Part shown: positions 1 to 63,020 of the stretch, one piece after another | How the letters are laid out: each line of letters starts with the position of its first letter | How positions within the stretch are numbered: position 1 is the first letter of the stretch | Source of the DNA: Candidatus Latescibacterota bacterium | GTDB lineage: Bacteria; Latescibacterota; UBA2968 | Reading direction: 5' to 3' | DNA length: 63,020 nt | NCBI GenBank assembly: GCA_022823725.1 | Contig: JAJEHL010000051.1 | Coordinates: forward strand, 1 to 63,020 | The notes under the pieces: generated by a model | The model's database searches: none | Seen by the model: only the letters and a program-made list of their open reading frames with translations | What the model was told of the DNA's origin: nothing | Made by a program: the position numbers and the translations under genes

Positions 1-62
1 GCTTCAAGGGCTTCGCGTTCTTGTCTGCTCAGCACAACGGGGGGTAGGAACTTGCGACGCAT
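1..62 (-). CDS. Start of an IS630-like transposase (partial)
   Basis: The minus strand has an AGGAGG ribosome site at about 70-75 followed by ATG at 62-60 and an open frame running off the left edge. The visible N-terminus is MRRKFLPPVVLSRQEREALE. The pattern of a basic start, then P-x-V-L-S-x-x-E-R-E-x-L-E, resembles the beginning of IS630-family transposases, but only 20 residues can be seen. It lies directly downstream of the 3' end of the truncated recQ fusion gene. An insertion sequence end near 65-110 would explain that truncation. The family assignment is inference from a short match. Confidence 0.45.
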   Translation of the reverse strand, partial: MRRKFLPPVVLSRQEREALE

Positions 63-94
63 AGACAAACCTCCTGTTTGGCTTTTTAGGTAGT

Positions 95-1993
95 CTATGA
101 TATCCCAACACAATTGGCAAATATTTTTTTTGACAGAGCAATATGCTCTACACCGAAAATTTGTTTTGTTTCGATAACAGAAGATAGGAATTTGCGAGCG
201 GGGTCCGTTAAGTCAACGCGCTCCATTTCCGCCTGGCAACAGTTATCACACATTCCACAATTTTTCTCTTCGTAGTGCTCTCCGAAATAAGCCAATAACC
301 CTTTGCGGCGGCACGCTGCAGAAGTCGCCCAATCAACAAGCGTCTGTAATCGTTTCAAAGCTCCTTCTCGCTCAGATGGCGCACCTTGATCTATGAAATA
401 TTTGATGGTGTCAACATCGCCATAATTGAACAGCAAAAGGCAATCCGCTCGATGTCCATCCCGTCCGGCACGCCCAATCTCCTGATAGTAAGATTCAGGT
501 TCCTTTGGCAATCCCACATGTAGTATAAAACGTACATCTTCTTTATCAATACCCATTCCAAAGGCAATTGTCGCGACTATCACCCGAGTATCCCCGTAGA
601 TGAAAGCTTCCTGATTCTGCTTGCGGGTTGCGCTATCCAGGTCCGCATGATAGGGAAGCGTCGAGATCCCGCGTTCAACTAAATTGCGAAACAGCGATTC
701 AACTTGTTTCTTCGTCTGGCAGTAGATGATACCGGATTCATCACGATGGGTATTGAGAAATGCAAGTGTCTGCTGTAGCACCTCCTCTTTCAACTCAATA
801 CCCATGAAGAGATTTTCCCGATCAAAACTGGCAACGAATTCATTTTTCTCCTGAATTTTGAGCAATTGTTTGATGTCCTGTTGAACCCGTGGCGTAGCAG
901 TAGCTGTCAGCGCGACGCAAACAGCGTTCCTGAATCGTTCACGAACGGAAATTAACTGTCGATACTCTGGACGAAAATCGTGGCCCCACTGAGAAATACA
1001 GTGTGCTTCATCAATTGCAAGGCAGGCTACATGTGACTCATCGAGCATCAACAGAATCTCAGGTCGCAGAAGCGTTTCAGGAGCAACGTAAAGTAGCTTA
1101 ATTTTCCCCCTTTTGACACGCTGCATTGTGGCAACATATTCCGAATGACTGAGGGTACTGTTGAGAAAAGCAGCGCAAACATCCCGCTGTAGCAACTGCA
1201 TCACCTGATCCTGCATAAGCGAAATCAGCGGAGATATGACAACGGTTAGACCATCGAAGATAAGGGCGGGCAGTTGATAGCAGAGCGACTTCCCACCCCC
1301 CGTTGGCAGAACAATCAACGCATCGTGCCGGTTGAGAATGTGGTTGATGATTGCCTCCTGCAACGGACGAAACTGTTCATACCCGAAAACGTCTTTGAGC
1401 ACCTCCAGGGGCGTTTGATGCAACGTTTGAGGTAGTGGAGATTCTACTTTACGTGAGTGGAATGTATGTTCGCCAAACAGATATATTTGTCCTTTTGTCA
1501 GACGCTCAATAACGTCATCCTGCGTCTGCTGCTCGTCGTTTTCGTCAATATGAATCACGGGGAGTTCCTGTGCCGTTAGCGATACTCCGATAAGTTTGCT
1601 CCGATGGCAGTGCTCAGGCTTTCCCTCGCTACACATGAGAGCAATACATTGTTGTTGAGCAAAGGCCGTTTGGAGACGTTCAATTCCCCTCTGGTAGATT
1701 TCGGTATCCTTTACCTTTTCGTAGTCCACCTGCCCTTTCGCATCATAACAAGTTTCGTCATCGGGATGCCCGCCCAACGCGTCGCCCATGAACACATACC
1801 TAATCCGGTGCTGTTGCAGCTTCACCTCCAGCGCTTCTTTGGAAAATTCGGGTTTATAGCGAGAATAAGGCGCTGAGCGCACATCAATAAGGTAGGCAAT
1901 TTCATGTTGTTGTAGTACTTCGATGAATTGCTCAATAGAACGGCTACCGTAACCGATGGTGTAAATTGGGATGGATGCTGATATTTTTTTCAT
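95..1993 (-). CDS. recQ: DUF488-RecQ helicase fusion, C-terminally truncated
   Basis: Residues about 10-140 form a DUF488 domain (IGYGSRS near 13; D-V-R near 37; C-S-E-G-K-P-E-H-C-H-R at 121-131). After a linker, residues 200-600 form a RecQ-type superfamily 2 helicase: Walker A LPTGGGKSLCYQ at 229-240, DEAH at 328-331, the zinc-binding cluster ending C-G-M-C-D-N-C. RecQ unwinds DNA 3'-5' in recombinational repair. The protein stops just after the zinc module, so most of RQC and all of HRDC are missing. The last residues follow an A-run (plus-strand T-run at about 124-131) and read like disrupted sequence next to the transposase start. The ATG at 1993-1991 lies one base after the stop of the upstream pseudogene. 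Helicase activity may persist because the catalytic core is intact. Confidence 0.85.
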   Translation of the reverse strand: MKKISASIPIYTIGYGSRSIEQFIEVLQQHEIAYLIDVRSAPYSRYKPEFSKEALEVKLQQHRIRYVFMGDALGGHPDDETCYDAKGQVDYEKVKDTEIYQRGIERLQTAFAQQQCIALMCSEGKPEHCHRSKLIGVSLTAQELPVIHIDENDEQQTQDDVIERLTKGQIYLFGEHTFHSRKVESPLPQTLHQTPLEVLKDVFGYEQFRPLQEAIINHILNRHDALIVLPTGGGKSLCYQLPALIFDGLTVVISPLISLMQDQVMQLLQRDVCAAFLNSTLSHSEYVATMQRVKRGKIKLLYVAPETLLRPEILLMLDESHVACLAIDEAHCISQWGHDFRPEYRQLISVRERFRNAVCVALTATATPRVQQDIKQLLKIQEKNEFVASFDRENLFMGIELKEEVLQQTLAFLNTHRDESGIIYCQTKKQVESLFRNLVERGISTLPYHADLDSATRKQNQEAFIYGDTRVIVATIAFGMGIDKEDVRFILHVGLPKEPESYYQEIGRAGRDGHRADCLLLFNYGDVDTIKYFIDQGAPSEREGALKRLQTLVDWATSAACRRKGLLAYFGEHYEEKNCGMCDNCCQAEMERVDLTDPARKFLSSVIETKQIFGVEHIALSKKIFANCVGIS

Positions 1994-1994
1994 A

Positions 1995-2490
1995 TCACGC
2001 CGTTAAATCTAACATGCGTCCAAATTCATCAAGACTGGAAACCTGTATTGCTGCACGGTGCAACTGCTTGAGGCGTTGTAAATCTTCAATAGCCGAAATG
2101 CGATCAGATAGGGGATGCGACACAGGGAGATCAAATCGGATCTCTAACACATCGAGAATATCTTCAAGAGCGCGTTCTCTACCTCCTTGTTCAATGCCTT
2201 CCTCTCTGCCCTGCTCAAGACCCTCCTCTCTGGCTTCCTCTCTGCTTTGTTGAGTAAGGGATTGAAAAAGGGATGATTCGCGGATGAGATCCCTGATGCC
2301 CTCCTTAAAGATAATACCAGAAATCGATACGCACGCGAATCAGGCTATCGGTCTGGTGTGCTTCAACAGTGAGTTGTTCTGTGTCAATGACTGCGAGAAC
2401 TTCAACGTCCTCGCGTCCGAGGGTGAAACCGGCAAAGTCGTCCGGATATTTCTGAATCAAGTGTTTGGAAACCGTATCAAATTCTGCCAT
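1995..2490 (-). pseudogene. Rpn/PD-(D/E)XK transposase-like protein with internal deletion
   Basis: Two pieces of one protein lie in different frames. The N-terminal piece starts at 2490 (MAEFDTVSKHLIQKYPDDF) and runs through L-I-R-V-R before stopping at 2305. The C-terminal piece, in the next frame from about 2330 to 1995, has F-K-E-G-I-R-D-L-I, then E/G/Q-rich low-complexity repeats (REEGLEQGREEGIEQGG), then an L-D-V-L-E-I-R-F-D tail. This head-and-tail architecture is typical of recombination-promoting nuclease (Rpn)/DUF4351-type proteins of roughly 300 residues. The central catalytic portion of about 200 residues is gone, so the gene is a deletion derivative. Its stop is one base from the recQ fusion start. 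Confidence 0.7.
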
Positions 2491-2832
2491 GTAATATGCC
2501 TGGTCTGAGGGTTGGTCGTATTTTCGACAAATGCAACAATCAGAACTCAAGCAAATATCAGGCCAATGTCACAGCATCGCGCGGCAAATAACTATGAACA
2601 GCACCAAACACCCTTATTTTTTCTTCAATATGCTGTATTGCCCTCTTTTTTTTAACTTGAATTTGTGGATCGCCTGTTTGGCACAAGACAATCTCTGTAT
2701 ATTTTGATCGATAAATAGGCAGTCATGTGAAAGATATGTACCACTTGCCTATCTGGACGCAGATTGCTGTGGATATAGGTGGGAAGTTTATTGAAGGTGG
2801 CTTTTGGGGCAATGCATGTCTTTCCTCAAGCC
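2491..2832. other. Intergenic stretch with no supported gene
   Basis: The sequence is AT-rich with T-runs near 2617-2650. No open frame has a credible ribosome site or recognisable product on either strand, and no clear terminator hairpin was found. It separates the mobile-element-scarred left edge from the catabolic cluster. Confidence 0.5.
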
Positions 2833-4113
2833 TCACGCATTAAAATACCTTTCCAGACCACCTCGACTCTGGCACGCATGCGGAGCCGTGCAATCCCTCG
2901 CCTCTCGCCCGGCAATCGTCATCGCAATCCCGATCGGCGCAGGCACCAAATCGTCCTGTCGTACATTGTACTCAGTGCCGCCCCACCGCGATCCCACCGC
3001 CACCACATCGAATCGCACGAACCGTTCTACCCGCCGATCAAAACGTAGATATCCCAACACCGATGCATCCAACCCTCGCTCCCGACACGCGCCCTCGTAC
3101 CAACGCCCCTCCTCGAACAACTGCGCGGATCCGGAAAGCCTCAGATTCACCCATTCCGGCGTCTTTTCAGTCACCGTCAACGTCATAGCCGCATCTCGGA
3201 TCGCCTCAGACGACCAAGAAGACGTTTCCCCCCGAACGTAATCCGCCAGGTGATAACGCACCAGCCGTCTGACCAGTCCTTCGGGAAAGGGAATGACATC
3301 GCCCACGCCCACATCCGGTGGAACCATAGACAACACCTCTTCCCGTCGGAACCATACGTAATCCTGATTGTGCGCCTCTCGTTTCATTCCCCGAGGTCGT
3401 GTATCTACCTGCCGGGGCAGGTCCCGAACGCCCAGATGTAAAATCATTCCGTCTTCCGGATACCCCGTCCAGCTAAATGTGGGATCTCGATATGCCAGAT
3501 CTTCGATTTCCAATGCCTCGCGCTGGGTCTTGCGGTTCTCCCAATTCGCCAGCGCCCGTCTCAACATCCACAAAAACTGGTCTGGATCGCTACCCACACC
3601 ATGTACAGGAAGCTTGCCACCTGGAAATAGCCTGTTGCGGCTGCCCAACACCTCTCCCTCTATCGTCGTTACGTATAATCCCTGATGGTTCAGTCCGTGA
3701 TCGATATCCTCCAATCTGGCTTGAGCCTCGTCAAAAGAATACCCGTACCTTCCCTGCCAAGAGATCAAACGCAAAAACCTGCCCTCATCATCGGCTTGCC
3801 GCTGCAACCGGGTATTGTTCACAGCCACCGGGATAAACCGTTCATTCAAAAATTCGATCACGCGCGGATCTGAAAACACGAGCGCACGGCCCGTAACCCC
3901 ATTATTTCACGTACACCCCAGGGGATGGCCATTCATCGCCCAGATAAACAGTGGTTTCTCCTCGCTAGCCGCCTTCTGCCGCCCCTCCCAAAGTTCCCCG
4001 ATCCAGGGGATATCTGTCCACTGTTCTTTTTGGGGCCGGCAGGCTTCGAACAACTTCGCAAAAGTCTCGTCCGTCAACGCCGGAGCGGAATTTGTTATCT
4101 CTTTAAGCATCAT
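2833..4113 (-). CDS. Thioredoxin-fold protein, candidate selenoprotein with in-frame UGA
   Basis: Two frames that look separate are one reading frame of 427 codons interrupted only by TGA at 3909-3907. Before it, residues 1-68 start at ATG 4113 (GGAGG, 6-base spacing) and end FIWAMNGHPLGCT. After it come NNGVTGRALVFSDPRVIEFL and 348 more residues without a stop. The junction resembles Thioredoxin_7-type proteins (redox Cys shortly before F-S-D-P-x-V), so UGA would place Sec at residue 69 in a C-T-U motif. A 6-bp hairpin with a 5-base loop follows the UGA (separate entry). The C-terminal domain of about 300 residues is not recognised. The gene lies 50 bp downstream of an amidohydrolase in the same direction. 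The alternative is a nonsense mutation splitting a recently inactivated gene. Confidence 0.6.
3878..3894 (-). promoter_or_regulatory. Possible bacterial SECIS hairpin
   Basis: On the minus strand, downstream of UGA 3909-3907, ACGGGC and GCTCGT pair over six base pairs (one G-U) around a CGTGC loop. The loop begins 18 bases after the UGA and has G as its second base. Known bacterial SECIS elements are short stem-loops just after the UGA with a G among the first loop bases. Fit to that pattern is seen here; function is inferred. Confidence 0.4.
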
Positions 4114-4163
4114 ACCATACCTCCATATTTCTTAAAAAAATTACCTCTCTTATCACGCGAGCA

Positions 4164-5033
4164 TCAGGTCACAGCATCAGAAAGCCCCAGCAGACCCAGA
4201 GTATCGCGGTATAGAATCTGATCTGGCAGGTCTTCTGGTAGCTGAGGTAGCCGCATCTCCTGAGAAAGCCGGACCACATGATGCAACCCTTCCACTGTTT
4301 CTTCAAAAGTAGCCACAGGATAATCTGTTCCAAAGAGCAGTTTATCCACAACCCCGTACTCAACCGCCAGCCGCAGCGAGTTGTAAAACTGCCAGGGGCG
4401 ATAGAACAGACCCGAAATATCCGAAAACACGTTTGGCTGCTTTCGGATCAGGACAATAGTCTCCGCCTCCCAGGGATGCCCCAGATGGGCGATTATCATC
4501 TTCAGATCCGGAAACCGGAGCGCGATATCTTCCAGCAGAACGGGATTCGCATACTTCAGCGGTGCCCTGCGCGGGAAAGTCGCCCCCTGGTGGAACAGGA
4601 TGGGTAATCCATACTCTTCCGCCCTGGCAAAAATAGCCAGCGCATTCGCATCCAATGGGTCCCACCCACCGTAGATTGGACTCATCTTCAAGCCTCGCAG
4701 TCCCAGTTCTTTGACCGCGCGCTCCACCTCCTCAAGGGCATTGTCCTCAGTCGGGCAGATCGCAGCAAAACCGATCAGCTTCTCCGGATGAGCGCGCACG
4801 TAATTTGCAACCGTATCGTTGACAGTAAAAAAGCCAGTCAGTGGCGCCCGCAACCCGAACACGATAGCGCGGTCCACCTCTGACACAGCTGCCAGGTGCA
4901 TATCGGGTGTAATATCTAGATCCACCTCCTTATTGCGCATAATAAAAGTCTCGCGCGCCAATTCGTCGGTCAATTCGCCCGGATAGCGCCAGAGATGTGT
5001 GTGGCAATCTACCCTATAGCCTTCCTTAGACAT
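4164..5033 (-). CDS. Amidohydrolase-2 family metal-dependent hydrolase
   Basis: A 289-residue TIM-barrel hydrolase of the amidohydrolase_2 (PF04909) type. Metal-binding signatures are the N-terminal D-C-H-T-H-L-W (about 9-15), the central His in the IIAHLGHPWE strand (about 188-197), and L-F-G-T-D-Y-P (about 239-245), whose Asp is the catalytic acid/base of the family. Relatives hydrolyse or decarboxylate small carboxylates and lactones; the substrate here is not evident. AGGAGG sits just upstream of the ATG. It lies between the candidate selenoprotein and the ceramidase-like gene with spacers of about 50 bp, consistent with one transcript. Confidence 0.85.
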   Translation of the reverse strand: MSKEGYRVDCHTHLWRYPGELTDELARETFIMRNKEVDLDITPDMHLAAVSEVDRAIVFGLRAPLTGFFTVNDTVANYVRAHPEKLIGFAAICPTEDNALEEVERAVKELGLRGLKMSPIYGGWDPLDANALAIFARAEEYGLPILFHQGATFPRRAPLKYANPVLLEDIALRFPDLKMIIAHLGHPWEAETIVLIRKQPNVFSDISGLFYRPWQFYNSLRLAVEYGVVDKLLFGTDYPVATFEETVEGLHHVVRLSQEMRLPQLPEDLPDQILYRDTLGLLGLSDAVT

Positions 5034-5086
5034 TGATCCTCCTATTTGACACAGGCTTCTAACTCCCCGCCGAATTTATATGAGGT

Positions 5087-6382
5087 TCAGTCCCCTTCAT
5101 GGCGAATGACAGCACTCGCAAACAGATCTTCAAGTCCCGGCTTCAATGGCCCGGACCACAAATTGGGCAGATAGCTACCGGTCTCGTACCCTCCGCGCTT
5201 CATCTCCTCCGTATCGGGCGTATAGCCGATACAGCCATTCGTATATCCCAGAAGAACCGCCTGCGCTGGCGCAACCACCTCCTCAACCGTCTTCGCCAGG
5301 CCACAAAGCGGTTCCACATCCAGACCGATCAGAGCCAGATCCCGATTCAACCACAGGGTCTGAATTTGAAACGCCACCTGATCGGGGATATCTTCTCCCT
5401 TATCCAGGCGCTCCAGCCCTGCTTCCGCATACTTCTGCAGGAGTCCGCCTTCGCTCTTTAAGGATTCGAGTTGTTCCCGGGTAGTATGTTGCCTCTCGCA
5501 AGGAGCCTGCACAACGTTAATCTTCCCTTCCAGCGTCAGATTATCCACCGGACGGAGATTTATCCCCGTGAGGATCGCCAGGGTCTCAGCCAGCAGTTCA
5601 TCGCCAATCTCGGCGAGTTCAGCGTGCTTCATCACTCGCCAGTGGTCTCCCTCGGCCACGTGTCGGGGGCGTGCATCCGCGCCCGCTCCTTGCAGGAAAA
5701 ACGGTATCACATCCGGGCCAAACACACTGGAAAATGCCGCACGCCATGCCCCCGGCCAATCTGCCGTGATCAAATGTTGCGCACCCGTAGCAACTGGGTG
5801 GCACGATACCTTGACCCCCACCGCCGCTGCTTCCCCTGTGGCCTTTCTGAAAAGCAGAAGCTGCATCCGGTCATCGACCGGCCCGTCCGGATTCGGCGCA
5901 TTTACAACCCGCCCATCCCGCTCCGGACGCCGGTTCATCGGCAGTCGCGTCTTCCCCTCCCCATACCAGAGGCTCCCTTCCACCAGATTATCCGTAGCCT
6001 CACGGGCAGCCTCCAGCACCTGCGCGTAGAGCTGGTCCCTGTACTCCTCTACCGTTCGCGAAGAAAAGTCCCTCCAGTACAGAGAAGAACTCGGCATCCT
6101 CGGTCCCCCGTGGGTGTGCGAGGCATTGAGCATCACACTGTCCGCCGGACATCCAATCGCCTTCCTAACCTGCTCCAGAAAGCCCGGCACACTCCCGTCA
6201 TTCGGAAATGTGCATATATCTGCAGCACCCAATAGTGCGCGTTTTCCACCCTCTTCCATCACAATCGCTGTAAACGTCAGAGGATCGTTCACCCCATCAT
6301 TCGTATCCCGCCTTGCCGCGTACCCGTGCATATGAGTGTAAAGCGGCGGGGTAATCTCTCTGCGGCCAATACCAAAACGCAT
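5087..6382 (-). CDS. Neutral/alkaline ceramidase-like protein
   Basis: A 431-residue protein resembling the N-terminal catalytic domain of neutral ceramidases (PF04734): R-E-I-T-P-P at the start, L-G-A-A-D-I-C, N-A-S-H-T-H-G-G-P (the His-rich zinc site), V-S-C-H-P-V-A-T-G, and F-L-Q-G-A-G-A-D. The family releases acyl chains from N-acyl lipids, but many bacterial members of this size have unknown substrates. No signal peptide is seen. ATG at 6382 is chosen because AGGAGGA lies 6 bases upstream; the longer frame starting at 6400 would put that ribosome site inside the gene. It follows the Kelch gene by about 33 bp on the same strand. Confidence 0.8.
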   Translation of the reverse strand: MRFGIGRREITPPLYTHMHGYAARRDTNDGVNDPLTFTAIVMEEGGKRALLGAADICTFPNDGSVPGFLEQVRKAIGCPADSVMLNASHTHGGPRMPSSSLYWRDFSSRTVEEYRDQLYAQVLEAAREATDNLVEGSLWYGEGKTRLPMNRRPERDGRVVNAPNPDGPVDDRMQLLLFRKATGEAAAVGVKVSCHPVATGAQHLITADWPGAWRAAFSSVFGPDVIPFFLQGAGADARPRHVAEGDHWRVMKHAELAEIGDELLAETLAILTGINLRPVDNLTLEGKINVVQAPCERQHTTREQLESLKSEGGLLQKYAEAGLERLDKGEDIPDQVAFQIQTLWLNRDLALIGLDVEPLCGLAKTVEEVVAPAQAVLLGYTNGCIGYTPDTEEMKRGGYETGSYLPNLWSGPLKPGLEDLFASAVIRHEGD

Positions 6383-6415
6383 TGCGATCTCCTCCTGCAA
6401 AAAATCCTGAATAAG

Positions 6416-7393
6416 CTATTCCCTGCGCGAAAGCCGCCAGACATCCGGCTCCATATTATTTCCCGCCACCATCCACAGCGATCCATCAAATACGAACACG
6501 CTCGCAGCATGTCTGGATGCCCAGGGGGTATCGGGCAATTCTGTCCAATTCATCCCATCCGCAGAATACCACACATCGCGGCGATTCCCACTCTCTGCCT
6601 CATAGCCCTCTAACACCCACATACGATCATCGAACGCGGCCACCTCGTGGTATTGCCTGGGCGCCCACGGAGCGTGCGTCAGGTGTTGTTCCCAGTTCAC
6701 CCCATCTTCCGAACTCCATACATCATTGTAAAAATTGCGGGTAGGCGTTGCAGGCGTATCGTACGTGCCCCCACCCAGAATCCACATCCTGTGCTTATGT
6801 ACAACGCATCCCCCAATTATCCCTCTGGGCACCCACGGAGCGCTCTCGGTAACCCGGGTCCAGCTAATCCCATCGGGAGAACACCACACATCGTTATAAA
6901 AAACCTCATCACCACCTGCAAAATCGGGCATCGTCTGCCCACCCATCACCCAGATCTGACCATCGAAAGCCAGAGTATAATGGAGCGCCCGGGAAGCCCA
7001 CGGCACGCAATCATTCACCAGGTCCCAATGAACACCATCCGCACTGCTCCAGATATCGTTCTGGTAATGGCCTTGATTACAATCGCCGCCCACGACCCAC
7101 ATCCGGCCGTCATGCACCACATATCCAGCCGTATGTCTCCCCTCCCAAGGTGCCTGAGAACGCTCAAGCGTCCAGGTAGAGCCATCGGCCGACGACCAGA
7201 CCTCACTGTTGCAGATCAGAGGAAAATGGACTTTATCCCTGGGATTCCATCCGCCCAGCAGCCACATTCTATCTCTGAACACCAGTGCGCCAGCGCCATC
7301 TCGAGCCGCAAATTCAGCGTCATCAGTAACACACCGCCACTCGTATTCGCGCTCATCGCCATCCATCGCCAAAATCTCCGGCAAAACCAGCAT
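6416..7393 (-). CDS. Kelch-like beta-propeller protein
   Basis: A 325-residue protein built of five full repeats of about 55 residues, each with the pattern D-V-W-S-S-A-D-G-x-x-W, then A-P-W-x-x-R, then R-M-W-V-x-G-G, plus partial repeats at both ends that would close the propeller. The G-G and spaced W residues are the Kelch/galactose-oxidase blade signature. No catalytic residues or signal peptide are recognised, so a binding or scaffolding role is likely. The ATG overlaps the stop of the upstream lyase as TGATG, indicating translational coupling and a shared task. Confidence 0.8.
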   Translation of the reverse strand: MLVLPEILAMDGDEREYEWRCVTDDAEFAARDGAGALVFRDRMWLLGGWNPRDKVHFPLICNSEVWSSADGSTWTLERSQAPWEGRHTAGYVVHDGRMWVVGGDCNQGHYQNDIWSSADGVHWDLVNDCVPWASRALHYTLAFDGQIWVMGGQTMPDFAGGDEVFYNDVWCSPDGISWTRVTESAPWVPRGIIGGCVVHKHRMWILGGGTYDTPATPTRNFYNDVWSSEDGVNWEQHLTHAPWAPRQYHEVAAFDDRMWVLEGYEAESGNRRDVWYSADGMNWTELPDTPWASRHAASVFVFDGSLWMVAGNNMEPDVWRLSRRE

Positions 7394-9690
7394 CAACCGT
7401 GTATAGCAACCACAGCACCATTTTGATCTTTTTTCTCAGCCCGCAACGTCTCCCCCACCCAAACCTTCAACTCGCCATTGGGCAATGGTACCATTAAAAT
7501 CCCATCATCCATCCAAATGGGATCGCCTTCGGGCACATTCCCCGTCCTGTGCGGTCGCAATACAGCAATAAACGTGGTCTCTTCACGCGGTATTGTCGTC
7601 TCTGCTGTAACGTGATACTCCGTAAGTTGAACGCGATCTCTCGGCGGAGGATCAAACTGATCTGTCTGACTGATTTTCAAATTTTCTGGACGCAGCAGAG
7701 ACACCACACAGCCCGCATCACCAGTTGTAATTTTTAGTGTCTGTCCCTCGATATCCATCTCCGTTTCAGCGTGCAAATAATACTGAAATATCGAAGCCTC
7801 TGGTGCCACTACCGTATCGCAAATCACCACCGCATCGGGCTTTGCAAACAAAATCTGCCGCGTAAATTTTTTCAGCATTCCCCCGTATGCCGGAGCGGCT
7901 TCACCAGCCACATAATCAAATACATCCGACGTTTGAAAATCCAGAATTTCACCCATAGCCGCAGCGTGGTTGCGCAACTGACTCCCGCCATTTACCCCAA
8001 TACAATTGACCGACTTCGTATGGTGCATCCAGTTCTTGTGGTGGTCGCTGCCGTGAATATCGCGCTGCCCCGTGTGGATCAACAAACGCTCGCCAAAAGC
8101 AAACAGCGAAAACGAATTTTGCGCGTCAAAACCGTGACTCTGCGATCCAAACGGACTGCTCTTAAAAATGACCGACACATTGTTTTTCCCGTCCGTCAAA
8201 TCCGAATTCATCGCCGCCAACCCCGTACCGCGAAAACATTTTGAAGAAGGTAAATCCACCGGCGCTTCTCCGCGCACCTCCGGCAATGCACCCCGCACAA
8301 AATCGATATAGAGCGACCGACCGGCACCCACGGCATCCAACCGACGCGATTTCGTATCCTCTTTCGCTTTCTGTGGGTGCATATCCACATACCACTGCCA
8401 GTATGGATTGCGCGCCTGAGCAGCCAGCGTGCGCATCAAATCGCAATTCTGTCCAGACGTTCTCGTCGTCGTCAAATCGCCCACGCCCCCCCCTCGCGTG
8501 CCGGGAGGCTGAAAATACATCGGATAATCGCCAGCGCGTGCAAAATACGGTTTGCAATACGCATTGATCTCCATTGCCGTCTGCATAATATCCGCCCACC
8601 ACGTAAAGCGCTGAACATAACTATCCCAGTATTGCAATCCCTGGTGCCAACCGCCATCCTCGTCGCACCACGCGGGATACACGGCACCAAACACATTCAT
8701 AGCGAACCACACCCACTCCTCCGCCTCGGGGATCTCGTCCAAAAACGCCACGCCAATCTCACCCAAAAAATGCCAGGCGCGACCGGCATGGCTGCCATAA
8801 GGATGCCACAAATAGCGCATCTCAGTCGCCAGATGATCGTACATCTCCTGCCCCTGCACCTTCATCACCCCGCGGCATATCTCGCGCTCTTCTTCGCTCA
8901 ACAAATCGTTCACAAACGTATAGGTGCGACAAAAATAGTAATTGTAGGGCATACCAGCTTCGTCATTATACCGATAGCCTGTCGCCCCCAAAGGATCCCA
9001 TTTGGCACACGCAAGCAGCAACTCTTTCGCCTTCTCGCCATAGTGATCTCGCCCACCCAAAAGCCGCGTAAAAGCCAGCGTCGCCGCGCTGTTTAACACG
9101 CGAATCGTGTACATCCGATTCCCCCACCAGATCTCCCGCCATTCCTCGCTCAGAACAACAGTCCCCTCGGGATACAGGGGCGGTTCCTTAGTAGATGGCA
9201 TATCGGCCAGGATATCTTCGCAGGTTGCGACCAGATCGTCGTAAATCAGTTTCAGATCTCCTCGTGCCCGTGCGCGCAAGCTATCCAAATCCTCTGGACG
9301 CACAAACAAGCGCGGATGGCTCTTTGGGATCCGCCCAATCAATTCACTGCGTTTGGGCAACGGCAATGCGCTTGCATTCTGGTCAATCACAAAGGCGCGC
9401 CCCGAACTCCACTTCGACACCTGTCCATCTCCATCGACAAATCGGAACCGCCAATACCACTGCCCCGTTTCAAACACCTCTGCTGCGCGGTGAACCGTAT
9501 AGATCAATCCCCCTGCCTCGTACGTGATCTTTGAAAAATCCGCACCCCGCGCACACTGGATGTCATAGCTGACCGCATTCTCCTGCGGGCGCCACACAAA
9601 TGCCGGTGGCGTCTCCTCTGTCGTCACATTTTCCGGTCTAAATCCCCATTCTCCCGGCTGCGCAGGTCTTTCGTCAATTGTCAATGCCAT
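7393..9690 (-). CDS. Heparinase II/III-like polysaccharide lyase (DUF4962 type)
   Basis: A 765-residue protein. Residues about 1-115 form a fibronectin/DUF4962-like beta domain (W-Y-W-R-F-R-F-V-D). An alpha/alpha toroid helical domain follows (R-L-F-V-R-P-E-D-L, then Y-N-Y-Y-F-C-R-T-Y). The C-terminal heparinase_II_III beta-sandwich carries S-H-G-F-D-A-Q-N-S-F, the conserved His-containing segment. Such enzymes cleave uronic-acid polysaccharides by beta-elimination. No signal peptide is visible, so it would act on imported oligosaccharides unless export is non-classical. AAAGGAG precedes the ATG. It is 11 bp behind the aminotransferase gene and coupled to the Kelch gene. Confidence 0.8.
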   Translation of the reverse strand: MALTIDERPAQPGEWGFRPENVTTEETPPAFVWRPQENAVSYDIQCARGADFSKITYEAGGLIYTVHRAAEVFETGQWYWRFRFVDGDGQVSKWSSGRAFVIDQNASALPLPKRSELIGRIPKSHPRLFVRPEDLDSLRARARGDLKLIYDDLVATCEDILADMPSTKEPPLYPEGTVVLSEEWREIWWGNRMYTIRVLNSAATLAFTRLLGGRDHYGEKAKELLLACAKWDPLGATGYRYNDEAGMPYNYYFCRTYTFVNDLLSEEEREICRGVMKVQGQEMYDHLATEMRYLWHPYGSHAGRAWHFLGEIGVAFLDEIPEAEEWVWFAMNVFGAVYPAWCDEDGGWHQGLQYWDSYVQRFTWWADIMQTAMEINAYCKPYFARAGDYPMYFQPPGTRGGGVGDLTTTRTSGQNCDLMRTLAAQARNPYWQWYVDMHPQKAKEDTKSRRLDAVGAGRSLYIDFVRGALPEVRGEAPVDLPSSKCFRGTGLAAMNSDLTDGKNNVSVIFKSSPFGSQSHGFDAQNSFSLFAFGERLLIHTGQRDIHGSDHHKNWMHHTKSVNCIGVNGGSQLRNHAAAMGEILDFQTSDVFDYVAGEAAPAYGGMLKKFTRQILFAKPDAVVICDTVVAPEASIFQYYLHAETEMDIEGQTLKITTGDAGCVVSLLRPENLKISQTDQFDPPPRDRVQLTEYHVTAETTIPREETTFIAVLRPHRTGNVPEGDPIWMDDGILMVPLPNGELKVWVGETLRAEKKDQNGAVVAIHG

Positions 9691-9701
9691 TTTTTTCTCC
9701 T

Positions 9702-11033
9702 TTATCGGACGATCCGGCGGAAGGGTTCCGAGTGCAGATCACAAACGAGCAGATCGTCGATAGAATCATTTTCAAGCCCCTGTTTGATAACGCGCAAAGA
9801 GGCTTCAACGGCTTCAGCAGTAATACGCACATCCTCTTCGGTATGTGCAAGCGTAGGTCCAAAGCCCATGTAACAATGCACACCCCGGCGGGCCATCTCC
9901 TGAATAAACAGCGTCTGAACTTTGCCGCGCAATGCCTCATCGGGCAAATTGAGCACCAGATTGGGCGTTGCGAGAAACCCCTTACACGATCCCGAAAGAC
10001 CAGCAGATGAGACGGCTTCGTCAATTGCCCTGGCTACCTTTTGGCCCATTTCGGCCAGATGTGTCTCGCTATCGCGCCTTTTGAGTTCCCGGATGGTGGT
10101 CAGCGACGCAATTGGACCGATATTATCGCTCCAATACGAACTGGAAATAAACATCGCTTTGGCGGGTTCCATCGCCTCCCACGATCCAACAACAGCTCCC
10201 ATCGGATACCCATTGGACATGCCTTTGGCAACCACCGTCATATCTGGCGTAACACCCAGATATTTCTGCATACCGCCAAGAGACTCGCGCCAGCCGCAAG
10301 AGACTTCGTCGAAGATGAGCAAAGCGCCGTGTCTGTGGGCGAGTTCTTTGACCCCTTCGAGATACCCCTCTTCTGGCCACTCAGACCGGGCCGGTTCCAT
10401 CATAACCGCGGCAACCTCGCCCTGATATTCGGTCAGCAAACGCCCGAGCATATCGAGATCTCCATAGGTAAATGGAATCGCCGTTCCCGCCAGCGCACGC
10501 GGCACACCAATCGGCTCAATACCGGCAAAGGGATATTCTCCACTCTCGGGATCGACGAGATAATTTGCCGATTGGTACCAATCGTGCCAACCGTGATAAC
10601 CGCAAAAAAGAATGACATCTCGATTTGTCGTGCCCCGGGCAATGCGAGCAGCCACCGCACAGGCTTCCCCTCCCCCCTTTGTATAACGCACCATTTCAGC
10701 ACTCGGTATGGTATTGATCAATTCACCTGCCAGCTCAATTTCGAGCGCGCTGTTCATAGAATGCAGACTACCAAGATCAATCTGCTTTTTAACAGCACCA
10801 TCGACAACGGGATCTGCATACCCCAAAATAATCGCGCCCAAAGCGCGAATCCAATCGATATACTCGTTGCCATCAACATCGACAAATCGCGCGCCTTTTG
10901 ATCGCGCGACATAGAGAGGACTAACGCCATTTGCAACCCGGTCGGCTCTGCGGCTGATGAGCTGCGTCCAACCGGGAATGCGTTCTCCCGCTTTCTTATA
11001 CAGCTCTAACGATTTTGTAACATCGTGTGACAT
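9702..11033 (-). CDS. Class III aminotransferase (GSA aminomutase-like)
   Basis: A 443-residue PLP enzyme resembling glutamate-1-semialdehyde aminomutases and related class III transaminases. Visible are D-V-D-G-N-E-Y-I-D-W (about 51-60), C-G-Y-H-G-W-H-D-W, L-I-F-D-E-V (PLP Asp) and V-V-A-K-G-M-S-N-G-Y-P with the Schiff-base Lys. It is unlikely to be the housekeeping HemL because it sits in a catabolic cluster between a dehydrogenase (3 bp upstream) and a lyase. It may process an amino sugar or amino acid derived from the polysaccharide; the substrate is not identifiable. Confidence 0.85.
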   Translation of the reverse strand: MSHDVTKSLELYKKAGERIPGWTQLISRRADRVANGVSPLYVARSKGARFVDVDGNEYIDWIRALGAIILGYADPVVDGAVKKQIDLGSLHSMNSALEIELAGELINTIPSAEMVRYTKGGGEACAVAARIARGTTNRDVILFCGYHGWHDWYQSANYLVDPESGEYPFAGIEPIGVPRALAGTAIPFTYGDLDMLGRLLTEYQGEVAAVMMEPARSEWPEEGYLEGVKELAHRHGALLIFDEVSCGWRESLGGMQKYLGVTPDMTVVAKGMSNGYPMGAVVGSWEAMEPAKAMFISSSYWSDNIGPIASLTTIRELKRRDSETHLAEMGQKVARAIDEAVSSAGLSGSCKGFLATPNLVLNLPDEALRGKVQTLFIQEMARRGVHCYMGFGPTLAHTEEDVRITAEAVEASLRVIKQGLENDSIDDLLVCDLHSEPFRRIVR

Positions 11034-11036
11034 AGC

Positions 11037-12044
11037 CTATTCCCGCCAGTTAAAAATGACGCCCAGCATGGATTTTTCACGCGCATAGGCCATTTCATAA
11101 GCCTGGACCATTTCTGTGTAATGCAAACGGTGCGTAATAAGACGGCTGGGCTGAAGTTTTTTTTCTGCCATAAGAGAAAGAACGTGATCGCAATGACCCA
11201 AATGGCCCGATGAATCGGCATGCGGATATAATTGGGCATCTTCTCCATGCACGGCAATCAGAGATATCCCTTTGGCGTAAAACCATTCCATTGCCAGAGG
11301 GTTAAAATCAAGCGGCGGTTCGCCCCGCCCCATAAGGCTGACAATAGAAACCCGTCCATTTGGCCGCACAATTTCAACAGATGTTCTGAAAGCCGGCCAG
11401 GGATTCGCCGTAAGAATAACCAGATCAATACCTCTTCCATCTGTAAAAGCATCGAGTTTCTCTTCGAGGTCTGGATCATCTGATAAATAAGCCGCGTGCG
11501 CACCCATTTGTTTTGCCATGTCTAACCTGATGGAGCTATTTCCAAGCCCAACGACGCGGGCACCAAACAGAGGTCCCAAAGCGACTGCTCCCAGGCCGAG
11601 AACACCCAGCCCAACAACCGCGACATTTTCGCCGGGCCTGAATAATGCTTTGTGATAACAATGTGCGCTGAGGGCATAGAGGTGTGCATACACACCATCT
11701 TCATCATCGACACCAAGGGGTATTTTGAAGATGTCACCAAACTGGCTTATGATGTATTCAGATTGGTGAGGCTGAGTAGCCACAACGCGATCGCCGACCT
11801 CAAAGCGCGTGACCCCGGCACCAATACCGCGAACAATACCCAGATTGCTATCGCCAACGAATCGTGGATAATCCGGCGCACCCGGTACGCGTTCTGCCCC
11901 CTCAAAATTGCCCCGATCTGTCCCGATCTTAAACGCACTGATCTGCGTCTCAACCCAAACATCATCAGCACCAAGCGCGCTTGTATCAAGCGAGTGCGCT
12001 TCAATGTGAAGGTCTCGCGGACCGTGGAGTATGGCTTTTTTCAT
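11037..12044 (-). CDS. Zinc-independent MDR-family dehydrogenase
   Basis: A 335-residue medium-chain dehydrogenase/reductase. The nucleotide-binding fold shows VAVVGLGVLGLGAVALGPLF (about 141-160). At the position of the catalytic zinc ligand (usually C-G-x-C-G-x-D) it has A-F-K-I-G-T-D, and the structural-zinc Cys cluster is absent, so it should be a zinc-independent oxidoreductase. It is 3 bp upstream of the aminotransferase, which suggests sequential oxidation and transamination of one substrate. The ATG has only a weak GGTGA-like ribosome site. Confidence 0.8.
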   Translation of the reverse strand: MKKAILHGPRDLHIEAHSLDTSALGADDVWVETQISAFKIGTDRGNFEGAERVPGAPDYPRFVGDSNLGIVRGIGAGVTRFEVGDRVVATQPHQSEYIISQFGDIFKIPLGVDDEDGVYAHLYALSAHCYHKALFRPGENVAVVGLGVLGLGAVALGPLFGARVVGLGNSSIRLDMAKQMGAHAAYLSDDPDLEEKLDAFTDGRGIDLVILTANPWPAFRTSVEIVRPNGRVSIVSLMGRGEPPLDFNPLAMEWFYAKGISLIAVHGEDAQLYPHADSSGHLGHCDHVLSLMAEKKLQPSRLITHRLHYTEMVQAYEMAYAREKSMLGVIFNWRE

Positions 12045-12072
12045 AAGTTTTCACCATAAGATATATAAACCG

Positions 12073-12369
12073 TTATATAGCCTCTTGAAGAACCGCCAGC
12101 CCCACCTCGTCAACTTCCACACGCACAACCTGAAGACCCTCCTCGCGCAGTTTTGGCAACACCGATTCCAATGCGGCTTCAAACGATGTAGCTTCTACGG
12201 TACAATTTGCAATTGATGTTCCGGACTGTATAACGAGTGTAACGTCCATGATACCTACAGGTGCTGATCCATCGTCACCAAAATATCTATAGAGCCGGTC
12301 AGTTGTATCCAGATCAGGCTCAGTTGCAAGCGTCAGCATAAATTCATAGACTCGCATCGTCTTCATCAT
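12073..12369 (-). CDS. Small conserved-looking protein of unknown function
   Basis: A 98-residue acidic protein (M-R-V-Y-E-F-M-L-T-L near the start; E-A-T-S-F-E-A-A-L-E-S-V-L; ending in E-V-D-E-V-G-L-A-V-L). The layout resembles small bacterial hypothetical proteins that begin M-x-x-Y-E-F-x-L and end in V-E-V-E-x-x-x-V, some of which sit beside toxins or HTH domains. No HTH is seen here and no toxin-like gene adjoins it. AAAGGA precedes the ATG. It lies between the PhyH gene and the MDR gene, 15 and 28 bp away, so it is probably cotranscribed. Confidence 0.55.
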   Translation of the reverse strand: MMKTMRVYEFMLTLATEPDLDTTDRLYRYFGDDGSAPVGIMDVTLVIQSGTSIANCTVEATSFEAALESVLPKLREEGLQVVRVEVDEVGLAVLQEAI

Positions 12370-12384
12370 TGTCCTTTAGTATGA

Positions 12385-13116
12385 TCATTCAGGCGCATCT
12401 CCATACACATTAAATCCCATCCGATCTTCACCGCGCACCAGATGAACGTGATGTCTTTTATAACACCGCACAATCGGAATAGTAATGCGTATGGCCAATC
12501 CCAGGCGTCGGTGCTCAGACGTGTTCGCCGACGAATAATGGAGCATGCGCTCGGTAAAGAGGAAAAATTGCCCGGCTTTCATTTTCATCTTCACAACGCG
12601 ACCCGGGTCAATACCGATATGATCGGGATCGCCCTGTTGGCGAAAAGCCTGTTCTGGTGTGGCTTTAATATGCGGAATCATTCTTCGGTGCGACCCCGGC
12701 ATAAGCTGAACACAACTGTTGGTGACATCTGTATCGTCAATAGCTAACCAGGCAGAAACATTGATACCCGGTTCTATTTCGCTGGACCAGAAATTCATAT
12801 CCTGATGCCAGGGAATTTCTTTGGCACCTGAGGGTTTGTTAAAAAAGTTGGATTGCCAGAGCACGATATCCGGACCGAGAATGCCTTCTACCCGATCCAT
12901 AATGGTCGGATGTGTACACAAATCATAAATCGTTCGGTTATCGAGATGCCGCGATTTTTGCCGACTGACGTGAAACGGACCTTCGGCTTCAAAAAGTTCA
13001 TGCTCAACAACGGGCCGAATACGATCCATTTCTTTTGGCGAATGCATCGTATATGGGCCGAGATACCCCTCGTCGTGAAAGAACCGCGCGTCTTCTGGTG
13101 TTAATCGATAGGACAT
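12385..13116 (-). CDS. Phytanoyl-CoA dioxygenase (PhyH) family oxygenase
   Basis: A 243-residue Fe(II)/2-oxoglutarate oxygenase. The iron-binding H-x-D is in P-W-H-Q-D-M-N-F-W (about 118-126). The distal His is in R-M-L-H-Y-S-S-A-N, followed by the R-R-L-G-L-A-I-R region that usually binds 2-oxoglutarate. L-M-P-G-S-H-R-R is the usual PhyH turn. The substrate cannot be told; the family hydroxylates lipids and small metabolites. GGAGG lies just before the ATG. It is 12 bp downstream of the ABC exporter pair and runs with the catabolic cluster. Confidence 0.88.
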   Translation of the reverse strand: MSYRLTPEDARFFHDEGYLGPYTMHSPKEMDRIRPVVEHELFEAEGPFHVSRQKSRHLDNRTIYDLCTHPTIMDRVEGILGPDIVLWQSNFFNKPSGAKEIPWHQDMNFWSSEIEPGINVSAWLAIDDTDVTNSCVQLMPGSHRRMIPHIKATPEQAFRQQGDPDHIGIDPGRVVKMKMKAGQFFLFTERMLHYSSANTSEHRRLGLAIRITIPIVRCYKRHHVHLVRGEDRMGFNVYGDAPE

Positions 13117-13128
13117 TTTTCCTCCATC

Positions 13129-14988
13129 CTAAACAAAAGTAACCTCTCCCTTAAACTGGCTCATATACAAATTGTAATAAAATCCCTCCGCCTCCAACAA
13201 CGTCCGATGCGACCCGCGTTCAATAATCTGCCCATCGTCAATGACCAGGATCTCATCCACATTGCGAATTGTGCTCAACCGATGGGCGATAATAAAACTC
13301 GTTCGCCCCTCCATCAGCCTTAAAAGCGCCTGTTGAATCCGCATTTCCGTCCGCGTATCCACACTGGACGTCGCCTCATCTAAAATGAGAATCGACGGAT
13401 CGGCCAGCGCGGCTCTCGCAATGGCCAGCATCTGCCGCTGCCCCTGGCTCAAATTGCCGCCGCGTTCCGAAAGCACCGTATCATAGCCCTGGGGCAATCG
13501 GTGAATAAAGGGATCTGCATTGGCCAATTTGGCGGCATCAACCACCTCCTCATCCGAAGCATTGAGCCTCCCATATCGGATATTTTCCCGCACAGTATCA
13601 GACAGCAAAAAAGTATCCTGCAACACAATACCCAGTTGCCGACGCAACGCTTCCCGTTTCACCTGCCGAATATCATAGCCGTCGATACTGATCGCTCCGC
13701 TATCGATATCGTAAAACCGGGTCAGCAAATTCACAATGGTCGTCTTCCCCGCTCCCGTCGGTCCCACCAGCGCAATCTTCTCACCCGGCCTGGCGTGCAA
13801 ACTCACCTCTTTGAGCACCGGCACGTCTTTTTCATACCCAAAACACACCTGATCGAAAATCACATCGCCCCGAACCCGTTCCAACGCGACCGCATCTGGC
13901 AGGTCAGGCGCTTCGGGAAACTCGTCAATAGTCTCAAAAACCCGCTCTGCCCCGGCCAGCGCCGCCTGTATCGAATTGTACAAATTGGCAACCTGGCCCA
14001 AAGGCCGTCCGAACTGTCGCACATAACTGATAAAAGCGGCAATAACGCCTATTGTCACATCGCCCTGAACCGCCATATAGCCACCGGCAAAAGCCACAAT
14101 CACCAGACCCATATTGTTCACAAAAAAGGTCAGGGGCGGCATCAGTGTCCCGAAAAACTGCGCGCGGGTACCGGCATACTTCAACCTGTTATTGAACTTT
14201 TCAAATGTCTCAATCGACGCCTGTTCGCGTCCATAAGCTTTCACCACCTGTTCTGCCGCAATCGTCTCTTCAATCATCCCATTGAGCGCACCCAATGCCG
14301 CCTGCTGCTCGCGAAATCCCCGCCGCGCGCGTTTGGCGACCTGCCCTGTCAAAGACGCCATCAGCGGAAAGGTAAGCAAGCTAATCAACGCCAGCGGCCA
14401 ATCCATCCACAACATCATGGCCGACACGCCCAATAGGGTCAATACACTGTTAATCAACTGCGTCACGCTCTCCGACAACACACTGCTGATATTATCCACA
14501 TCATTGGTCACCCGGCTCATGAGATCGCCACTGGCACGCCGATCGAAGAACCGCAGTGGAAGTACCTGCAAGCGGTTAAAAATATCCTGCCGCAAATCCC
14601 GCACAGCATTTTGAGATACTCGCGCCATCACAAACGTCTGAAGCCAGGTCGTCAGTGCCAGGGCCACATACACCCCCGCCAACAACAGGGTAATTTGAAA
14701 AAGACCAGGCAAGTCGTTATCGACAATATATTCATCAATCGCACGCCCCATCAAATACGGGCCTACCACCTCCAAACCCGTTGAGACCACCACCAGCCCC
14801 ACCACCCCGACCAACGTCCCCTTGTAGTGCCTCATATACCCCATCAAACGGCGGGCAGTCCCCCGAAAATCCCGCGCCCGCTCATCGTCTCCCATCATCA
14901 TCATCCGGCGGCGCCCCCCCATCATCATTCCGCCCGGTCCCCGTTGTTCACCGTCGCCCTGCTGATCAACTCTACGCTCTTCCGCCAT
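13129..14988 (-). CDS. ABC exporter half-transporter, consensus ATP site (heterodimer subunit B)
   Basis: A 619-residue fused membrane-ATPase subunit (type IV exporter fold). An N-terminal tail rich in G, M and R (M-M-M-G-G-R-R-R-M-M-M-M) precedes six predicted membrane helices (about 55-330). The ATPase domain has Walker A G-P-T-G-A-G-K-T-T, signature L-S-Q-G-Q and Walker B I-L-I-L-D-E with the catalytic Glu. Its signature deviates (Q for G) while its Walker B is intact, the complement of its partner. The start overlaps the partner's 3' end by 17 bp. Together they form a heterodimeric drug/lipid exporter of the TM287/288-BmrCD kind. Confidence 0.9.
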   Translation of the reverse strand: MAEERRVDQQGDGEQRGPGGMMMGGRRRMMMMGDDERARDFRGTARRLMGYMRHYKGTLVGVVGLVVVSTGLEVVGPYLMGRAIDEYIVDNDLPGLFQITLLLAGVYVALALTTWLQTFVMARVSQNAVRDLRQDIFNRLQVLPLRFFDRRASGDLMSRVTNDVDNISSVLSESVTQLINSVLTLLGVSAMMLWMDWPLALISLLTFPLMASLTGQVAKRARRGFREQQAALGALNGMIEETIAAEQVVKAYGREQASIETFEKFNNRLKYAGTRAQFFGTLMPPLTFFVNNMGLVIVAFAGGYMAVQGDVTIGVIAAFISYVRQFGRPLGQVANLYNSIQAALAGAERVFETIDEFPEAPDLPDAVALERVRGDVIFDQVCFGYEKDVPVLKEVSLHARPGEKIALVGPTGAGKTTIVNLLTRFYDIDSGAISIDGYDIRQVKREALRRQLGIVLQDTFLLSDTVRENIRYGRLNASDEEVVDAAKLANADPFIHRLPQGYDTVLSERGGNLSQGQRQMLAIARAALADPSILILDEATSSVDTRTEMRIQQALLRLMEGRTSFIIAHRLSTIRNVDEILVIDDGQIIERGSHRTLLEAEGFYYNLYMSQFKGEVTFV

Positions 14989-16720
14989 ATCCGTTTCCCT
15001 CTCCGAGCTGCGAATCGTAAATCTCCTGATATACCGAACTGGATGCTATCAACTCCTGATGCGTGCCCTCGGCAACCAGCGCCCCATCGTCCAGCACCAG
15101 AATCTTGTCTGCCTGCAACACCGTACTGATGCGCTGCGCGACCAGAAAACTCGTACACCCGACCATCTCTTCAAGCGCTTCGTGAATTCTCGCCTCTGTC
15201 TCCAGATCTACCGCACTGGTACTATCGTCTAAAATCAACACCTTCGGGCGGGAGATCAACGCCCGGGCTATCGCGATCCGTTGCCTCTGTCCTCCCGACA
15301 AATTCACGCCGCGCTGGCCCAATAGCGTCTCATACTTATCTGGAAACTGAACAATAAAATCGTGCGCCATAGCTGCCCGCGCAGCGGCCTCGACCTCTTC
15401 ATCGGTCGCATCGGGCCGTCCGTACCGAATATTGTGCCGAATAGTACCCGAAAAAAGGACTGACTCCTGAAGTGCCATCCCTATCTGCTGTCGCAGTGCC
15501 CCCTGATCCACATCCCGCACATCCATCCCATCCACCATCACCCGCCCTGCATCCACATCGTAAAACCGCGGGATAAGATTCACCAGCGACGACTTGCCTG
15601 CCCCAGTCGATCCTAAAATCGCCACCTTCTGCCCCGGCTCAGCGACAAAATTCAGATTCCGCAATACCGGATCATCCGCCGTCTCATTATAACTGAACGT
15701 CACATTTTCAAACGCGACCTGTCCCTTCAACACCACATCGCGCTTTGCATCCGCCCGATCAGGCACCTCTGGCTCGCTATTCAGCACCTCGATAATGCGT
15801 TCGGCAGAAGCCTCTGCTCGAGACATCCGGATAAGCACCATACTGCCTATCATCAGGGATTGCAAGAAAAGCAACAAATAATTGATAAACGCAATAATCT
15901 CGCCCAGCTTCATCCCTCCCTGGGTCACTGCAATCCCCCCGAACCAGATCACCGCCACAACGCCGAGGTTCAGTACCAGCATCATAACCGGCATCACCAG
16001 TGCCACCAGTTGCGTCACCCGAATCGTCTGTTCCATCAACCTGTTATTGGCCGTTCCAAACCGTTCGATCTCGTGGTCTGCCCTCAAAAAAGCCTTCACC
16101 ACACGCACGCCTGCCAGATTTTCCTGCGTCACCTGATTCACCCGATCCAGGCGATTCTGCACTTCGGCAAACATCGCATTGGCTTTTCGAAACACCAGAA
16201 TCAGAGTCCCCAGAACCACGGGCACCAATCCAATAAAGATTAATCCCAGGCGGGGACTGGTCACAATCGCCATCACCAGACCACCCACCATCGACATGGG
16301 CATACGCGACAGAATGCGCAATAACAAACGTGCCACTTCTCCCACCTGTCGCACATCGTTGGTCAGCCGCGTAATCAGATGCCCCGTTGACAATTTGTCC
16401 AGATTGCCAAACGACAGCGACTGAATTTTGCCAAAAAGCGCGCTTCGCACATCGGTCTCCACCCGCTGCGCCACCCACACGCCAAACCAGGCATTGCCGA
16501 TACCAAATAAAACGCCCCCAATAGCCAGACCGAACATCCACAAACCGGTTTCAATCACAAGATCCAGATCTCCCCTGGCAATCCCCTCATCTACAATCCG
16601 CTGCACCAACCGGGGTTGCATCAACTCCAGCATCACCTCGATCAATTTCATCAACGGACCAATCGTCGCCTGCTTCCAATAGGGGCGCATATAACCCATC
16701 AACTTCAAGATATTTTGCAT
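14972..16720 (-). CDS. ABC exporter half-transporter, degenerate ATP site (heterodimer subunit A)
   Basis: A 582-residue exporter subunit with six membrane helices (about 15-310) and an ATPase domain: Walker A G-S-T-G-A-G-K-S-S, canonical signature L-S-G-G-Q, Walker B V-L-I-L-D-D-S-T-S. The catalytic Glu after Walker B is replaced by Asp. In known heterodimeric exporters this Asp pairs with a deviant signature on the other subunit to form the slow, degenerate site, and the partner's L-S-Q-G-Q fits exactly. It is the first gene of the minus-strand cluster, behind a TTGACA promoter. Confidence 0.9.
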   Translation of the reverse strand: MQNILKLMGYMRPYWKQATIGPLMKLIEVMLELMQPRLVQRIVDEGIARGDLDLVIETGLWMFGLAIGGVLFGIGNAWFGVWVAQRVETDVRSALFGKIQSLSFGNLDKLSTGHLITRLTNDVRQVGEVARLLLRILSRMPMSMVGGLVMAIVTSPRLGLIFIGLVPVVLGTLILVFRKANAMFAEVQNRLDRVNQVTQENLAGVRVVKAFLRADHEIERFGTANNRLMEQTIRVTQLVALVMPVMMLVLNLGVVAVIWFGGIAVTQGGMKLGEIIAFINYLLLFLQSLMIGSMVLIRMSRAEASAERIIEVLNSEPEVPDRADAKRDVVLKGQVAFENVTFSYNETADDPVLRNLNFVAEPGQKVAILGSTGAGKSSLVNLIPRFYDVDAGRVMVDGMDVRDVDQGALRQQIGMALQESVLFSGTIRHNIRYGRPDATDEEVEAAARAAMAHDFIVQFPDKYETLLGQRGVNLSGGQRQRIAIARALISRPKVLILDDSTSAVDLETEARIHEALEEMVGCTSFLVAQRISTVLQADKILVLDDGALVAEGTHQELIASSSVYQEIYDSQLGEGNGYGGRA

Positions 16721-16832
16721 ATCAAACCCTCAATTTTAACGCGACTGAGCAAAGCCCGAATATAGATATAAAGACGTTTCTCAGGCGAGTCCTGGGGGAT
16801 GGTCGTCATTTAATAGTGAAAATTCCGCTTCG

Positions 16833-16861
16833 GATATATAAAAACCAAAATTCTCTGTCAA
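16833..16861 (-). promoter_or_regulatory. Sigma70-like promoter for the ABC exporter pair
   Basis: On the minus strand TTGACA (16861-16856) is followed after 17 bases by TATATC (16838-16833) within an AT-rich TTTTTATATAT run. It lies 113 bp upstream of the exporter ATG. The -35 is a perfect consensus; the -10 is partial. Confidence 0.5.
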
Positions 16862-16948
16862 GAAAATGTTTCGTCAATAGCTAAACAGGCAGAGACATTG
16901 CCCCAAACTCGTACGAGGCTCAGAACAAAATGATTTCAGAAATTGCGC

Positions 16949-16977
16949 TTGACACATGTGTTCACTTCCCATAGACT
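16949..16977 (+). promoter_or_regulatory. Sigma70-like promoter for the DEAD-box helicase
   Basis: TTGACA (16949-16954), a 17-base spacer and TAGACT (16972-16977). The promoter overlaps the first codons of the longest possible helicase frame (16956), which supports the later start at 17037 with its AAGGAG site. Confidence 0.55.
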
Positions 16978-17036
16978 TAAAGGCTACCCATGCTGAGTCA
17001 CCAGTCTCATCTTTAGACCAAGGAGTCTATTCCCGC

Positions 17037-18410
17037 ATGCCTCGTAAATCTCGATCGACTAACCCGCGCCCATCTCGCCGTGCAAAGCGCACCGCGTGCG
17101 CCGATTGCAATACGTTGACAACCGTGCCTTTCCGGCTAAAACCAGGCAGGCCGGTGTATTGTCGCTCTTGCTTCAAAAACCGTCGCAACGGCCATTCTTC
17201 CCCAGCTAAAGGCCCCTCAAGCAGATCACATACTACTAAACCCATTGCTAATCGCACCAGTGCTGCCGTATTTCCCAAAATGGCGTTGAAAGTCGCGACC
17301 AGAGAGGCAATTTCCAGGATGAACATATCAGAGCCTACGCCCATTCAGGCGAAATCGATCCCCCATCTCCTGGCTGGGCGAGACCTGATCGGACAGGCGC
17401 GCACGGGGTCTGGAAAGACTCTGGCGTTTGCAGTACCCATGGCAGAGTGTCTGAACCCATCGGTGCGGCGGGTCCAGGCTGTTGTGCTGGTGCCCACACG
17501 AGAATTGGCCATTCAGGTCGCCAAAGTCGTAGATGCCCTGGCTTCATCGCAGCGGTTGCGCGTGACATTATTGTATGGTGGTCGATCATTGAGGCCAGAG
17601 TACAAGGCATTGAAGAGCGGTCCCCAGATCATCATTGGGACCCCGGGCCGTACACTGGACCATATACGACAAGGCACATTAGACCTGCGATCAGTGCAAT
17701 TCCTTGTCCTTGATGAGGCGGATGAAATGCTGGATAAAGGTTTTGCCCAAGATGTTGAAGCGATCCTTAGCCAGACGCCCTCCAGGCGGCAGACCGCTCT
17801 CCTATCTGCAACCATGCCTGAGTGGGTGGAGAACACAGCGAAAAAATATCTGCGGAATCCGGTAACGGTGAAGATGGACGACGACCTTCAAACACTGCCC
17901 TCTGTGGAGCATCTGGTATATACCATCCGGCAAAAAGACAAGATAAAGGCACTCCAAACGCAGTTGGACCAGCGGGACGGCGATCCGGTTATTGTCTTTG
18001 GCAGAACCCGGCACGGCGTCAAAAGGCTGGCGAGACGGCTCGATACGTTGGGTTACCCCGTAGGCGTGCTCCGGGGCGATCTCAGCCAAAACGCTCGCGA
18101 GCGTGTGATGATGGCCTTCCGTTCTGGCACTGCACCGATTTTGGTGGCAACAAACGTGGCTGCCCGAGGCCTGGACGTTGAGGGCATCGGCCAGGTCATC
18201 AACTATGACTTGCCGGACTCAGAGAAGCTTTTCACGCACCGGGTGGGACGGACTGGCCGCATGGGCCGTGCGGGAAAGGCGGTTACGTTTATCACGCCAG
18301 GAGAAGAAAAAAAATGGCGTGAGATTGAGCAAGGCCTGGGCTGCCGATTTGCCCTCAAGCCCTGGCGTAAATCAGATCCGCTATTGATCCCCCAACTTAA
18401 ATCAAATTAA
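17037..18410 (+). CDS. DEAD-box RNA helicase with N-terminal zinc ribbon
   Basis: A 457-residue protein. Residues about 15-50 carry C-A-D-C and C-R-S-C around R-P-V-Y, a four-cysteine zinc ribbon preceded by a basic R/S/P stretch. The helicase core follows: Q-motif P-T-P-I-Q, Walker A A-R-T-G-S-G-K-T, P-T-R-E-L-A, V-L-D-E-A-D-E-M-L-D, S-A-T-M, and H-R-V-G-R-T-G-R-M-G-R-A-G. Such helicases remodel RNA in ribosome assembly or decay, and the ribbon probably adds RNA binding. The start at 17037 is chosen over 16956 because AAGGAG lies 11 bases upstream and the promoter overlaps the longer version. It is divergent from the ABC exporter. Confidence 0.88.
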   Translation: MPRKSRSTNPRPSRRAKRTACADCNTLTTVPFRLKPGRPVYCRSCFKNRRNGHSSPAKGPSSRSHTTKPIANRTSAAVFPKMALKVATREAISRMNISEPTPIQAKSIPHLLAGRDLIGQARTGSGKTLAFAVPMAECLNPSVRRVQAVVLVPTRELAIQVAKVVDALASSQRLRVTLLYGGRSLRPEYKALKSGPQIIIGTPGRTLDHIRQGTLDLRSVQFLVLDEADEMLDKGFAQDVEAILSQTPSRRQTALLSATMPEWVENTAKKYLRNPVTVKMDDDLQTLPSVEHLVYTIRQKDKIKALQTQLDQRDGDPVIVFGRTRHGVKRLARRLDTLGYPVGVLRGDLSQNARERVMMAFRSGTAPILVATNVAARGLDVEGIGQVINYDLPDSEKLFTHRVGRTGRMGRAGKAVTFITPGEEKKWREIEQGLGCRFALKPWRKSDPLLIPQLKSN

Positions 18411-18447
18411 CCTCATCGCCTTCTTGTAGAAAGCGCGGGGCGATACA

Positions 18448-18654
18448 TCAAAGGTCTTTTAAAAGCACCCTGGCTTCCTCGGCGTCGCTTTCAAATACCA
18501 GCACATCGACATGTCCTGCCGCGTACAGAGTTTGAAATCCCTCACCTCGCGTTATACAGGGGATCTCGGCATCGTCGAGCACGGATTTGATCACCGCGAG
18601 CAAACCGGGATTTGTTGCGGTGATAACAGTTACAAGAGGTTCTCGATAATTCAT
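18448..18654 (-). CDS. DUF2007-like small signal-transducing domain protein
   Basis: A 68-residue protein (MNYREPLVTVITATNPGLLA start). It shows the alpha/beta pattern of DUF2007: a hydrophobic strand, N-P-x-x-L-A-V-I-K-S-V-L-D-D-A-E-I-P, then V-D-V-L-V-F-E-S-D-A-E-E-A-R-x-L-L. The domain resembles the PII/ACT-like fold and is often called a putative signal transducer; its role is unknown. The ATG at 18654 is preferred because similarity starts there. A longer in-frame start at 18732 adds an unconserved-looking extension. It converges on the helicase gene. Confidence 0.65.
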   Translation of the reverse strand: MNYREPLVTVITATNPGLLAVIKSVLDDAEIPCITRGEGFQTLYAAGHVDVLVFESDAEEARVLLKDL

Positions 18655-18761
18655 CTCAATTTTCTCACCAACTGTGATGACATAGATCTGTTCCATCACA
18701 AAATACACAACCAGAATTGATCTGTCAGACAAAAAATAAATACAAGGTGTCTCATTTTAAG

Positions 18762-18791
18762 TTGACAATATGCATTTGAAATGCATATTAT
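18762..18791 (+). promoter_or_regulatory. Promoter with perfect palindromic operator
   Basis: TTGACA (18762-18767), an 18-base spacer and TATTAT (18786-18791). Between and partly overlapping them is an exact inverted repeat with 11-base arms, 18767-18777 and 18779-18789, around one G. A dimeric repressor bound there would block RNA polymerase. It lies 42 bp upstream of the DUF4143 ATPase start. Confidence 0.65.
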
Positions 18792-18832
18792 CCACCCAGA
18801 GAACCATCACAAACGCAATATGAAGCCGCGAT

Positions 18833-20053
18833 ATGCAAAATTACATCAAACGTTCGCTGGAATCCATCCTCACGAGGGCCGCTTCCGAATTTCCCGCTGT
18901 CGTATTGACCGGACCGCGCCAGTCTGGAAAGACAACGCTCCTCCAACATCTCTTTGGCAGGCGTTGCAGGTATATATCTCTGGAGCCTCTGGACATTCAG
19001 GCTTCCGCCCTGCAAGATCCGCGCAGTTTCCTGGAAATGTATCCGCCTCCTGTTATCTTCGATGAGGTGCAGTACGCCCCTGAGTTGCTACCCTATATCA
19101 AAGAGAGAATAGACGCGAACAGACACGAAACCGGCCAATATCTGTTGACGGGTTCACAAAATCTGTTGCTCGCGGAGAAAGTAACCGAATCTTTGGCAGG
19201 TCGCGCGGCAATGCTTCGCCTGTTGCCGCTTTCCAGGCGGGAAATGGAGGGCCGTCCGCAGCTTGCCCTTCCGTGGGAGCGCGAGCAACCCTCGTCTTTG
19301 AAATCGTCAAACGTCTTTGGCAAACTGTGGCAAGGCTTTCTCCGAGGTGGGTACCCGGAACTCGCGACACAACCCAACCGCGATGCATCCCTTTGGCAGG
19401 CCAGCTATATCCAGACCTATCTCGAACGGGACGTGCGCACGCTGCGACAGGTTGGAGACCTGACCCAGTATCAAAATTTCCTCCGAATCCTGGCCAGCAG
19501 AAGTGCCCAACTCTTGAACCTGACCGATGTCGCCCGAGATCTCGGCGTGGCGGTCAACACGACCAAGTCCTGGCTATCTGTGCTCGAAGCCACCTATCAA
19601 GTGATCGTACTGCGCCCGTACTTTGCCAATGTCGGGAAGCGGCTTGTCAAGACTCCGAAAGTGTATTTTACAGATGTCGGCACGCTCTGCTATCTCGCGG
19701 GTCTCAAAGACCCCGAACATGCCGCCTCAGGTCCCATGGGAGGTGCGATCATGGAAACGGCAGTGCTCTCCGAAATTTTCAGGACATTGACACATCGGGG
19801 CATCGATCCACAGATCTACTTTTGGAGAACGATGGCGGGAACAGAAGTAGATTTCATAGTCGAGACCGGTGGAAAACTCGTACCGATCGAGGTGAAGCTA
19901 TCTGCTACGCCGCGCCCGGCCATGGCCGCGGCCATCAAAATATTCCAAAGAGACATGGAGAGCACCGCAATGCCGGGATACGTCGTGCATCCCGGTGATG
20001 TACACCTTCCACTCGGTCCCGGCATAACGGCACTGCCCTTCGCCGCTTTGTAG
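18833..20053 (+). CDS. AAA_14/DUF4143 ATPase
   Basis: A 406-residue protein with Walker A T-G-P-R-Q-S-G-K-T-T (about 26-35), Walker B P-V-I-F-D-E-V-Q-Y (about 73-81), sensor L-L-T-G-S-Q-N-L-L-L, and a C-terminal DUF4143 domain (R-D-V-R-T-L, then E-V-D-F-I-V-E, then P-I-E-V-K-L-S). The D...E-V-K arrangement recalls a PD-(D/E)XK-like fold. The family is common in prokaryotes, often solitary, and its function is unknown. Only a weak ribosome site precedes the ATG. The palindromic promoter suggests tight control. It ends 26 bp before the sulfatase, but that gene has its own strong ribosome site. Confidence 0.85.
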   Translation: MQNYIKRSLESILTRAASEFPAVVLTGPRQSGKTTLLQHLFGRRCRYISLEPLDIQASALQDPRSFLEMYPPPVIFDEVQYAPELLPYIKERIDANRHETGQYLLTGSQNLLLAEKVTESLAGRAAMLRLLPLSRREMEGRPQLALPWEREQPSSLKSSNVFGKLWQGFLRGGYPELATQPNRDASLWQASYIQTYLERDVRTLRQVGDLTQYQNFLRILASRSAQLLNLTDVARDLGVAVNTTKSWLSVLEATYQVIVLRPYFANVGKRLVKTPKVYFTDVGTLCYLAGLKDPEHAASGPMGGAIMETAVLSEIFRTLTHRGIDPQIYFWRTMAGTEVDFIVETGGKLVPIEVKLSATPRPAMAAAIKIFQRDMESTAMPGYVVHPGDVHLPLGPGITALPFAAL

Positions 20054-20079
20054 TATAGCACAAAAAACGGGAGAAAAAA

Positions 20080-21390
20080 ATGAGCCAACCCAATATTGTA
20101 TTCATCCACACAGATCAACAGCATCACCTCGCCATATCCGCCTATGGAAATAGTGATGTATCAACACCCAACATGGATCGCCTGATCGCAGAAGGCGTAT
20201 CCTTCAGGCAATCCTACAGCGCCAACCCCGTCTGTTGTCCTGCGCGTGCGAGTTGGTACACCGGACGCATGTCCGTCGAACACGGCGTTATCAGCAATCC
20301 GTTCCCCATTGATCCCAATCTGCCCGACCTCGGCCAGTGGCTGACAGCACACACCGATTACAACTGCATCTATTCCGGCAAATGGCATGTCACGGGACGA
20401 GATGTTGCCAACAGCTTTGACGTGATCTACGACAGACATCCCTACGGCGAACTGCAAGACTCTGGCGCTGCCCGAGCAGCAGCGCAATATATCGCCGAAC
20501 ACGCAAATGATACCCGCCCCTTCTTCCTATCCGTCGGCCTCCTGAACCCACACGACTGTTGTTATGTCTGCGGCGTCAACGGTCCCGTGGGAAAATACGG
20601 CATGGAGCCTCAGTTATCCGACCTGCCCGATTTGCCCGGCAACTTTGACACCGACCTCCTGCCGCAAAACCAGAGGCACCGGGTTGACCACTGGTCAGAA
20701 ACAGACTGGCAATATTACATCTACCAGTGTTACCGAATGGTAGAAACTGTTGACGCTCAGATAGGGTTGATCTACGACACATTGGAAAACAATGGCCTCA
20801 TTGAAAACACCCTCATCATCTTTACAGCCGACCACGGCGAAGGCTCTGGGCATCACAGAAGAATATTGAAGGGCTTTTTTGAAGAAGAAGCCTGGGCAGT
20901 CCCGCTCGTCATTTCGCAACGCGGCAGTATCCCCAATGGACAAAACGATTCGCACTTCATATCGGGCGTGGATATCCCCGCTACAATCTGCGATTACGCC
21001 GGTGCGCCTCCCCTGCCCGACGCCACATATGCAAATAGCCTGCGCCCACTCCTCAAAGGAAACGACGACATTGCATGGCGGGAAAGCGTCATCGGAGAAA
21101 ACGCGAGTGCAATCGCCATTCGCGACGACCAGTACAAATCCATCCTCTACGACTCGGGGGAACGAACGCTTTACGATCTATCAAACGATCCCCTGGAAAA
21201 ACGCAATCTCGCGTCAGACCCCGGCCTTGATGACGTCAAGCACAAACACGCGGCATACCTCGCCGAATACGCAAACACAGTTATACCATACAGCGGACCT
21301 GACAAAACAGGCGAAAGAGATAGAGTAAGAGAAGAGAGAATGGAAAACCTCAAACAGGGAAAAGGATGGACAGAGGAGGTGGGATCATGA
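20080..21390 (+). CDS. Type I sulfatase
   Basis: A 436-residue alkaline-phosphatase-superfamily sulfatase. The active-site motif is C-C-P-A-R in P-V-C-C-P-A-R-A-S-W-Y-T-G-R (about 48-60); its first Cys would be converted to formylglycine by an FGE enzyme not in this window. Metal ligands are visible in the N-terminal F-I-H-T-D-Q-Q-H and in F-T-A-D-H-G-E-G. No signal peptide is present, so it is probably cytoplasmic. GGGAG precedes the ATG. Its stop overlaps the next gene as ATGA, so the two are translationally coupled. Confidence 0.9.
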   Translation: MSQPNIVFIHTDQQHHLAISAYGNSDVSTPNMDRLIAEGVSFRQSYSANPVCCPARASWYTGRMSVEHGVISNPFPIDPNLPDLGQWLTAHTDYNCIYSGKWHVTGRDVANSFDVIYDRHPYGELQDSGAARAAAQYIAEHANDTRPFFLSVGLLNPHDCCYVCGVNGPVGKYGMEPQLSDLPDLPGNFDTDLLPQNQRHRVDHWSETDWQYYIYQCYRMVETVDAQIGLIYDTLENNGLIENTLIIFTADHGEGSGHHRRILKGFFEEEAWAVPLVISQRGSIPNGQNDSHFISGVDIPATICDYAGAPPLPDATYANSLRPLLKGNDDIAWRESVIGENASAIAIRDDQYKSILYDSGERTLYDLSNDPLEKRNLASDPGLDDVKHKHAAYLAEYANTVIPYSGPDKTGERDRVREERMENLKQGKGWTEEVGS

Positions 21391-22082
21391 ACATCATACC
21401 AGCCGAACTCAACGCAATCGCCGGGCAATTGCAAAACTACGATGCTCCAAACCAGACCGTTCAATTGGACTCCAATTGCAAATTGACCTATGAAATTCTA
21501 CAGTGGGCAAAGACACATCCCGACGGTTTAACCGATGACAGACCAATAGGAACAGTGGAAATCTCGCGCTACAACAAAGAGAACGGTGCAGAATACCAGA
21601 TCGTTGAAAAACGCAATGGCGGTGGGCGAGAAATTTACGAAGCAACTGTCACAACGGCGCGGGATGAGCGCATTGGAGAATCAATCCAGAATTGGAAACT
21701 CGACTGGTATCAGGCAGAAACACCAGATAAACGCCTGCTCATCAATGGCACGGTTCGAGAAGCGACCATAGAAATGAACAAAAAGCACCTCTCGGCGGAT
21801 ACCCCCATATCGTGTCAATGGATCCTACCCTTCGCGCTTGCCAACCAGACCACACAAATGGACGAAGCATTTACAACCATCGACGAACTCACATACTGCA
21901 AAACAGGTCAGTTGCTTCACGGTCCCGAACAAATCGAAGTTAGAGGTCAATCCTTCCTATCTTTTCGCCACACGGGATACGGCACATTACCCATCCACTA
22001 TGTATTCGATCCACAAAGGCGACCCATCTTTATCACATTTACGCTACTGTCCTGGACCTTGCGCGATATTGAACGCATCTAA
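21387..22082 (+). CDS. Unknown protein coupled to the sulfatase
   Basis: A 231-residue protein with no recognised domain. It has no signal peptide or membrane segment and is polar throughout. The C-terminus (H-Y-V-F-D-P-Q-R-R-P-I-F-I-T-F-T-L) looks like a beta-rich edge. The ATG at 21387 lies inside the sulfatase stop (ATGA), 7 bases after GGAGG. A frame opening 21 bp earlier would place that ribosome site inside the gene. Coupling suggests it works with the sulfatase. It converges on the enolase-superfamily gene, 20 bp away. Confidence 0.7.
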   Translation: MNIIPAELNAIAGQLQNYDAPNQTVQLDSNCKLTYEILQWAKTHPDGLTDDRPIGTVEISRYNKENGAEYQIVEKRNGGGREIYEATVTTARDERIGESIQNWKLDWYQAETPDKRLLINGTVREATIEMNKKHLSADTPISCQWILPFALANQTTQMDEAFTTIDELTYCKTGQLLHGPEQIEVRGQSFLSFRHTGYGTLPIHYVFDPQRRPIFITFTLLSWTLRDIERI

Positions 22083-22101
22083 CGCTCTGGGTAATATAAC
22101 C

Positions 22102-23259
22102 TCAATCAAAATAGGTATCCCCGTCAGCCAGCAGTGTTTTAGCGACGGCAGGATCTAACTCGACGCCAATACCGGGTTTGTCAGAGACAGCCATCCAGTC
22201 CCCTTTGATAAATTCTTCGCCGCCACACAGATCGGCCCACCACGGAATATCGCGCCCGTGAAATTCGAGTACAAAAAAGTTGGGAACTGTCGCCATTACA
22301 TGACACGCGGCCATCATGCCCAGGGGTGACGACACATTATGTGGCGCGATGGGGATATAATGCGCATCGGCAATTTCGGCAATGCGCTTGGCCTCCATAA
22401 TGCCACCCGATTTGGCCAAATCCGGCATAATGATATCCACTGCTTTTTGTCTGAACATCTCCAAAAACTCAAAACGGGTATAATGATTTTCACCTGTGCA
22501 AATGACTGTGCTCGTAGATGCACGCACCTGAGCCAACGCATCAATATTCTCAGCAGGTACTGGCTCTTCCAACCACATCAACCGCACATCTTCTATAGCT
22601 TTTGCCAGTGTAATCGCCGAAGGCAAATCAAACTGACCGTGGCAATCAATCGCCAAATCAATGTCGAAACCAATGCCCTCTCGAATCGCACAGATCAAAT
22701 TAATCACATGCGTCATTTCCCGTGCCCCCACCGTCCAATTCATCGGATCCAGCTTGCCCACGCCCGAATGATCCACATCAAATTTTACCGCGCTGTAGCC
22801 TTCCTCAACAACACTCAGTGCCTTCTCTGCATACGCCTCTGGTGTGGCCGAATCCCCTGCGTGACAATCGGCGTAAAGACGGATCTTATCGCGGAACTTG
22901 CCCCCCAACAACTGATAAATTGGCACTCCCAACGCCTTACCCACAATATCGTACAACGCATTTTCGATGCCGGTCAGTGCAAAAATCAGCGGTGCCTGGG
23001 TAGTACCCGCATACCGTCCACGACGACGCATTTTCTCGTACAATGGCCCCACATTCATCGGGTCTTCACCAATCAACATCTCCTTCATTTTTAAAATCGA
23101 TTCTTTCAAACCAAATCCCGTGTAATACGAGGCTGAATTGCATTCGCCCGTACCCACAATGCCCTCGTCGGTATATATCCGGACAAATGTCCATACACAC
23201 CCACCACTGTGGGGTTCGGGCCTGCCAATCACACAGGCTTGAACATCGGTAATCTTCAT
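22102..23259 (-). CDS. Enolase-superfamily dehydratase (mandelate racemase/galactonate dehydratase group)
   Basis: A 385-residue protein with the superfamily signatures: K-F-D-V-D, then metal Asp in L-A-I-D-C-H-G-Q, metal Glu in W-L-E-E-P-V-P, third ligand in C-T-G-E-N-H, and the catalytic His in I-A-P-H-N-V-S-S-P-L-G. A-I-D-C-H-G and I-A-P-H-N match sugar-acid dehydratases. The start at 23259 is chosen for AAGGAG 5 bases upstream rather than the longer frame at 23277. The adjacent zinc dehydrogenase (21 bp upstream) suggests a pathway oxidising a sugar and dehydrating the acid. Confidence 0.88.
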   Translation of the reverse strand: MKITDVQACVIGRPEPHSGGCVWTFVRIYTDEGIVGTGECNSASYYTGFGLKESILKMKEMLIGEDPMNVGPLYEKMRRRGRYAGTTQAPLIFALTGIENALYDIVGKALGVPIYQLLGGKFRDKIRLYADCHAGDSATPEAYAEKALSVVEEGYSAVKFDVDHSGVGKLDPMNWTVGAREMTHVINLICAIREGIGFDIDLAIDCHGQFDLPSAITLAKAIEDVRLMWLEEPVPAENIDALAQVRASTSTVICTGENHYTRFEFLEMFRQKAVDIIMPDLAKSGGIMEAKRIAEIADAHYIPIAPHNVSSPLGMMAACHVMATVPNFFVLEFHGRDIPWWADLCGGEEFIKGDWMAVSDKPGIGVELDPAVAKTLLADGDTYFD

Positions 23260-23280
23260 GCTATCTCCTTTTATCATTAC

Positions 23281-24273
23281 TCACGGTTTTATCAAGGTTT
23301 TGATGGCAGCACCTGGCTTGGCCTGTGTCGCAAAGGCTTCGGGAGCCTGGTCGAGTGGAAAGGCGTGAGAAACGAGAGGCTTGCGATCAATTTCTCCGGT
23401 CCTGACGAGTTCAATCCCCTGCATGTAGTCATCGGGGGTCCATGACCAGGACCCTTGAAGCGTGACTTGCTTGCGCACCACTTGGTTAAAATCGAGTTCG
23501 GGTTGGTCTTCAAACAATGCGACGGGAACGAGGCGGCCATCTTGTTGTTTTAGCATCGTCAACCCCTGATTCGGCGAGGCTTTTGCGCCAGCAGAATCGA
23601 TCACCACATCGGCATTTCCTCCCCGCGCACCAAATCTTTCCACAGGTCTCTCACCGCCCGTGAGTTCAATAACAGCTTCCACGGGATCTACCTCTGTCAA
23701 GTTCACGACCTCATCTGCACCCAATTGGCGTGCCATAGCCAGCCGTTTTGGCGATGTATCAACCGCAATAATGCGCCCACCCGCCGTTGCCCGAATGACC
23801 TGAATACATCCCAGGCCAATAATCCCAACGCCCAGAATGACCACTGTTTCTCCCTCAATGGGCTTTGCCAGCCCCACTGCGTGTACCGACGTAGCGAGAG
23901 GCTCCATCATCGCGCCTTCTTCAAAGCTGATGGTTTTGGGCAACCTGTAGGGACGATTGGGATTGACTTCCAGAGGGAGATATTCGGCAAACCCGCCCAA
24001 TCCCCCGCCAGAAATGTGGTCGCCCACTCGAAACCGCTGCACATCTCGTCCCGTCTCTACAACCTCACCGCTAAACTCGTGCCCCATGATGAGACCCTTT
24101 TCCGTAGGGCGTCCCAAAGAATCTTCAAACAGCCCGATGCGATAAGCGTGCAGATCCGACCCACAGATTCCACACGCCTTCACCTTCACCAGAATCTCAT
24201 TTGCATTGATTTCCGGCTCTGGCACATCTGCTACCTGAATATCCTGCGGACCGCAATAAATAGCTGCTTTCAT
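23281..24273 (-). CDS. Zinc-dependent MDR dehydrogenase (polyol/threonine dehydrogenase-like)
   Basis: A 330-residue dehydrogenase. Catalytic zinc ligands are in C-G-I-C-G-S-D-L-H (about 34-42) and G-H-E-F-S-G-E-V-V (about 64-72), and the Rossmann motif is V-I-L-G-V-G-I-I-G-L-G. The loop that normally carries the four structural-zinc cysteines is shortened to G-G-G-L-G-G-F-A-E-Y. AAGGAGG precedes the ATG. It is the first gene of a two-gene operon with the enolase-superfamily dehydratase. Contrast it with the zinc-less MDR paralogue at 11037-12044. Confidence 0.87.
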   Translation of the reverse strand: MKAAIYCGPQDIQVADVPEPEINANEILVKVKACGICGSDLHAYRIGLFEDSLGRPTEKGLIMGHEFSGEVVETGRDVQRFRVGDHISGGGLGGFAEYLPLEVNPNRPYRLPKTISFEEGAMMEPLATSVHAVGLAKPIEGETVVILGVGIIGLGCIQVIRATAGGRIIAVDTSPKRLAMARQLGADEVVNLTEVDPVEAVIELTGGERPVERFGARGGNADVVIDSAGAKASPNQGLTMLKQQDGRLVPVALFEDQPELDFNQVVRKQVTLQGSWSWTPDDYMQGIELVRTGEIDRKPLVSHAFPLDQAPEAFATQAKPGAAIKTLIKP

Positions 24274-24289
24274 CGCCGCCTCCTTTTTA

Positions 24290-24439
24290 TATCATGGCAC
24301 AATGACATTGGGCCTTTGCGCCTGATGCCGTCGCGATACGTGTAAAAAAATGGGAATAATTCCGTTTCTTCTTTGGAGAGCACATTTCTGACGACGAGAT
24401 AACCTTCGAGGTCAAACATGAATTTTCTTCGCGGGTCAT
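24290..24439 (-). pseudogene. Remnant of a PhyH dioxygenase N-terminus
   Basis: From ATG 24439 the frame reads M-T-R-E-E. After a short A-run (missing base) the next frame continues F-M-F-D-L-E-G-Y-L-V-V-R-N-V-L-S-K-E-E, the typical start of a phytanoyl-CoA dioxygenase (compare F-L-F-D-L-K-G-F-L-V-I-P-S-V-L at the start of the intact gene at 34292). Similarity stops after about 25 residues. It is a frameshifted, truncated fossil. Confidence 0.6.
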
Positions 24440-24516
24440 AGTCGAATCTCCTACGGTCTTCGCTTCGTAATTACAACACCAATATGGTATCAAATTAAAA
24501 AAATAAAACAAAAAAA

Positions 24517-24543
24517 GACGCCGTATCAGAATCGCACGGCGTC
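24517..24543 (-). terminator. Orphan rho-independent terminator
   Basis: GACGCCGT (24517-24524) pairs perfectly with ACGGCGTC (24536-24543) around an 11-base loop. On the minus strand it is followed by TTTTTTTGTTTTATTT. No minus-strand gene lies immediately upstream, so it probably belonged to a gene since lost; the plus-strand side lacks a T-tail. Confidence 0.6.
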
Positions 24544-24607
24544 AATTTCCACTTTAACACACCGGCTTTTTCGCATATACTACCAGAACTCAGGGTTAAT
24601 TAAGAAC

Positions 24608-24651
24608 CCAATTGACATTTGGGCATATCTTCGCCTAATTAAAGCGATTTG
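24608..24651 (+). promoter_or_regulatory. Promoter of the SDR operon, copy 1 of a repeated promoter
   Basis: TTGACA (24612-24617), an 18-base spacer and TAATTA (24636-24641). A 43-base block around it matches 31008-31050 at 39 positions, including CATATCTTCGCCTAATT and AAGCGATTTG. It lies 62 bp before the SDR ATG. Confidence 0.6.
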
Positions 24652-24678
24652 ACACACACAATATCGAAGGGAGTCACC

Positions 24679-25422
24679 ATGGGAAAACTCGATGGCAAAG
24701 TAGCACTTGTCACTGGCGGAGGAACGGGCATTGGTCGCGCGGCGTCGCTGCTATTCGCCACAGAAGGCGCAGACGTCGCCGTCAACTACAGCCGGTCTGA
24801 AGATGACGCACGCCAAACCTGTGCGGATATCGAAGCACTGGGGCGCAAAGCCATTGCCGTCAAAGCAGACGTATCGGACGACTCAGCCGTTCGGAAAATG
24901 GTAGATCGCGTAGTCAATGAACTCGGCCGCCTCGACATTCTCGTCAACAGCGCGGGCATGACGCGGTTCGTGCCACTGGAGGATCTGGAAAACCTGACCG
25001 AAGAGGATTGGGATCGCGCAATGGCCGTCAATGTAAAGGGCGCCTTCTTCGCAGCCAGGGCAGCAATCCCAAAGATGAAAGAGAATGACGGTGGTAGCAT
25101 CGTCAACGTCGCTTCCATCTCCGGTATCTCTGGAAAGGGCAGTTCAATTGCCTATTCCGCATCCAAAGCCGCACTGATCTGCCTGACGAATTCCCTGGCA
25201 ACCAGTCAAGCACCCGATATCCAGGTCAACGCCATCTCCCCGGGCTTTGTCGATACGCGCTGGGGAATCGGCTGGGACGCCTTCCGCAAACTCCATCTGG
25301 AAGCCACGCCAATGGGCCGCGTCGCAACCGGTGAAGACTGTGCCGACGCCATCCTCGGACTCATCCTCAGCCCCTTTGTCACGGGGGAAAATCTCATTGT
25401 AGATGGCGGGCGGAGCATATAG
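24679..25422 (+). CDS. Short-chain dehydrogenase/reductase (FabG-like)
   Basis: A 247-residue SDR. The cofactor motif is T-G-G-G-T-G-I-G-R (about 12-20), with N-S-A-G (about 91-94) and the catalytic Y-S-A-S-K (Tyr/Lys, about 157-161), Ser in the preceding V-A-S-I-S-G-I-S. The A-V-N-Y-S-R-S segment after beta2 suggests NADP(H) preference. ATG 24679 is preceded by AAGGGAG; an alternative TTG at 24649 would lie just downstream of the -10 box. Followed after 13 bp by an enolase-superfamily gene, it probably oxidises or reduces a sugar-derived intermediate. Confidence 0.88.
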   Translation: MGKLDGKVALVTGGGTGIGRAASLLFATEGADVAVNYSRSEDDARQTCADIEALGRKAIAVKADVSDDSAVRKMVDRVVNELGRLDILVNSAGMTRFVPLEDLENLTEEDWDRAMAVNVKGAFFAARAAIPKMKENDGGSIVNVASISGISGKGSSIAYSASKAALICLTNSLATSQAPDIQVNAISPGFVDTRWGIGWDAFRKLHLEATPMGRVATGEDCADAILGLILSPFVTGENLIVDGGRSI

Positions 25423-25435
25423 GCAACGAAAAGCT

Positions 25436-26587
25436 ATGAAAATCTCATCCATCGACATCATGACAGTCGTTGTTCCAACCATACCCGGTCGTGTACACAG
25501 CGCATCATTTGGTTCTGCTGGCTGGGACCAGGTTCCCAAACACATCATCAGGCTAAATACCGATGAAGGGATTTACGGACTGGGAGAAACCTCGCGCGGA
25601 ACACCCGAAGAAACAATTCTGCAGGGATTTAACCGGCTCAACGGAAGAGATCCCCTCAAACTGAGCCTGCAAAACGTATTTATAGACGCCGCCCCGCATC
25701 GCGACACAGTCATGCCTTTCAGAGATCCGATTGTCTCTGAAGATGGAGGTGGAACGCGCGATTGGGAGAGTCTGAATGGCTGGGGAACTGGCGCGGGTTA
25801 TGAGGCTTTTGAAATGGCTGTTTTTGACATCGTGGGCAAAATTCGAGGTTGCCCTGTCCACGAACTGCTCGGCGGTGCGTACAGAGATCGCGTGCCAGCG
25901 GATTACTGGATCGGCCATCAAACGCCCGAAGACTCAGCTATGAATGCGCGGATTGGCTACGAGCGTGGATTTCACGGTGTAAAAATGAAGTGTACGTCTG
26001 ATGAACCAATGGTCGCTCGCGTACAGGCAATTCTGGAAGCCACAGATATATCGTTTAAATGCACAATCGATCCGAATCAGAGATTTTATCGCCCGGCAGA
26101 AGCCATTGCATTGGCAAAACAATTCGAAGCAGTCGGCAATGTCGGCGTACTCGAAGATCCAATGGCGAAATGGAACCTGGATTGGTATCGCCAGCTAAGA
26201 GCGGCAACCACAATCCCGGTCGCCTTGCACCTTGCGAATCCCCACGATATCATCAACGCAATCAAGGTGGAAGCAGTAGATATTTTCAATCTTGGGGGCA
26301 GCATGTGGCAATTTGTCCACAACGCTGCAATTGCCGATGCCGCTGGTATTCCCTGCTGGCATGGATCTGGAAATGATCTCGGCGTAATGGAAATGGCCTA
26401 TCTTCACGCGGCAAGTGTGCCTCGGAATTGCGTTATGCCCAGTGATTTTGTCGGGAGTTGGACGCGGGAAGACGACCTGATTGTAGATGGCATCCAATTT
26501 GAAAAGGGCGAAGCCATTGTTCCAACAAAACCGGGACTCGGATGTGAACTCGATGAGGATGCCCTGGAAAAGTACCGGATAAAATAA
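25436..26587 (+). CDS. Enolase-superfamily enzyme (mandelate racemase-like)
   Basis: A 383-residue protein of the mandelate racemase/muconate lactonizing group. Visible are G-V-K-M-K-C (catalytic Lys region), T-I-D-P-N-Q-R-F (metal Asp), V-L-E-D-P-M-A-K-W (metal Glu), and a late W-H-G-S-G-N-D-L-G-V-M-E. The third region reads V-A-L-H-L-A-N-P rather than the usual G-E, so the third ligand and the substrate may differ from classical dehydratases. ATG 25436 starts where homology would begin; the ribosome site is weak. The stop overlaps the next ATG (TAATG). Confidence 0.8.
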   Translation: MKISSIDIMTVVVPTIPGRVHSASFGSAGWDQVPKHIIRLNTDEGIYGLGETSRGTPEETILQGFNRLNGRDPLKLSLQNVFIDAAPHRDTVMPFRDPIVSEDGGGTRDWESLNGWGTGAGYEAFEMAVFDIVGKIRGCPVHELLGGAYRDRVPADYWIGHQTPEDSAMNARIGYERGFHGVKMKCTSDEPMVARVQAILEATDISFKCTIDPNQRFYRPAEAIALAKQFEAVGNVGVLEDPMAKWNLDWYRQLRAATTIPVALHLANPHDIINAIKVEAVDIFNLGGSMWQFVHNAAIADAAGIPCWHGSGNDLGVMEMAYLHAASVPRNCVMPSDFVGSWTREDDLIVDGIQFEKGEAIVPTKPGLGCELDEDALEKYRIK

Positions 26588-28437
26588 TGAGAATTCTCGA
26601 CATCCGACAGAGAAAGCCCGAGGTATGGCGAGGTCCCGCCTGGTCTCCAGAACAGGAACGGGCAAACCGCGAATGGGAAACCTTCTGGCGTTTTTTTAAG
26701 TACCTGTATCCCCACAAGACGAAAGTCATCCTCGGGATGGTATTAATCATGGTAGGCGTTCCGCTCCGTGAGATAGGCGTCTTTGTGGGGCGATATCTGG
26801 TCGATGAAGTCATCCTGAACACCGACCTGCCAATAGACCGCCGCTTGCAGCTTTTCTTTTTTGTCTTTGGTATCCAATTCCTGCTCTGGGTCATCTCGAA
26901 TATCTCTCAGATAATACGGCGTATCCTCGGGTGGTATATCGACATGAAAGTCACCATCCACCTGCGCACGATCTTCTACGACCATCTCCACAAACTTTCC
27001 CTCGGCTTTCTTCAGAGCCGGCCCATCGGCGAACACATGTATCGCAGCACCGCTGATGTCGGAGGTGGCCTGATCACTATGATCACCGACGATGTTCCCA
27101 ATGCGATCACCATAGCCTACCGGATTATCTGGACGGGCATCATCCTCAGTCTGGTGGATCCCTATCTCACATTGCTGATTTTTCTCTACTCCTTTCCCTA
27201 CACAGCCCTATCCCACTACTTCTACACGCGCCTTCAGAGGGTCCGATGGGACATGAGAATGCAGGCACAGTACCTGAGGTCGATCTTGAGAGACGGTATA
27301 GCCGCGACCAAAACCGTCAAAGGTTTCGGCCGTATGCGCTGGTCTGCCCGCCGATATGCATCAACTTTTATCGAGAGCCGCAGATACTGGATCAAGTACC
27401 GCGTTCTACATATCTTTACGCACCAGGGCGTTCTGTGGTTTCTCTCTGAGGGCGTTGAAAAATTACTGTGGCTCTACGTGGGTTACCACACCATGACCGG
27501 GGAGTTGAGCATCGGAGAATTCAGTGTTGTATTTTTTCTCGCCCGGCAATTTGAAGGCCCGATGGAGAGAATGATCAAGCTAATCCAGAGCATTCGCCTT
27601 CAACTCGTCCAGGCCGAACGCGTCCTGCAAACCCTCGACGTTCAACCCCAGATAAGCGATGCGCCCGATGCGAGCACCATGCCAGCCCTCAGCGGCACAA
27701 TCGAATTCAGAAATGTGGGATTCGAATACGTATCGGGACAGCCCGTGCTGGAAAATATCAACATCACAATCCGTCCCGGAGAGCGCGTCGCATTCGTGGG
27801 ACCGAGCGGATCGGGCAAGACCTCGATGCTATACCTCATCTTGAGGCTTTACGATCCCACCACCGGATCAATTCTCGTAGATGGCCGCGACTTGAAAAGC
27901 GTCCGCCTCTTGAGCTACCGCAATCAACTCGGCGTTGTGCTTCAAGACACCTTCTTATTTTCTGGAACTGTTCGCGAAAATATCCGCTATGGCAATCTAA
28001 AGGCTTCGGACGCAGACGTGGAGGAAGCAGCGCGCATGGCCGCGCTTTACGACGCTGTCACCGCTCATCCGGAGGGATTTGAAAGAGATATTGGAGAGGG
28101 TACGAGATTATCCGGCGGACAAAAACAAAGAATAGGTATTGCCCGCGCCCTGATCAGAGATCCCGCGGTTTTCATTCTGGATGAGGCGACTTCGAACCTG
28201 GATTCTCGATCGGAAGAACACGTCATGGACACGCTCTGGAACGTATCGGAGGGGCGAACCACCGTGATGGTTTCTCACAGGCTCATGACCGTTCAAAAAG
28301 CAGACCGAATATATGTTTTGGATCAGGGTAGAATTGTCGAAAATGGTACACACGACGACTTGATGGCAGCAAACGGTCTCTACCGCCAAATATGGGATGA
28401 GCAGATGCAGGTGGGCACAGATAATGCAGCCGATTGA
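26587..28437 (+). CDS. ABC exporter half-transporter
   Basis: A 616-residue membrane-ATPase fusion with six predicted helices between about 45 and 320. The ATPase domain has Walker A G-P-S-G-S-G-K-T-S, signature L-S-G-G-Q-K-Q-R, Walker B F-I-L-D-E-A-T-S and H-loop V-S-H-R; all catalytic residues are present. R-P-I-G-E-H-M-Y-R-S-T-A-D in the coupling region is echoed in the transporter at 31108 (G-I-G-E-H-M-Y-R-A-S-A-D), so the two are paralogues and may dimerise. It starts inside the previous stop (TAATG). The substrate is unknown. Confidence 0.88.
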   Translation: MRILDIRQRKPEVWRGPAWSPEQERANREWETFWRFFKYLYPHKTKVILGMVLIMVGVPLREIGVFVGRYLVDEVILNTDLPIDRRLQLFFFVFGIQFLLWVISNISQIIRRILGWYIDMKVTIHLRTIFYDHLHKLSLGFLQSRPIGEHMYRSTADVGGGLITMITDDVPNAITIAYRIIWTGIILSLVDPYLTLLIFLYSFPYTALSHYFYTRLQRVRWDMRMQAQYLRSILRDGIAATKTVKGFGRMRWSARRYASTFIESRRYWIKYRVLHIFTHQGVLWFLSEGVEKLLWLYVGYHTMTGELSIGEFSVVFFLARQFEGPMERMIKLIQSIRLQLVQAERVLQTLDVQPQISDAPDASTMPALSGTIEFRNVGFEYVSGQPVLENINITIRPGERVAFVGPSGSGKTSMLYLILRLYDPTTGSILVDGRDLKSVRLLSYRNQLGVVLQDTFLFSGTVRENIRYGNLKASDADVEEAARMAALYDAVTAHPEGFERDIGEGTRLSGGQKQRIGIARALIRDPAVFILDEATSNLDSRSEEHVMDTLWNVSEGRTTVMVSHRLMTVQKADRIYVLDQGRIVENGTHDDLMAANGLYRQIWDEQMQVGTDNAAD

Positions 28438-28441
28438 GACC

Positions 28442-30892
28442 TCATTCGTACTTAAGCGCCTCAATCGGATTGGTTTGCGCCGCTTTCCATGCCTGGTAAC
28501 TCACAGTGATCAGGGCAATGGCAATAGCCAGTACGCTACTCAATACAAATACTGAGATACCCAGACCGATGCGATAGGCAAAATCGGCTAACCAGTCATT
28601 GAGCATGTAATAAGATAGGGGCCAGGCTATGAGACTGGCAAACGCGACCAGCTTGACAAATTCGGCTGAAAACATCGTCACTATTTGTCCGGCTGAAGCA
28701 CCGAGCACCTTGCGCACCCCAATCTCCTTTGTGCGCCGTTGGGCAGAGATAGCTGCCAGGCCGAACAGCCCCAAACAGCACACCACGATTGCCAACAATG
28801 AGGAAATGCCAGCAATTCTTCTCAGACGAAGCTCATTCCGGTACGCAGAGGCAAAGCCATCGTCCATAAAAATGGGATTAAATGCTTCATTGGGCACGAA
28901 CTTATACCATTCCTCTTCCAAAAAATCCATCGTTTCTACAAACTGCCCACCCCTTATTTTAAGCGTTAAATACGCATATAGCCTGGCCCACTGGATAAAT
29001 GCGAGGGGCGCGATTTTTTCTTTTAAGGAATCAAAATGGTAATCCTTAAAAACGCCCACAACAGTCCCCATGCCCCCTCCCCCATCCAGCCTCTGAATTT
29101 GTTTGCCGATGGGATTATCCCAGCCAAATAATTTGGCTGCCGACTCATTGATCAGAAATTCGCGCGTCCATCCCCTGAGGGGATTGCCCTTGCCCGGGGT
29201 AAAATTTTTGCCAGCAACGAGTTCAATCCCCATGGTCTTTACAAAATCTGCATCGACCTCGTTTATCAGAATCCACCAGTCATCCCCCGGCAAATCTTCT
29301 GGACGAATGGGCTTGCTCCGCGAGCCACCCCCGCTGGGAAAGGCGCGATACTGAGATGCTGTTGCCCCAATGACACTGGGATGCCTCAAAAACGACTGCT
29401 TCACAGTACTGTATCGCGACGACAGGCGGTTGGCGTGAACGAAATGCGCCTCCCGACTCGAAGTAAAAATGGGCAACATGACCAGATGTTCTGTATCAAC
29501 TCCCAGATCCCGATCCAGCATATAAGAGATCTGGTTGCGCACGACCAGCGTGCCTACGATTAAAAAGATCGAAATTGAAAATTGGAATATCACCAGCCCT
29601 TTCCAGAACCACGAACCACCCGATCTGGATTGAACCTGGCTCTTCAATGTATCAATCGGCTGCCAGGCAGACAAAACAAAGGCGGGATAACCCCCGGCGA
29701 GTATCCCGGATACCAGCACCACGCCGATCAACGCCGGGATCAAAGTCAGATATGCCCTGAGATCTAACACCAGATTTTGCTGGATCAAATCATTAAACAC
29801 GGGCAGTGCCGCGTGCGCGACAATAAGTGCCAGCAACAACGCAAGACCCGCGACAATCAGCGACTCTCCCAGAAATTGCTGGATCAACTGACCGCGGCTG
29901 GCACCAACCACTTTTCGCAAGCCCACTTCTCTTGCGCGTCTAACCGACTGGGCTGTCGCCAGGTTCATAAAGTTCACGCAGGCAATGATGAGAATAAATG
30001 CGGCAATCACGCACATCGTATAGAGTTGATCGATATCGCCGAAGCTCTTGATGTCGTAATCTGCACGCGAATGCAAATAGACCCGATGCAGGGGTTGAAG
30101 ATGATACGCATTGTATTTTTGGATCTCCGCGCCCATATAGCGCTTTATAAAATCAGGAAATTTTTGTTCCAGTGTTTTGGGAGAAACACCTTCTTGAAGC
30201 AAAATATAGGTTTGTATCGGTCGAAAACCTGCGGCCTTATCCCAGACGTGCCATTTGTTTCGCCATTGGGCATTGGGATCTCGCGATATGAACATATTAA
30301 ATGGGATTGTGGTGGGTTCAAAGCGATCTTTCAACACGCCCCGCACAATATAGTCTCCGCCAAAAATCGAATTGACAACAGTGAGAGCCTTTTCCATTGG
30401 ATTTTCTTCGCCGTAGATGAGATTTGCCATTCTCTCGGTAATCACAATACTCGTTGGATCTTCAAAAGCCGTCTGTGCGCTGCCTTGAACAAATTCAGCT
30501 TCAAATACGTCAAATACGTGTTTGTCAACGAGATTGAGCCGTGTGGGAAACAAAATATTTTCGCGCTCGACCTTCACGTTCCAGGGCCATATTCGAACTG
30601 CTGACTCTACTTCGGGAAAATCGCGTTGCAACGCGGGGGCCAAAGATCCCGACGTGCCCCAGGAAAAAGTGCGCGATCCGCCCTGGATATTTATTTCTCG
30701 CACGACCTTGTAGATGCGATCTCCCTTTTCATATCTGTGATCGTATTGCAGTTCGCGTTGTAAAAACAACACAATCAAAAGACAGCAGGACATGGCGATG
30801 CCCAGACCGATGATATTGAGCGCGGAATACACTTTGTTCCGCATCAAATTTCTCATAGCAATTTTGGCGTAATTTCCAATCAGGTTAAACAT
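28442..30892 (-). CDS. MacB/FtsX-type ABC permease (ADOP-like)
   Basis: An 816-residue permease with an N-terminal membrane helix (N-K-V-Y-S-A-L-N-I-I-G-L-G-I-A-M-S), a periplasmic MacB_PCD-like domain, a core of helices at about 280-420, a second soluble domain, and a final three-helix FtsX domain (T-K-E-I-G-V-R-K-V-L-G-A-S, ending P-I-E-A-L-K-Y-E). A-R-E-V-G-L-R-K-V-V-G-A near 320 is the matching cytoplasmic turn of the first half. Such duplicated permeases couple ATP hydrolysis to outer-envelope mechanotransmission, but no MacB-type ATPase is next to it, so the partner is encoded elsewhere. AGGAG precedes the ATG. Its stop converges on the ABC gene, 4 bp apart. Confidence 0.85.
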   Translation of the reverse strand: MFNLIGNYAKIAMRNLMRNKVYSALNIIGLGIAMSCCLLIVLFLQRELQYDHRYEKGDRIYKVVREINIQGGSRTFSWGTSGSLAPALQRDFPEVESAVRIWPWNVKVERENILFPTRLNLVDKHVFDVFEAEFVQGSAQTAFEDPTSIVITERMANLIYGEENPMEKALTVVNSIFGGDYIVRGVLKDRFEPTTIPFNMFISRDPNAQWRNKWHVWDKAAGFRPIQTYILLQEGVSPKTLEQKFPDFIKRYMGAEIQKYNAYHLQPLHRVYLHSRADYDIKSFGDIDQLYTMCVIAAFILIIACVNFMNLATAQSVRRAREVGLRKVVGASRGQLIQQFLGESLIVAGLALLLALIVAHAALPVFNDLIQQNLVLDLRAYLTLIPALIGVVLVSGILAGGYPAFVLSAWQPIDTLKSQVQSRSGGSWFWKGLVIFQFSISIFLIVGTLVVRNQISYMLDRDLGVDTEHLVMLPIFTSSREAHFVHANRLSSRYSTVKQSFLRHPSVIGATASQYRAFPSGGGSRSKPIRPEDLPGDDWWILINEVDADFVKTMGIELVAGKNFTPGKGNPLRGWTREFLINESAAKLFGWDNPIGKQIQRLDGGGGMGTVVGVFKDYHFDSLKEKIAPLAFIQWARLYAYLTLKIRGGQFVETMDFLEEEWYKFVPNEAFNPIFMDDGFASAYRNELRLRRIAGISSLLAIVVCCLGLFGLAAISAQRRTKEIGVRKVLGASAGQIVTMFSAEFVKLVAFASLIAWPLSYYMLNDWLADFAYRIGLGISVFVLSSVLAIAIALITVSYQAWKAAQTNPIEALKYE

Positions 30893-31006
30893 ATAGCAGG
30901 CTCCTGCAGAAGTAATGAATGTGCCACAACATACAAATTACTGTATAAATTAAACCGATTTTCTACCTGACACAATTGTTTTCGGTTCTCCAACAAATCC
31001 AAAAAT

Positions 31007-31050
31007 CCAATTGACATTCGAACATATCTTCGCCTAATTTAAGCGATTTG
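31007..31050 (+). promoter_or_regulatory. Promoter of the ABC exporter operon, copy 2 of a repeated promoter
   Basis: TTGACA (31011-31016), an 18-base spacer and TAATTT (31035-31040), set in a block nearly identical to that at 24608-24651 (39 of 43 positions). It lies 58 bp upstream of the transporter ATG. Confidence 0.6.
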
Positions 31051-31107
31051 GTGTCTTTCAGGGAAACAGCCTCCACGCCTGTATTGAGACAGGACTAAGA
31101 CCAGACG

Positions 31108-32904
31108 ATGTTCAACTATTTTCCTCCTCCCCGCAAGGGAGCGAAACAATCGCTCATAAGAGTCTTTCTGCGTTTTCTCAGACTAATGATTCCGGTCTGG
31201 GATAAGGCACTGCTCGTCGTAATGGGCACGATTGTCGTCAGCACATTTCGGGTTGTGAATCCGTGGCTGAGCAAGTTCCTCATCGATGATGCATTTCCAA
31301 ATCAGGATTGGAACCTGTTCTACAGTATCTTTGTCGCCTATGTCGTACTCGTTCTGATTCAGAGATTGGTCGGTACCATGACGACCATTCTCAATCACTA
31401 CGTAGATCTACGCGTGAGCTTAGCCCTCAAAACCCACTTCTTCACCCATCTCCAGCGCCTCTCCATGACTTTCTACGAGAGTCGTGGTATTGGCGAGCAC
31501 ATGTATCGGGCGAGCGCAGATACGGGAGCCGTAATGCGCATGATCACGGATATTTTGCCAGCGACATTGCGGGCGGTCTATGAGTTCATACTCATACTCA
31601 TCTTCACCACCTGGTTGGACTGGCGAGTCTCACTGGTCATTCTGATTTACTCAATTCCTTATGGTATAGTCGCCCAGAAGATCGCAACCATACAGCGCAG
31701 ATTCGATCGCCGTGTAAGAGAGAGATGGCAGGCGCGCGACTCCGGGCTTCAAGAAGGCGTTGCCGGGGCAGCCGTCGTACAGACATTTGGACGGCGCCGG
31801 CACGAAGTAAAGCGATACGTCAATCTCACCATCGAAGGGTATCGCGCTGCGATGCGACTGTTTTATATGCGTATCATCGAAGGAGAACTCGCGGGCAATA
31901 GCGGCCTGCTTCCCTATTTAAAAAATCGATTGATAAGACTATACTTCCTCAGAGAAGTTATTATAGGCAACCTCTCCTATGGGTCTGTATTCCCCCTTTT
32001 TTCCTATACGAACCGCCTGTCCAACCCCATTCAAGTCTTAATTCGGTATTTTCAGCAAGTTCGCATTGCAATGGTTCCCGCCGAGCGCATTCTCGAAACA
32101 CTGGATCAGGTTCCCGCTGTTACAGACCGTCGCAATGCACCGGCAATGCCACCTATCAGGGGCGATGTCGTCTTTGACAATGTCTCCTTTTCTTACGAGG
32201 ATGGCACGCCTGTCCTGCGCAACCTGAGCTTCACTGTTCAGGCAGGACAAAAAATCGCCCTGGTGGGACACAGTGGATCGGGTAAAACCACGGTCGCAAA
32301 CCTGCTTCTCAGGCTGTACGACCCGGATTCGGGCAGGGTAATAGTAGATGGCCAGGACCTCAGAGAAGTGAAATCGAGTACCTACCAGGACCAGGTTGGT
32401 CTGGTTTTACAGGAAACGCATTTATTCAACGGAACAATCAAAGAAAATATCCTGTTCGGTCAGCCCCATGCATCTGACGATGAGGTGGTCAGAGCCGCCC
32501 AACTGGCGGACATAGACGCATTTGCCTCATCCCAACGCAACGGATATGACACCGATCTTCGCGAAGGCACGCGAATCTCTGGGGGTCAGAAACAGCGGAT
32601 CGGGATTGCCCGCGCCATGGTTCGCGATCCCAAAATTCTCATTCTGGACGAGCCCACATCATCCCTGGACAGTGCCACAGAACAGCGTTTTCTGCAAAGT
32701 CTGAATCGCGTAGCTGAAGGGCGCACCACCTTCATAGTCTCTCACAGACTCACAACAGTGGCAAATGCCGATCAGATCATCGTTCTCGGCGACGGTCAGA
32801 TCCTCGAACAAGGTACACACACAGAGCTAATTCGCAATGGTGGAGAGTACGCAGAGATGTACAGGCGATACCTCGGCCTGGATGATAACAGGCAAGTTGG
32901 GTAA
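31108..32904 (+). CDS. ABC exporter half-transporter
   Basis: A 598-residue exporter subunit: six helices between about 30 and 310, then an ATPase with Walker A G-H-S-G-S-G-K-T-T, signature I-S-G-G-Q-K-Q-R, Walker B L-I-L-D-E-P-T-S and V-S-H-R. The site is catalytically complete. A paralogue lies at 26587-28437, and the two operons share a promoter block, so a heterodimer is plausible. The following gene, 30 bp downstream, resembles a membrane-fusion protein, which would extend export through the envelope. Confidence 0.88.
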   Translation: MFNYFPPPRKGAKQSLIRVFLRFLRLMIPVWDKALLVVMGTIVVSTFRVVNPWLSKFLIDDAFPNQDWNLFYSIFVAYVVLVLIQRLVGTMTTILNHYVDLRVSLALKTHFFTHLQRLSMTFYESRGIGEHMYRASADTGAVMRMITDILPATLRAVYEFILILIFTTWLDWRVSLVILIYSIPYGIVAQKIATIQRRFDRRVRERWQARDSGLQEGVAGAAVVQTFGRRRHEVKRYVNLTIEGYRAAMRLFYMRIIEGELAGNSGLLPYLKNRLIRLYFLREVIIGNLSYGSVFPLFSYTNRLSNPIQVLIRYFQQVRIAMVPAERILETLDQVPAVTDRRNAPAMPPIRGDVVFDNVSFSYEDGTPVLRNLSFTVQAGQKIALVGHSGSGKTTVANLLLRLYDPDSGRVIVDGQDLREVKSSTYQDQVGLVLQETHLFNGTIKENILFGQPHASDDEVVRAAQLADIDAFASSQRNGYDTDLREGTRISGGQKQRIGIARAMVRDPKILILDEPTSSLDSATEQRFLQSLNRVAEGRTTFIVSHRLTTVANADQIIVLGDGQILEQGTHTELIRNGGEYAEMYRRYLGLDDNRQVG

Positions 32905-32934
32905 CGCAATCTCCTCATATTCACGGGAAAAAAA

Positions 32935-34263
32935 ATGCAAACGACAGAGAAACCGAAAACACAGAGCTTGAGAACCCGCAGACTTATTGCGAAGTACGTC
33001 AAATATCTGGAAATATTCGGGTATGGCTTTGTTGTTACGGTCGCCGCAGGCATCGCCTTTCTGTGGTTTACGAAGACAGAAGACCTCGTGTTATCCAATG
33101 CAGAACCGATCAAGCCGCACGAATATGTTCTATCCTATGATGAAGATGCCGTAGTCATAGAAGCACTGGTAAAAAATAAAACCGACGTAACAATTGGTCA
33201 GCCGCTCTTTGAAATTTCCAGAGATAAATCCCAGGTCAACCGCTATCGCGCAAAACAAGTTGCAGAAGAACTAAGTGGTGAACTCGACAGCCTTGCAATA
33301 TCATCCTCTCTAACTCTATCGGAACGGGAACTTCAGGGCGTAATGAGAAGTGCGACGTCCGCCTGGGAACAAGAACTATCCCAGCGCGAAACATTGACCG
33401 CTACACACGCCGGCGTGATCCTGTTCGAGAAGAAAATCGTCGGAACGGTCGTGCCGAAAGGAGACGAAATTGCGCGTATCCTCGATTTTGACGACCTGCG
33501 TATCTCCGCAGGTCTAAAGGGCGCTGGACAAAGGCTCGCACGCGTCGGTCAACTGGCTCATATTGAAGTGATTACAACTTATGGAGACGGCGAAATTCTG
33601 AGAACAGATGTCGATTCGCCGGATTCGTGGAGCACGGGGTTTGCGCAATTCAACGATATCTCCGATGGTCAGATCACCAAGCAATTAGAAGAGTATTTTT
33701 CGGGCAAACTCGTCGCCATAGAAGACGATACGGTATTCGCACTTGGCAAGGTAAAAAAAATCGATCTCCACAGCGTGCTGAACGTGCAGAATGCCGGGCC
33801 ATTCGATCCCGGAGAGAAGATCGAATCCGAGCCATTAAATCGGATAGCACTAACCGGCACAGTCATCGAAGGTACCCATACTGCGGAATTCAGGATTCAC
33901 ACTTTTCCCAACGAGATTCAACAAGAAATCCAGAATACGCTTCAGGACCGCATTTTGAAACGGCAATTCGACACAGGCGGGCAACCCTTGTCCGTAAATG
34001 AAATCTCAGATCTGAGTATGATTATCGAGATGGATGCCGATGAGCCAGAGATTGAGGGGACGAACCTGGACGTTCAGATGGTCGATGCCGAAAATTCAAA
34101 GCGTTCTTTTAAGGGCGTGATCCGAATCGACGATCCACATCCGGTACTCAAGGCAAAAGTCCGGGAACTCGCATTGCTAAAAAAGCCCATCTATATCAAG
34201 GCTATTGTAAAAGTCGTGGTAGGAGAAAGACGAATCGCAATGCTACTATTCAGGAAGAACTAA
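32935..34263 (+). CDS. Membrane-fusion-like (HlyD-type) single-pass protein
   Basis: A 442-residue protein with a basic N-terminus, one membrane helix at about 28-46 (Y-G-F-V-V-T-V-A-A-G-I-A-F-L-W-F), then a periplasmic part. I-E-A-L-V-K-N-K-T-D-V-T-I-G-Q-P-L-F-E-I is the biotinyl-lipoyl-like half-motif of HlyD/RND adaptors; a charged helical segment (about 105-155) and a second half-motif A-G-V-I-L-F-E-K-K-I-V-G-T-V-V follow. The C-terminal 200 residues are not recognised. It follows the exporter by 30 bp and precedes a PhyH gene. The adaptor role is inferred from topology and context. Confidence 0.65.
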   Translation: MQTTEKPKTQSLRTRRLIAKYVKYLEIFGYGFVVTVAAGIAFLWFTKTEDLVLSNAEPIKPHEYVLSYDEDAVVIEALVKNKTDVTIGQPLFEISRDKSQVNRYRAKQVAEELSGELDSLAISSSLTLSERELQGVMRSATSAWEQELSQRETLTATHAGVILFEKKIVGTVVPKGDEIARILDFDDLRISAGLKGAGQRLARVGQLAHIEVITTYGDGEILRTDVDSPDSWSTGFAQFNDISDGQITKQLEEYFSGKLVAIEDDTVFALGKVKKIDLHSVLNVQNAGPFDPGEKIESEPLNRIALTGTVIEGTHTAEFRIHTFPNEIQQEIQNTLQDRILKRQFDTGGQPLSVNEISDLSMIIEMDADEPEIEGTNLDVQMVDAENSKRSFKGVIRIDDPHPVLKAKVRELALLKKPIYIKAIVKVVVGERRIAMLLFRKN

Positions 34264-34291
34264 CAGGGCAAAAAATAAGGAGGTTTCTGCT

Positions 34292-35089
34292 ATGGCAAAC
34301 ACCGCCACTGAATCCCCGCCCCTTCATCCCATGTCGGATTACGAAAAATTCCTCTTCGACTTAAAAGGCTTTCTCGTCATCCCCAGCGTTCTCACCGACG
34401 AAGAAATCGCGATCGCACGCGACCACGTCGAAACGTATATGAAAACGCCCGAAAGCCTTCCCGAACACCACCGCTCACCAATTTCTGGTCCCACCGAATT
34501 TTTGATCGATCACCCGAGGGTCATGGGCATTCTCCAGGAAGTCATTGATCCCGATCGAGAACGCATCCGATTGGAAAGCGTATTCATATCCGGACGATCT
34601 GCAGAGAAAACCGGCAACGAGTGGCGGCCACACGTAGGGGGAACCAACCTCCACCCTTCGTTCTCTTTTCGCTTCCACAATGGCCGCATCTACAGTGCAA
34701 TGACGCGCATTGTCTGGGAGTTAAACGAGGTCAAAAAGGACCAGGGCGGCACCTGCCTCGTACCCGGTTCGCACAAAGCCAATCTGGCTTCTGCCCAAGA
34801 CGGAACCTGGCCCGAAGAAGCCGATGACCCGAACTCAGGCGTTTGGGAAACCTATGGCTGCCCGCCGGGAAGCCTCGTAGTATTTTCAGAAGGCGTGCGG
34901 CACACGGGATCTACCTGGACCAATCCGGATAACCCGCGACGCGCCATCCTCATCGCGTACAATCACGTAACCGTGCGCTTCCACGAACCCAAGCCCTGCA
35001 TGAACCCGGTCGTGATCAATGGTCTATCCGAAAACCGCCAGTCTTTCTTTCGCGATGTCTGGATTTTAGCCAACAAGCGACGAGGATAA
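34292..35089 (+). CDS. Phytanoyl-CoA dioxygenase (PhyH) family oxygenase
   Basis: A 265-residue Fe(II)/2-oxoglutarate oxygenase: F-D-L-K-G-F-L-V-I-P-S-V-L at the start, L-V-P-G-S-H-K-A-N, and the distal His in V-R-H-T-G-S-T-W followed by R-R-A-I-L-I-A-Y. The proximal H-x-D is not obvious: the equivalent segment reads R-P-H-V-G-G-T-N, with Gly where Asp is expected, so iron binding may be altered. AAGGAGG precedes the ATG. It is the first of a PhyH-sulfatase-PhyH triplet (next gene 5 bp away). Confidence 0.82.
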   Translation: MANTATESPPLHPMSDYEKFLFDLKGFLVIPSVLTDEEIAIARDHVETYMKTPESLPEHHRSPISGPTEFLIDHPRVMGILQEVIDPDRERIRLESVFISGRSAEKTGNEWRPHVGGTNLHPSFSFRFHNGRIYSAMTRIVWELNEVKKDQGGTCLVPGSHKANLASAQDGTWPEEADDPNSGVWETYGCPPGSLVVFSEGVRHTGSTWTNPDNPRRAILIAYNHVTVRFHEPKPCMNPVVINGLSENRQSFFRDVWILANKRRG

Positions 35090-35094
35090 ACCCA

Positions 35095-36537
35095 ATGCCA
35101 ACAACTGGAAATTCCCCGAATATACTCTTTATCCTGACCGATCAATGGCGAGGAGATTGCCTGGGCTATACCGGCCATCCAGCAGTTGAAACCCCTCATC
35201 TGGATTATCTGGCAGGTGAGGGTGTCACATTTACCCAGGCGTATGCCTCGTGCCCGGTATGCGTTGCAGCCCGCGCCACAATCCTCACGGGTCTCGCTCC
35301 CAAGCGCCATGGCTATCTCACCAACGGCGGCGTGCAGTGGGACTATCCAGTAACGCTTCCCGGAACCCTGTCAGATGCGGGTTATCACACCCAGTGCGTC
35401 GGCAAGATGCACGTCTATCCCTGGCGCAATCTCGTGGGATTTCACAACGTCGTACTGCACGACGGCTATATGCATCGCGCCCGGCGGGAAAACCGCGAAT
35501 TTGGATTGAACGACGATTACACCCCATGGCTTCGGGAAAAACTCGGCGAGGTCTATGCCGACCACAACGACTCTGGCGTGGGATGCAATGGATACGCGGC
35601 ACAGGCTTGGCCCTACCACGAGATGCTTCACCCCACGAGTTGGGTCACTTCGCAGGGCATTGACTTTTTGCGCAGACGCGATACCTCCAAACCCTTCTTC
35701 CTCACGCTATCCTACCATCGGCCCCATCCGCCGCTGGATCCTCCCGCGTCTTTCTTGAATCGATATTTGCAAAAGGATATCCCTCCACCCGCCATGGGAA
35801 ACTGGGTTGACCACGAACTCCGCAAGGGAGGCCACGACAGCCCGATCCCCCGGGACCCGGCACTGGTGGATTATGCGCGAAGAGCGTATTACGCACAGAT
35901 TTCACACATCGATTTCCAGATCAATCGCATGATCATGGCACTCAACGAATACGGTGTCCAGGACAACACGGCCATACTCTTCACTGCGGATCACGGTGAA
36001 ATGCTATACGACCACAACCATGTGGGAAAAGGCGTGCCCTACGACGGATCTGCGCGCGTGCCCTTCATCCTGCGAATGCCCAAAACATCTGATGCAGTGC
36101 CGCGGGGATCGCTCGTAGAATCGCCGGTAGAACTGCGGGACATCTTTCCAACCTTCTGCGACATCGCGGGAATCGACACCCCGGACGACCTTGACGGCGA
36201 AAGTGTGCTGAATTATGGGGGGAATAATTGGCGTCCGTTTATTCACGGAGAACACGCGACATCCGCCAATCAGTGGCTTACGGATGGGAAGGAAAAGTAT
36301 GCCTGGTTTACCCAGACGGGAAGAGAATTGCTCTTCGATCTAACCGAAGACCCCCGTGAAATCAACGACCTGTCCAGCTCTCGCCCGGACCGGTTGGCCT
36401 GGTGGCGCGATCAACTGATCGAAGAACTCACGGGACGACCAGAGGGATTTGTCAAAAACGGAAAACTGGTGCCCGGACGACCAATCCAGGGCCTGCTTCC
36501 CCACGTCGGGAAAGGCGTACCCAAAGGCGCAATCTAA
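35095..36537 (+). CDS. Type I sulfatase
   Basis: A 480-residue sulfatase. The formylglycine motif is C-V-A-A-R in C-P-V-C-V-A-A-R-A-T-I-L-T-G (about 53-66). Metal sites are L-T-D-Q-W-R-G-D near 12-19 and F-T-A-D-H-G-E-M. K-M-H-V-Y-P (Lys/His pair) and S-Y-H-R-P-H-P-P (His) complete the pocket. C-terminal L-F-D-L-T-E-D-P-R-E-I-N-D-L is typical of the family. No signal peptide. A PhyH gene lies on each side within 5-15 bp, suggesting joint processing of a sulfated organic compound. Confidence 0.9.
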   Translation: MPTTGNSPNILFILTDQWRGDCLGYTGHPAVETPHLDYLAGEGVTFTQAYASCPVCVAARATILTGLAPKRHGYLTNGGVQWDYPVTLPGTLSDAGYHTQCVGKMHVYPWRNLVGFHNVVLHDGYMHRARRENREFGLNDDYTPWLREKLGEVYADHNDSGVGCNGYAAQAWPYHEMLHPTSWVTSQGIDFLRRRDTSKPFFLTLSYHRPHPPLDPPASFLNRYLQKDIPPPAMGNWVDHELRKGGHDSPIPRDPALVDYARRAYYAQISHIDFQINRMIMALNEYGVQDNTAILFTADHGEMLYDHNHVGKGVPYDGSARVPFILRMPKTSDAVPRGSLVESPVELRDIFPTFCDIAGIDTPDDLDGESVLNYGGNNWRPFIHGEHATSANQWLTDGKEKYAWFTQTGRELLFDLTEDPREINDLSSSRPDRLAWWRDQLIEELTGRPEGFVKNGKLVPGRPIQGLLPHVGKGVPKGAI

Positions 36538-36552
36538 GTAGAGGAATATCCC

Positions 36553-37374
36553 ATGTCACTTCACGACCCCTTTACAACAGAAGAATTATCGCCGATTCTC
36601 GAGGATTTTTACAAAAACGGCGCGACCATCATCAGAAACGTCTTATCCCGAGAAGAATGCGAGCAAATATGCAGACGCGTTGATCAGATCTTCGCAGAAC
36701 CCTATTTCGCCGAGATGCGAAATGTAAAAATCAAGCCGATGCACGACGGAAAAGAACCCATCGTCGTACATCGGCTATTTGAATGCGACCGAATGTTCCG
36801 CGACCTGCTCGTGCGCGAGCCTATCATATCCATAGCTGAAACAGTCCTCGGTGCCCAATGCCACTGCATGGCGCAGGGATGCATCTTGAACCGCAAAGAT
36901 CTGGGCATCAACCGCTTTCACGTAGATGACAGCCTGGAATTTCCAATTACGGACGACAATATCAGCAGCCATGACAGGCGTCTTCAAATGCCCGTTTTTC
37001 GCATGTCGTTCCAGATCGCCCTGACAGACCAGGACGAAGACCAGTATGGGCCCAGCCAATTCGTGCCCGGTAGCCACTATGCGGGCAGACAGCCCAACGA
37101 TCCAGAAAATCCAACCTTCGACGGTCGTGGCCCCCAATCCCTGCACATGAAAGCGGGAGACCTCTACCTCCTCAGCAGCCAGACCTGGCATCGCGGTGCC
37201 CCCAACACCTCCGACCGCCTCCGCTACCTTTTCCACCAGGTCTATGGGCAGCGTTTTGTCGCCCAGCGATTCTGGCCCTATCTCAACTACCACATGCCCG
37301 ATTACGTCCTCGAAGGCGCCGACGAACGCCTCCTGCGCGTTCTCGGAAAACACCCCGAAATGGCTTATGGGTAA
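36553..37374 (+). CDS. Phytanoyl-CoA dioxygenase (PhyH) family oxygenase
   Basis: A 273-residue oxygenase. The iron site H-V-D lies in N-R-F-H-V-D-D-S-L-E-F (about 119-129). Q-F-V-P-G-S-H-Y-A-G-R-Q is the family turn. The distal His is in Q-T-W-H-R-G-A-P-N-T-S and the 2-oxoglutarate Arg in D-R-L-R-Y-L-F. All catalytic positions are present, unlike the neighbouring PhyH at 34292. It ends 9 bp from the convergent defence-island helicase, so the operon and the island meet here. Confidence 0.88.
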   Translation: MSLHDPFTTEELSPILEDFYKNGATIIRNVLSREECEQICRRVDQIFAEPYFAEMRNVKIKPMHDGKEPIVVHRLFECDRMFRDLLVREPIISIAETVLGAQCHCMAQGCILNRKDLGINRFHVDDSLEFPITDDNISSHDRRLQMPVFRMSFQIALTDQDEDQYGPSQFVPGSHYAGRQPNDPENPTFDGRGPQSLHMKAGDLYLLSSQTWHRGAPNTSDRLRYLFHQVYGQRFVAQRFWPYLNYHMPDYVLEGADERLLRVLGKHPEMAYG

Positions 37375-37383
37375 ACTCCACCA

Positions 37384-39453
37384 TTACATCTGCAGGTCAT
37401 CCAGAAACTCCGACGCAGGTGTAACCCCCGTAATCAATAAGTGGTCCCGAGCGCGTGTGCATGCGACATAAAGCAAATGTCTCTCTGTATCGTACACCTC
37501 TTCGAGATCCGCGCTATCCGCGACTGTCTCAATCCGATCCTGTAGCGGAATAACCTCATCGTCACACGCCATAACTGCGACAGCGCGAAACTCCAATCCC
37601 TTCGCCAGATGCATCGTACTTATCGATACGCAGTCCTTACCCTTCCCATCGCTTTCGTCCAAAACCTGAAAAGAGAAACCAGCATCGCCCACCGCCTCCC
37701 GCGCCCGGTTTAGTTCCCCTGCCGAACGCACAAATATTCCCATCTCACGATCATCCACGCCTTTGTCTCGGCACTCCTGCAACCACGTTCCAACAGCCTT
37801 ACTTTCTTCTTCCTCAGTCTCAAAGAATTCTATTGCCGGAGGCTCACCATTAAATGCCGAGACCGTACCCCTGCGATCCTCAACATTGCCATCCACATCG
37901 GCGACTTCGGGACCCAGCAAACGATCTGCTTGTACCCGGATTTGATGAGACGTTCGGTAGTTGATCTTGAGCGTCCGAGACCTTCCGCGAATATCGACGC
38001 CCAGCGACTTCCATGAAAACGGCGTTTGGAAAATCCTCTGCCCCAAATCACCCGCAAAAAAGAGACTATTGGGCCGTTGGTCGCCCAATGCAGCGAGAAA
38101 ACGCAGTTGGGCAACGCTAATGTCTTGCGCCTCATCTACAATAGCGAAGTCAAACGGTGGATGCCGACGATCTTTGAGCTTCTCAGCAAGCAAGCCGAAC
38201 ATACCAGCCCGGGTCACCAGTCCCTGGTCTTGAAGTTGGTCCTTCACCTTCTCAAAAATAGACCACAGCACCGAACGCTGCGCCACCGGCAGGCGCGTCT
38301 TGCGTCCAAGCCGCCTGATATCGCGATAGGCTTCCCAGCTATTCAACTGCCAAGCATCAACGACACTCTCCCATTCGCTCAACAAAAAACGAAGGCTGAA
38401 TTGATGCTCTTCTACCTCACCTGATGCTTTTGCCAGAAACTCCTGAACAATCTCCTGGGTTGCGATCTTTGGCGCACCAAACTGCGCGCGATAAAGCCGC
38501 TCGCCAACCGCATCAATAGCACTGATTTCCACACGTTCTGCAAGCCGGGGTTCGTTTTGAATTAACCGCCTGAGTTTGATACGTAGAGCATTAGCCAGTG
38601 CATCGGAGAATGTGGTGAGCAGCACCATCGCATCCGGGTTATTGCGCACGAGAAACGCGGCTCGATGAATAGCCACAACGGTCTTTCCCGTACCTGCCGT
38701 CCCGGACACGCGAAATGGGCCATTGTAGTCTCTCTCTACAACTTCTCGCTGCGCCGGATGAAGAAAGACTGCCCACTTTTCCCAAGGATAGTCGAGCGCG
38801 CGCTCCAGTTCTTCCACATTTGTCATCAACCGGAAACGGCGCTGTGCGTCGGGATGATCAAAAGGATCAGTAGTGGTAACTGGTTGCGCTATCTGTGGCG
38901 TTCCACCAACGGCTAACTCAAGTAACGCCTCCCCTGCCTCGCCCGGCAGATGCCCAGCCAATTCGAGCAAGCCATCTTCATCGGCGTTACGCACATCATC
39001 CAGCCAATCAGGCGGCACACCATAACTCAGCAGATCGCTCTCTGAGACATCAGGAAGCAAAGGCTGTTTGTACTGTACTTTTTCCTCAGCTATCACATAT
39101 TGGGGCACGGCGATTTCTTGAACAATCTCGCGCACCTCAACCAATTGTGCTGCACCGGTCCTGGGGTGGGTTTCCAGCTTGCGCCGCTCAGCCCATTGAT
39201 AGGCATTGTCGTGGTGATCTACATAGCACAACAACAGACTATTCCGGGTTCGATGCACAATTATTCGGACATCACGGCTAACGCGAACAGACCAGAAATT
39301 TGGATCTTTAACTCTATCCAACTTGTGGAATTGCACTCCCGGCTGAGCTGGATTTAATTGCAAATCAAAGGCCGTGGTTTTCACAGCCTTCTGCTCATTA
39401 CCGGTCAGCCTGGCAAGGCTATCGGTAAAAGTATGGGCGATGCGGAAATTCAT
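37384..39453 (-). CDS. RelE-like domain fused to UvrD/Rep-type helicase
   Basis: A 689-residue protein. Residues 1-90 resemble RelE/ParE-type toxins (F-T-D-S-L-A-R-L, then W-S-V-R-V-S-R-D-V-R-I-I-V-H, then L-L-C-Y-V-D-H-H-D-N-A-Y-Q-W-A). After a linker, residues 240-685 are a superfamily 1A helicase: Walker A G-T-A-G-T-G-K-T-V, V-D-E-A-Q-D-I, L-Q-R-I-F motif region, and the C-terminal S-T-M-H-L-A-K-G-L-E-F and V-A-C-T-R-A-R-D. UvrD-like helicases fused to RelE-like domains are repeatedly seen in defence regions; the RelE part may be an RNase or only a fold. It is the last gene of the island. The ribosome site is weak. Confidence 0.8.
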   Translation of the reverse strand: MNFRIAHTFTDSLARLTGNEQKAVKTTAFDLQLNPAQPGVQFHKLDRVKDPNFWSVRVSRDVRIIVHRTRNSLLLCYVDHHDNAYQWAERRKLETHPRTGAAQLVEVREIVQEIAVPQYVIAEEKVQYKQPLLPDVSESDLLSYGVPPDWLDDVRNADEDGLLELAGHLPGEAGEALLELAVGGTPQIAQPVTTTDPFDHPDAQRRFRLMTNVEELERALDYPWEKWAVFLHPAQREVVERDYNGPFRVSGTAGTGKTVVAIHRAAFLVRNNPDAMVLLTTFSDALANALRIKLRRLIQNEPRLAERVEISAIDAVGERLYRAQFGAPKIATQEIVQEFLAKASGEVEEHQFSLRFLLSEWESVVDAWQLNSWEAYRDIRRLGRKTRLPVAQRSVLWSIFEKVKDQLQDQGLVTRAGMFGLLAEKLKDRRHPPFDFAIVDEAQDISVAQLRFLAALGDQRPNSLFFAGDLGQRIFQTPFSWKSLGVDIRGRSRTLKINYRTSHQIRVQADRLLGPEVADVDGNVEDRRGTVSAFNGEPPAIEFFETEEEESKAVGTWLQECRDKGVDDREMGIFVRSAGELNRAREAVGDAGFSFQVLDESDGKGKDCVSISTMHLAKGLEFRAVAVMACDDEVIPLQDRIETVADSADLEEVYDTERHLLYVACTRARDHLLITGVTPASEFLDDLQM

Positions 39454-39556
39454 TACTTGATATATTTTGTCAGGCGTCCTGTGCGCTGATTTCTAAAAAA
39501 AACGGACTATTATATAGGGCTACTTAATCAAAATGTCCCTTAGTTATCCAGCACTA

Positions 39557-40258
39557 TCAATGGGACATCGCAACTGGTCGCGTAGCTAATTTTTCGACAT
39601 TGGAGTCGAAGTTTATCATTTGTTGACGTTCATAAGATTTCCACGATTTATAACAACGCAACGAAGTTTTAGAGATAATAGGTGCGTTCTCTGTAGCCTT
39701 GAGTTTCTCGTGCAAGTCCGACATTGTTTGATGGATTTCCTTGCTATCATAGCCACCACGAGTTGGTATCATCCAAGAGTCCAAGAACCCTCGCTCAATT
39801 AGATCCGGCCCCCTGTAATTGTTATCTGACCAGTACTTTTTTTCCCTCTTATTGTTTGGTAATATGCGTCCATTCTGAAAATCTGAGGACCATTTAAGAA
39901 AATCATCACACATAGATTGAAACAGCTTTTCTGAGACAAGAAAAAGATCCAGATCGGATTCTGGGCCAAACGGTTTTCCAAAATTTTCATTTTTTAATGA
40001 CGAACCCAGTCGTGCACTTCCTGTTAAACTAATCTCTTTAGCCTCCACATCAAGTTTTTCGCTAAGCCACGAACGCAGCGACTCATAAACTGCCGGACAC
40101 TTTTGAAATGCAAATGGTATTCCTTCTGAAAGCCATTGGCGTGCTATCGCAAATCGGTCCACATCCCAACCTTCGCACAAAACCCTTAGTATATGCTCTG
40201 CGGTCGGATAACGATCAGTCATTGCTGTTAAAGTTGAAGAGGATTCAAAAGGTTTCAC
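39557..40258 (-). CDS. Nucleotidyltransferase-fold protein
   Basis: A 233-residue protein with a Pol-beta-type nucleotidyltransferase signature: L-T-G-S-A-R-L-G-S-S (about 78-87), then E-S-D-L-D-L-F-L-V (about 100-108) giving the D-x-D metal pair. The C-terminal part is helical and charged. Possible roles are a CD-NTase-like signal synthase, an antitoxin-like nucleotidyltransferase, or tRNA/protein NMP transfer; nothing decides among them. The GTG start at 40258 has GGAGG 6 bases upstream and overlaps the GT51-like gene by 14 bp, so the two are translationally coupled. Confidence 0.65.
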   Translation of the reverse strand: MKPFESSSTLTAMTDRYPTAEHILRVLCEGWDVDRFAIARQWLSEGIPFAFQKCPAVYESLRSWLSEKLDVEAKEISLTGSARLGSSLKNENFGKPFGPESDLDLFLVSEKLFQSMCDDFLKWSSDFQNGRILPNNKREKKYWSDNNYRGPDLIERGFLDSWMIPTRGGYDSKEIHQTMSDLHEKLKATENAPIISKTSLRCYKSWKSYERQQMINFDSNVEKLATRPVAMSH

Positions 40259-40850
40259 TGCACACCTCCGTAATCGAGCTGGGCTGTCGTTCTACTCGGT
40301 TATATCTCTCTATTAGATAGACGCATCTTTGTTCTATTTTGCGGAGTCGTTTCAGCGAAACGATTTTTGGCTGTGGATACTTCAGGCAAGCTACCAGTTG
40401 AGCAGCACTGTACAAATCGTGTGCGGCTGGATCAATTCTCAGCCGTTCGCATGCTTGAAGAAAACTATTCATTCTCCATCCGTAATACGCTACCCACAAA
40501 TAAAGTCTTGGCAGATCTTCTCGTGGAATGTATTGAGTTAGTCGAACAGCCAGGGCTATTTCTCGGGTCTTTCTCAGGATGGTTTTATCGTATTTTCTCG
40601 TCAGAGTACGGACAAGTTGCATCGCAATAGTCGAGCCACCTTCTCTGCGGCCGCAGACAAAAGTTCTCCAGGTAGCACGACAAAGAGCTAACGGATCGAA
40701 GCCTGGATGGTAATGAAAACGGTGATCTTCACCAAGAATGAGTAACGAGCACATTTGCACGTTTGGATGAACTTCGTACTGACTGTCGTATTCGCGCTTG
40801 ACCTCATCTATTGTCCTCTTTAGTTCTCTCCAATCTTCATTCCTACCCAT
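40245..40850 (-). CDS. Soluble GT51 peptidoglycan transglycosylase-like protein
   Basis: A 201-residue protein matching the glycosyltransferase 51 domain of penicillin-binding proteins and MtgA. Motif 1 is E-D-H-R-F-H-Y-H-P-G-F-D (catalytic Glu, about 56-67), motif 2 G-G-S-T-I-A-M-Q-L (about 91-99), motif 3 R-K-T-R-E-I-A-L-A (second Glu). Motif 4 (usually I-L-E-x-Y-L-N) is degenerate: D-L-P-R-L-Y-L-W-V-A-Y-Y-G. It lacks the N-terminal membrane anchor that GT51 enzymes normally need to reach lipid II, and has no transpeptidase domain. It lies 17 bp after the AAA ATPase and overlaps the nucleotidyltransferase. AAAGGAG precedes the ATG. A role in lipid II chemistry during defence is inference. 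Confidence 0.7.
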   Translation of the reverse strand: MGRNEDWRELKRTIDEVKREYDSQYEVHPNVQMCSLLILGEDHRFHYHPGFDPLALCRATWRTFVCGRREGGSTIAMQLVRTLTRKYDKTILRKTREIALAVRLTQYIPREDLPRLYLWVAYYGWRMNSFLQACERLRIDPAAHDLYSAAQLVACLKYPQPKIVSLKRLRKIEQRCVYLIERYNRVERQPSSITEVCSETF

Positions 40851-40867
40851 TAACCATACTCCTTTTG

Positions 40868-41857
40868 TTATTCGCTTTTATCGTCCAGCCTCTCGGCGAT
40901 GCTTTTGCGTTCGGTGAGCATTGCCTTGATGTCCGCTATACGAACCCAATCTCGATCATGGATCAGCGCATCTTTCAAGGCTTCGTTCGCAGCGCGGGTA
41001 ACTTCAGCGTAGCTCAATCCCATTGCCAGATCGGCCAAATTCTCCCACTTGATCCTCTTGAAGACATTTCCAGCGAGGCGAGTTTTCAAGAGCTTCGCAA
41101 TCTGTGATTCATCGGGCAGGTCGTAGTGCAGAATATAGTCGAATCGGCGGAAGAGTGCATGGTCAAATATTCCGGGATGATTCGTTGCCGCCACGACGAG
41201 GCTATGAGAGCGATCCTGCTCAATCATCTGCAAAAAGCTGTTCAACACGCGACGTATTTCACCCACATCATTGGTGAGTCCGCGCTGCGAACCAATAGCG
41301 TCGAACTCGTCAAAAAAATAAATACCCCGGGTTCGGCTGGTGGCATCGAATATCTGCCGCAACTTGGCCGCAGTTTCCCCCATGTACTTGGTGATAAGGC
41401 CATCGAGACGGACTTGAAAAAGAGGAAGACCGAGTTCCCCAGCCAGGACGGACGCGGTTAGCGTCTTGCCCGTACCAGGGGGGCCTGTTAGCAACAACTT
41501 ACGCCTGGGTGAAAGGCCATATTCCACAATCCGCCCAGCATGACGTTGCTCACGAATGACGCGCTTTATCTGCTGGGCGAGAACATCACTCAGAATCATA
41601 TCACCCAATCGAGCCTTCGGGTAAGAGGCTTCCAGTAGGTTCGCCAACTCACCAGAAGGACGGCCAATCGGCACCAGCGAACTCACGCCTCGGCGACCTT
41701 TAGCTTCGTCAATCATGGTCCGCATTTCTTTAGCGAGTTTGCCGTGACCCAGTTTTGCTTCGTGGGCGGCAACCTGCATAGCGACCGAGAAAAAGCGGTC
41801 GTCGTCGCCTTCCAGGTGCGACTTCAGCAATGCTTTGAGTTGCTCTGCGTTAGCCAT
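40868..41857 (-). CDS. AAA ATPase (IetA-like)
   Basis: A 329-residue ATPase. An N-terminal helical region (L-K-A-L-L-K-S-H-L-E-G-D-D-D-R-F) is followed by a classical AAA core: Walker A G-P-P-G-T-G-K-T-L, pore-like K-Y-M-G-E-T, Walker B F-F-D-E-F-D-A-I-G, sensor A-T-N-H-P, arginine finger F-R-R-F-D-Y. This N-terminal region plus AAA core is the type found next to subtilisin-like proteases in the IetAS anti-phage pair, but no protease is present here; a GT51-like and a nucleotidyltransferase gene follow instead. ATG 41857 is chosen for GGGAGA just upstream; the longer frame (41881) overlaps the repeated mod end. Confidence 0.78.
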   Translation of the reverse strand: MANAEQLKALLKSHLEGDDDRFFSVAMQVAAHEAKLGHGKLAKEMRTMIDEAKGRRGVSSLVPIGRPSGELANLLEASYPKARLGDMILSDVLAQQIKRVIREQRHAGRIVEYGLSPRRKLLLTGPPGTGKTLTASVLAGELGLPLFQVRLDGLITKYMGETAAKLRQIFDATSRTRGIYFFDEFDAIGSQRGLTNDVGEIRRVLNSFLQMIEQDRSHSLVVAATNHPGIFDHALFRRFDYILHYDLPDESQIAKLLKTRLAGNVFKRIKWENLADLAMGLSYAEVTRAANEALKDALIHDRDWVRIADIKAMLTERKSIAERLDDKSE

Positions 41858-41887
41858 GATAGATCTCCCATCTAAGGGCAAGCTGCT

Positions 41888-41937
41888 TCACACCCGAAAC
41901 ACCTTCATCACCTCATCCCCCAGATGATTGACCACTT
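41888..41937 (-). repeat. Duplicated 3' end of mod (direct repeat copy B)
   Basis: Thirty bases (41888-41917) are identical to the last thirty of mod (44293-44322), and about 15 of the next 20 also match. In the mod frame the copy encodes K-V-V-N-H-L-G-D-E-V-M-K-V-F-R-V and a stop; mod itself ends K-V-I-N-H-L-G-D-E-V-M-K-V-F-R-V. The stop of ariB lies within the copy in another frame. The two copies bracket ariA-ariB, 2405 bp apart. Confidence 0.85.
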
Positions 41938-42809
41938 TTAGGCGGTGCGGGCAAAGATCTGAATATGTCATACCCTATATTCCGTTTAGACCAGAATCTC
42001 GCATCTGCATACAATTGCGTACGGTAGAAATCTTCGCTGTCGTACGCAAGACGGAGTGCAGTGCCCAGTGCTTGAAGGCTTGCAGCTTGATGTGACTTGC
42101 TGCCTAAAACTTTTCTCAAGGCAATGCCAAAAATCGCAATGAAGTCGTGCCCACAGCAAATTTGATAGGGATCGACATTCATGTCTTCTACAAGTTCCAA
42201 CAATCTATCCCTAATTTCTCTCGCGTCTAAGCCTTGGTTGCCGGTCAACGCAAGAACATTATTTAGCATTCTGTCTCGATCTATTTCCAACGAATCGCGG
42301 TCAATAAAGCGATCAAACCGAAGTCCTTCAAAGCGTAGGCGAAGATCATCTGTCACAGACAAGTAGCGGAGATGCCCTATAATTAAGGCCCTCTGCATCA
42401 GAGCATCGCGTATTCTACTCTCTCGATTTGGAAACTCACGAATTTTTCTTGCAGAACCCAACTCATACAAAACCGCATCAAATGCTTTGGTTCTAAGAAT
42501 CATCATTTCGACATCATGGTCATCTGTGACAATCACATTCCGTGAATTTGGTAGCGAACCATCAATATGTCCAAAGTCAGCATCTACGATTCCCATGAAA
42601 CCCTGTATGCCATTATACGCCTCAAGAATCTCAACAGCGTCAAGGAGGTTTTCCTTACCCCAAGTAGCTATAATAGACATATCGGGATTCTTAACAAATC
42701 GGCGAAAAAATTTTACGTCATTATCTCCTTCGAGAAGGAGAATAGGCCCCTCGTCTCGGTCGCGTGTAAGAAGAATTTCATTAGCTATATCGTGGCTTGT
42801 TTGCTCCAT
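41913..42809 (-). CDS. ariB: DUF4435 TOPRIM-like nuclease, AriB of a PARIS-like system
   Basis: A 298-residue protein of the DUF4435 type with a TOPRIM-like core: catalytic Glu in I-L-L-L-E-G-D-N-D-V-K-F-F (about 21-33), D-x-D in G-I-V-D-A-D-F-G-H (about 77-85), and T-D-D-H-D-V-E-M-M-I-L, a hallmark of DUF4435. In PARIS, AriB is released by its ATPase partner on sensing anti-restriction proteins and cleaves tRNA; that function is family knowledge, not shown here. The ATG at 42809 is one base after the ariA stop (TAATATG). Its last ten codons lie inside the repeated mod end, so its C-terminus was created by the insertion junction. Confidence 0.72.
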   Translation of the reverse strand: MEQTSHDIANEILLTRDRDEGPILLLEGDNDVKFFRRFVKNPDMSIIATWGKENLLDAVEILEAYNGIQGFMGIVDADFGHIDGSLPNSRNVIVTDDHDVEMMILRTKAFDAVLYELGSARKIREFPNRESRIRDALMQRALIIGHLRYLSVTDDLRLRFEGLRFDRFIDRDSLEIDRDRMLNNVLALTGNQGLDAREIRDRLLELVEDMNVDPYQICCGHDFIAIFGIALRKVLGSKSHQAASLQALGTALRLAYDSEDFYRTQLYADARFWSKRNIGYDIFRSLPAPPKSGQSSGG

Positions 42810-42810
42810 A

Positions 42811-44175
42811 TTATTTGCTTTTACCTCCACCTGCCAGTTCAACCATGAGATCTCGTCGATTGTGAATAATAGATGGAGAATGGGTAGCCACAAGAAAATC
42901 AATATCTGCCAACTGTGCTATTTTAGCAATATCCTCGAGAAATTTTCGCTGCCATGTGACATGAAGAGATAGCTCAGGTTCATCGATAAAAATCATGGAT
43001 CCTGGCTTTGCCTTAAACAAAAGCTCGTATGTCAGAACAATCTCATGTTGCTCTCCAGAGGACAATGCCTTTGGTGGTACAATAGACCCATCGTGATCCG
43101 ATTCAAAAATGAATCCCTTATTTTTGTCTACTGCAAACTTCTTATATGAGAAGCGCGAGTTGACGATATCTTTGAACAATTCTACGCGGCGGAGAAGTGG
43201 ATCAAAAACTTGTAGTTTCTTTTTTACGTCATTGAGGTAGGCCCATAAAACCTTTCGTTCATGCTCTTTCAAACTTTCAGAGGAGAGAGGTAATGGGGGT
43301 TTGGCAACAAGAAGACTGGCCTTCATTAATCGATCTCTATATTTTGACTGAGCAGTATATTCTTTTCTGATGTGATTTTCTGTCGCTATTTTCGGCAATT
43401 CTGAGTCCAACAAAAGTCGTTGGGGGAAAGAGCTATCTAAAGATGCGCCAAGCTCACCGGATTTCCTTTGGTAGCTCTCTATTCTGGAGACCATATCCTC
43501 CGAGTATTGCTCTACCGTCATCCGCTGCACAGGGACTTCTCCTTCTTTATATCGAAACGTACGTTCTTCGCGTGCGTCTTCATGCCCTGTGAATAGTCTC
43601 TGAGTTTCAACAACTACAATATTGATTTGTTTTAACAGGCTTTCTATTTGCTCTGGAACCGAGATGATAGATTCACGGATATCAGGGGGTAGAAAATGCT
43701 CGTGATGGAAAGAGAAATCATTGAAAGATAGTAATTCACCCGTTATAACATCGCGCCACTCAGAAAGGCCAACACGTTCTATACCTTCCATATCGTCAAT
43801 CTGGCGTTCTAAGAGACTGGAGGGCAATCTTCCAGGTCTCTTTTGTCCCCTTAGCGACCAAACCGTATGCTCAATCCGTTCTTTCCCAAAACGGTAGATC
43901 AATTCCAGCTTCGCAAAATCCTTTGCTCCTTTTTCCTTAGTAGGAACAACTGTAAGGCTACCTTTAGGCTTGAAACGCACTACAATGCGGTCAAAGGGAG
44001 TATCAAGCAATGAGTGAAACCGTCCTTCAAAAAGGTCAGAGATAAGACGGAGAACCGTTGTCTTACCGACACCATTCGGCCCATGGATGATGGTAATACG
44101 GTCATCCGTCTTCAGGGGTATCCTGTGATCAAAATACCCGAATAAGGATCGAATCTCTATTTCTTTTATTTTCAT
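42811..44175 (-). CDS. ariA: OLD-like AAA ATPase, AriA of a PARIS-like system
   Basis: A 454-residue ABC/SMC-type ATPase: Walker A H-G-P-N-G-V-G-K-T-T (about 31-40), signature-like A-L-S-S-G-E-Q-H, Walker B M-I-F-I-D-E-P-E-L-S-L-H, and the A-T-H-S-P loop. V-V-V-E-T-Q-R-L in the middle is characteristic of AAA_15/AAA_21 ATPases paired with DUF4435. AriA forms the sensing scaffold in PARIS. The start at 44175 is chosen for GGAG 7 bases upstream. TTGACA (minus strand, 44232-44227) lies 50 bp before it but lacks a good -10. Together with ariB it forms a unit bracketed by two copies of the mod 3' end. Confidence 0.75.
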   Translation of the reverse strand: MKIKEIEIRSLFGYFDHRIPLKTDDRITIIHGPNGVGKTTVLRLISDLFEGRFHSLLDTPFDRIVVRFKPKGSLTVVPTKEKGAKDFAKLELIYRFGKERIEHTVWSLRGQKRPGRLPSSLLERQIDDMEGIERVGLSEWRDVITGELLSFNDFSFHHEHFLPPDIRESIISVPEQIESLLKQINIVVVETQRLFTGHEDAREERTFRYKEGEVPVQRMTVEQYSEDMVSRIESYQRKSGELGASLDSSFPQRLLLDSELPKIATENHIRKEYTAQSKYRDRLMKASLLVAKPPLPLSSESLKEHERKVLWAYLNDVKKKLQVFDPLLRRVELFKDIVNSRFSYKKFAVDKNKGFIFESDHDGSIVPPKALSSGEQHEIVLTYELLFKAKPGSMIFIDEPELSLHVTWQRKFLEDIAKIAQLADIDFLVATHSPSIIHNRRDLMVELAGGGKSK

Positions 44176-44292
44176 GTCTATCTCCAAGACTTTAATGATC
44201 AAGAGATTTGGTAAACTTGCAAAAGGTGTCAACAAGAATAGCCTATTTCGCTTGTTTTCGCAACGCATGCACCTTTTTTTCCGCAAAATTTC

Positions 44293-44342
44293 TCACACCC
44301 GAAACACCTTCATCACCTCATCGCCAAGATGATTTATCACCT
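44293..44342 (-). repeat. 3' end of mod (direct repeat copy A)
   Basis: This is the intact end of mod. The outer 30 bases are identical to 41888-41917. Copy B lies beyond ariB, so the pair brackets the ariAB unit. Confidence 0.85.
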
Positions 44343-47109
44343 TCACTGCAATACGGCCGGATTTTGGTTTGTCGAAAGGCCGAGATGTATCGCTTTTGAG
44401 CGTTGCCCAAGCCTCCTGATTGATTTCGGATTTGAGAGTGGTCTTGAGAGATTTGTACGGATCATTTGCACCGAGAAAATAGGCGTGACGGGCAAAGAAA
44501 CTCTCCTCGTTGTAATCGGTATCGACGAACCAGCAAGCAATATCACCGATATCGTCGCTACGGATCTCGCCAGTGTTGGGATGGAACACATCAACACCAT
44601 TGATCTTAACCTTGATTTGATCGTCATCCACATCAAGAATATCAATATCGGGTTCGCCAAAGATTACGAAAAGATTGCCTTTGCCAGTATTCTTCAAGTC
44701 ATCGGCCATGTGGAGATCGGCATTCATCCGCGCTTTGAGTACTGGAATGCGACCGAGCTTGTTAAACTCTGAGGCGTGGGCTTCGTAGTTAAAGGCACAG
44801 GCGATCAGAACATCAAAGTCGGCATCCGCGGCCTCGCGTGCGGCTTGCACGAGATCGGGACGTGCAACCGTGCCAAATTCCGGACCAACAAAAATGCCAG
44901 CGCGCTTTTGTGCTCCGGAATCCTCATCCCCCTCAAAGTAAGCTCCTTCAGCACAAACGAGATCACCGGGCCAGGGTCTGATCCCAGAGAACGAAATCCG
45001 ATCCTCTTTCTGCGCCTGCTGAACGCCAGAGGTCTTGAGGTGTTCCAAAATCATGGCAGCAAAGTCCTGATTGGAACTGCTATCGAACTTTTCCCCATAT
45101 CCGAGCTTGCTTTCGGCGACATTGTCGATGAGTTCATCGTTCTCATCAACAGCCAGCAAGCGATGTGGTGATAGGCTATCTACCGTAAACGGCCCCGCAA
45201 CGCGCACTTTATTTCGATCTTCGTAAGGCTTGTCGTAGAGATATTCATAGTCAGCCTTCGCCGCGATAGATGTGTCAATCTCCTTTTGCCGCGCGATCCG
45301 TTGCTCCCACCAGTCAGCGTGTAGCTTCTTGACCTTATCGGTCCAATCCTCGTCGGCCTCGCGCGGAATCTCCCACTCATCCCAGGCTGTGCCAAGCACG
45401 CTGTTCAATTTTTCACGCAACGGTTCCAACTTCTCTTGAAAGTTTTCCCAGATCACATCAATCTCAGCATTGTTAGCAATAGCCCTGAGCGTAATGTGCG
45501 GCACGCGCTCGTACACAAATCCTTGGCGAATGTCGCCATAGGTAGGCACTTCCGAGGGTGCCTTGCGCTCAATATCCGCTTCTTTCTTCTGACCCTGACG
45601 ACTGTCGGAGAGCAGATAGTAGGGATAGCGCGCCCCCATGATACGAGCACGAGCCAGTGCGAGAGCAACTCGGGAAGTGTCGGTGGTAATCCAGCGACGG
45701 CCCCATTGCTCGGCGACGTACGCAGTCGTACCGGAGCCGCACGTGGGATCAAGAACAAGGTCGCCGGGGTCGGTAGCCATAAGAATGCAGCGCTTAATCA
45801 CCTCAATAGATGTTTCTATTATATATGTTTTGTTCCTTGCGCCGATTGTATCAGACCAAGTAGAGGTCAGTTTTGCGTAATTTGCTCCTTCTTCATAAAC
45901 CACTTTTCGCAAATACTTACCTTCAACTTCGATATGATTTGCACGAATTAATCGTTGCATATTGGATAAGGAAGTCGGATAACATTGCCCAACTGGAGGT
46001 AGCCAATTTGAGCCTCTAAACTGAATCGGGAAAACGGCTTTAGCATCATAAGATGCAGGCCAAAGAGAGACCAACCTAAAGCGTCTCCCTTTATCTGGAA
46101 TAGCGAAACCGGAGTCAATTTCTCTTTTTGAAATCTTGTGTCGGTCCAACATCTCACCTTCATAATTGTTCCAGTGAAAATCACCGCTGTAGTCTTTGTA
46201 TTCAAAAAGTTGACGATACTTGACCAAGGAAGCATCTCTCGCATGCCAAATGATAAAGTCATACATTTCTTCAATATACTTAGCTCCAAGCGGCATCGTT
46301 TTCTTTCTAAACCTAATTGTTGATATATGATTCTTTTCCCCAAATACTTCATCCATCAGCATCCGCACCCGATGCACATTCTCATCTCCAATCTGCACGA
46401 AAATCGAACCGCTCTCCGTTAGCAAATCCCGCGCTACCGTCAGCCGATCCCGCAGATACGTCAGATACGAATGAATCCCATCCCGCCATGTATCCCGAAA
46501 CGCCTTCACTTGCTCAGGCTCGCGAGTGATGTGATCGGCCTTTCCGTCCCGCACGTTACGACTGGTGGTTGACCACTGGAAATTGGAATTGAACCTAATC
46601 CCATAAGGCGGATCAATGTAGATACACTGCACCTTGCCGCGCAGTCCTTCGCGCTCGGCAAGCGATGCCATCACCTGCAAGCTATCGCCGAGGACCATGC
46701 GGTTCGACCAATTGGCGTCGTGCTGATAGAACTCAGTCTTAGCGTCCTCAGAGGGCAGACCATTGAAATCGGCGAAAAGATCAGTCTGGAAGCCTGACTC
46801 ACTCGCAGCGTCTTCCTCGCTCTGGCTTATCAAATCATCGATCAGCACTTTGGGGTGAACCTTCTCTTGAATGTACAGAGGCGGCGCCTGTACCACCAAA
46901 TCTGACCAATCTTGCTCATCCTTGCCACGCCAGACGAGTTGCGGGTCAAGGTCTCGGTTGCGGCGTTTGTACGCAACCTGGATGGGACTTCGCTCATCGT
47001 CCGCCATCACTGCTTGATACTCGGCTGTGGGAATATTTTTGCGCGATGCGTCCTTGTGTCTAATAGTGTCGATAGTTTTGGGGGATCTGGCGCGCGTCCT
47101 TCGAGCCAT
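44293..47109 (-). CDS. mod: Type III restriction-modification DNA methyltransferase Mod
   Basis: A 938-residue N6-adenine/N4-cytosine methyltransferase. Motif IV is C-I-Y-I-D-P-P-Y-G (about 159-167), and the AdoMet motif I follows later in V-L-D-P-T-C-G-S-G-T-T-A-Y (about 455-467): the order D-P-P-Y before F-x-G-x-G-like makes it beta class, as in type III Mod. It is longer than typical Mod (about 650), with about 350 extra C-terminal residues containing the target-recognition and unknown regions. GGAGG lies 11 bases before the ATG. Its partner Res is upstream, with a small membrane-peptide gene between. The last 16 codons recur at 41888-41937. Confidence 0.88.
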   Translation of the reverse strand: MARRTRARSPKTIDTIRHKDASRKNIPTAEYQAVMADDERSPIQVAYKRRNRDLDPQLVWRGKDEQDWSDLVVQAPPLYIQEKVHPKVLIDDLISQSEEDAASESGFQTDLFADFNGLPSEDAKTEFYQHDANWSNRMVLGDSLQVMASLAEREGLRGKVQCIYIDPPYGIRFNSNFQWSTTSRNVRDGKADHITREPEQVKAFRDTWRDGIHSYLTYLRDRLTVARDLLTESGSIFVQIGDENVHRVRMLMDEVFGEKNHISTIRFRKKTMPLGAKYIEEMYDFIIWHARDASLVKYRQLFEYKDYSGDFHWNNYEGEMLDRHKISKREIDSGFAIPDKGRRFRLVSLWPASYDAKAVFPIQFRGSNWLPPVGQCYPTSLSNMQRLIRANHIEVEGKYLRKVVYEEGANYAKLTSTWSDTIGARNKTYIIETSIEVIKRCILMATDPGDLVLDPTCGSGTTAYVAEQWGRRWITTDTSRVALALARARIMGARYPYYLLSDSRQGQKKEADIERKAPSEVPTYGDIRQGFVYERVPHITLRAIANNAEIDVIWENFQEKLEPLREKLNSVLGTAWDEWEIPREADEDWTDKVKKLHADWWEQRIARQKEIDTSIAAKADYEYLYDKPYEDRNKVRVAGPFTVDSLSPHRLLAVDENDELIDNVAESKLGYGEKFDSSSNQDFAAMILEHLKTSGVQQAQKEDRISFSGIRPWPGDLVCAEGAYFEGDEDSGAQKRAGIFVGPEFGTVARPDLVQAAREAADADFDVLIACAFNYEAHASEFNKLGRIPVLKARMNADLHMADDLKNTGKGNLFVIFGEPDIDILDVDDDQIKVKINGVDVFHPNTGEIRSDDIGDIACWFVDTDYNEESFFARHAYFLGANDPYKSLKTTLKSEINQEAWATLKSDTSRPFDKPKSGRIAVKVINHLGDEVMKVFRV

Positions 47110-47242
47110 TTAACTCAAGCCTCCGAAAAAAAGCCCCAGGGGATCGGTCTCACTCATGATTACCCTCGCTGTGCGAGAGGAGCAAGACGTACTGCCAAGG
47201 GGCGAATGTGAATCAAAAATTGGGCTTTTCAGCACCTGTGGT

Positions 47243-47359
47243 CTATCCCTCAGATTTATCGTTCAACCGTTTTCTCGTGTCCATAATAGACCAGGTCGCC
47301 ACACCAATACCCATTATTGCAACCAAAATTGAGACTATGATAAGGATAGTTTCAAACAT
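47243..47359 (-). CDS. 38-residue single-pass membrane peptide within the R-M operon
   Basis: ATG at 47359 follows AGGAGG with 6 bases between them (minus strand), the best ribosome site of the island. The peptide is hydrophobic from residue 3 to about 26 (E-T-I-L-I-I-V-S-I-L-V-A-I-M-G-I-G-V-A), then W-S-I-M-D-T-R-K-R-L-N-D-K-S-E-G, giving one membrane helix and a charged tail. It lies 62 bp after res and 133 bp before mod. The size and topology fit a membrane toxin, an effector or a membrane tether, but no family is recognised. Initiation further upstream would bury the ribosome site. Confidence 0.65.
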   Translation of the reverse strand: MFETILIIVSILVAIMGIGVATWSIMDTRKRLNDKSEG

Positions 47360-47421
47360 TTTATTCCTCCTCAACCAGTATTGGCAAGGTGTTATTAGAA
47401 TAGAGTATAAGGCTCCATTTG

Positions 47422-50400
47422 TCAACTCATGTCCATTTCGATCATCTCGTCAAATACCGCCTCCATTTTAGCCTCAAATTCCGACTCTATCTCATACACA
47501 TCTGTGAACTCGGCAAAAGCCCAGCGACCATAGCGACCGTGATTATTTACACCGGGCACCCAGTAGGTATCCATAGTCGCCTTCTTCTCCTTCGCGTCCT
47601 CTCTGCGATAGCCCTTGATCTCGACGATAAGATGCAAGAGATCGTCTTCGCCACGACCATCATCAATCAAAACGATAAAGTCCGGGATGTAAGTCCGCAT
47701 TTCAGATCCGTAGCGGTAAGGTACCTCCAACCCGAGATTGTGGTTCTTGACATACGCTTTGACGCGAGGATGGGCTTCAGCCACCCGGCAAAATTCTGCT
47801 TCCCAATCGCTATCGAGAACAACCCAATTGATGTGGCAACGCCGGGCGTCGGTCTCCCAGCGGCTGGTCTTAGACGTGGTGAAGTTGACATGTGCGGTAG
47901 AACCGACGGGATTGTATGGATCGAGCACAGCCTTGACAGGACGATTATCGATTTCTGCCCGCGTGATAGCAGCCGTGATACGCTCACAAGCTATATCGGC
48001 CAGTGCCTGATACATGAGTTGCGCGGGATACGTGCCACCTTTGCAGATAAGACAGCTATCGAGCCATTGTTTGGTGATGCGCTTGAGCTGTCCAAAGAGA
48101 TGTAACTTCGGCTCCTCATCCGGGTCGCGCCACTTCGTATAGAGTAGCCGACGAGTGAGGTAAAAAAGAAGTGTCGAAGTTCGAAGGTCGCCTGTGTGAA
48201 TCAAATTGAGATCAACTCCCTCGCCAATAATCCCCTGATTCGTCGTATGCGACGGGCCAACCATATCCGGCGTAAGTTCCCACACCGAGTCATCGTTGAA
48301 CGCGGCAGTGAGCCTCTCTTCGGGCAATTCCACCCGGTACCCGGCTACCCGTGGAAAACGTATTTCGAGTTCATCCCTTTCGGGGCGCACAGCTCTCACC
48401 TGAACAGTTTCCCGTGGCGGTCGAGGTGACACTGTAACAGGCTTCGCCGTAAAATCAAAGGGTATTCCCAACACATCTGCGTACTCAACATCGAACAGGC
48501 CCTCTTCGTTGAGATCATAGGATTGCCGCCGCAGCGCGCGACCAACCACCTGCTCGCACAGCAACTGCGTTCCAAAAGCACGAACGCCGAGCACATGGCT
48601 GACTGTATTCGCATCCCATCCTTCGGTGAGCATCGATACCGACACCACGCAACGAATCGGCGCTCCCAACCGACCGGGTTTGCCAACGGTATTCATAACC
48701 TCGCGGAGAAGCTCCTGATCGGTAATCTTCTCCGCCTGTTGACGGTCGCCCGTGCGCTCAATTATTTCTCGACGAAAACGCTCGATCTCGTCAGCGGCTA
48801 TCTTGCGAAAGTTAGTATCCAGCGCATCGCCAGATTCCAGTTGTCGGCTATCGATCAACAAGGTGCGAGGCCGGGGGTACGGGTTGCCGTACTCGTCAAA
48901 GTTGCGAAACAGCTCAAGACGCCCGTTTTCAAGCGTTGTAGTGCCATCTTCGTTTTCCCGTTCAAAGCCGGAAATATAGTCGTAAACCAGCTTGGAAGTC
49001 GAAGTATTGTTACAAACCACAATAAAGCACGGCGGCACATCGATACCAGCCTCCTCCATAAGCGCGAAGGTCTTTTCGTAGTGCCCGTACAAAGCCTCCA
49101 GTGCTGTTTGCAACTCCACGGGCAAGTTCAAAGGATCGAGATTTCCGGACCTACCCCGTCCTCTCCTGGGCATGCGGGTGCGGATGTGTTCCCAGAGATT
49201 GCGGAACTTCGGCATATCGCCACCGGGGATATTGTCTGCCACCGGTACCCGGGGTAGTTTGACTATACCGCATTCGATGGCGTCCATCAACGAAAAATCG
49301 CACATCGTCCAGGGGAATAATGTTCCTTCGCGATAACCCGAACCTCGCAAAAAGAAAGGCGTCGCAGAGAGATCCATCACCCGGTTAATACCGAGCTTTT
49401 TACCCACTGTTTCAATCCCGGAAATCCACAACCGCGCGGCTTCCGTATTCTTTTGGGCTTCCTGCCTATCATCGCCTGTCAGCTTGCCTTCTTCCGTCTC
49501 GCCCGGCTTCTCGCGATAGCAGTGGTGCGCTTCATCATTGAGAACCATGATATTCTTCATGCCCATGAGTTCGGGCATCACCCGTTGCAGCATTTGCCCC
49601 TCGGACTCCAGGGTCGTGAGATCATCCCCTCGTCCCTGAAGCAAAGAACGCCCACCTCTGGATAATTCCATGCGCTCGCGCAACTTAAAGGCGTGGTAGT
49701 TGGTAATGACAATTTTTGCCTTTTCCAGATCGGGGAGCATGTCGCTCGGCACCAACTCGCGACTCTGATAATAGCTATCCGGGTCATTCGGCTGCAACAC
49801 GCGCAAGCGGTCTTTAATGGTAATACCGGGCGTAACCACCAGAAAGCCGCGCGTGAATCTGGAACTCTGAGGTCGGCGAACCGCATTGATGGTCTGCCAG
49901 GCGATCAACATCGCCATAACAGTGGTCTTTCCTGCGCCTGTCGCCAACTTGAGCGCCAATCGCGACAATTCTGGATTGGCGTCTTTATTGGCATTTTCCA
50001 GATGGTCGAGGAAGTCCCTACCCACCTGCCCGATGTTCGGCGCAACCTCGGTAAGCCATATTGCGGTTTCTACGGCTTCCACCTGGCAAAAAAAGGGGCG
50101 AATACCACTAAATTGGTGATGCCGCCAATGCCGAAGCAAGCGGGCAGTCTCCGGGGTCACACGCCATTGGTTCTGATCCGGTATCTCGCGCCACCGATCA
50201 ACCTGTCTGCGAACACCGTCGATAGTCTGCATCAAATCGTATTGCTGATCGTCGGTCCCATACTCTCTTGCGGTCCTGTCGAACGCAAAAGAGGCTTGAT
50301 TCAAGGATGATCCCCTTTGCTTTTTCGACGTCGGCACCGCCGTGATGAATGAGACCTGTCTCCGGCTTTCGACGATTTTCTGGGTTGGCTGCCCAGTCTC

Positions 50401-50475
50401 ATCCAGTTCCCAATGTAGTTCTGGCCGATCATAGGGAGAATTGAGAATAGGCTTTTCGAAAAATGGATTATTCAA
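47422..50475 (-). CDS. res: Type III restriction enzyme Res (helicase-nuclease)
   Basis: A 1017-residue protein. It has a superfamily 2 helicase with Walker A L-A-T-G-A-G-K-T-T (about 176-184), D-E-A-H in V-L-N-D-E-A-H-H-C-Y (about 310-319), S-A-T-P-F-F-L-R, and a late Q-V-V-G-R-A-L-R-R. The C-terminal nuclease is of PD-(D/E)XK type: Y-I-P-D-F-I-V-L-I-D-D, then L-I-V-E-I-K-G-Y-R (about 950-980). It cleaves DNA after ATP-driven translocation or diffusion once Mod has recognised unmethylated head-to-head sites. It starts 47 bp after the AlbA_2 gene and precedes the membrane peptide and mod. Confidence 0.9.
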   Translation of the reverse strand: MNNPFFEKPILNSPYDRPELHWELDETGQPTQKIVESRRQVSFITAVPTSKKQRGSSLNQASFAFDRTAREYGTDDQQYDLMQTIDGVRRQVDRWREIPDQNQWRVTPETARLLRHWRHHQFSGIRPFFCQVEAVETAIWLTEVAPNIGQVGRDFLDHLENANKDANPELSRLALKLATGAGKTTVMAMLIAWQTINAVRRPQSSRFTRGFLVVTPGITIKDRLRVLQPNDPDSYYQSRELVPSDMLPDLEKAKIVITNYHAFKLRERMELSRGGRSLLQGRGDDLTTLESEGQMLQRVMPELMGMKNIMVLNDEAHHCYREKPGETEEGKLTGDDRQEAQKNTEAARLWISGIETVGKKLGINRVMDLSATPFFLRGSGYREGTLFPWTMCDFSLMDAIECGIVKLPRVPVADNIPGGDMPKFRNLWEHIRTRMPRRGRGRSGNLDPLNLPVELQTALEALYGHYEKTFALMEEAGIDVPPCFIVVCNNTSTSKLVYDYISGFERENEDGTTTLENGRLELFRNFDEYGNPYPRPRTLLIDSRQLESGDALDTNFRKIAADEIERFRREIIERTGDRQQAEKITDQELLREVMNTVGKPGRLGAPIRCVVSVSMLTEGWDANTVSHVLGVRAFGTQLLCEQVVGRALRRQSYDLNEEGLFDVEYADVLGIPFDFTAKPVTVSPRPPRETVQVRAVRPERDELEIRFPRVAGYRVELPEERLTAAFNDDSVWELTPDMVGPSHTTNQGIIGEGVDLNLIHTGDLRTSTLLFYLTRRLLYTKWRDPDEEPKLHLFGQLKRITKQWLDSCLICKGGTYPAQLMYQALADIACERITAAITRAEIDNRPVKAVLDPYNPVGSTAHVNFTTSKTSRWETDARRCHINWVVLDSDWEAEFCRVAEAHPRVKAYVKNHNLGLEVPYRYGSEMRTYIPDFIVLIDDGRGEDDLLHLIVEIKGYRREDAKEKKATMDTYWVPGVNNHGRYGRWAFAEFTDVYEIESEFEAKMEAVFDEMIEMDMS

Positions 50476-50522
50476 AACAATGTACCTCGCACAAAATACG
50501 CATCACATACATAGCTTCATCT

Positions 50523-52259
50523 CTATTCATCTGTCCTCTGTCTTTCGTACAAAGGTTCGTATTCCAACAGCACCGATTTTCCGATCATCTCAACAAACCG
50601 CACGATCCACTCAGAACCGTTCACATCCGTGAGCCGCAAATCCTGATTCAATTTGAAGTAAACGGGTTGCGGCTTGCCTTCGTCAATAGCGATATTTGTC
50701 GCGTAAAGATACATACGGTCCTGATCATCGAGGACCGGATTCAGCCGCCCGGTCAAATCGGGCAAATGACCTGTTCCTTCCGTGAAAATCTCTGATCCCC
50801 CTATCGGCTGTGTCTCAAGTTGCACATGGAGGGATTCTGGCGGCTGCCAATCCTGCACGGCATGTGCTCTGTACCCCGGTGCCGCGCAGAAAACCGTGAT
50901 GGGGAGTTCCGAGTGAAACCCGAAACCGACCCGCCCAAACGTATCGGTCTCCCCCGCCATCCATGTTTTGTTGGGATACAGCGCAACAACCTTTGCACCT
51001 GCGAGTGGCCGCCCCGCGGCAGATACCGACACTTCACCTTCGATACCCGTTACCGGCGGACGAGCAGAGGGTATTGTCAGCCGCAGTTCTGCGCCATCAA
51101 GCAGTTCGTAATTCGGATCACGACCTGTCAGATCTCGCGTCTGCTCATAGATAATCGGAACACCTTCGCCGCGTTGCTCCAGAAAGTACTGCCGGTCACC
51201 AGCACCGACGATATCCCCTACTGCAAGCATACGGAAGACGGACGCGAGCGTTTCGTTGCGGGTGGCTTGTCGATTTCGCATGGCTTCGATAGGCAGCGTG
51301 TTGGGCAAGGCACCCGGCGAGTATAACTCAAGTCGATCATCGAAAATAAAGAGCCGTATCTTCGCATTCTCTATTGAGTAGTCGCGGTGAATCACGGCGT
51401 TGACGATGGCCTCGAACACTGCCCGCGGACTGAATTGCGGGACCTCCACCCGTCCAGGGTCTTTGCGCGCCGCCACCCGCGTGTTGAGCCTGGCGAAATT
51501 GATGGCGTCGCGGACCTGCTGGTCCAATGGACCAGTGATTGACACCGCATCGTGCTGGCTCGCACGACCGAGCACAGTGCCGCGATAGCGAACGGCTTCG
51601 ATCACCGCACCGCTTATGTGCTCATCTGGGCGTGCCGTGCAAAACAGCACCCCGGCGACTGTTGCACGCATCACGCCATTGTCATCCTCCCGCACCAATC
51701 CACGCTTTGCGAGTTGGGTGTCAATAGGCTCAGTGGCGCGCGAGCTCAAGAAACGATCCACAAGCGTCTCATCAAGCGTATTGGGTCCAGTTCCAGCGAC
51801 AATGCCCTCATCAGGCCCCAACAGCCCGGAACGTCCCCGTTGTTGAAACAAGCGCTGCAATGCGGGCGGCGACAATTCGCGCCTGGCACTGCCCTGACGA
51901 GAAAGATAACCCCCAGGACTTTTGTGTACCAGCGCACTCTGCTCAACTTCGACGACCAACGCGAACGAACCATCCGGCAAAGCCAGCCGTTGGGTGACAA
52001 ACGCCAGCGAGGGACGGATGCTGTCTGAGCAAATTTCGGTGACAAAGGCTTCCAACGCGTCCATCTGCTGCCGATTCATCGCTCGCACCTCACCGGCGTC
52101 CGACACACTGAAGATCAATGTGCCACCAATGGTATTGCCAAAAGCGGCCAACTCGTCGGCGATGGAGTCCCGATGAGGCGCACTGACGCGGTTGCCGGTA
52201 AATACGGCTTCTTTGAACTCAACGCGGCTATCACTGCACCCAACAGACATCCCCCTCAC
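50523..52259 (-). CDS. AlbA_2/Schlafen-like ATP-binding protein with HATPase_c_4 and Ig-like tail
   Basis: A 578-residue protein. Residues about 10-125 are an AlbA_2 (Schlafen-like) domain (V-E-F-K-E-A, then A-F-G-N-T-I-G-G-T-L-I-F-S-V). Residues about 255-400 hold HATPase_c_4 (F-E-A-I-V-N-A-V-I-H-R-D-Y, then D-D-R-L-E-L-Y-S-P-G-A-L-P). About 410-480 looks like a carboxypeptidase-regulatory/Ig-like fold (A-G-R-P-L-A-G-A-K-V-V-A-L-Y). AlbA_2-HATPase proteins are often called transcriptional regulators, and some act in defence. The GTG start at 52259 overlaps the isomerase stop (GTGA); ATG 52250 is the alternative. It opens the defence island. Confidence 0.78.
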   Translation of the reverse strand: MRGMSVGCSDSRVEFKEAVFTGNRVSAPHRDSIADELAAFGNTIGGTLIFSVSDAGEVRAMNRQQMDALEAFVTEICSDSIRPSLAFVTQRLALPDGSFALVVEVEQSALVHKSPGGYLSRQGSARRELSPPALQRLFQQRGRSGLLGPDEGIVAGTGPNTLDETLVDRFLSSRATEPIDTQLAKRGLVREDDNGVMRATVAGVLFCTARPDEHISGAVIEAVRYRGTVLGRASQHDAVSITGPLDQQVRDAINFARLNTRVAARKDPGRVEVPQFSPRAVFEAIVNAVIHRDYSIENAKIRLFIFDDRLELYSPGALPNTLPIEAMRNRQATRNETLASVFRMLAVGDIVGAGDRQYFLEQRGEGVPIIYEQTRDLTGRDPNYELLDGAELRLTIPSARPPVTGIEGEVSVSAAGRPLAGAKVVALYPNKTWMAGETDTFGRVGFGFHSELPITVFCAAPGYRAHAVQDWQPPESLHVQLETQPIGGSEIFTEGTGHLPDLTGRLNPVLDDQDRMYLYATNIAIDEGKPQPVYFKLNQDLRLTDVNGSEWIVRFVEMIGKSVLLEYEPLYERQRTDE

Positions 52260-53086
52260 CCGCCCGGCACAAATTGCCGCAAATAATTCACGGCTTTGGG
52301 AACCGCCGTCTCTTCCGCCTCTTCATCCTGTCCCTCATACACGATCGATACCCAGCCGTTGTAATTCACGCCATTCAAAATCTCGAAAATGCGCGGATAA
52401 TTCAGCCAGACCTCTTCTCCCGTAGAGACGCGATAGACCTTTGCGCGAACATGCACGGCAAGCGGGGCTGTCTCCGCAATACTCCCATAGAAATCCAATG
52501 CCGGATCTTCAGTCCCGCGCTGACCACTCGACCCCGGAGACCCAACGTATTGCCCCGTATCGAGAATATGGGACAAATAGGGATTATCGACCGTCTCGAG
52601 AATCCGGCGCACATCTTTACCCGTGCGCGTAACACACCCGTGATTGTGATTGTGTAAGCCCAGAACAATGCCTTTTTGTTGCCCGTATGCCGCGACCTCC
52701 TCCATACAGGGCATCATGCGATCCCACACCTGTTCTTCAGGCTCATCATTGCGATTCCACGCCGCAAAAATCCGCACGAGTGGCACACCCATAAACTCTG
52801 CAACATCGACCCAGTGCTTGACAGTACCTATCACCTCCTGCAATTCTTCCTGGGGCCTGCCAAAATCATTGCTCACGCCGAGATACGAAATCACCAGACC
52901 GCGCCTGAGACAGCGCATGCGAATATCCCGCAAATAAGCCGGGTCTTCAGATTCAAACGCGCGGGTGTGAATATCAATCCCATCCAGACGCAGATCATAC
53001 GCCTTATCGATAAACCCCGCCATATCGATCTCGCCAGCAGTGAACTGATCTTTGTAACTCAGAGACATACAACCCAATTTCATCAT
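52256..53086 (-). CDS. Sugar phosphate isomerase/epimerase-like TIM barrel
   Basis: A 276-residue AP-endonuclease-2-like (xylose isomerase-like) barrel: G-C-M-S-L-S-Y-K at strand 1, D-G-I-D-I-H-T-R (strand 2), L-G-L-H-N-H-N-H-G (metal His), H-I-L-D-T-G-Q-Y (metal Asp) and S-I-V-Y-E-G-Q (terminal Glu). Such proteins isomerise or epimerise sugars or inositols. AAGGAT precedes the ATG. It lies 18 bp after the class V aminotransferase. Its stop overlaps the start of the defence gene, so read-through transcription into the island is likely. Confidence 0.85.
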   Translation of the reverse strand: MMKLGCMSLSYKDQFTAGEIDMAGFIDKAYDLRLDGIDIHTRAFESEDPAYLRDIRMRCLRRGLVISYLGVSNDFGRPQEELQEVIGTVKHWVDVAEFMGVPLVRIFAAWNRNDEPEEQVWDRMMPCMEEVAAYGQQKGIVLGLHNHNHGCVTRTGKDVRRILETVDNPYLSHILDTGQYVGSPGSSGQRGTEDPALDFYGSIAETAPLAVHVRAKVYRVSTGEEVWLNYPRIFEILNGVNYNGWVSIVYEGQDEEAEETAVPKAVNYLRQFVPGG

Positions 53087-53104
53087 GGTTAATATCCTTT
53101 CTGT

Positions 53105-54244
53105 TCAGATTTTACTTCCCACTTCATTCAGCGCATCGAGCAACCGCGCCACATCATCGCTACCATTATACAAATGCGTGGAAACGCGCACCCGTCCAAA
53201 CTCGCCCCAGCAAAAAACATTGCGCTCCTCCAGGCGATAAACCATCTCGCGACCATCCTCACACGCAAAGCAGGTATTCCCCGACCGCGCTTCCCGGTTA
53301 TTTGGCGAAATAACCTCATAGCCCAACTTCGCAAGCCCTTGGGACACCAATTCGGACAAATCGCGCGCGTGATTTTCAATCCTCTCGGGACCAATCTCCA
53401 AAATCACGCCCAGCGCGTGATCCAGGTGCATAATCACCTGCATAGCTGGATTCCCTGGCTCGAGCTTTTCCGGCATCGGTTGTTCGGCAACTTCGGGATC
53501 GCGCTCGGCGGTTTGTTCGGGCCACACCTTGAGATTGTGCCAGCCAAAACACGTCGAAGCCACCTGGTCTTCCGCGCGTTCGCTCAAATAACAAGGCGCC
53601 GTGCCGTGCGTTGCCAGGAGCCATTTGTAACTGCTGCTCACCGTCAGATCGGTCAACTGCGCTGGCACGCGCAAAACACCCGAAGAATGCGTGGCATCAA
53701 CGGCAAATAACGCGCCTTTCTTCCGTGTACCCTCAGAGAGTTGCGCCAAATTCAAACACTGCCCCGTGTAAAACCCCACATGGCTGACAGCGAGAACGCG
53801 CGTACGAGAATCAACAGCGTCGAGGAGATCCTCTTCGCGCACCGTCCATTTTTCGTGCGGCACCAAGCGGACTTCAACGCCTCTGGACCGCAGATGCTTC
53901 CACGCATACGCCACAGAGGGAAACTCGAGATTATTGGTCACAATATTATCGCCACTCTGCCAGTCCAACCCCCGCGAAAACCAGCCCATGCCCTCGGCAG
54001 CAGAAGGCATAAACGCGATGCGATTAGCAGGCACATTCCAGAGCTGACCCATGCGCTGGCGACAGCGCTCTCCGCGGTCGTAAATTTTATCGCGGCCCTT
54101 GTGTGACCCACCCTTGAATTTGGCAAACTCGGCATATACCCCAGCCTGACTTTTAAGCCACGGGGATTCACCCCCCGTACAAAGATGGGTCATACCTTCA
54201 ATACCTTCAAAAGCCTCTGGTGAAAGAAGAGGTGCAATAGTCAA
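53105..54244 (-). CDS. Class V aminotransferase (cysteine desulfurase-like fold)
   Basis: A 379-residue PLP enzyme. F-M-P-S-A-A-E-G is the phosphate-binding turn, V-S-H-V-G-F-Y-T-G precedes F-A-V-D-A-T-H-S-S-G (PLP Asp and His), and S-S-S-Y-K-W-L-L-A-T-H-G holds the Schiff-base Lys (about 210). The conserved Cys loop of true desulfurases is not evident, so isopenicillin-N-epimerase-like or other class V chemistry is likely. It begins with TTG (54244-54242) after AAAGGAG. It is operonic with the sugar isomerase. Confidence 0.82.
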   Translation of the reverse strand: MTIAPLLSPEAFEGIEGMTHLCTGGESPWLKSQAGVYAEFAKFKGGSHKGRDKIYDRGERCRQRMGQLWNVPANRIAFMPSAAEGMGWFSRGLDWQSGDNIVTNNLEFPSVAYAWKHLRSRGVEVRLVPHEKWTVREEDLLDAVDSRTRVLAVSHVGFYTGQCLNLAQLSEGTRKKGALFAVDATHSSGVLRVPAQLTDLTVSSSYKWLLATHGTAPCYLSERAEDQVASTCFGWHNLKVWPEQTAERDPEVAEQPMPEKLEPGNPAMQVIMHLDHALGVILEIGPERIENHARDLSELVSQGLAKLGYEVISPNNREARSGNTCFACEDGREMVYRLEERNVFCWGEFGRVRVSTHLYNGSDDVARLLDALNEVGSKI

Positions 54245-54330
54245 AAGAACTCCTTTCTCTATTCGGGATATTGATCAACAAACAGACCATTTCCCAATAT
54301 AGCTTGTATCTCCCATTCATCCACAAATAA

Positions 54331-54358
54331 AATAAGGGTCGTGACTTCACGACCCTTT
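54331..54358 (-). terminator. Rho-independent terminator after tRNA-Glu
   Basis: AAGGGTCGTGA (54334-54344) pairs over 11 bp with TCACGACCCTT (54347-54357) around a 2-base turn, followed on the minus strand by TTATTTTATTTG. It begins 22 bases past the tRNA 3' end. Confidence 0.85.
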
Positions 54359-54379
54359 GAATAATACACTTAATTTTAA

Positions 54380-54454
54380 TGGCGACCCCGAGGGGAATCG
54401 AACCCCCGTTGCCGGGATGAAAACCCGGTGTCCTAACCACTGAACGACGGGGTC
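54380..54454 (-). tRNA. tRNA-Glu (anticodon TTC)
   Basis: A 75-base cloverleaf on the minus strand: acceptor GACCCCG/CGGGGTC, anticodon stem CCGGG/CCCGG with loop TTTTCAT (anticodon TTC), T-arm GGGGG-TTCGATT-CCCCT, discriminator G and encoded CCA. It has its own promoter and terminator. Confidence 0.95.
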
Positions 54455-54471
54455 GCCTCATAGAGCAACAA

Positions 54472-54500
54472 AATATATATAAAACCGCAAAATGAAGCAA
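54472..54500 (-). promoter_or_regulatory. Promoter of tRNA-Glu
   Basis: On the minus strand TTGCTT (54500-54495), a 17-base spacer and TATATT (54477-54472), ending 17 bases before the tRNA 5' end. Confidence 0.5.
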
Positions 54501-54532
54501 GACAGAATCTAAAAAAATAAAAACCTCACATC

Positions 54533-54561
54533 TTGACAAAATCACACTCTGGATATACACT
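54533..54561 (+). promoter_or_regulatory. Promoter of the hydroxyacid dehydrogenase operon
   Basis: TTGACA (54533-54538), a 17-base spacer and TACACT (54556-54561), 36 bp upstream of the GTG start. Confidence 0.5.
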
Positions 54562-54597
54562 ATATTTTTTGCAAAACAACTACAGAAAGGACGCACT

Positions 54598-55560
54598 GTG
54601 GCAAAATTCAACATCCTGCTCTTTGAACCCGTACATCCCTGTGGACAAGATCACCTTCTCAAAAACGACTGCGAAATCCTCTGGGCAAAAGGCTTTGAAC
54701 CCGATCAAATCATCGCCTCGGTCAAAGACGCAGACGGCATTCTCGCACGCGCCCGGGGCTTCATCGACGGTCCAGTAATGGACCGGGCACCGCGCCTCAA
54801 AGTCATAGGTCGCCACGGCATTGGCGTCGATAACATCGACGTTGACGCCGCCACCGAGCGCGGTATCTACGTCGTCAACACCCCCGGCGCCCCCGTTGAA
54901 GCTGTCGCCGAATATATCGCCATGTCCTTCATTGCCCTGCCGCGCAAAATTGGTCAGGCCGATGCTGCGACCCGCTCTGGCGACTGGGCGCTCCGAGACC
55001 GCGTACACGCCCCAGAATTACTCGGCAAAACCCTGGGCATTATCGGCTTTGGTCGCATTGGCCGTCGCCTTGCGGAAATTTGCGCCCTCGGCTTCAGAAT
55101 GAACGTCATCTACACCGATGAATTTCCCGCATCCACAAAAGAAGAAAAACGCCTGAATGTGCGCCGCGTGGAATTAGACGACCTCCTCTCGACCTCGGAC
55201 TATATCAGCCTCAACGTCCCTCTCCTCGACAGCACGCACCACCTCATCAATGCCGACACACTCGCCCGCATGCAACCCCACGCCATCATCGCCAATTGCA
55301 GCCGCGGACCAGTTATCGACGAACAAGCACTCGTAACCGCACTCCAAAACAAACAGATTGGCGGCGCGATCATCGACGTCTTTGAACAAGAACCCGCAAC
55401 GCCAGACAATCCCCTATGTGAACTCGACAATGTGCTCCTCTCGCCCCATTATTCCGGTCACTCCACCGAATCAATACAAAAAATGGCAATGGTCGCTGCG
55501 GATATTGTGCGTGTGCTCAACGGACAAAAACCCGAATTTCCCGTCAATGGACCGTTCTAA
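54598..55560 (+). CDS. D-2-hydroxyacid dehydrogenase (SerA-like)
   Basis: A 320-residue NAD-dependent dehydrogenase. G-R-H-G-I-G-V-D-N-I-D and V-N-T-P-G-A-P-V-E-A-V-A-E are characteristic of the phosphoglycerate-dehydrogenase group. The Rossmann motif is G-I-I-G-F-G-R-I-G-R (about 146-155). Catalytic residues are Arg in C-S-R-G-P, Glu in F-E-Q-E-P and His in S-P-H-Y-S-G-H. It lacks the C-terminal ACT domain of full-length SerA, so the substrate may be another 2-hydroxyacid. GTG start after GAAAGGAC. It leads a three-gene operon (11-bp gap to the next gene). Confidence 0.88.
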   Translation: MAKFNILLFEPVHPCGQDHLLKNDCEILWAKGFEPDQIIASVKDADGILARARGFIDGPVMDRAPRLKVIGRHGIGVDNIDVDAATERGIYVVNTPGAPVEAVAEYIAMSFIALPRKIGQADAATRSGDWALRDRVHAPELLGKTLGIIGFGRIGRRLAEICALGFRMNVIYTDEFPASTKEEKRLNVRRVELDDLLSTSDYISLNVPLLDSTHHLINADTLARMQPHAIIANCSRGPVIDEQALVTALQNKQIGGAIIDVFEQEPATPDNPLCELDNVLLSPHYSGHSTESIQKMAMVAADIVRVLNGQKPEFPVNGPF

Positions 55561-55571
55561 AGGATATAATC

Positions 55572-56384
55572 ATGCGATATATCATGCTCGGCAGCGGCGC
55601 GGTGCGAGACAACCCGAATCGCGGTGGACCATCGCAATTATTGCAAATCGGCAATGAGAACTGGATGTTTGACTGCGGTCGGTCGGCGTGTACAAATCTG
55701 GCCCGCGCAGGCGTAAATTGCGAAGATGTAGATCGGCTATTCTTGACCCACCTGCACTTCGATCACATCGTCGATGTCCCCTATCTCGTCTTTGTCGGCT
55801 GGGTGAAAGTACGCAAAAAGCCCCTCAAAATTTATGGACCCATCGGGACAAAGCATTTTGTATCCCATGTCATTCGCCCGCCCTTTGAGCAGGATATTCA
55901 AAGCCGGATAGGACATGGAAAAGATGACAGTGTGCTCGACCCAGAAGTCATCGAGATCGGAGAAAAAGGCGAATTTCTATCCACGGACGACTTTCAACTA
56001 TCCACAACATTCACAGACCATGGCGGCATCCCCACGCTCGTCTATCGCATCGATACAAAAGATCATCGCGTCGTAATCACGGGCGACGGAAATCCCGATG
56101 CGGAATTCCCCGCATTCTGTCAAAATGCCGATTTATTGTCCATAGAGTGTTCGGGCACCGCTGAATTTTTGGCGACTCAACCCTGGGGATCCTGGCATAT
56201 TACACCGCCAGAAATCGCAGAAATCGCAACTGAAGCCAATGTAAAACGCGTGATAATCAAGCATCTGGTAATCGAAGACATCACGGGTGATCTACAAGCC
56301 GTGCATCACATGGGCGACCAGATTCGCAAAGAATATAACGGCGAAGTCAGGGTGGGCGAAGATGGGTTAGTGATAAATTTATGA
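55572..56384 (+). CDS. MBL-fold metallohydrolase (RNase Z/phosphodiesterase-like)
   Basis: A 270-residue metallo-beta-lactamase-fold hydrolase. The zinc motif is T-H-L-H-F-D-H-I-V-D (about 58-67). F-T-D-H-G-G, V-I-T-G-D-G-N-P-D (metal Asp) and I-I-K-H-L-V complete the site. The layout resembles RNase Z-like phosphodiesterases rather than beta-lactamases. AAAGGAT precedes the ATG. The stop overlaps the next possible ATG (ATGA), linking it to a glycerophosphodiesterase. Confidence 0.82.
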   Translation: MRYIMLGSGAVRDNPNRGGPSQLLQIGNENWMFDCGRSACTNLARAGVNCEDVDRLFLTHLHFDHIVDVPYLVFVGWVKVRKKPLKIYGPIGTKHFVSHVIRPPFEQDIQSRIGHGKDDSVLDPEVIEIGEKGEFLSTDDFQLSTTFTDHGGIPTLVYRIDTKDHRVVITGDGNPDAEFPAFCQNADLLSIECSGTAEFLATQPWGSWHITPPEIAEIATEANVKRVIIKHLVIEDITGDLQAVHHMGDQIRKEYNGEVRVGEDGLVINL

Positions 56385-56398
56385 AAGAGAGGGCGCAA

Positions 56399-57082
56399 AT
56401 GATTCTTACAGGACACCGGGGAGCAGCAGAACTCGAACCTGAAAACACGCTACTATCTATGCAAAAAGCGATAGATCTCGAAGTCGATCAGATCGAGATT
56501 GACGTGCATCTCACGCGCGATCAGCACCTCGTCGTCATTCACGATACCACCGTAGATCGAACGACCGATGGACAGGGTGCAGTCGCCGACCTTACGTTAG
56601 AGGAAATTAAGCAGTTAGACGCTGGCAAAGGAGAGCGCATTCCGACGCTACAGGAAGTGATAGATCTGGTGCGCGGAAAAGTGGTTCTTCAGATTGAACT
56701 GAAAGGGCCAGATACTGCCGAGCCAGTCGTTCGGACAGTTGAGCGAAATAGTATAGAAAGCGAGGTACTTCTGACCTCATTTGTCCATGAGCGGCTGCGC
56801 GAAGCGCGTAAGCTTAATCCGAGCCTCGCGCTGGGTGCGTTGTGGTCGAATCCACCAGATGATGCGTGTGAACAAGCTGTCGATATGGGAGCGACAGGGA
56901 TACACATCCTGCATCCCAATATTGACGCTCAGCTTGTCCAAAAAGCCCATGCACACGGCCTCCTGATCCGCGCGTGGAACCCCGACACTATTGAGGAGAT
57001 ACAGCGCGTTATCGATCTGGGAGTTGACGCCATCGGCTCGAATCGTCCAGATCTGTTAATCGCACTTGGGCGCCCATCGTGA
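56399..57082 (+). CDS. Glycerophosphodiester phosphodiesterase
   Basis: A 227-residue GDPD-family barrel. T-G-H-R-G-A-A-E-L-E-P-E-N-T carries the catalytic His and metal Glu at the very N-terminus, and E-I-D-V-H-L-T-R-D and V-I-H-D-T-T-V-D-R-T-T follow. It cleaves glycerophosphodiesters to glycerol-3-phosphate and an alcohol. Without a signal peptide it is cytosolic. ATG 56399 is preferred for GAGAGGG just upstream and because the family begins there; ATG 56381, overlapping the previous stop, adds six residues and is possible. Confidence 0.88.
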   Translation: MILTGHRGAAELEPENTLLSMQKAIDLEVDQIEIDVHLTRDQHLVVIHDTTVDRTTDGQGAVADLTLEEIKQLDAGKGERIPTLQEVIDLVRGKVVLQIELKGPDTAEPVVRTVERNSIESEVLLTSFVHERLREARKLNPSLALGALWSNPPDDACEQAVDMGATGIHILHPNIDAQLVQKAHAHGLLIRAWNPDTIEEIQRVIDLGVDAIGSNRPDLLIALGRPS

Positions 57083-57189
57083 AACTTTATGTGATGCCAA
57101 ATCGTCCACAATTTCAAACTGCACACAATATTTGGCTCTCGTCCCTGTATTTTGTTTATATTTTTTAAGAATTTTCTAAAGGGATAAAA

Positions 57190-58923
57190 ATGCGTTATTC
57201 TCAATTATTGACACAAACCCTGCGCGAGGTACCCGCAGATGCAGAGGCAATCAGTCACCAGTTGGCCTTGCGCGCGGGTTTAATTCGTTCTCTGGCATCG
57301 GGAATTTTTAGCTTTTTACCGCTGGGATTGCGCGTGAAGCGAAAGATCGAACAGATATTGCGCGAAGAAATGGAACGCGCAGATTGCTTTGAAATTTCGA
57401 TGCCCGTGGTACAACCCGCAGAAATCTGGCACGAGAGTGGTCGATGGAACGATGTGGGACCGGAAATGATGCGCATGAAAGACCGCGCAGACCGCGACAT
57501 GTGTTTGGCAATGACCCACGAAGAAGCCGTAACCGATTTGGCGCGTCACATGGTACAGAGTTACCGACAACTGCCACTGAGCGCGTTTCAGCTACAGACC
57601 AAATTCCGCGACGAGCCGCGCAGCCGAGGTGGATTGATTCGCGTACGCGAATTTACGATGAAAGACGGATACAGTTTTCACATCGATCAGGTGGGTTTAG
57701 ACGCGTATTACCCGCGCATGCACGAAGCATATCAGCGGATATTTAAGCGCGCGGGATTTGGCGACCACGTCATCTCAGTAGAAAGCGATCCGGGAATGAT
57801 GGGCGGAACAGAAGCGCATGAATTTATGTATTTAAACCCGGGCGGTGAAGACACCCTGCTTTTATGTGATTCCTGCGGTTATCGCGCCAATCGACAGGTG
57901 GCGACTTATGAACGGGAAGCCATTGAAGCGGAAAGTGAAAAACCCCTGCAAAAAGTAGCGACTCCCAATTGCAAAACCATCGAAGAAGTCGCGTCATTTT
58001 TGAACGTACCGCAGAGCGAAACAGCCAAAGCCGTATTTTTAATCGGCACAATAAGTGGCGAAGAGAAGTTCATATTTGCCGTATTGCGCGGCGATCACGA
58101 GTTGAATGAGACCAAACTCGCCAACGCGGTAAAGGCGCAGGTATTGCGTCCGGCAACAGATGAGGAAATCACCGCAGTCGGCGCAGTGCCCGGATATGCA
58201 TCGCCAATGGCCGTGAAAAATGCAATCGTAGTCGTAGATGAAGCCATCGCAAAAGGGACAAATTTTGTATCGGGCGCGAATGAGGAAGGGTATCACTGTT
58301 TAAATGTCAACGTGGGACGCGATTTTGATCCCGACATCGTCACAGACCTCATCGCCGTAGAAAAAGGCATGCCCTGCCCAGAATGCGGAGCCCCGCTCGA
58401 CAGCACGCGCGGCATTGAAGTGGGCAATATCTTCAAACTCGGCACAAAGTACAGCGACAGCATGGGCGCGAAGGTCCTGGATGAAAACGGCAAAGCGCAG
58501 TCCCTCGTCATGGGGTGTTACGGCATTGGCGTAGGCCGCTTGCTCGCGTGTATTATCGAAGCCCATCACGACGACCACGGCATCATCTGGCCGATATCGG
58601 TCGCGCCCTTTGAGGTACAAATCGTAGTCCTGACGGGTCGAAAACCCGCAGGAGAACTGCAAGCCGCCGAGAAATTGTATGGGCAACTAAAAGCCGCGGG
58701 CCTGGATGTCTTGCTCGACGACCGCGATGAACGCGCAGGCGTAAAATTCAACGATGCGGATTTAATCGGCATTCCCATACGATTGACCGTGGGATCGCGC
58801 GGCCTGGCCAATGGACAGATAGAAATGAAACTGCGACATGAAAATGACCGCACAGACGTGCCTCTGGATCAGGCAGTAGAACATGTGAGGTGTGAAATAA
58901 AAAAGATGAAGACCAACAACTAA
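57190..58923 (+). CDS. proS: Prolyl-tRNA synthetase, bacterial type
   Basis: A 577-residue class II synthetase. Motif 1/2 region [17 protein letters not shown]; motif 3 [10 protein letters not shown] (about 445-454). Residues about 230-390 form the inserted YbaK-like editing domain of bacterial ProRS ([10 protein letters not shown], then [11 protein letters not shown]), which removes mischarged alanine. The C-terminal anticodon-binding domain ends at K-M-K-T. AAAGGGAT precedes the ATG. It is followed by glnS after 19 bp. Confidence 0.95.
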
Positions 58924-58942
58924 CAACCCCAAAGGGCTTAAA

Positions 58943-60622
58943 ATGGCAACAACCGAAGACGCACCAACGGATTTCATCCGAGAAATTGTTCGCGAAGACG
59001 TAAAAAATGGCAAACACAAAAAAATCGTAACGCGCTTCCCCCCAGAGCCAAATGGCTATCTGCACATCGGCCATGCCAAGGCTTTTTGTCTGGACTTTGG
59101 TCTCGCCGAGGAATTTGACGGGCAGTGCAATCTCCGGTTTGACGATACCAACCCGGACCGGGAAGACACCGAATACGTCGAGTCTATCCAGGAAGATTTG
59201 AAATGGATGGGCTTTGATTGGGGCGACGGATTGCACTTCGCTTCTGACTATTTTGACCAACTCTACGATTATGCTGTGGAACTCATTATGCAGGGAAAAG
59301 CCTATGTCTGCGACTTGAGTCCACAGGAAATACGCGAGTACCGCGGAACAGTGACAGAGCCGGGAAAAAATAGTCCCTATCGCAATCGCACCGTGTCGGA
59401 AAATCTCGACCTGTTTGCGCGGATGAAAAATGGAAAATTGCCCGATGGCGCATGTACACTGCGCGCAAAAGCCGACATGGCATCGCCCAATATGAATATG
59501 CGCGACCCCGTCATGTATCGGATCAAACACACATCGCACCATCGCACGGGCGACAAATGGTGCATTTATCCAATGTACGATTGGGCACACGGACAATCCG
59601 ACGCCATTGAGCAAGTCACGCACTCGCTGTGCAGCATAGAATTTGCGGAACACCGTCCCCTGTACGACTGGTATATCCAGCAGTTGGAGATCTTCCCCTC
59701 GCAGCAAATTGAATTTGCACGGCTAAACATCACCTACACATTGACCAGCAAGCGCATGTTGACCCAACTGGTCGAACGCAATCTCGTAAACGGATGGGAC
59801 GACCCGCGCATGCCCACGCTTTCGGGCATGCGACGGCGCGGGATACCGCCGCAAGCCATTAAGAATTTTATCTGGCGCGTGGGCATGAACCGGCGGGATA
59901 CAACGGCGGAAATAGATTTATTTGAATTCTATATCCGCGAGCACCTGAACAAAGTAGCCCCTCGGGTAATGGGCGTAATCGACCCCTTAAAAGTCGTCAT
60001 TGAAAACTATCCCGAAGGCGAAGAAGAGACATTTGAAGCGATGATCAATCCCGAAGACCCCGATGCCGGCACGCGCCCCGTGCCCTTTTCCCGGGAATTG
60101 TACATCGAGCGGGAAGATTTTATGGAAGATCCCCCGCGCAAATTTTACCGTCTCGCGCCTGGACGAGAGGTGCGATTGCGCGCGGCGTGTTATATCACCT
60201 GCCAGGAAGCAATAAAAGACGACAACGGCAACATAATTGAACTGCGCTGCACCTGGGATCCCGAAAGCCGCGGCGGCACAACACCCGATAAACGCCGGGT
60301 GCGCTCAACCCTGCACTGGGTATCTGCCAAACACGCCCTGAAAGCCGAAGTGCGCTTATTTGATCGGCTGTTCATGACGGAAAACCCAACCCGAACCGAA
60401 GAGGGACAGGACTTCACAGACAACTTAAATCCCGACTCCCTTGAAGTGCGCCCCGTATGTTATGTCGAGCCGAGCCTGAAAGGGGCAGAAGTTGGCAGTG
60501 TGGTCCAATTCGAGCGCCTGGGCTATTTCTGCGTCGATACAGATTCATCAGATGAAAAACTCATATTAAACCGAACGATTACTCTGCGCGACACATGGGC
60601 GAGGATGAGAAGTGGGAAGTAA
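58943..60622 (+). CDS. glnS: Glutaminyl-tRNA synthetase
   Basis: A 559-residue class I synthetase of the Gln/Glu family. [15 protein letters not shown] carries the HIGH motif (about 32-46; P-E-P-N marks GlnRS), and L-T-S-K-R-M is the KMSK equivalent. The beta-barrel anticodon domain is present. It charges tRNA-Gln directly, so this lineage need not rely on the GatCAB route for Gln. A tRNA-Gln gene lies 200 bp downstream on the same strand. Confidence 0.95.
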
Positions 60623-60634
60623 GAAGTGGGAAGT
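60608..60634 (+). repeat. Tandem 13-base repeat at the glnS stop
   Basis: AGAAGTGGGAAGT occurs at 60608-60620 and 60622-60634, one base apart; the first copy contains the last codons of glnS and the first base of its stop. Confidence 0.8.
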
Positions 60635-60649
60635 GTGAGGTGGTTGGTA

Positions 60650-60727
60650 GGGGCGAAAAACCTTTCGCCCGTTGTGTAGGGGCGAGGCATGCCTCGCCCG
60701 TCATCGCGGCAGGGGGTTAGCCGCGAT
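60650..60727. repeat. Cluster of three perfect hairpins (REP-like)
   Basis: Stem-loop 1: GGGCGAAA/TTTCGCCC (60651-60670). Stem-loop 2: a perfect 20-base palindrome GGGCGAGGCATGCCTCGCCC (60680-60699). Stem-loop 3: ATCGCGGC/GCCGCGAT (60703-60727). The first two share a TAGGGGCGA lead. Such tandem GC palindromes after genes are typical of REP-type intergenic repeats; they may also help stop glnS transcription, but there is no T-tail. Confidence 0.7.
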
Positions 60728-60774
60728 CCAGAAGGTTCTATCTGACCGCCGATCGCTGATTTTTAAAAAGTGTG

Positions 60775-60803
60775 TTGCCAGTAATCGGCTAAAAATTTAT
60801 ATT
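60775..60803 (+). promoter_or_regulatory. Promoter of tRNA-Gln
   Basis: TTGCCA (60775-60780), a 17-base spacer and TATATT (60798-60803), 20 bp before the tRNA. Confidence 0.6.
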
Positions 60804-60823
60804 TACCCCTCAACACAAGTTAT

Positions 60824-60897
60824 TGCCCCTTCGTCTAATGGCAAGACACTGGATTTTGGTTCCAGGTATCGGGGTTCGAATCCCTGAGGGGCAACCA
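60824..60897 (+). tRNA. tRNA-Gln (anticodon TTG)
   Basis: A 74-base cloverleaf: acceptor TGCCCCT/AGGGGCA, anticodon stem CTGGA/TCCAG with loop TTTTGGT (anticodon TTG), T-arm CGGGG-TTCGAAT-CCCTG, discriminator A and encoded CCA. It is downstream of glnS. Confidence 0.95.
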
Positions 60898-61206
60898 ACT
60901 ACATCTTCTCGCTGAACTTTGATTCTGTCCGCTTCATTGACAGAATCAAACAAGGCGAGTTGAATAGCATCAGGGGTGTAGATCAGGTAGTTGATATGCA
61001 TTCTTAAGAGGTCTTTCTGTTCCTCTATTGTGGCCTCATTAAATAATTCTTCAAAGGTCGTAAGTTTTTGTTCTAACTGAGCAACACTTACGGCCTTTTG
61101 TTTTAGCTCCGCGAGCGTTGATTCATTCTCCATCATCTCCTGCTCTATTTAGCATTTTTGCTCTTCGAGGTCGATAATTTTCTGGCTGATGGTTTTAATG
61201 CCAATC
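60898..61206 (-). pseudogene. C-terminal remnant of a large serine recombinase
   Basis: The minus-strand frame reads a coiled-coil stretch (I-S-Q-K-I-I-D-L-E-E-Q-K, a stop at about 61151, then E-N-E-S-T-L-A-E-L-K-Q-K) and then E-E-Q-K-D-L-L-R-M-H-I-N-Y-L-I-Y-T-P-D-A-I-Q-L-A-L-F. This is the typical end of large serine recombinases (coiled coil, then E-E-x-K-x-L-L-R...I-x-Y-x-P-D). The catalytic resolvase domain is absent, an internal stop is present, and the frame runs without its own stop into the antisense of tRNA-Gln. It is therefore a fragment of an integrated element truncated at the tRNA and, on the other side, near the IS110 element. Confidence 0.6.
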
Positions 61207-61254
61207 CTTCTCCCAGCGATACTTTCCACGAGTGGACTTGACCCGTTTTGGTGG

Positions 61255-61500
61255 GTACCTTATCAGCATGTGACCCCGTGTGGGGTTATGAATGAAAGAA
61301 ACTTGCATGCGGTGGTAGGCTTTTCTACCTTGCTGTGCAGGCACTCAAGCAGTTAAAACCGATCCTACACTGGTGTTTCGATACCCGTTTATCAGCATGG
61401 TTCCCAGACGCGGCGGTTATGACATTGGTGAGGCTCCTCAATTGAGAGGGCGATCCCGTTTAGGAGAGTGCGTGTTTATCCCGTCTGGGGCTTGAGCGCA
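61255..61500 (+). ncRNA. Candidate bridge RNA in the IS110 left end
   Basis: The region upstream of the transposase has no coding potential but several hairpins: ACCCC-GTGT-GGGGT (61273-61286) and GGTAG-loop-CTACC (about 61313-61328) inside longer complementary arms, plus the repeated TTATCAGCATG (near 61260 and 61389). In IS110 elements of the IS621 type such a left-end RNA guides recombination by pairing with target and donor. The assignment is by position and structure only. Confidence 0.4.
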
Positions 61501-61529
61501 TGATGTTGTCGTTTTTAAGGAGCCGTACA

Positions 61530-62906
61530 ATGCCCCAAAAGTATAAGTCCAAACCTCAGCGTCAAGACAATCCCTTTCAGCAGATCATCCACGAAAACGC
61601 GGCAGGCATCGATATTGGTGCCGAGGCCAGCTATGTGGCTGTGCCAGCTGATCGCGATGCACAACCTGTGCGACGGTTCGGATGTTTTACACAAGATCTC
61701 CATCAGCTTGTCGACTGGCTTTTAGCCTGTCAGATACAGACCGTGGCGATGGAATCTACCGGCGTGTATTGGGTGCCGCTTTTTCAAGTGCTTGAACAGC
61801 GTGGCTTTACTGTCTGTCTCGTCAATGCCCGCCATGTCAAGACTGTACCTGGGCGCAAGAGCGATGTGCAAGACTGCCAATGGCTTCAGAAGCTTCATAC
61901 CTATGGCTTACTCTCGGCATCCTTTCGTCCTGAAGATGAAATCTGTGTGCTGCGGTCTTACTGGCGGCATCGAGAGACCCTCATCGGCAAGGCAGCGACC
62001 TGTGTGCAACAGATGCACAAAGCACTCGAACAGATGAATATCCAACTGCATAAGGTCATCAGTGACATCACAGGGCAGACGGGTCTGGCCATCTTGGATG
62101 CTATCTTAGCTGGTCAGCGCGATCCGAAGCAGTTGGCTGCCTTGAAAGACCCACGTATCCGAAGCAGTCACACACGCATTGCCAAAGCCCTACAAGGCGA
62201 CTATCGCGCCGAGCATCTCTTTGTCCTGTCCCAGGCCTTAGCCACCTATCGCTTTCATCAAGACCAAATCTTGGCCTGTGACCAGGAGATTGAGACCTAT
62301 TTGGGTCGCCTCAGTGACCGCACCGATGAGACAAAGACCCACCTCCGGCCAAAGGCGCACACACGCACGAAAAAGGCCGGGACAAATGCACCCACCTTTG
62401 ACTTGCGAAGCCATCTGTATCGCATCACTGGCGTAGATTTTACACAGATCGAAGGCCTCAATGTCCTGACCGTGCAGACCATCCTCTCTGAAGTCGGTCT
62501 GGATGCCTCGAAGTTCCCCTCATCCAAGCACTTTGCCTCTTGGCTTGGCCTATCGCCAGACAATCGCATCACAGGGGACAAGGTCAAAAGCAGGCATACC
62601 AAAAAGGTCAACAACCGCGCCGCCAAAGCCTTTCGAATCGGCGCCCAGTCCCTCGCGCATAGTTCAGGGCCTTTAGGCGGGTTCTACCGCAGGATGCGCG
62701 GCAAGATCGGTCCGGCACAAGCTAACACAGCCGCCGCGCATAAAATGGCACGCATCTTCTATTGTCTGTGGAAATGTCCACAAGCCTATGATCCAACGGC
62801 GTTTGAAAACGCCGAGCAAGAGCACAAAGCGAGAACCTTTGCCTATCTACGAAAAAAGGCGAGAACTTTGGGCTTTGATCTGGTGCCACAGACGACTGCG
62901 ATATAA
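61530..62906 (+). CDS. IS110-family transposase
   Basis: A 458-residue DEDD-type recombinase. The RuvC-like N-terminal domain (DEDD_Tnp_IS110) shows G-I-D-I-G-A-E-A-S-Y (first Asp), A-M-E-S-T-G-V-Y-W (Glu) and R-K-S-D-V-Q-D-C-Q-W-L (two Asp). The C-terminal Transposase_20 domain has G-L-N-V-L-T-V-Q-T-I-L-S-E-V-G and S-W-L-G-L-S-P, then a Ser-containing Q-S-L-A-H-S-S-G region. The frame is intact, so it may be active. ATG 61530 has AAGGAG 7 bases upstream; the longer frame at 61500 lacks a ribosome site. Confidence 0.92.
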   Translation: MPQKYKSKPQRQDNPFQQIIHENAAGIDIGAEASYVAVPADRDAQPVRRFGCFTQDLHQLVDWLLACQIQTVAMESTGVYWVPLFQVLEQRGFTVCLVNARHVKTVPGRKSDVQDCQWLQKLHTYGLLSASFRPEDEICVLRSYWRHRETLIGKAATCVQQMHKALEQMNIQLHKVISDITGQTGLAILDAILAGQRDPKQLAALKDPRIRSSHTRIAKALQGDYRAEHLFVLSQALATYRFHQDQILACDQEIETYLGRLSDRTDETKTHLRPKAHTRTKKAGTNAPTFDLRSHLYRITGVDFTQIEGLNVLTVQTILSEVGLDASKFPSSKHFASWLGLSPDNRITGDKVKSRHTKKVNNRAAKAFRIGAQSLAHSSGPLGGFYRRMRGKIGPAQANTAAAHKMARIFYCLWKCPQAYDPTAFENAEQEHKARTFAYLRKKARTLGFDLVPQTTAI

Positions 62907-62982
62907 ATTTCTCAAAAAATAGGGTCTATAACCTGTTCCTACACAGTAAGTTTCTTAGGAGTAACCAGAAAGGAGACCCACT

Positions 62983-63020
62983 ATGCCACCAACCCGTCCC
63001 CCTTATCCGTCCGAGTTGAA
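62983..63020 (+). CDS. Start of a transposase OrfA-like gene (partial)
   Basis: AAGGAG precedes ATG 62983 by 8 bases, then M-P-P-T-R-P-P-Y-P-S-E-L-K to the window edge. The P-P-Y-P-x-E-L/F pattern is the usual beginning of IS3-type OrfA proteins. Only 13 residues are visible, so the assignment is tentative. Confidence 0.35.
   Translation, partial: MPPTRPPYPSEL

Follow-up and report, generated by a model that had tools for sequence, protein, structure and literature searches.

The window analysed here, a 63,020-nucleotide stretch of DNA from a Candidatus Latescibacterota bacterium, contains on its minus strand a gene (2833..4113) with one in-frame UGA, which raises the question whether this codon is read as selenocysteine (Sec). 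From the ATG at 4113 to the terminator TGA at 2835-2833, a single frame of 426 codons is interrupted by one internal stop, the TGA at 3909-3907 (3907..3909, minus strand), which forms codon 69 and directly follows ...PLFIWAMNGHPLGCT. A GGAGG ribosome-binding site read from the sequence (4120..4124, minus strand) precedes the ATG. The initial annotation described two in-phase frames that together read as one protein broken only by this TGA after G-H-P-L-G-C-T; frame, position and preceding residues are as claimed. The part behind the UGA is also free of stops as stated there, but its length is 357 residues up to the terminator and not 348, a value that had been counted from a GTG at 3879. Codon 67 (3913..3915, minus strand) encodes a cysteine, the likely partner of Sec69 in a C-x-U motif. 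An evident signal peptide was not seen by eye in the window protein; hydrophobic signal-like N-termini, judged in the same way, are found in some members from other phyla (L111, L112 and L166).

The window is contig C24 of a genome of 5.3 Mb that consists of 51 contigs and is 98% complete. The search for selA, selB, selC and selD that had been proposed as a check of the Sec reading detected all four genes in this genome. The genes for selB (396 bits, cut-off 242) and selA (576 bits) are adjacent on contig C31, the tRNA-Sec scored 68.5 bits and is called by ARAGORN as tRNA-SeC with the anticodon tca (UCA in the RNA), and selD (367 bits) carries its own UGA at GGUASK. This search covered all four genes in the host genome and selA in the host phylum, as distinct from the other two phyla considered below. 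The selC and selD genes cluster together with a TlpA-like gene that contains a WUGC motif, and the UGAs of selD and of the TlpA-like gene are followed by downstream hairpins with the loop 20 nt away. The TlpA-like gene (L108, G000:C25:26000-42000, minus strand, 8660-9490, UGA at 9262-9260) is located just upstream of the UGA-containing selD, with the tRNA-Sec nearby. These are the second and third selenoprotein genes of the host genome.

Downstream of the UGA in the window gene, a bacterial SECIS-like hairpin was identified at 3878..3894 (minus strand). It has a 6-bp stem (ACGGGC/GCUCGU) and the apical loop CGUGC at 3888-3884, and the distance from the UGA is 12 nt to the stem and 18 nt to the loop, which bears out the stem, loop and loop spacing of the initial annotation. 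The bSECIS model, as given in the available part of PMC13188914, specifies a loop of 3-9 nt, a stem of 4-16 bp, a G in the first two loop positions, a distance of 16-37 nt from the UGA and a minimum free energy of <= -7.5. The window hairpin has a loop of 5 nt, a stem of 6-7 bp, a G at loop position 2, a distance of 18 nt and an energy of -7.7 kcal/mol, and the earlier remark that its spacing and loop G resemble bacterial SECIS elements thus agrees with this model as far as that source presents it. By folding energy alone the hairpin is ordinary (z -0.33; 71 of 200 shuffles fold as well). Energy does not set it apart from a chance hairpin; conservation does. The SECIS check was carried out with our own script in place of a published predictor, and the hairpin was found to be conserved with covariation. 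A hairpin with its loop 18 nt behind the UGA is kept in 20/20 homologues from the phylum. Among the 17 distinct sequences all 102 of 102 cells are paired, compared with at most 61% in slid versions. Three of the six pairs have changed on both sides (16 cells in total), a pair count that is reached by 58 of 500 shuffles, and RNAalifold finds the same helix unprompted. The loop Arg codon is CGT in 20/20 genes; CGT makes up 102 of the 837 Arg codons of those genes. No Rfam family was found within the gene, where the search returned three rows at chance level.

The 20 homologues are spread over 18 of the 64 genomes of the phylum and reach down to about 40% identity. All of them contain exactly one internal stop, which is a TGA at the same codon, so that the alignment of homologues at position 69 suggested in the initial annotation gives UGA in 20/20. 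The residues C67, U69, N70, N71 and G72 are invariant. A profile search of the 64 phylum genomes yielded no extra member and no Cys form. For eight within-genus pairs, dN/dS values of 0.13-0.29 were obtained before the UGA and of 0.11-0.17 after it; the gene is under purifying selection on both sides of the codon. While a single in-frame stop in the window alone does resemble a young pseudogene, the possibility that a thioredoxin-like gene was recently hit by a nonsense mutation, or of a sequencing error, is practically nil. It can be regarded as refuted by the position of the UGA, which is shared by all 20 homologues even at about 40% identity and is their sole internal stop, by the purifying selection behind the UGA, by the same UGA in other phyla and by the conserved SECIS element.

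A second possibility is that the UGA is read as an amino acid other than Sec, either in a reassigned code or by plain read-through. UGA read-through is known in many bacteria. Nevertheless, the terminator of the window gene is itself a TGA, so UGA is not reassigned throughout, and the codon falls on the active-site position of a thioredoxin domain. Together with the full Sec machinery, a selD with its own Sec UGA and a hairpin that fits the bSECIS model (PMC13188914, available part), these observations make a non-Sec reading highly improbable, only slightly less so than a pseudogene. The window gene is almost certainly a selenoprotein gene, with Sec incorporation deduced from the sequence evidence. 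The initial proposal of a candidate new selenoprotein is in this way supported by the machinery, the UGA in 20/20 homologues, the covarying hairpin and the same UGA in other phyla.

The distribution of the gene within the phylum was compared with that of selA, which was detected (E <= 1e-40) in 46 of 64 genomes. All 18 of 18 carriers have selA, against 28 of 46 non-carriers (one-sided Fisher 8e-4, the genomes not being independent). The gene is absent from three genomes of the same genus (G032, G033 and G038), two of which have selA, and it therefore seems to be dispensable. A contig scan with exact peptide patterns from one sequence, which reaches close kin only, found five relatives with 90-94% identity. 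One copy with 90% identity (L041, JAPPIE010000354.1) is found in a record titled Gemmatimonadota; its coordinates match the window-genus genome G036 and the title is probably a misassignment. No relatives were found on plasmids, and none of the 38 pattern matches on viral contigs was a relative, the patterns having Cys and not UGA at the site. Neighbouring genes (amidohydrolase, ceramidase-like, PLP enzymes, dehydrogenases) are common only to some relatives, and for this reason no function was read from gene context. A gene for a PLP-dependent enzyme adjoins the selenoprotein gene at L101, L102 and L103 (three genomes, two families) and not in the window; its assignment to PF00291 was confirmed for L101 and L103. 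Positions 95-1993 of the window (minus strand) encode a RecQ-type helicase fused to an N-terminal DUF488 domain.

The structure of the protein was modelled with AlphaFold2 from the 20-row alignment with Cys instead of Sec (pLDDT 83, pTM 0.81). The model contains a thioredoxin-like domain of about residues 28-200 (3514..4032, minus strand) and a C-terminal beta-barrel domain of about residues 204-426 (2836..3504, minus strand). For residues of about 30-195, VIA-align gave a Z of 12.5 to 3f9u (rmsd 2.0 over 106 residues) and Z values of 8-12.5 for DsbD- and DsbH-like chains. A Foldseek search with the entire model returned nothing at E <= 0.001 and no thioredoxin among the 50 matches listed, so that the fold assignment rests on VIA-align; sequence searches of the PDB gave no thioredoxin. 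According to the model the N-terminal domain is thioredoxin-like, and the helix of residues 70-80 begins directly after residue 69, which places the active site at the helix N-cap. Comparison by hhalign with the DsbH-like protein of the host (E 5e-5, probability 67) and with a DsbD-like domain from the same genus (E 7e-4, probability 27), E values that each apply to a single comparison, aligns Sec69 with the first cysteine of the CxxC motif and Gly72 with its second one, while Cys67 comes to lie in a 5-residue insert. In the DsbD alignment Gly145 falls on the cis-Pro. MAFFT agrees with hhalign for the DsbD-type domain; for the DsbH-type one it pairs Sec with the second Cys. Judged from these alignments, Sec probably stands where CxxC proteins have their first cysteine. 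The initial annotation had placed the C-x-U motif close to the active Cys of Thioredoxin_7-type proteins; in the hhalign comparisons with related thioredoxin domains, Sec falls on whichever active-site Cys comes first, with MAFFT dissenting for the DsbH-type. The C-terminal domain is predicted to form a barrel (pLDDT 80). Its best listed VIA-align match has a Z of 6.7, Foldseek gave no E <= 0.001 among the matches listed and there was no Pfam match of note. The rest of the protein, described as unrecognised in the initial annotation, stays without a confident relative among the matches listed by Pfam, Foldseek and VIA-align.

The search was extended beyond the phylum. A profile search of 386 relatives detected three genomes outside the phylum, two of which share a phylum, each with a UGA in the match. 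In the two further phyla, profile matches at E <= 0.001 were obtained in 60 of 84 and 63 of 291 genomes, tallies that also count some proteins from outside the family, among them an ordinary DsbH-type protein in G686. Up to nine profile matches were found per genome. The profile searches spanned 64, 386 (overlapping), 84 and 291 genomes, a portion of all bacteria, and Cys forms may exist elsewhere. The wider searches delivered 64 loci (L111-L174, with a few duplicates), 63 of which have the UGA and one of which (L120) does not cover the site. After matches identical over 105 nt were dropped (for example L025, the same as L021), 106 UGA matches were reduced to 98 distinct genes, comprising 19 from the phylum of the window, the 63 search-delivered loci and 16 hand-picked stretches; as they were selected for UGA, these genes are uninformative on the frequency of Sec at the site. 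Three motif types were distinguished, C-x-U (54 genes, 52 with UNNG), C-U-Q-N-G (9 genes) and C-U-G-S/T-G (35 genes). A Cys is found at -2 or -1 of Sec in 96/98 genes, the exceptions, both counted with the C-x-U type, having Ala (L184) and Met (L161). The thioredoxin domain of the C-U-G-S/T-G type aligns with that of the window by hhalign (E 1.4e-8, probability 95.5). The gene belongs to a thioredoxin-fold selenoprotein family that is conserved in at least three phyla.

A strict SECIS test, which allowed no bulge, by design had a G within the first two positions of the loop and required E <= -5 kcal/mol, was applied to all three types. Such an element is present in 43/54 C-x-U, 9/9 C-U-Q-N-G and 35/35 C-U-G-S/T-G genes, compared with 3165/18493 (17%), 304/2923 (10%) and 38/1355 (2.8%) at control codons of the same matches in the same order. 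No strict unbulged SECIS at <= -5 was found for 11/54 genes of the C-x-U type. The commonest loops are CGUGC or CGUGA for C-x-U, GUU for C-U-Q-N-G and AGGU or AGUU for C-U-G-S/T-G. An additional TAG or a second TGA was listed inside some matches. In the five of these that were read (L166, L172, L173, L183 and L182), the extra codon is the stop at the end of the frame, past which the alignment had continued, and pyrrolysine or a second Sec was rejected for these five.

In two genomes of the second phylum, genes of the CUG[ST]G type form arrays, with four genes in 9 kb (L188, G466) and five in 9 kb (L193, G420). The array genes of L188 and L193 encode an N-terminal domain of about 250 residues followed by the Sec thioredoxin domain and often by a further C-terminal stretch. 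Alignment of the CUG[ST]G N-terminal domain with the barrel by hhalign (E 0.046, probability 1.2; with a wider profile E 0.007, probability 5.6) is suggestive of the same barrel in the opposite domain order. The Latescibacterota sequences are not monophyletic in the tree, where L032-L035 group with second-phylum genes (98/96), and this grouping suggests gene transfer between phyla.

Sec-less forms were sought among nine hand-picked stretches listed without a stop, some other stop-free rows being parts of the same genes. Five of them are full-length homologues with Ser (L175, L177), Asp (L176, L178) or Cys (L179) at the Sec position. In two stretches that belong to the CUG[ST]G group, inspection by eye gives Gly (L189, L190; the program column is one residue off), L180 matches in the barrel only and L181 is a DsbH-type protein. 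The four Ser/Asp homologues (L175-L178) keep the barrel domain and have long tree branches. L179 (G537:C4), the only Cys homologue found, has the motif C-D-D-C with its second Cys at the Sec position. In the tree its branch is long and nested among Sec forms in a clade supported at 99/89. The Ser/Asp forms constitute one clade (100/98) whose join to the Sec clades is weak (87/68); the branches of the Sec-less forms are long, four of the five were flagged by the program and their placement is unsure. Because two Sec genes have no partner Cys and Sec-less copies rarely have Cys, the selenium itself seems to be of greater importance than its pairing with Cys, as judged from these sequences.

The best overall explanation, held with high confidence, is a selenoprotein composed of a thioredoxin-fold and a barrel domain with a proposed Sec redox mechanism; in all likelihood it is an oxidoreductase that depends on Sec and carries a fused binding domain. 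Its UGA at 3909-3907 would be decoded as selenocysteine by SelB and tRNA-Sec, with the hairpin 18 nt downstream as the guide. The alignments and the model suggest that Sec69 would cap the N-terminus of the active-site helix, the place of the nucleophilic first Cys in thioredoxins, that Gly72 would replace the usual resolving Cys and Gly145 the cis-Pro, and that Cys67 in the inserted loop may be placed to resolve a selenenylsulfide. The Sec selenolate would attack a disulfide, a peroxide or another electrophile, which the barrel domain may keep near Sec as the substrate-binding part; a Sec-Cys67 bond would then form and be reset by cellular thiols. A thiol/selenol redox reaction as such is probable, and the particular Sec-Cys67 cycle proposed here is put forward somewhat short of even chances.

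Two other functions compete with this mechanism. The site might bind or move a metal or a selenium/sulfur species and perform no thiol-disulfide redox chemistry. A Gly is aligned both with the second Cys of CxxC and with the cis-Pro, two Sec genes have no partner Cys (L161, L184), and loss of the cis-Pro lets thioredoxin folds bind metals. Nevertheless, the partner Cys at -2 or -1 in 96/98 UGA genes speaks against such a site, and a similarity to thiol oxidoreductases, together with a presumed redox function, is described for many selenoproteins that have yet to be characterised (PMC13188914, section 7); a metal or chalcogen site is considered unlikely. Slightly better placed, and still improbable, is a Sec peroxidase of the peroxiredoxin or glutathione-peroxidase kind, in which the barrel would bind a lipid or other hydroperoxide. 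Sec, a nearby resolving Cys and a barrel would fit such an enzyme, and Ser or Asp in Sec-less copies would mean that the barrel can persist after loss of the redox residue. Against it stand the lack of a Pfam match to peroxiredoxin or GPx and the barrel matches, all of which are weak with Z below 7.

With the Sec-dependent oxidoreductase as the preferred reading, a broader picture is offered tentatively: the gene would be one branch of a selenoprotein superfamily that spans at least three phyla and hardly tolerates Cys in place of Sec; loss of Sec would usually lead to Ser, Asp or Gly and abandon the redox site, the domain order may vary and tandem Sec arrays occur in one phylum. If Sec is indeed not exchangeable, the reaction would be one that needs selenium itself, performed by a Sec-bearing thioredoxin domain with a barrel dedicated to it. 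The family would offer a natural system for asking why sulfur cannot replace selenium in some enzymes, and its 98 UGA genes in three phyla would add to the selenoproteins known from these lineages. The usual route to bacterial selenoproteins is via their Cys-containing homologues (PMC12013277), which could overlook a family in which such homologues are nearly absent and leave its genes annotated as pairs of unrelated fragments.

Comparison with known families began with domain databases, where the window protein is below every Pfam and NCBIfam cut-off. The best rows of the other 19 phylum members have E values of 0.0028 (PF03190) and 1.4e-4 (NF041383), and in NCBIfam no match below E 0.03 was obtained with L111 or with the parts of L128 and L145 that were searched. 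The 2026 catalogue of 119 families and subfamilies has no evident equivalent in its Table 1 as available (PMC13188914). A description of the family was not found in the openly available portions of the selenoprotein literature, including PMC8318568 and PMC12013277; subscription papers and supplements are outside this scope and may hold one. The family is apparently uncatalogued.

The only recurrent NCBIfam match of the family is VPGUxxT type 2 (NF041383; OS_HP5 in the available Table 1 of PMC13188914), which is also thioredoxin-like. The similarity is weak (best E 1.4e-4) and involves residues 34-104, which include the Sec site; 14 of 20 members match with the domain alone, and the window protein reaches 18.5-20.6 bits against a cut-off of 275 bits in a match confined to its N-terminal part. 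The motif VPGUxxT differs from the UNNG with preceding Cys of the window family. The selenoproteins Sec.1 (CxU) and Sec.2 (UxC), listed with PF13192, and the Trx7/PDZ protein NF041199 (CxxU) are thioredoxin-like with a Cys near Sec, as in the window protein, and Sec.1 has the same C-x-U spacing and is the nearest motif in Table 1 (PMC13188914, available part). For PF13192 and NF041199, no match was found among the 20 members at E <= 10 with HMMER filters that drop most weak matches. The TlpA-like protein beside selD (AhpC-TSA/Redoxin, WUGC, assigned by eye) is a likely member of the UGC-containing TlpA disulfide reductases (cd02966). It differs from the window protein in its redoxin domain with WUGC and its TPR repeat and represents a separate family.

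The closest resemblance in fold and order of elements is to DsbH/DUF255 (PF03190), Thioredoxin_7 (PF13899) and the C-terminal domain of DsbD, which are the same as the window protein in both respects. The window protein scores 12.7 bits with PF03190 (gathering threshold 27) and gives no PF13899 row, the best E values among the 20 members being 0.0028 and 0.012, respectively. An FSDP motif after the active-site helix is common to the DsbH-type protein and the window protein. In contrast to the DsbH and DsbD proteins, the phylum family alignment does not contain CxxC and has C-T/V-U-N-N-G instead, with Sec at the first and Gly at the second Cys position according to hhalign, a 5-residue insert that carries Cys67 and a Gly at the position of the cis-Pro.

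Follow-up and report, generated by a model that had tools for sequence, protein, structure and literature searches.

This locus raises the question of why a protein with a peptidoglycan glycosyltransferase (GT51) domain is encoded between an IetA-like AAA ATPase and a nucleotidyltransferase (NTase), and which of these genes belong together. An earlier note on the stretch of DNA analyzed here (63,020 nucleotides; the window) had proposed that the three form one defense module. All three open reading frames (ORFs) lie on the minus strand, in the following setting:

37384-39453, minus strand: UvrD-like helicase, whose start is the downstream edge of a cargo slot
39557-40258, minus strand: NTase, 233 aa, proposed partner or regulator (motifs GSARLGxS...SDLD)
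40245-40258, minus strand: 14-bp overlap of the GT51 stop and the NTase start
40245-40850, minus strand: GT51 protein, 201 aa, candidate effector (Pfam Transgly, 3.9e-24)
40868-41857, minus strand: IetA-like AAA ATPase, ATG at 41857 and stop at 40868, with a longer ORF start at 41881 (PADLOC IetA, 6.6e-75)
41888-41938, minus strand: copy of the mod 3' end, 51 nt, 90% identical, at the seam between two cargo units
41913-42902, minus strand: DUF4435/AriB-like protein, upstream cargo (Pfam DUF4435, 1.9e-12; PADLOC AriB, 2.7e-21)
42811-44286, minus strand: AAA_21/AAA_15 ATPase (AriA/PtuA-like), upstream cargo (Pfam, PADLOC)
44293-47109, minus strand: type III Mod methyltransferase, which bounds the slot upstream with its 3' end (PADLOC MTase_III, 1358.6 bits)

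The 17 nt between the IetA and GT51 ORFs and the 14-bp overlap of the GT51 and NTase ORFs, both given in the earlier note, agree with these coordinates.

The association of GT51 with the NTase turned out to be far better supported than the earlier note could show. Genome, plasmid, and viral searches yielded 15 intact GT51-NTase loci, the window included, with the same gene order, the same strand, and either an overlap or a short gap between the genes; the 14-bp overlap is exact in 7 of the 15 (the window, L035, L037, L038, L039, L072, and L074). The pairs are distributed over four bacterial phyla and two prophage-type contigs, and beyond the window they come from Gemmatimonadota (L037), named Acidobacteriota (L038 and L039), the class of L039's genome (L072 to L076), Pseudomonadota (L040, L041, and L042), a plasmid of Aliarcobacter (Campylobacterota; L035), and viral contigs of prophage type (L043 and L044). 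When even samples of genomes were screened with the NTase profile, a GT51-linked NTase was found in 7 of 349 genomes from the class of L039's genome, 1 of 385 from that of L041's, and 1 of 369 from that of L042's, counts that include the center genome and the case with a truncated GT51. That case is a sixteenth locus (L071, 1217-2208), where a truncated GT51 precedes an intact NTase. The phage and Escherichia coli collections searched contained no close copy. We conclude that GT51-NTase is a genuine family and a mobile two-gene cassette, apparently undescribed. A 32-residue GT51 remnant was also observed in a congener (L067, 9668-9763).

Profile and structure comparisons confirm the GT51 identity that had been proposed for the second gene. 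The Pfam Transgly match covers profile positions 10 to 175 of 178 (85.5 bits; cut-off, 27), and the AlphaFold model (pLDDT 81.7), built from an alignment of 11 sequences, supports the lysozyme-like GT51 fold. In Foldseek searches, this model matched the Aquifex aeolicus peptidoglycan glycosyltransferase (3nb6; E 3.1e-6, TM 0.65) and the Staphylococcus aureus MGT with lipid II analogues (3vms, E 4.4e-6; 3vmt), and all 16 PDB chains at E ≤ 0.001 were peptidoglycan glycosyltransferases. The alignments for the structure models left out the plasmid sequence. Both catalytic Glu motifs described earlier are present (E41 in GEDHRF and E97 in RKxxE), as is the G-G-S-T motif, in the form GGSTI. Across the 15 members, E41, H48, G50, R58, S73, T74, Q78, R81, K94, and R175 are invariant, and E97 is kept in 14, missing solely in L076, the most divergent. 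The GT51 partner in L076 (2151-2849) has Gln at this position and a fourth motif that is more PBP-like; perhaps it represents a separate recruitment.

The fourth motif of the window protein had been called degenerate, a description that we do not uphold: it is instead a lineage-specific signature, YLxxAYYGWRMN, with W125 in 12 of 15 members and in none of 31 class A PBP-type domains. The family signatures W125, M127, Y158, and P161 are rare or absent in PBPs. In a tree whose 31 PBP GT51 domains all come from one phylum and in which some branches are long, the NTase-linked proteins and the membrane-anchored prophage proteins of L049 and L051 stand apart from the PBP-type domains with support of 100/100; taxa are intermixed within the GT51 tree. 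The possibility that GT51 is a decayed PBP fragment was ruled out by this separate clade and the conserved active site. With MtgA/MGT and the GT51 domains of class A PBPs, the window protein shares the fold, E41 and E97, GGST, Q78, R81, and K94. However, it lacks a transmembrane anchor (the N-terminal anchor and periplasmic domain of the MtgA type were not found) and a transpeptidase, whereas the NTase-linked family has its own clade, its YYGWRMN and KYPxP signatures, and an NTase always alongside.

That the window GT51 has no membrane anchor, as claimed earlier, is borne out by its hydropathy, for which the top 19-residue value is 0.59 and no segment exceeds 0.6. Most NTase-linked members likewise have no membrane segment. 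Some have hydrophobic N-termini (hydropathy 1.93 in L073 and 1.61 in L076), so a cytosolic location is uncertain for these members; the L073 protein has one candidate membrane segment, with more positive charge in its C-terminal flank. Separately, prophage loci L049 (4346-5540), L050 (identical coordinates), and L051 (4333-5483) encode a one-helix membrane protein followed by a membrane-anchored GT51, and these pairs adjoin an integrase or precede holin and endolysin genes. The one-helix protein has a conserved soluble part; searches of Pfam, PHROGs, and PADLOC returned no match to this protein, and the PDB nothing notable.

The third gene fits the proposed nucleotidyltransferase in its GS...SDLD motifs (GSARLGSS and SDLD), its confident model (pLDDT 87.8), and weak fold matches to nucleotidyltransferases. 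In Pfam there was no confident match (NTP_transf_2, E 0.11, below the cut-off). When the model was compared by Foldseek with the PDB and viral libraries, no match was significant, the best PDB value being E 0.77, with AadA and TUT4 near the top and TUT7, mtPAP, and cGAS lower (all weak), and the NTase profile retrieved only unrelated proteins from the PDB sequences. Since the PDB fold matches are weak, the assignment relies mainly on the motifs. SDLD is present in the NTases of all 15 pairs, and G80, S87, D102, and D104 are invariant across 16 sequences. An acidic residue at position 160 or 162, past the next strand, is found in nearly all NTases, L044 having no clear one; in the window protein, D160 is probably the third acid.

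Distant NTases directly precede a DUF262 (GmrSD_N) gene in eight of eight loci (L046, L053, L054, L055, L068, L069, L077, and L078). The profiles of the GT51-linked and DUF262-linked NTases align in hhalign with 98.2% probability, and G80, S81, G85, S87, S101, D102, and D104 are common to both. Both are two-gene units with homologous NTases, but the DUF262 partner lies downstream of the NTase, whereas the GT51 partner lies upstream. Since all eight distant loci have a DUF262 partner, the NTase can be regarded as a partner module for different enzymes, and a single NTase family that pairs with two unrelated enzymes is the picture that a common regulator of exchangeable effectors would give. No description of the DUF262-NTase pair was found, and it is apparently another undescribed two-gene unit.

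The position of IetA is explained differently. In the window genus, the interval between the type III mod and uvrD-like genes is a variable cargo slot, which in congeners holds IetAS, Dsr2 (5e-187), an FRG/TPR protein, or a trypsin-like protease, or is empty:

G033: mod, FRG/TPR protein, mod 3' end copy, IetA, IetS, uvrD
G036: mod, trypsin-like protease, uvrD
G031: mod, uvrD, empty between
G038: mod, RmrA-like gene, mod 3' end, Dsr2, GT51 remnant
L038 (named Acidobacteriota): mod, GT51, NTase, uvrD

In both L037 and L038, the pair directly follows mod, without IetA. The window IetA gene and its counterpart in the G033 IetAS unit share 86% identity, and IetA with IetS is present in congener locus L062. 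Past the IetA stop, the window and G033 agree as far as GGAGTA and part from there on, with GT51-NTase in the stead of the IetS subtilase. As the earlier note had remarked, IetA is without its protease: IetS is absent from the locus, and no homologue was found in the window genome with the congener IetS as query, in a search run without a positive control. The proposed three-gene module does not stand, because IetA occurs in none of the 14 other pairs and the same slot in G033 holds IetA with IetS; IetA as a fixed third gene is ruled out, and the trio was found nowhere else among those pairs. To judge from these sequence comparisons, IetA is an orphan neighbor, the remains of an IetAS unit, and not part of the conserved one. 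In the window (37384-47109), L062, L063, L064, L067, L037, and L038, the last 50 to 100 nt of mod are copied ahead of stacked units; the window copy at 41888-41938 stands between the AriA/AriB-like pair and IetA-GT51-NTase. These copies suggest that units are exchanged through recombination at the 3' end of mod. The simplest history would be that cargo units were stacked and exchanged there, with GT51-NTase replacing IetS.

The defense-type setting proposed earlier was borne out by the slot, which is shared with IetAS and Dsr2, and by defense-gene neighbors elsewhere. Genes near other pairs (L035, L037, L039, and L040) include HEC-01AB, MzaD/AIPR/Z1, Mrr, bSEFIR, and DrmC-like genes, and the L043 and L044 pairs occupy cargo positions, at the end of a P2-like prophage and between recombinase genes. 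The pair shares with anti-phage systems its location in defense islands or at prophage cargo sites. No recognized defense gene was seen within 16 kb of the L041 and L042 pairs or in the view of about 3.6 kb around the L072 to L076 pairs. From this context (the IetAS/Dsr2 slot, the HEC-01, MZA-like, Mrr, and SEFIR neighbors, and the prophage cargo positions), we infer a defense role for GT51-NTase.

Assembly of lipid II takes place on the cytosolic leaflet, from which it is flipped outward. Our preferred reading, which we hold tentatively and place somewhat short of probable, is that the pair is a mobile defense or toxin-antitoxin cassette in which GT51 is a cytosolic lipid II effector controlled by the NTase. 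The putative effector would be an active enzyme retained in the cytosol, and there it would meet its putative target, lipid II, at the inner leaflet. Once free, it would polymerize or sequester lipid II before flipping, and the loss of lipid II would halt wall building and then growth, so that phage infection would be aborted. Translation of the NTase, a putative off-switch, would be coupled to that of GT51 through the gene overlap, and the NTase would control GT51, most simply by transferring a nucleotide to it in the way that MntA modifies HepT, a block that infection would relieve. Unchecked use of lipid II would do harm, in keeping with a pair under control. In its most specific form, that of a new type of immune or toxin-antitoxin system whose cytosolic GT51 depletes or locks lipid II at the inner leaflet once the NTase brake is lifted, with abortive infection as the outcome, the proposal is more doubtful.

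NTase antitoxins that nucleotidylate a toxin have a precedent (PMC7641770, PMC11586414), and the modification of HepT by MntA shows that toxin silencing by an NTase can work in this way (PMC7641770). As in HEPN-MNT systems (type VII, HepT-MntA), an enzyme is paired here with a small GS...DxD nucleotidyltransferase. However, there is no HEPN protein, the partner being GT51; the NTase is not recognized by Pfam as an MNT; and toxin modification would apply here by analogy. The gene order is also reversed, since the antitoxin gene usually comes first in HEPN-MNT pairs (PMC3710099), whereas the NTase gene is second in GT51-NTase pairs, which counts against our preferred reading.

Other readings assign the roles differently. 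In CBASS-like signaling, the NTase would sense infection and make a nucleotide messenger that switches GT51 on, destroying the lipid II supply. The two-gene effector-NTase order, the active-site residues kept in both enzymes, and the second enzyme type, DUF262, beside the same NTase family (8/8 loci), as for a common switch with exchangeable effectors, agree with it, and as in CBASS the NTase adjoins an enzyme potentially lethal to the cell. We nevertheless consider it unlikely: membership of the NTase in CBASS/CD-NTases was rejected for want of any family match in Pfam or PADLOC, its 233 aa are below the typical CD-NTase length, and the GT51 protein has no ligand-binding domain. Moreover, no match to HORMA, SAVED, or a known Cap effector was found, and TRIP13-like AAA is only a weak secondary match of the window IetA. 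It is less likely again that the NTase is the toxin, for instance an NMP-transferase acting on tRNA or protein, with the GT51-like protein as antitoxin or as sensor of lipid II or wall damage. The NTase gene does occupy the second, usual toxin place, and the NTase is constant while its partner varies (GT51 or DUF262), so that it may be a common toxin with exchangeable partners instead of a common regulator; but 14 of the 15 GT51 proteins keep a complete catalytic site, which goes beyond the need of a mere binding antitoxin.

An accessory cell wall function with no immune role, such as altered or emergency peptidoglycan synthesis or lysogenic conversion, appears slightly more remote. In fold and residues, GT51 matches wall synthases, and related membrane-anchored GT51 genes occur in prophages, in L051 beside a lysis cassette, but most NTase-linked members have no membrane anchor, and the NTase partner, the sparse distribution, and the recurrent defense-type slots and islands argue otherwise. 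Least likely of all, we think, is a working IetA-GT51-NTase hybrid in which GT51, standing in for the IetS protease, is driven or unleashed by IetA. The 17-nt spacing with the ribosome-binding stretch GGAGTA right after the IetA stop resembles the IetA-IetS junction, and IetA is intact, with a pairwise dN/dS of 0.19, a constraint that leads us to suppose that the orphan may do something in the window; against the hybrid stand the lack of IetA in all 14 other pairs and the L037 and L038 pairs placed directly after mod.

We found no described defense or toxin system that uses GT51, whether in the PADLOC, Pfam, NCBIfam, and PHROGs collections or in the literature searched, where nothing relevant turned up on GT51 or monofunctional glycosyltransferases in defense. 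If true, the preferred reading of GT51 as an NTase-controlled effector would introduce an effector chemistry that is new, the consumption of lipid II from the cytosolic side, together with a new partner module, the NTase, for at least two enzyme types. The carriers outside metagenomes, Chitinibacter tainanensis DSM 15459 and an Aliarcobacter cryaerophilus plasmid, make direct tests possible. Elsewhere in the window, the AAA ATPase and DUF4435 protein at 41913-44286 resemble AriA/AriB (PARIS) but are divergent, and a Schlafen AlbA_2/HATPase_c_4 protein, kept in congeners, lies past a Res-like gene at 50523-52259.

Follow-up and report, generated by a model that had tools for sequence, protein, structure and literature searches.

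In a restriction operon of Candidatus Latescibacterota, the 3' end of the methyltransferase gene mod occurs a second time behind a PARIS-like gene pair, which raises the question of how the second copy came to lie there. The locus belongs to a stretch of 63,020 nucleotides (here denoted the window). A sequence-only reading had likened the arrangement to insertion of a cassette that restores the end of its target gene. In reading direction the order is res, mod, ariA, ariB, scar, IetA, a transglycosylase-domain gene, the gene at 39557..40258 and a UvrD-type helicase gene, all on the minus strand:

47422..50475, minus strand: res, BPTD_3080-family restriction endonuclease (NCBIfam NF046055, 1378.3 bits, above the cut-off of 800)
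44293..47109, minus strand: mod, type III-like methyltransferase, open frame of 938 aa (PADLOC PDLC03632, 1358.6 bits)
44293-44343, minus strand: repeat copy 1, the last 51 bp of mod (repeat comparison)
42811..44175, minus strand: ariA-like gene, ABC/OLD-type ATPase, 454 aa (AAA_21, AAA_15, PADLOC AriA, PDB)
41913..42809, minus strand: ariB-like gene, DUF4435 protein, 298 aa (DUF4435, PADLOC AriB)
41939..41957, minus strand: probable mod-derived filler, 19 nt (16/19 match to mod)
41888..41938, minus strand: repeat copy 2, the probable scar, or stranded 3' end of an older mod (51 nt, 90%)
40868..41857, minus strand: IetA-type AAA ATPase (PADLOC IetA, 250.8 bits)
40245..40850, minus strand: transglycosylase-domain protein in the slot (PF00912, 85.5 bits)
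39557..40258, minus strand: slot protein with no Pfam, PADLOC or NCBIfam match
37384..39453, minus strand: UvrD-type helicase, right-hand anchor of the slot (PF13361 and PF00580)

The IetA assignment follows the PADLOC model; against the NCBIfam equivalog IteA the protein scores 207.3 bits, below the cut-off of 510. No IetS subtilase adjoins the window IetA, and the transglycosylase-domain gene is found there instead. We noticed that the two overlapping genes at 39557-40850 occupy the position held by IetS beside IetA in another locus, L080. The product of 39557..40258 presumably resembles a nucleotidyltransferase, and the N-terminal stretch of the helicase (37384-39453), which has no database match, resembles in our view a RelE-type toxin.

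Comparison of the window with itself detected a 51-nt direct repeat on the same strand, 41888-41938 against 44293-44343, with 90% identity and 2405 bp from start to start; the 30 first bases from 41888 are identical. Both copies encode the 16 last residues of Mod, K-V-(I/V)-N-H-L-G-D-E-V-M-K-V-F-R-V-stop, and three of the four codon differences between them are synonymous. Thus, self-comparison and translation bore out what had been read from the letters, namely 30 identical bases, a single Val/Ile exchange and a spacing of 2405 bp. Chance as the origin of the repeat is ruled out by its E-value of 3.8e-12, the best among the five plus-strand repeats listed. Two of the other direct repeats of the window are 24602-24651 / 31001-31050 (88% over 50 bp) and 28075-28285 / 32542-32752 (67% over 214 bp).

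The distal copy ends in a stop codon (41888-41890) at a distance of 30 bp from the start of the IetA-type ATPase gene (ATG at 41857), in agreement with the claim that removal of one copy and the gene pair would place the mod stop 30 bp before the ATPase start. The copies had also been said to bracket ariA-ariB exactly, which fails at the distal side: the AriB stop (41913) is reached within the distal copy, in a frame other than that of mod. Next to that copy, positions 41939-41957 match mod at 16 of 19 bases at the expected place, ~203 bp before the stop, a score reached by none of 351 overlapping stretches from the same 19 kb. Because of this match, the distal remnant may comprise more than 16 codons and may once have been longer, with its middle (~135 bp) lost. 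The filler is kept as suggestive, since a gapped alignment of the region to mod gave no score above shuffles. Hence the proposed duplication of 16 codons holds for the 16 residues encoded by both copies, and as a full measure of the remnant it may be too short. The distal copy is slightly closer to the mod of a sister species (L040, 45/48) than to its own mod (43/48).

PARIS is triggered by anti-restriction proteins such as Ocr, and its AriB component cleaves tRNA. In the window, the AriA protein scored 77.7 bits with AAA_21 and 71.6 bits with AAA_15 (longer ORF, from an upstream TTG start) and 87 bits with the PADLOC AriA model; AriB scored 47.9 bits with DUF4435 and 74.8 bits with PADLOC AriB. 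The three best PDB matches of AriA were all AriA chains, and a sequence search of the PDB gave no match for AriB. A pattern search detected GPNGVGKT, LSSGE, MIFIDE and THS in AriA and LLEGDND and DAD in AriB; we take the former to be ATPase motifs and the latter to be acidic Toprim-type motifs. The detection rule, as given in the available part of PMC9122126, is an adjacent pair of AAA_15 (32 bits) or AAA_21 (27) with DUF4435 (27). The window pair exceeds these thresholds, so that the presence of a PARIS-like pair between mod and the second mod end stands as first read.

A relative of ariAB was found in a genome of the same genus, away from the mod locus (L128, G038:C1:2158000-2174000). DNA similarity is 75.5%, beginning where ariA starts and continuing almost to the end of ariB. 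The L128 ariB frame stops one residue past the end of similarity; the window AriB has no stop there and takes its ~15 last residues and its stop from junction and scar sequence. The L128 frame has an internal TAG within the AriB match, and therefore serves as evidence for the DNA boundary and not for a working protein.

To place the locus among its relatives, we used two samples. The phylum search covered 64 Latescibacterota genomes including the window's own, 16 of which have mod relatives at E <= 1e-50. Fourteen Latescibacterota loci were fetched and 12 kept; L038 and L044, with more distant mods (49% and 29-43%), were omitted, and neither has a second mod end. Matches to mod without the 3' end were omitted as well (G048, G041:C152, G063 and G043:C140). 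The other sample came from an alignment scan with the Mod C-terminus, one genome per species, of which the best 80 loci were listed, from many phyla by their titles; two of the matched contigs carry Latescibacterota titles. L045 and L061, lying on the same contigs as L035 and L042, were dropped from these 80. The remaining 78 together with the 12 Latescibacterota loci, 6 viral contigs and the window make up 97 oriented loci.

Among these 97 loci, drawn from the best matches listed and from the phylum and viral loci, 59 have a relative of the helicase downstream of mod. The distance between the two genes is below 300 bp in 12 of the 59, and 0.6-5.5 kb lie between them in the other 47. The interval therefore has the properties of a defence hotspot, namely the same two flanks, a variable defence content and empty sites. 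Among the families listed, the 78 cargo proteins include IetA (9), IetS (8), AAA_21-type ATPases (8), SIR2-like proteins (4), HerA (3), parts of ABC-3C (2) and GmrSD (1). These counts cover 78 of 93 ORFs, with 13 minus-strand and two short plus-strand ORFs omitted and the window excluded; they miss the IetA of L080, where a longer minus-strand ORF was picked, and the family figures stand for the first 25 of 250 and 53 families. On plasmids of Pseudomonas (P. avellanae and P. amygdali) the helicase overlaps the mod stop, and other plasmids carry genes between mod and helicase. Together these data demonstrate that the mod-helicase interval of the BPTD_3080-type operon is a defence-gene slot. We found no description of this slot in titles and abstracts of the open-access literature.

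PARIS as a regular partner of the res-mod operon was ruled out: tblastn detected no relative of AriB in the other 96 loci, and weak AriA matches in three of them (L048, L071 and L079). No AriB relative was confirmed in viral contigs, and 13 AriB matches on plasmids are 24-27% identical. Because tblastn shows no AriB in the other 96 loci, PARIS is one lodger among many in this operon. The suggestion that PARIS is functionally apt in a restriction operon has a precedent in BREX, according to the available part of PMC11341690, and draws no support from the other 96 loci.

We then examined how often a gene end is repeated in these loci. In a control, the last 120 coding bases of each ORF were compared with up to 8 kb downstream across the 97 loci, using non-overlapping ORFs of at least 150 codons with at least 3 kb of downstream sequence. 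Repeats were kept when they had at least 40 bp and at least 75% identity, lay near the stop and did not extend into the gene. Of the 81 loci in which mod could be tested, 7 have its end again downstream; for other ORFs the count is 2 of 665 (Fisher p = 4e-6). Without the window the figures are 6/80 and 2/665 (p = 3e-5). Recurrence of the mod end is thus above that of control genes. The seven strict repeats are 83-98% identical. At the 5' end, the corresponding strict test was positive for 0 of 78 mods and for 4 of 589 other ORFs, among them the L080 helicase. None of nine plasmid loci has a scar.

Different cargo between mod-end repeats had been predicted, and it was found in several genomes. 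The second mod end of L032 lies directly before IetA and the cargo is an FRG-TPR gene; in L037 the cargo consists of an HTH/IrrE-like gene and a small ORF matching PADLOC PDC-S70, enclosed by a repeat that is 97.6% identical over 83 bp. Strong second ends were detected in L068 (cargo IetA, a DUF5131 gene and a relative of PDC-M41A), L080 (IetA-IetS) and L123 (an LmuA-like gene, weak MBL-fold match). In L050 the region is short, and the second mod end does not extend to the stop. Three further scars failed the strict control and stand outside the 7/81: the short second end of L035 (40 bp, 92.5%; 20 coding bases, the stop and 17 bases beyond) and the weak scars of L078 (43 bp at 79%) and L094 (~22 bp). 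Across loci the second copies differ in their left edge, which lies between ~6 and ~37 codons. In L036, where no scar was detected, mod and IetA are separated by a gene.

Longer mod remnants were also sought by gapped alignment upstream of the ten scars, with scores above the best of 60 shuffles in L032, L037, L035 and L080, and in L050 by one point. The matches in L032, L037 and L080 are mostly the scar itself and that of L035 is the intact mod end. The window, L068, L123, L078 and L094 did not exceed shuffles.

The gene order behind the scar is conserved. In the ten loci examined, the longest ORF starting at most 300 bp from the scar begins 6-70 bp past it. Behind the scar stands IetA in the window and in L032, and a decayed second IetA in L068. 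In 10 other loci IetA lies directly behind the mod 3' end, at 4-47 bp. These distances refer to a start extrapolated to 24 bp upstream of the window ATG; by the same measure this start is ~10 bp behind the window scar. An open frame of at least 935 codons is present in seven of the ten mods; the frame is shorter in L077 and L086, and the contig end truncates L066. Thus, mod directly before IetA, the arrangement expected on removal of the insert, is a real one. Similarly, relatives of the L080 post-scar gene, which we take to be PIN-like, lie 8-10 bp behind full-length mod in L033 and L074. A relative of the L037 post-scar gene was found in L041, 1 kb behind mod, and the post-scar gene of L035 has relatives in L037 and L097, neither directly behind mod. 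The post-scar ORFs of L123, L078, L094 and L050 have no match in other loci.

The junctions also carry pieces of the other anchor gene. In L123, the 16 bp directly before the scar match the start of its own helicase gene at 15 positions, and no equally good match exists elsewhere in L123 except the helicase itself. In L080, IetS is followed by ~125 bp of a helicase start, and 388 bp separate this piece from the scar. Helicase 5' remnants also occur without a mod scar, in L090 and, weaker, in L079 and L110, as a mirror image of the mod scars. In L040 the gap between res and the present mod contains a 5' remnant of mod, which matches the window mod at 145/160 and the L040 mod at 93/110. Within Mod itself, a comparison in 60-residue bins showed a mosaic: residues 241-420 are 16-53% identical to those of two sister species and the rest 70-100%. 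Junctions, remnants and mosaic fit repeated recombination at mod with joints inside the anchor genes, and do not fit one fixed insertion enzyme.

Taken together, we consider it probable that recombination within a defence-gene slot left the repeat as a scar, the stranded end of an older mod. The route of recombination, the donor and the order of events are what we infer. A core operon of res, mod and UvrD helicase would collect defence genes in its mod-helicase interval, and the ancestor would have had mod directly before IetA. Incoming DNA with a 3' part of mod and ariAB would have recombined through homology in the resident mod, its other end being joined without long homology within the C-terminal part of the resident gene. 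In the outcome, a complete mod would be followed by the new cargo, then by the old mod end, left stranded, and the old cargo; the cargo nearest mod would be the newer. The route may have been either one crossover with a circular molecule or the illegitimate insertion, aided by homology, of linear DNA. Several observations support this origin: the post-scar genes are normal neighbours of mod (IetA and the L080 gene); the broken helicase starts of L123 and L080, the AriB end within the scar and the varied left edges point to irregular junctions; and the mod 5' remnant of L040 and the decayed second IetA of L068 would be remnants of old alleles. That three of four codon differences in the window are synonymous fits an allele that diverged while functional, though the sites are few. 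The sequence-only reading had named a remnant of a second mod gene among the results that would speak against it; the evidence favours such a remnant.

Many integrative elements carry their own copy of the target gene end. In the same way, a mobile cassette might have entered the 3' end of mod through a site-specific enzyme supplied in trans, restoring mod with such a copy. In favour of this origin, the insert begins directly at the mod stop or beside it in three loci (the window, L032 and L037), differing cargo occupies the same place, and the repeat enclosing the L037 cargo is 97.6% identical over 83 bp. A left edge that moves between ~6 and ~37 codons leaves no constant attachment core, and the strict repeats range from 83 to 98% identity. 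No recombinase was detected in the 10 Pfam-scanned proteins of six scar loci, with the small ORFs of L035 and L050 outside the scan, or in the window insert, which encodes ariA and ariB only. Because the left edges vary and no recombinase was seen, site-specific insertion is unlikely. Neither the AriB stop within the scar nor the broken helicase starts before the scars of L123 and L080 suit a defined insertion that restores the gene end, and this explanation, to which the locus was first likened, was rejected as the main reading.

Some short repeats, such as the 40 bp at 92.5% in L035, look as if slippage or unequal exchange had simply duplicated the resident mod end, cargo having entered between the copies afterwards. 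The largely synonymous differences of the window scar (3/4) and the presence of a decayed second IetA as well in L068 speak against such an origin, which we regard as doubtful to the same degree as the cassette. An assembly that joined two strains of the species might be suspected from the 51 contigs of the window assembly; the same structure occurs in the single-contig assemblies G038 (L037) and G049 (L035) and the window copies differ by 10%, so that an artefact is highly improbable. The structure is real and recurrent, and scars of anchor genes are an unusual feature of this defence hotspot.

Homology-facilitated illegitimate recombination combines one homologous with one illegitimate joint. 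Such a process would yield the structure of the scar, and we invoke it here by inference. The term itself occurs in PMC5031613 and PMC9927239. If recombination has left these scars, anchor-gene fragments between cargo blocks would be direct marks of past joining and a means to order acquisitions. This bears on how defence islands gain genes without an integrase, and the interval from mod to UvrD helicase offers a defined slot for seeking new defence genes in several phyla. A bolder proposal, to which we give little credence, is that the res-mod-helicase operon is a travelling collector of defence genes, with strongly conserved mod 3' and helicase 5' ends as homology arms by which distant bacteria stack new defence cargo, fragments that record the order of arrival and a dedicated factor, possibly the helicase, that promotes the joining.

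PARIS inside BREX and hotspots between conserved genes are already known, as described in the available parts of PMC9122126, PMC11341690, PMC12707154 and PMC12839542. In Salmonella D23580, PARIS (ariAB) is embedded in a BREX locus, so that there, as in the window, the pair is lodged in a defence operon based on methylation. That operon is BREX in Salmonella and a BPTD_3080-type res-mod operon here, and the available part of the source mentions no repeat of a host gene end, whereas the window has one (PMC11341690). The hotspots beside cos in phages and satellites, so far as their accessible descriptions go, likewise have two conserved genes that enclose interchangeable defence systems, PARIS included, and their authors speculate about recombination. 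Those hotspots lie in phages and satellites, whereas the present slot lies inside a restriction operon, in several phyla and on plasmids, and fragments of anchor genes separate some of its occupants. The core defence hotspots of P. aeruginosa also gain defence genes repeatedly at fixed sites; by the title of that report they are sites within that species, whereas the present slot is tied to a restriction operon (PMC10250203).

In L040, the mod 5' remnant is followed by a small gene pair between res and mod (1784-2645). Genes in the res-mod gap also occur in L031 and on the plasmids L132, L133, L137 and L138. The pair in L040 presumably resembles a toxin-antitoxin system. At L043 (11500-13100), the locus has collapsed to a C-terminal remnant of mod and the 3' part of the helicase gene, together with the start of a gene seen behind mod in L036.
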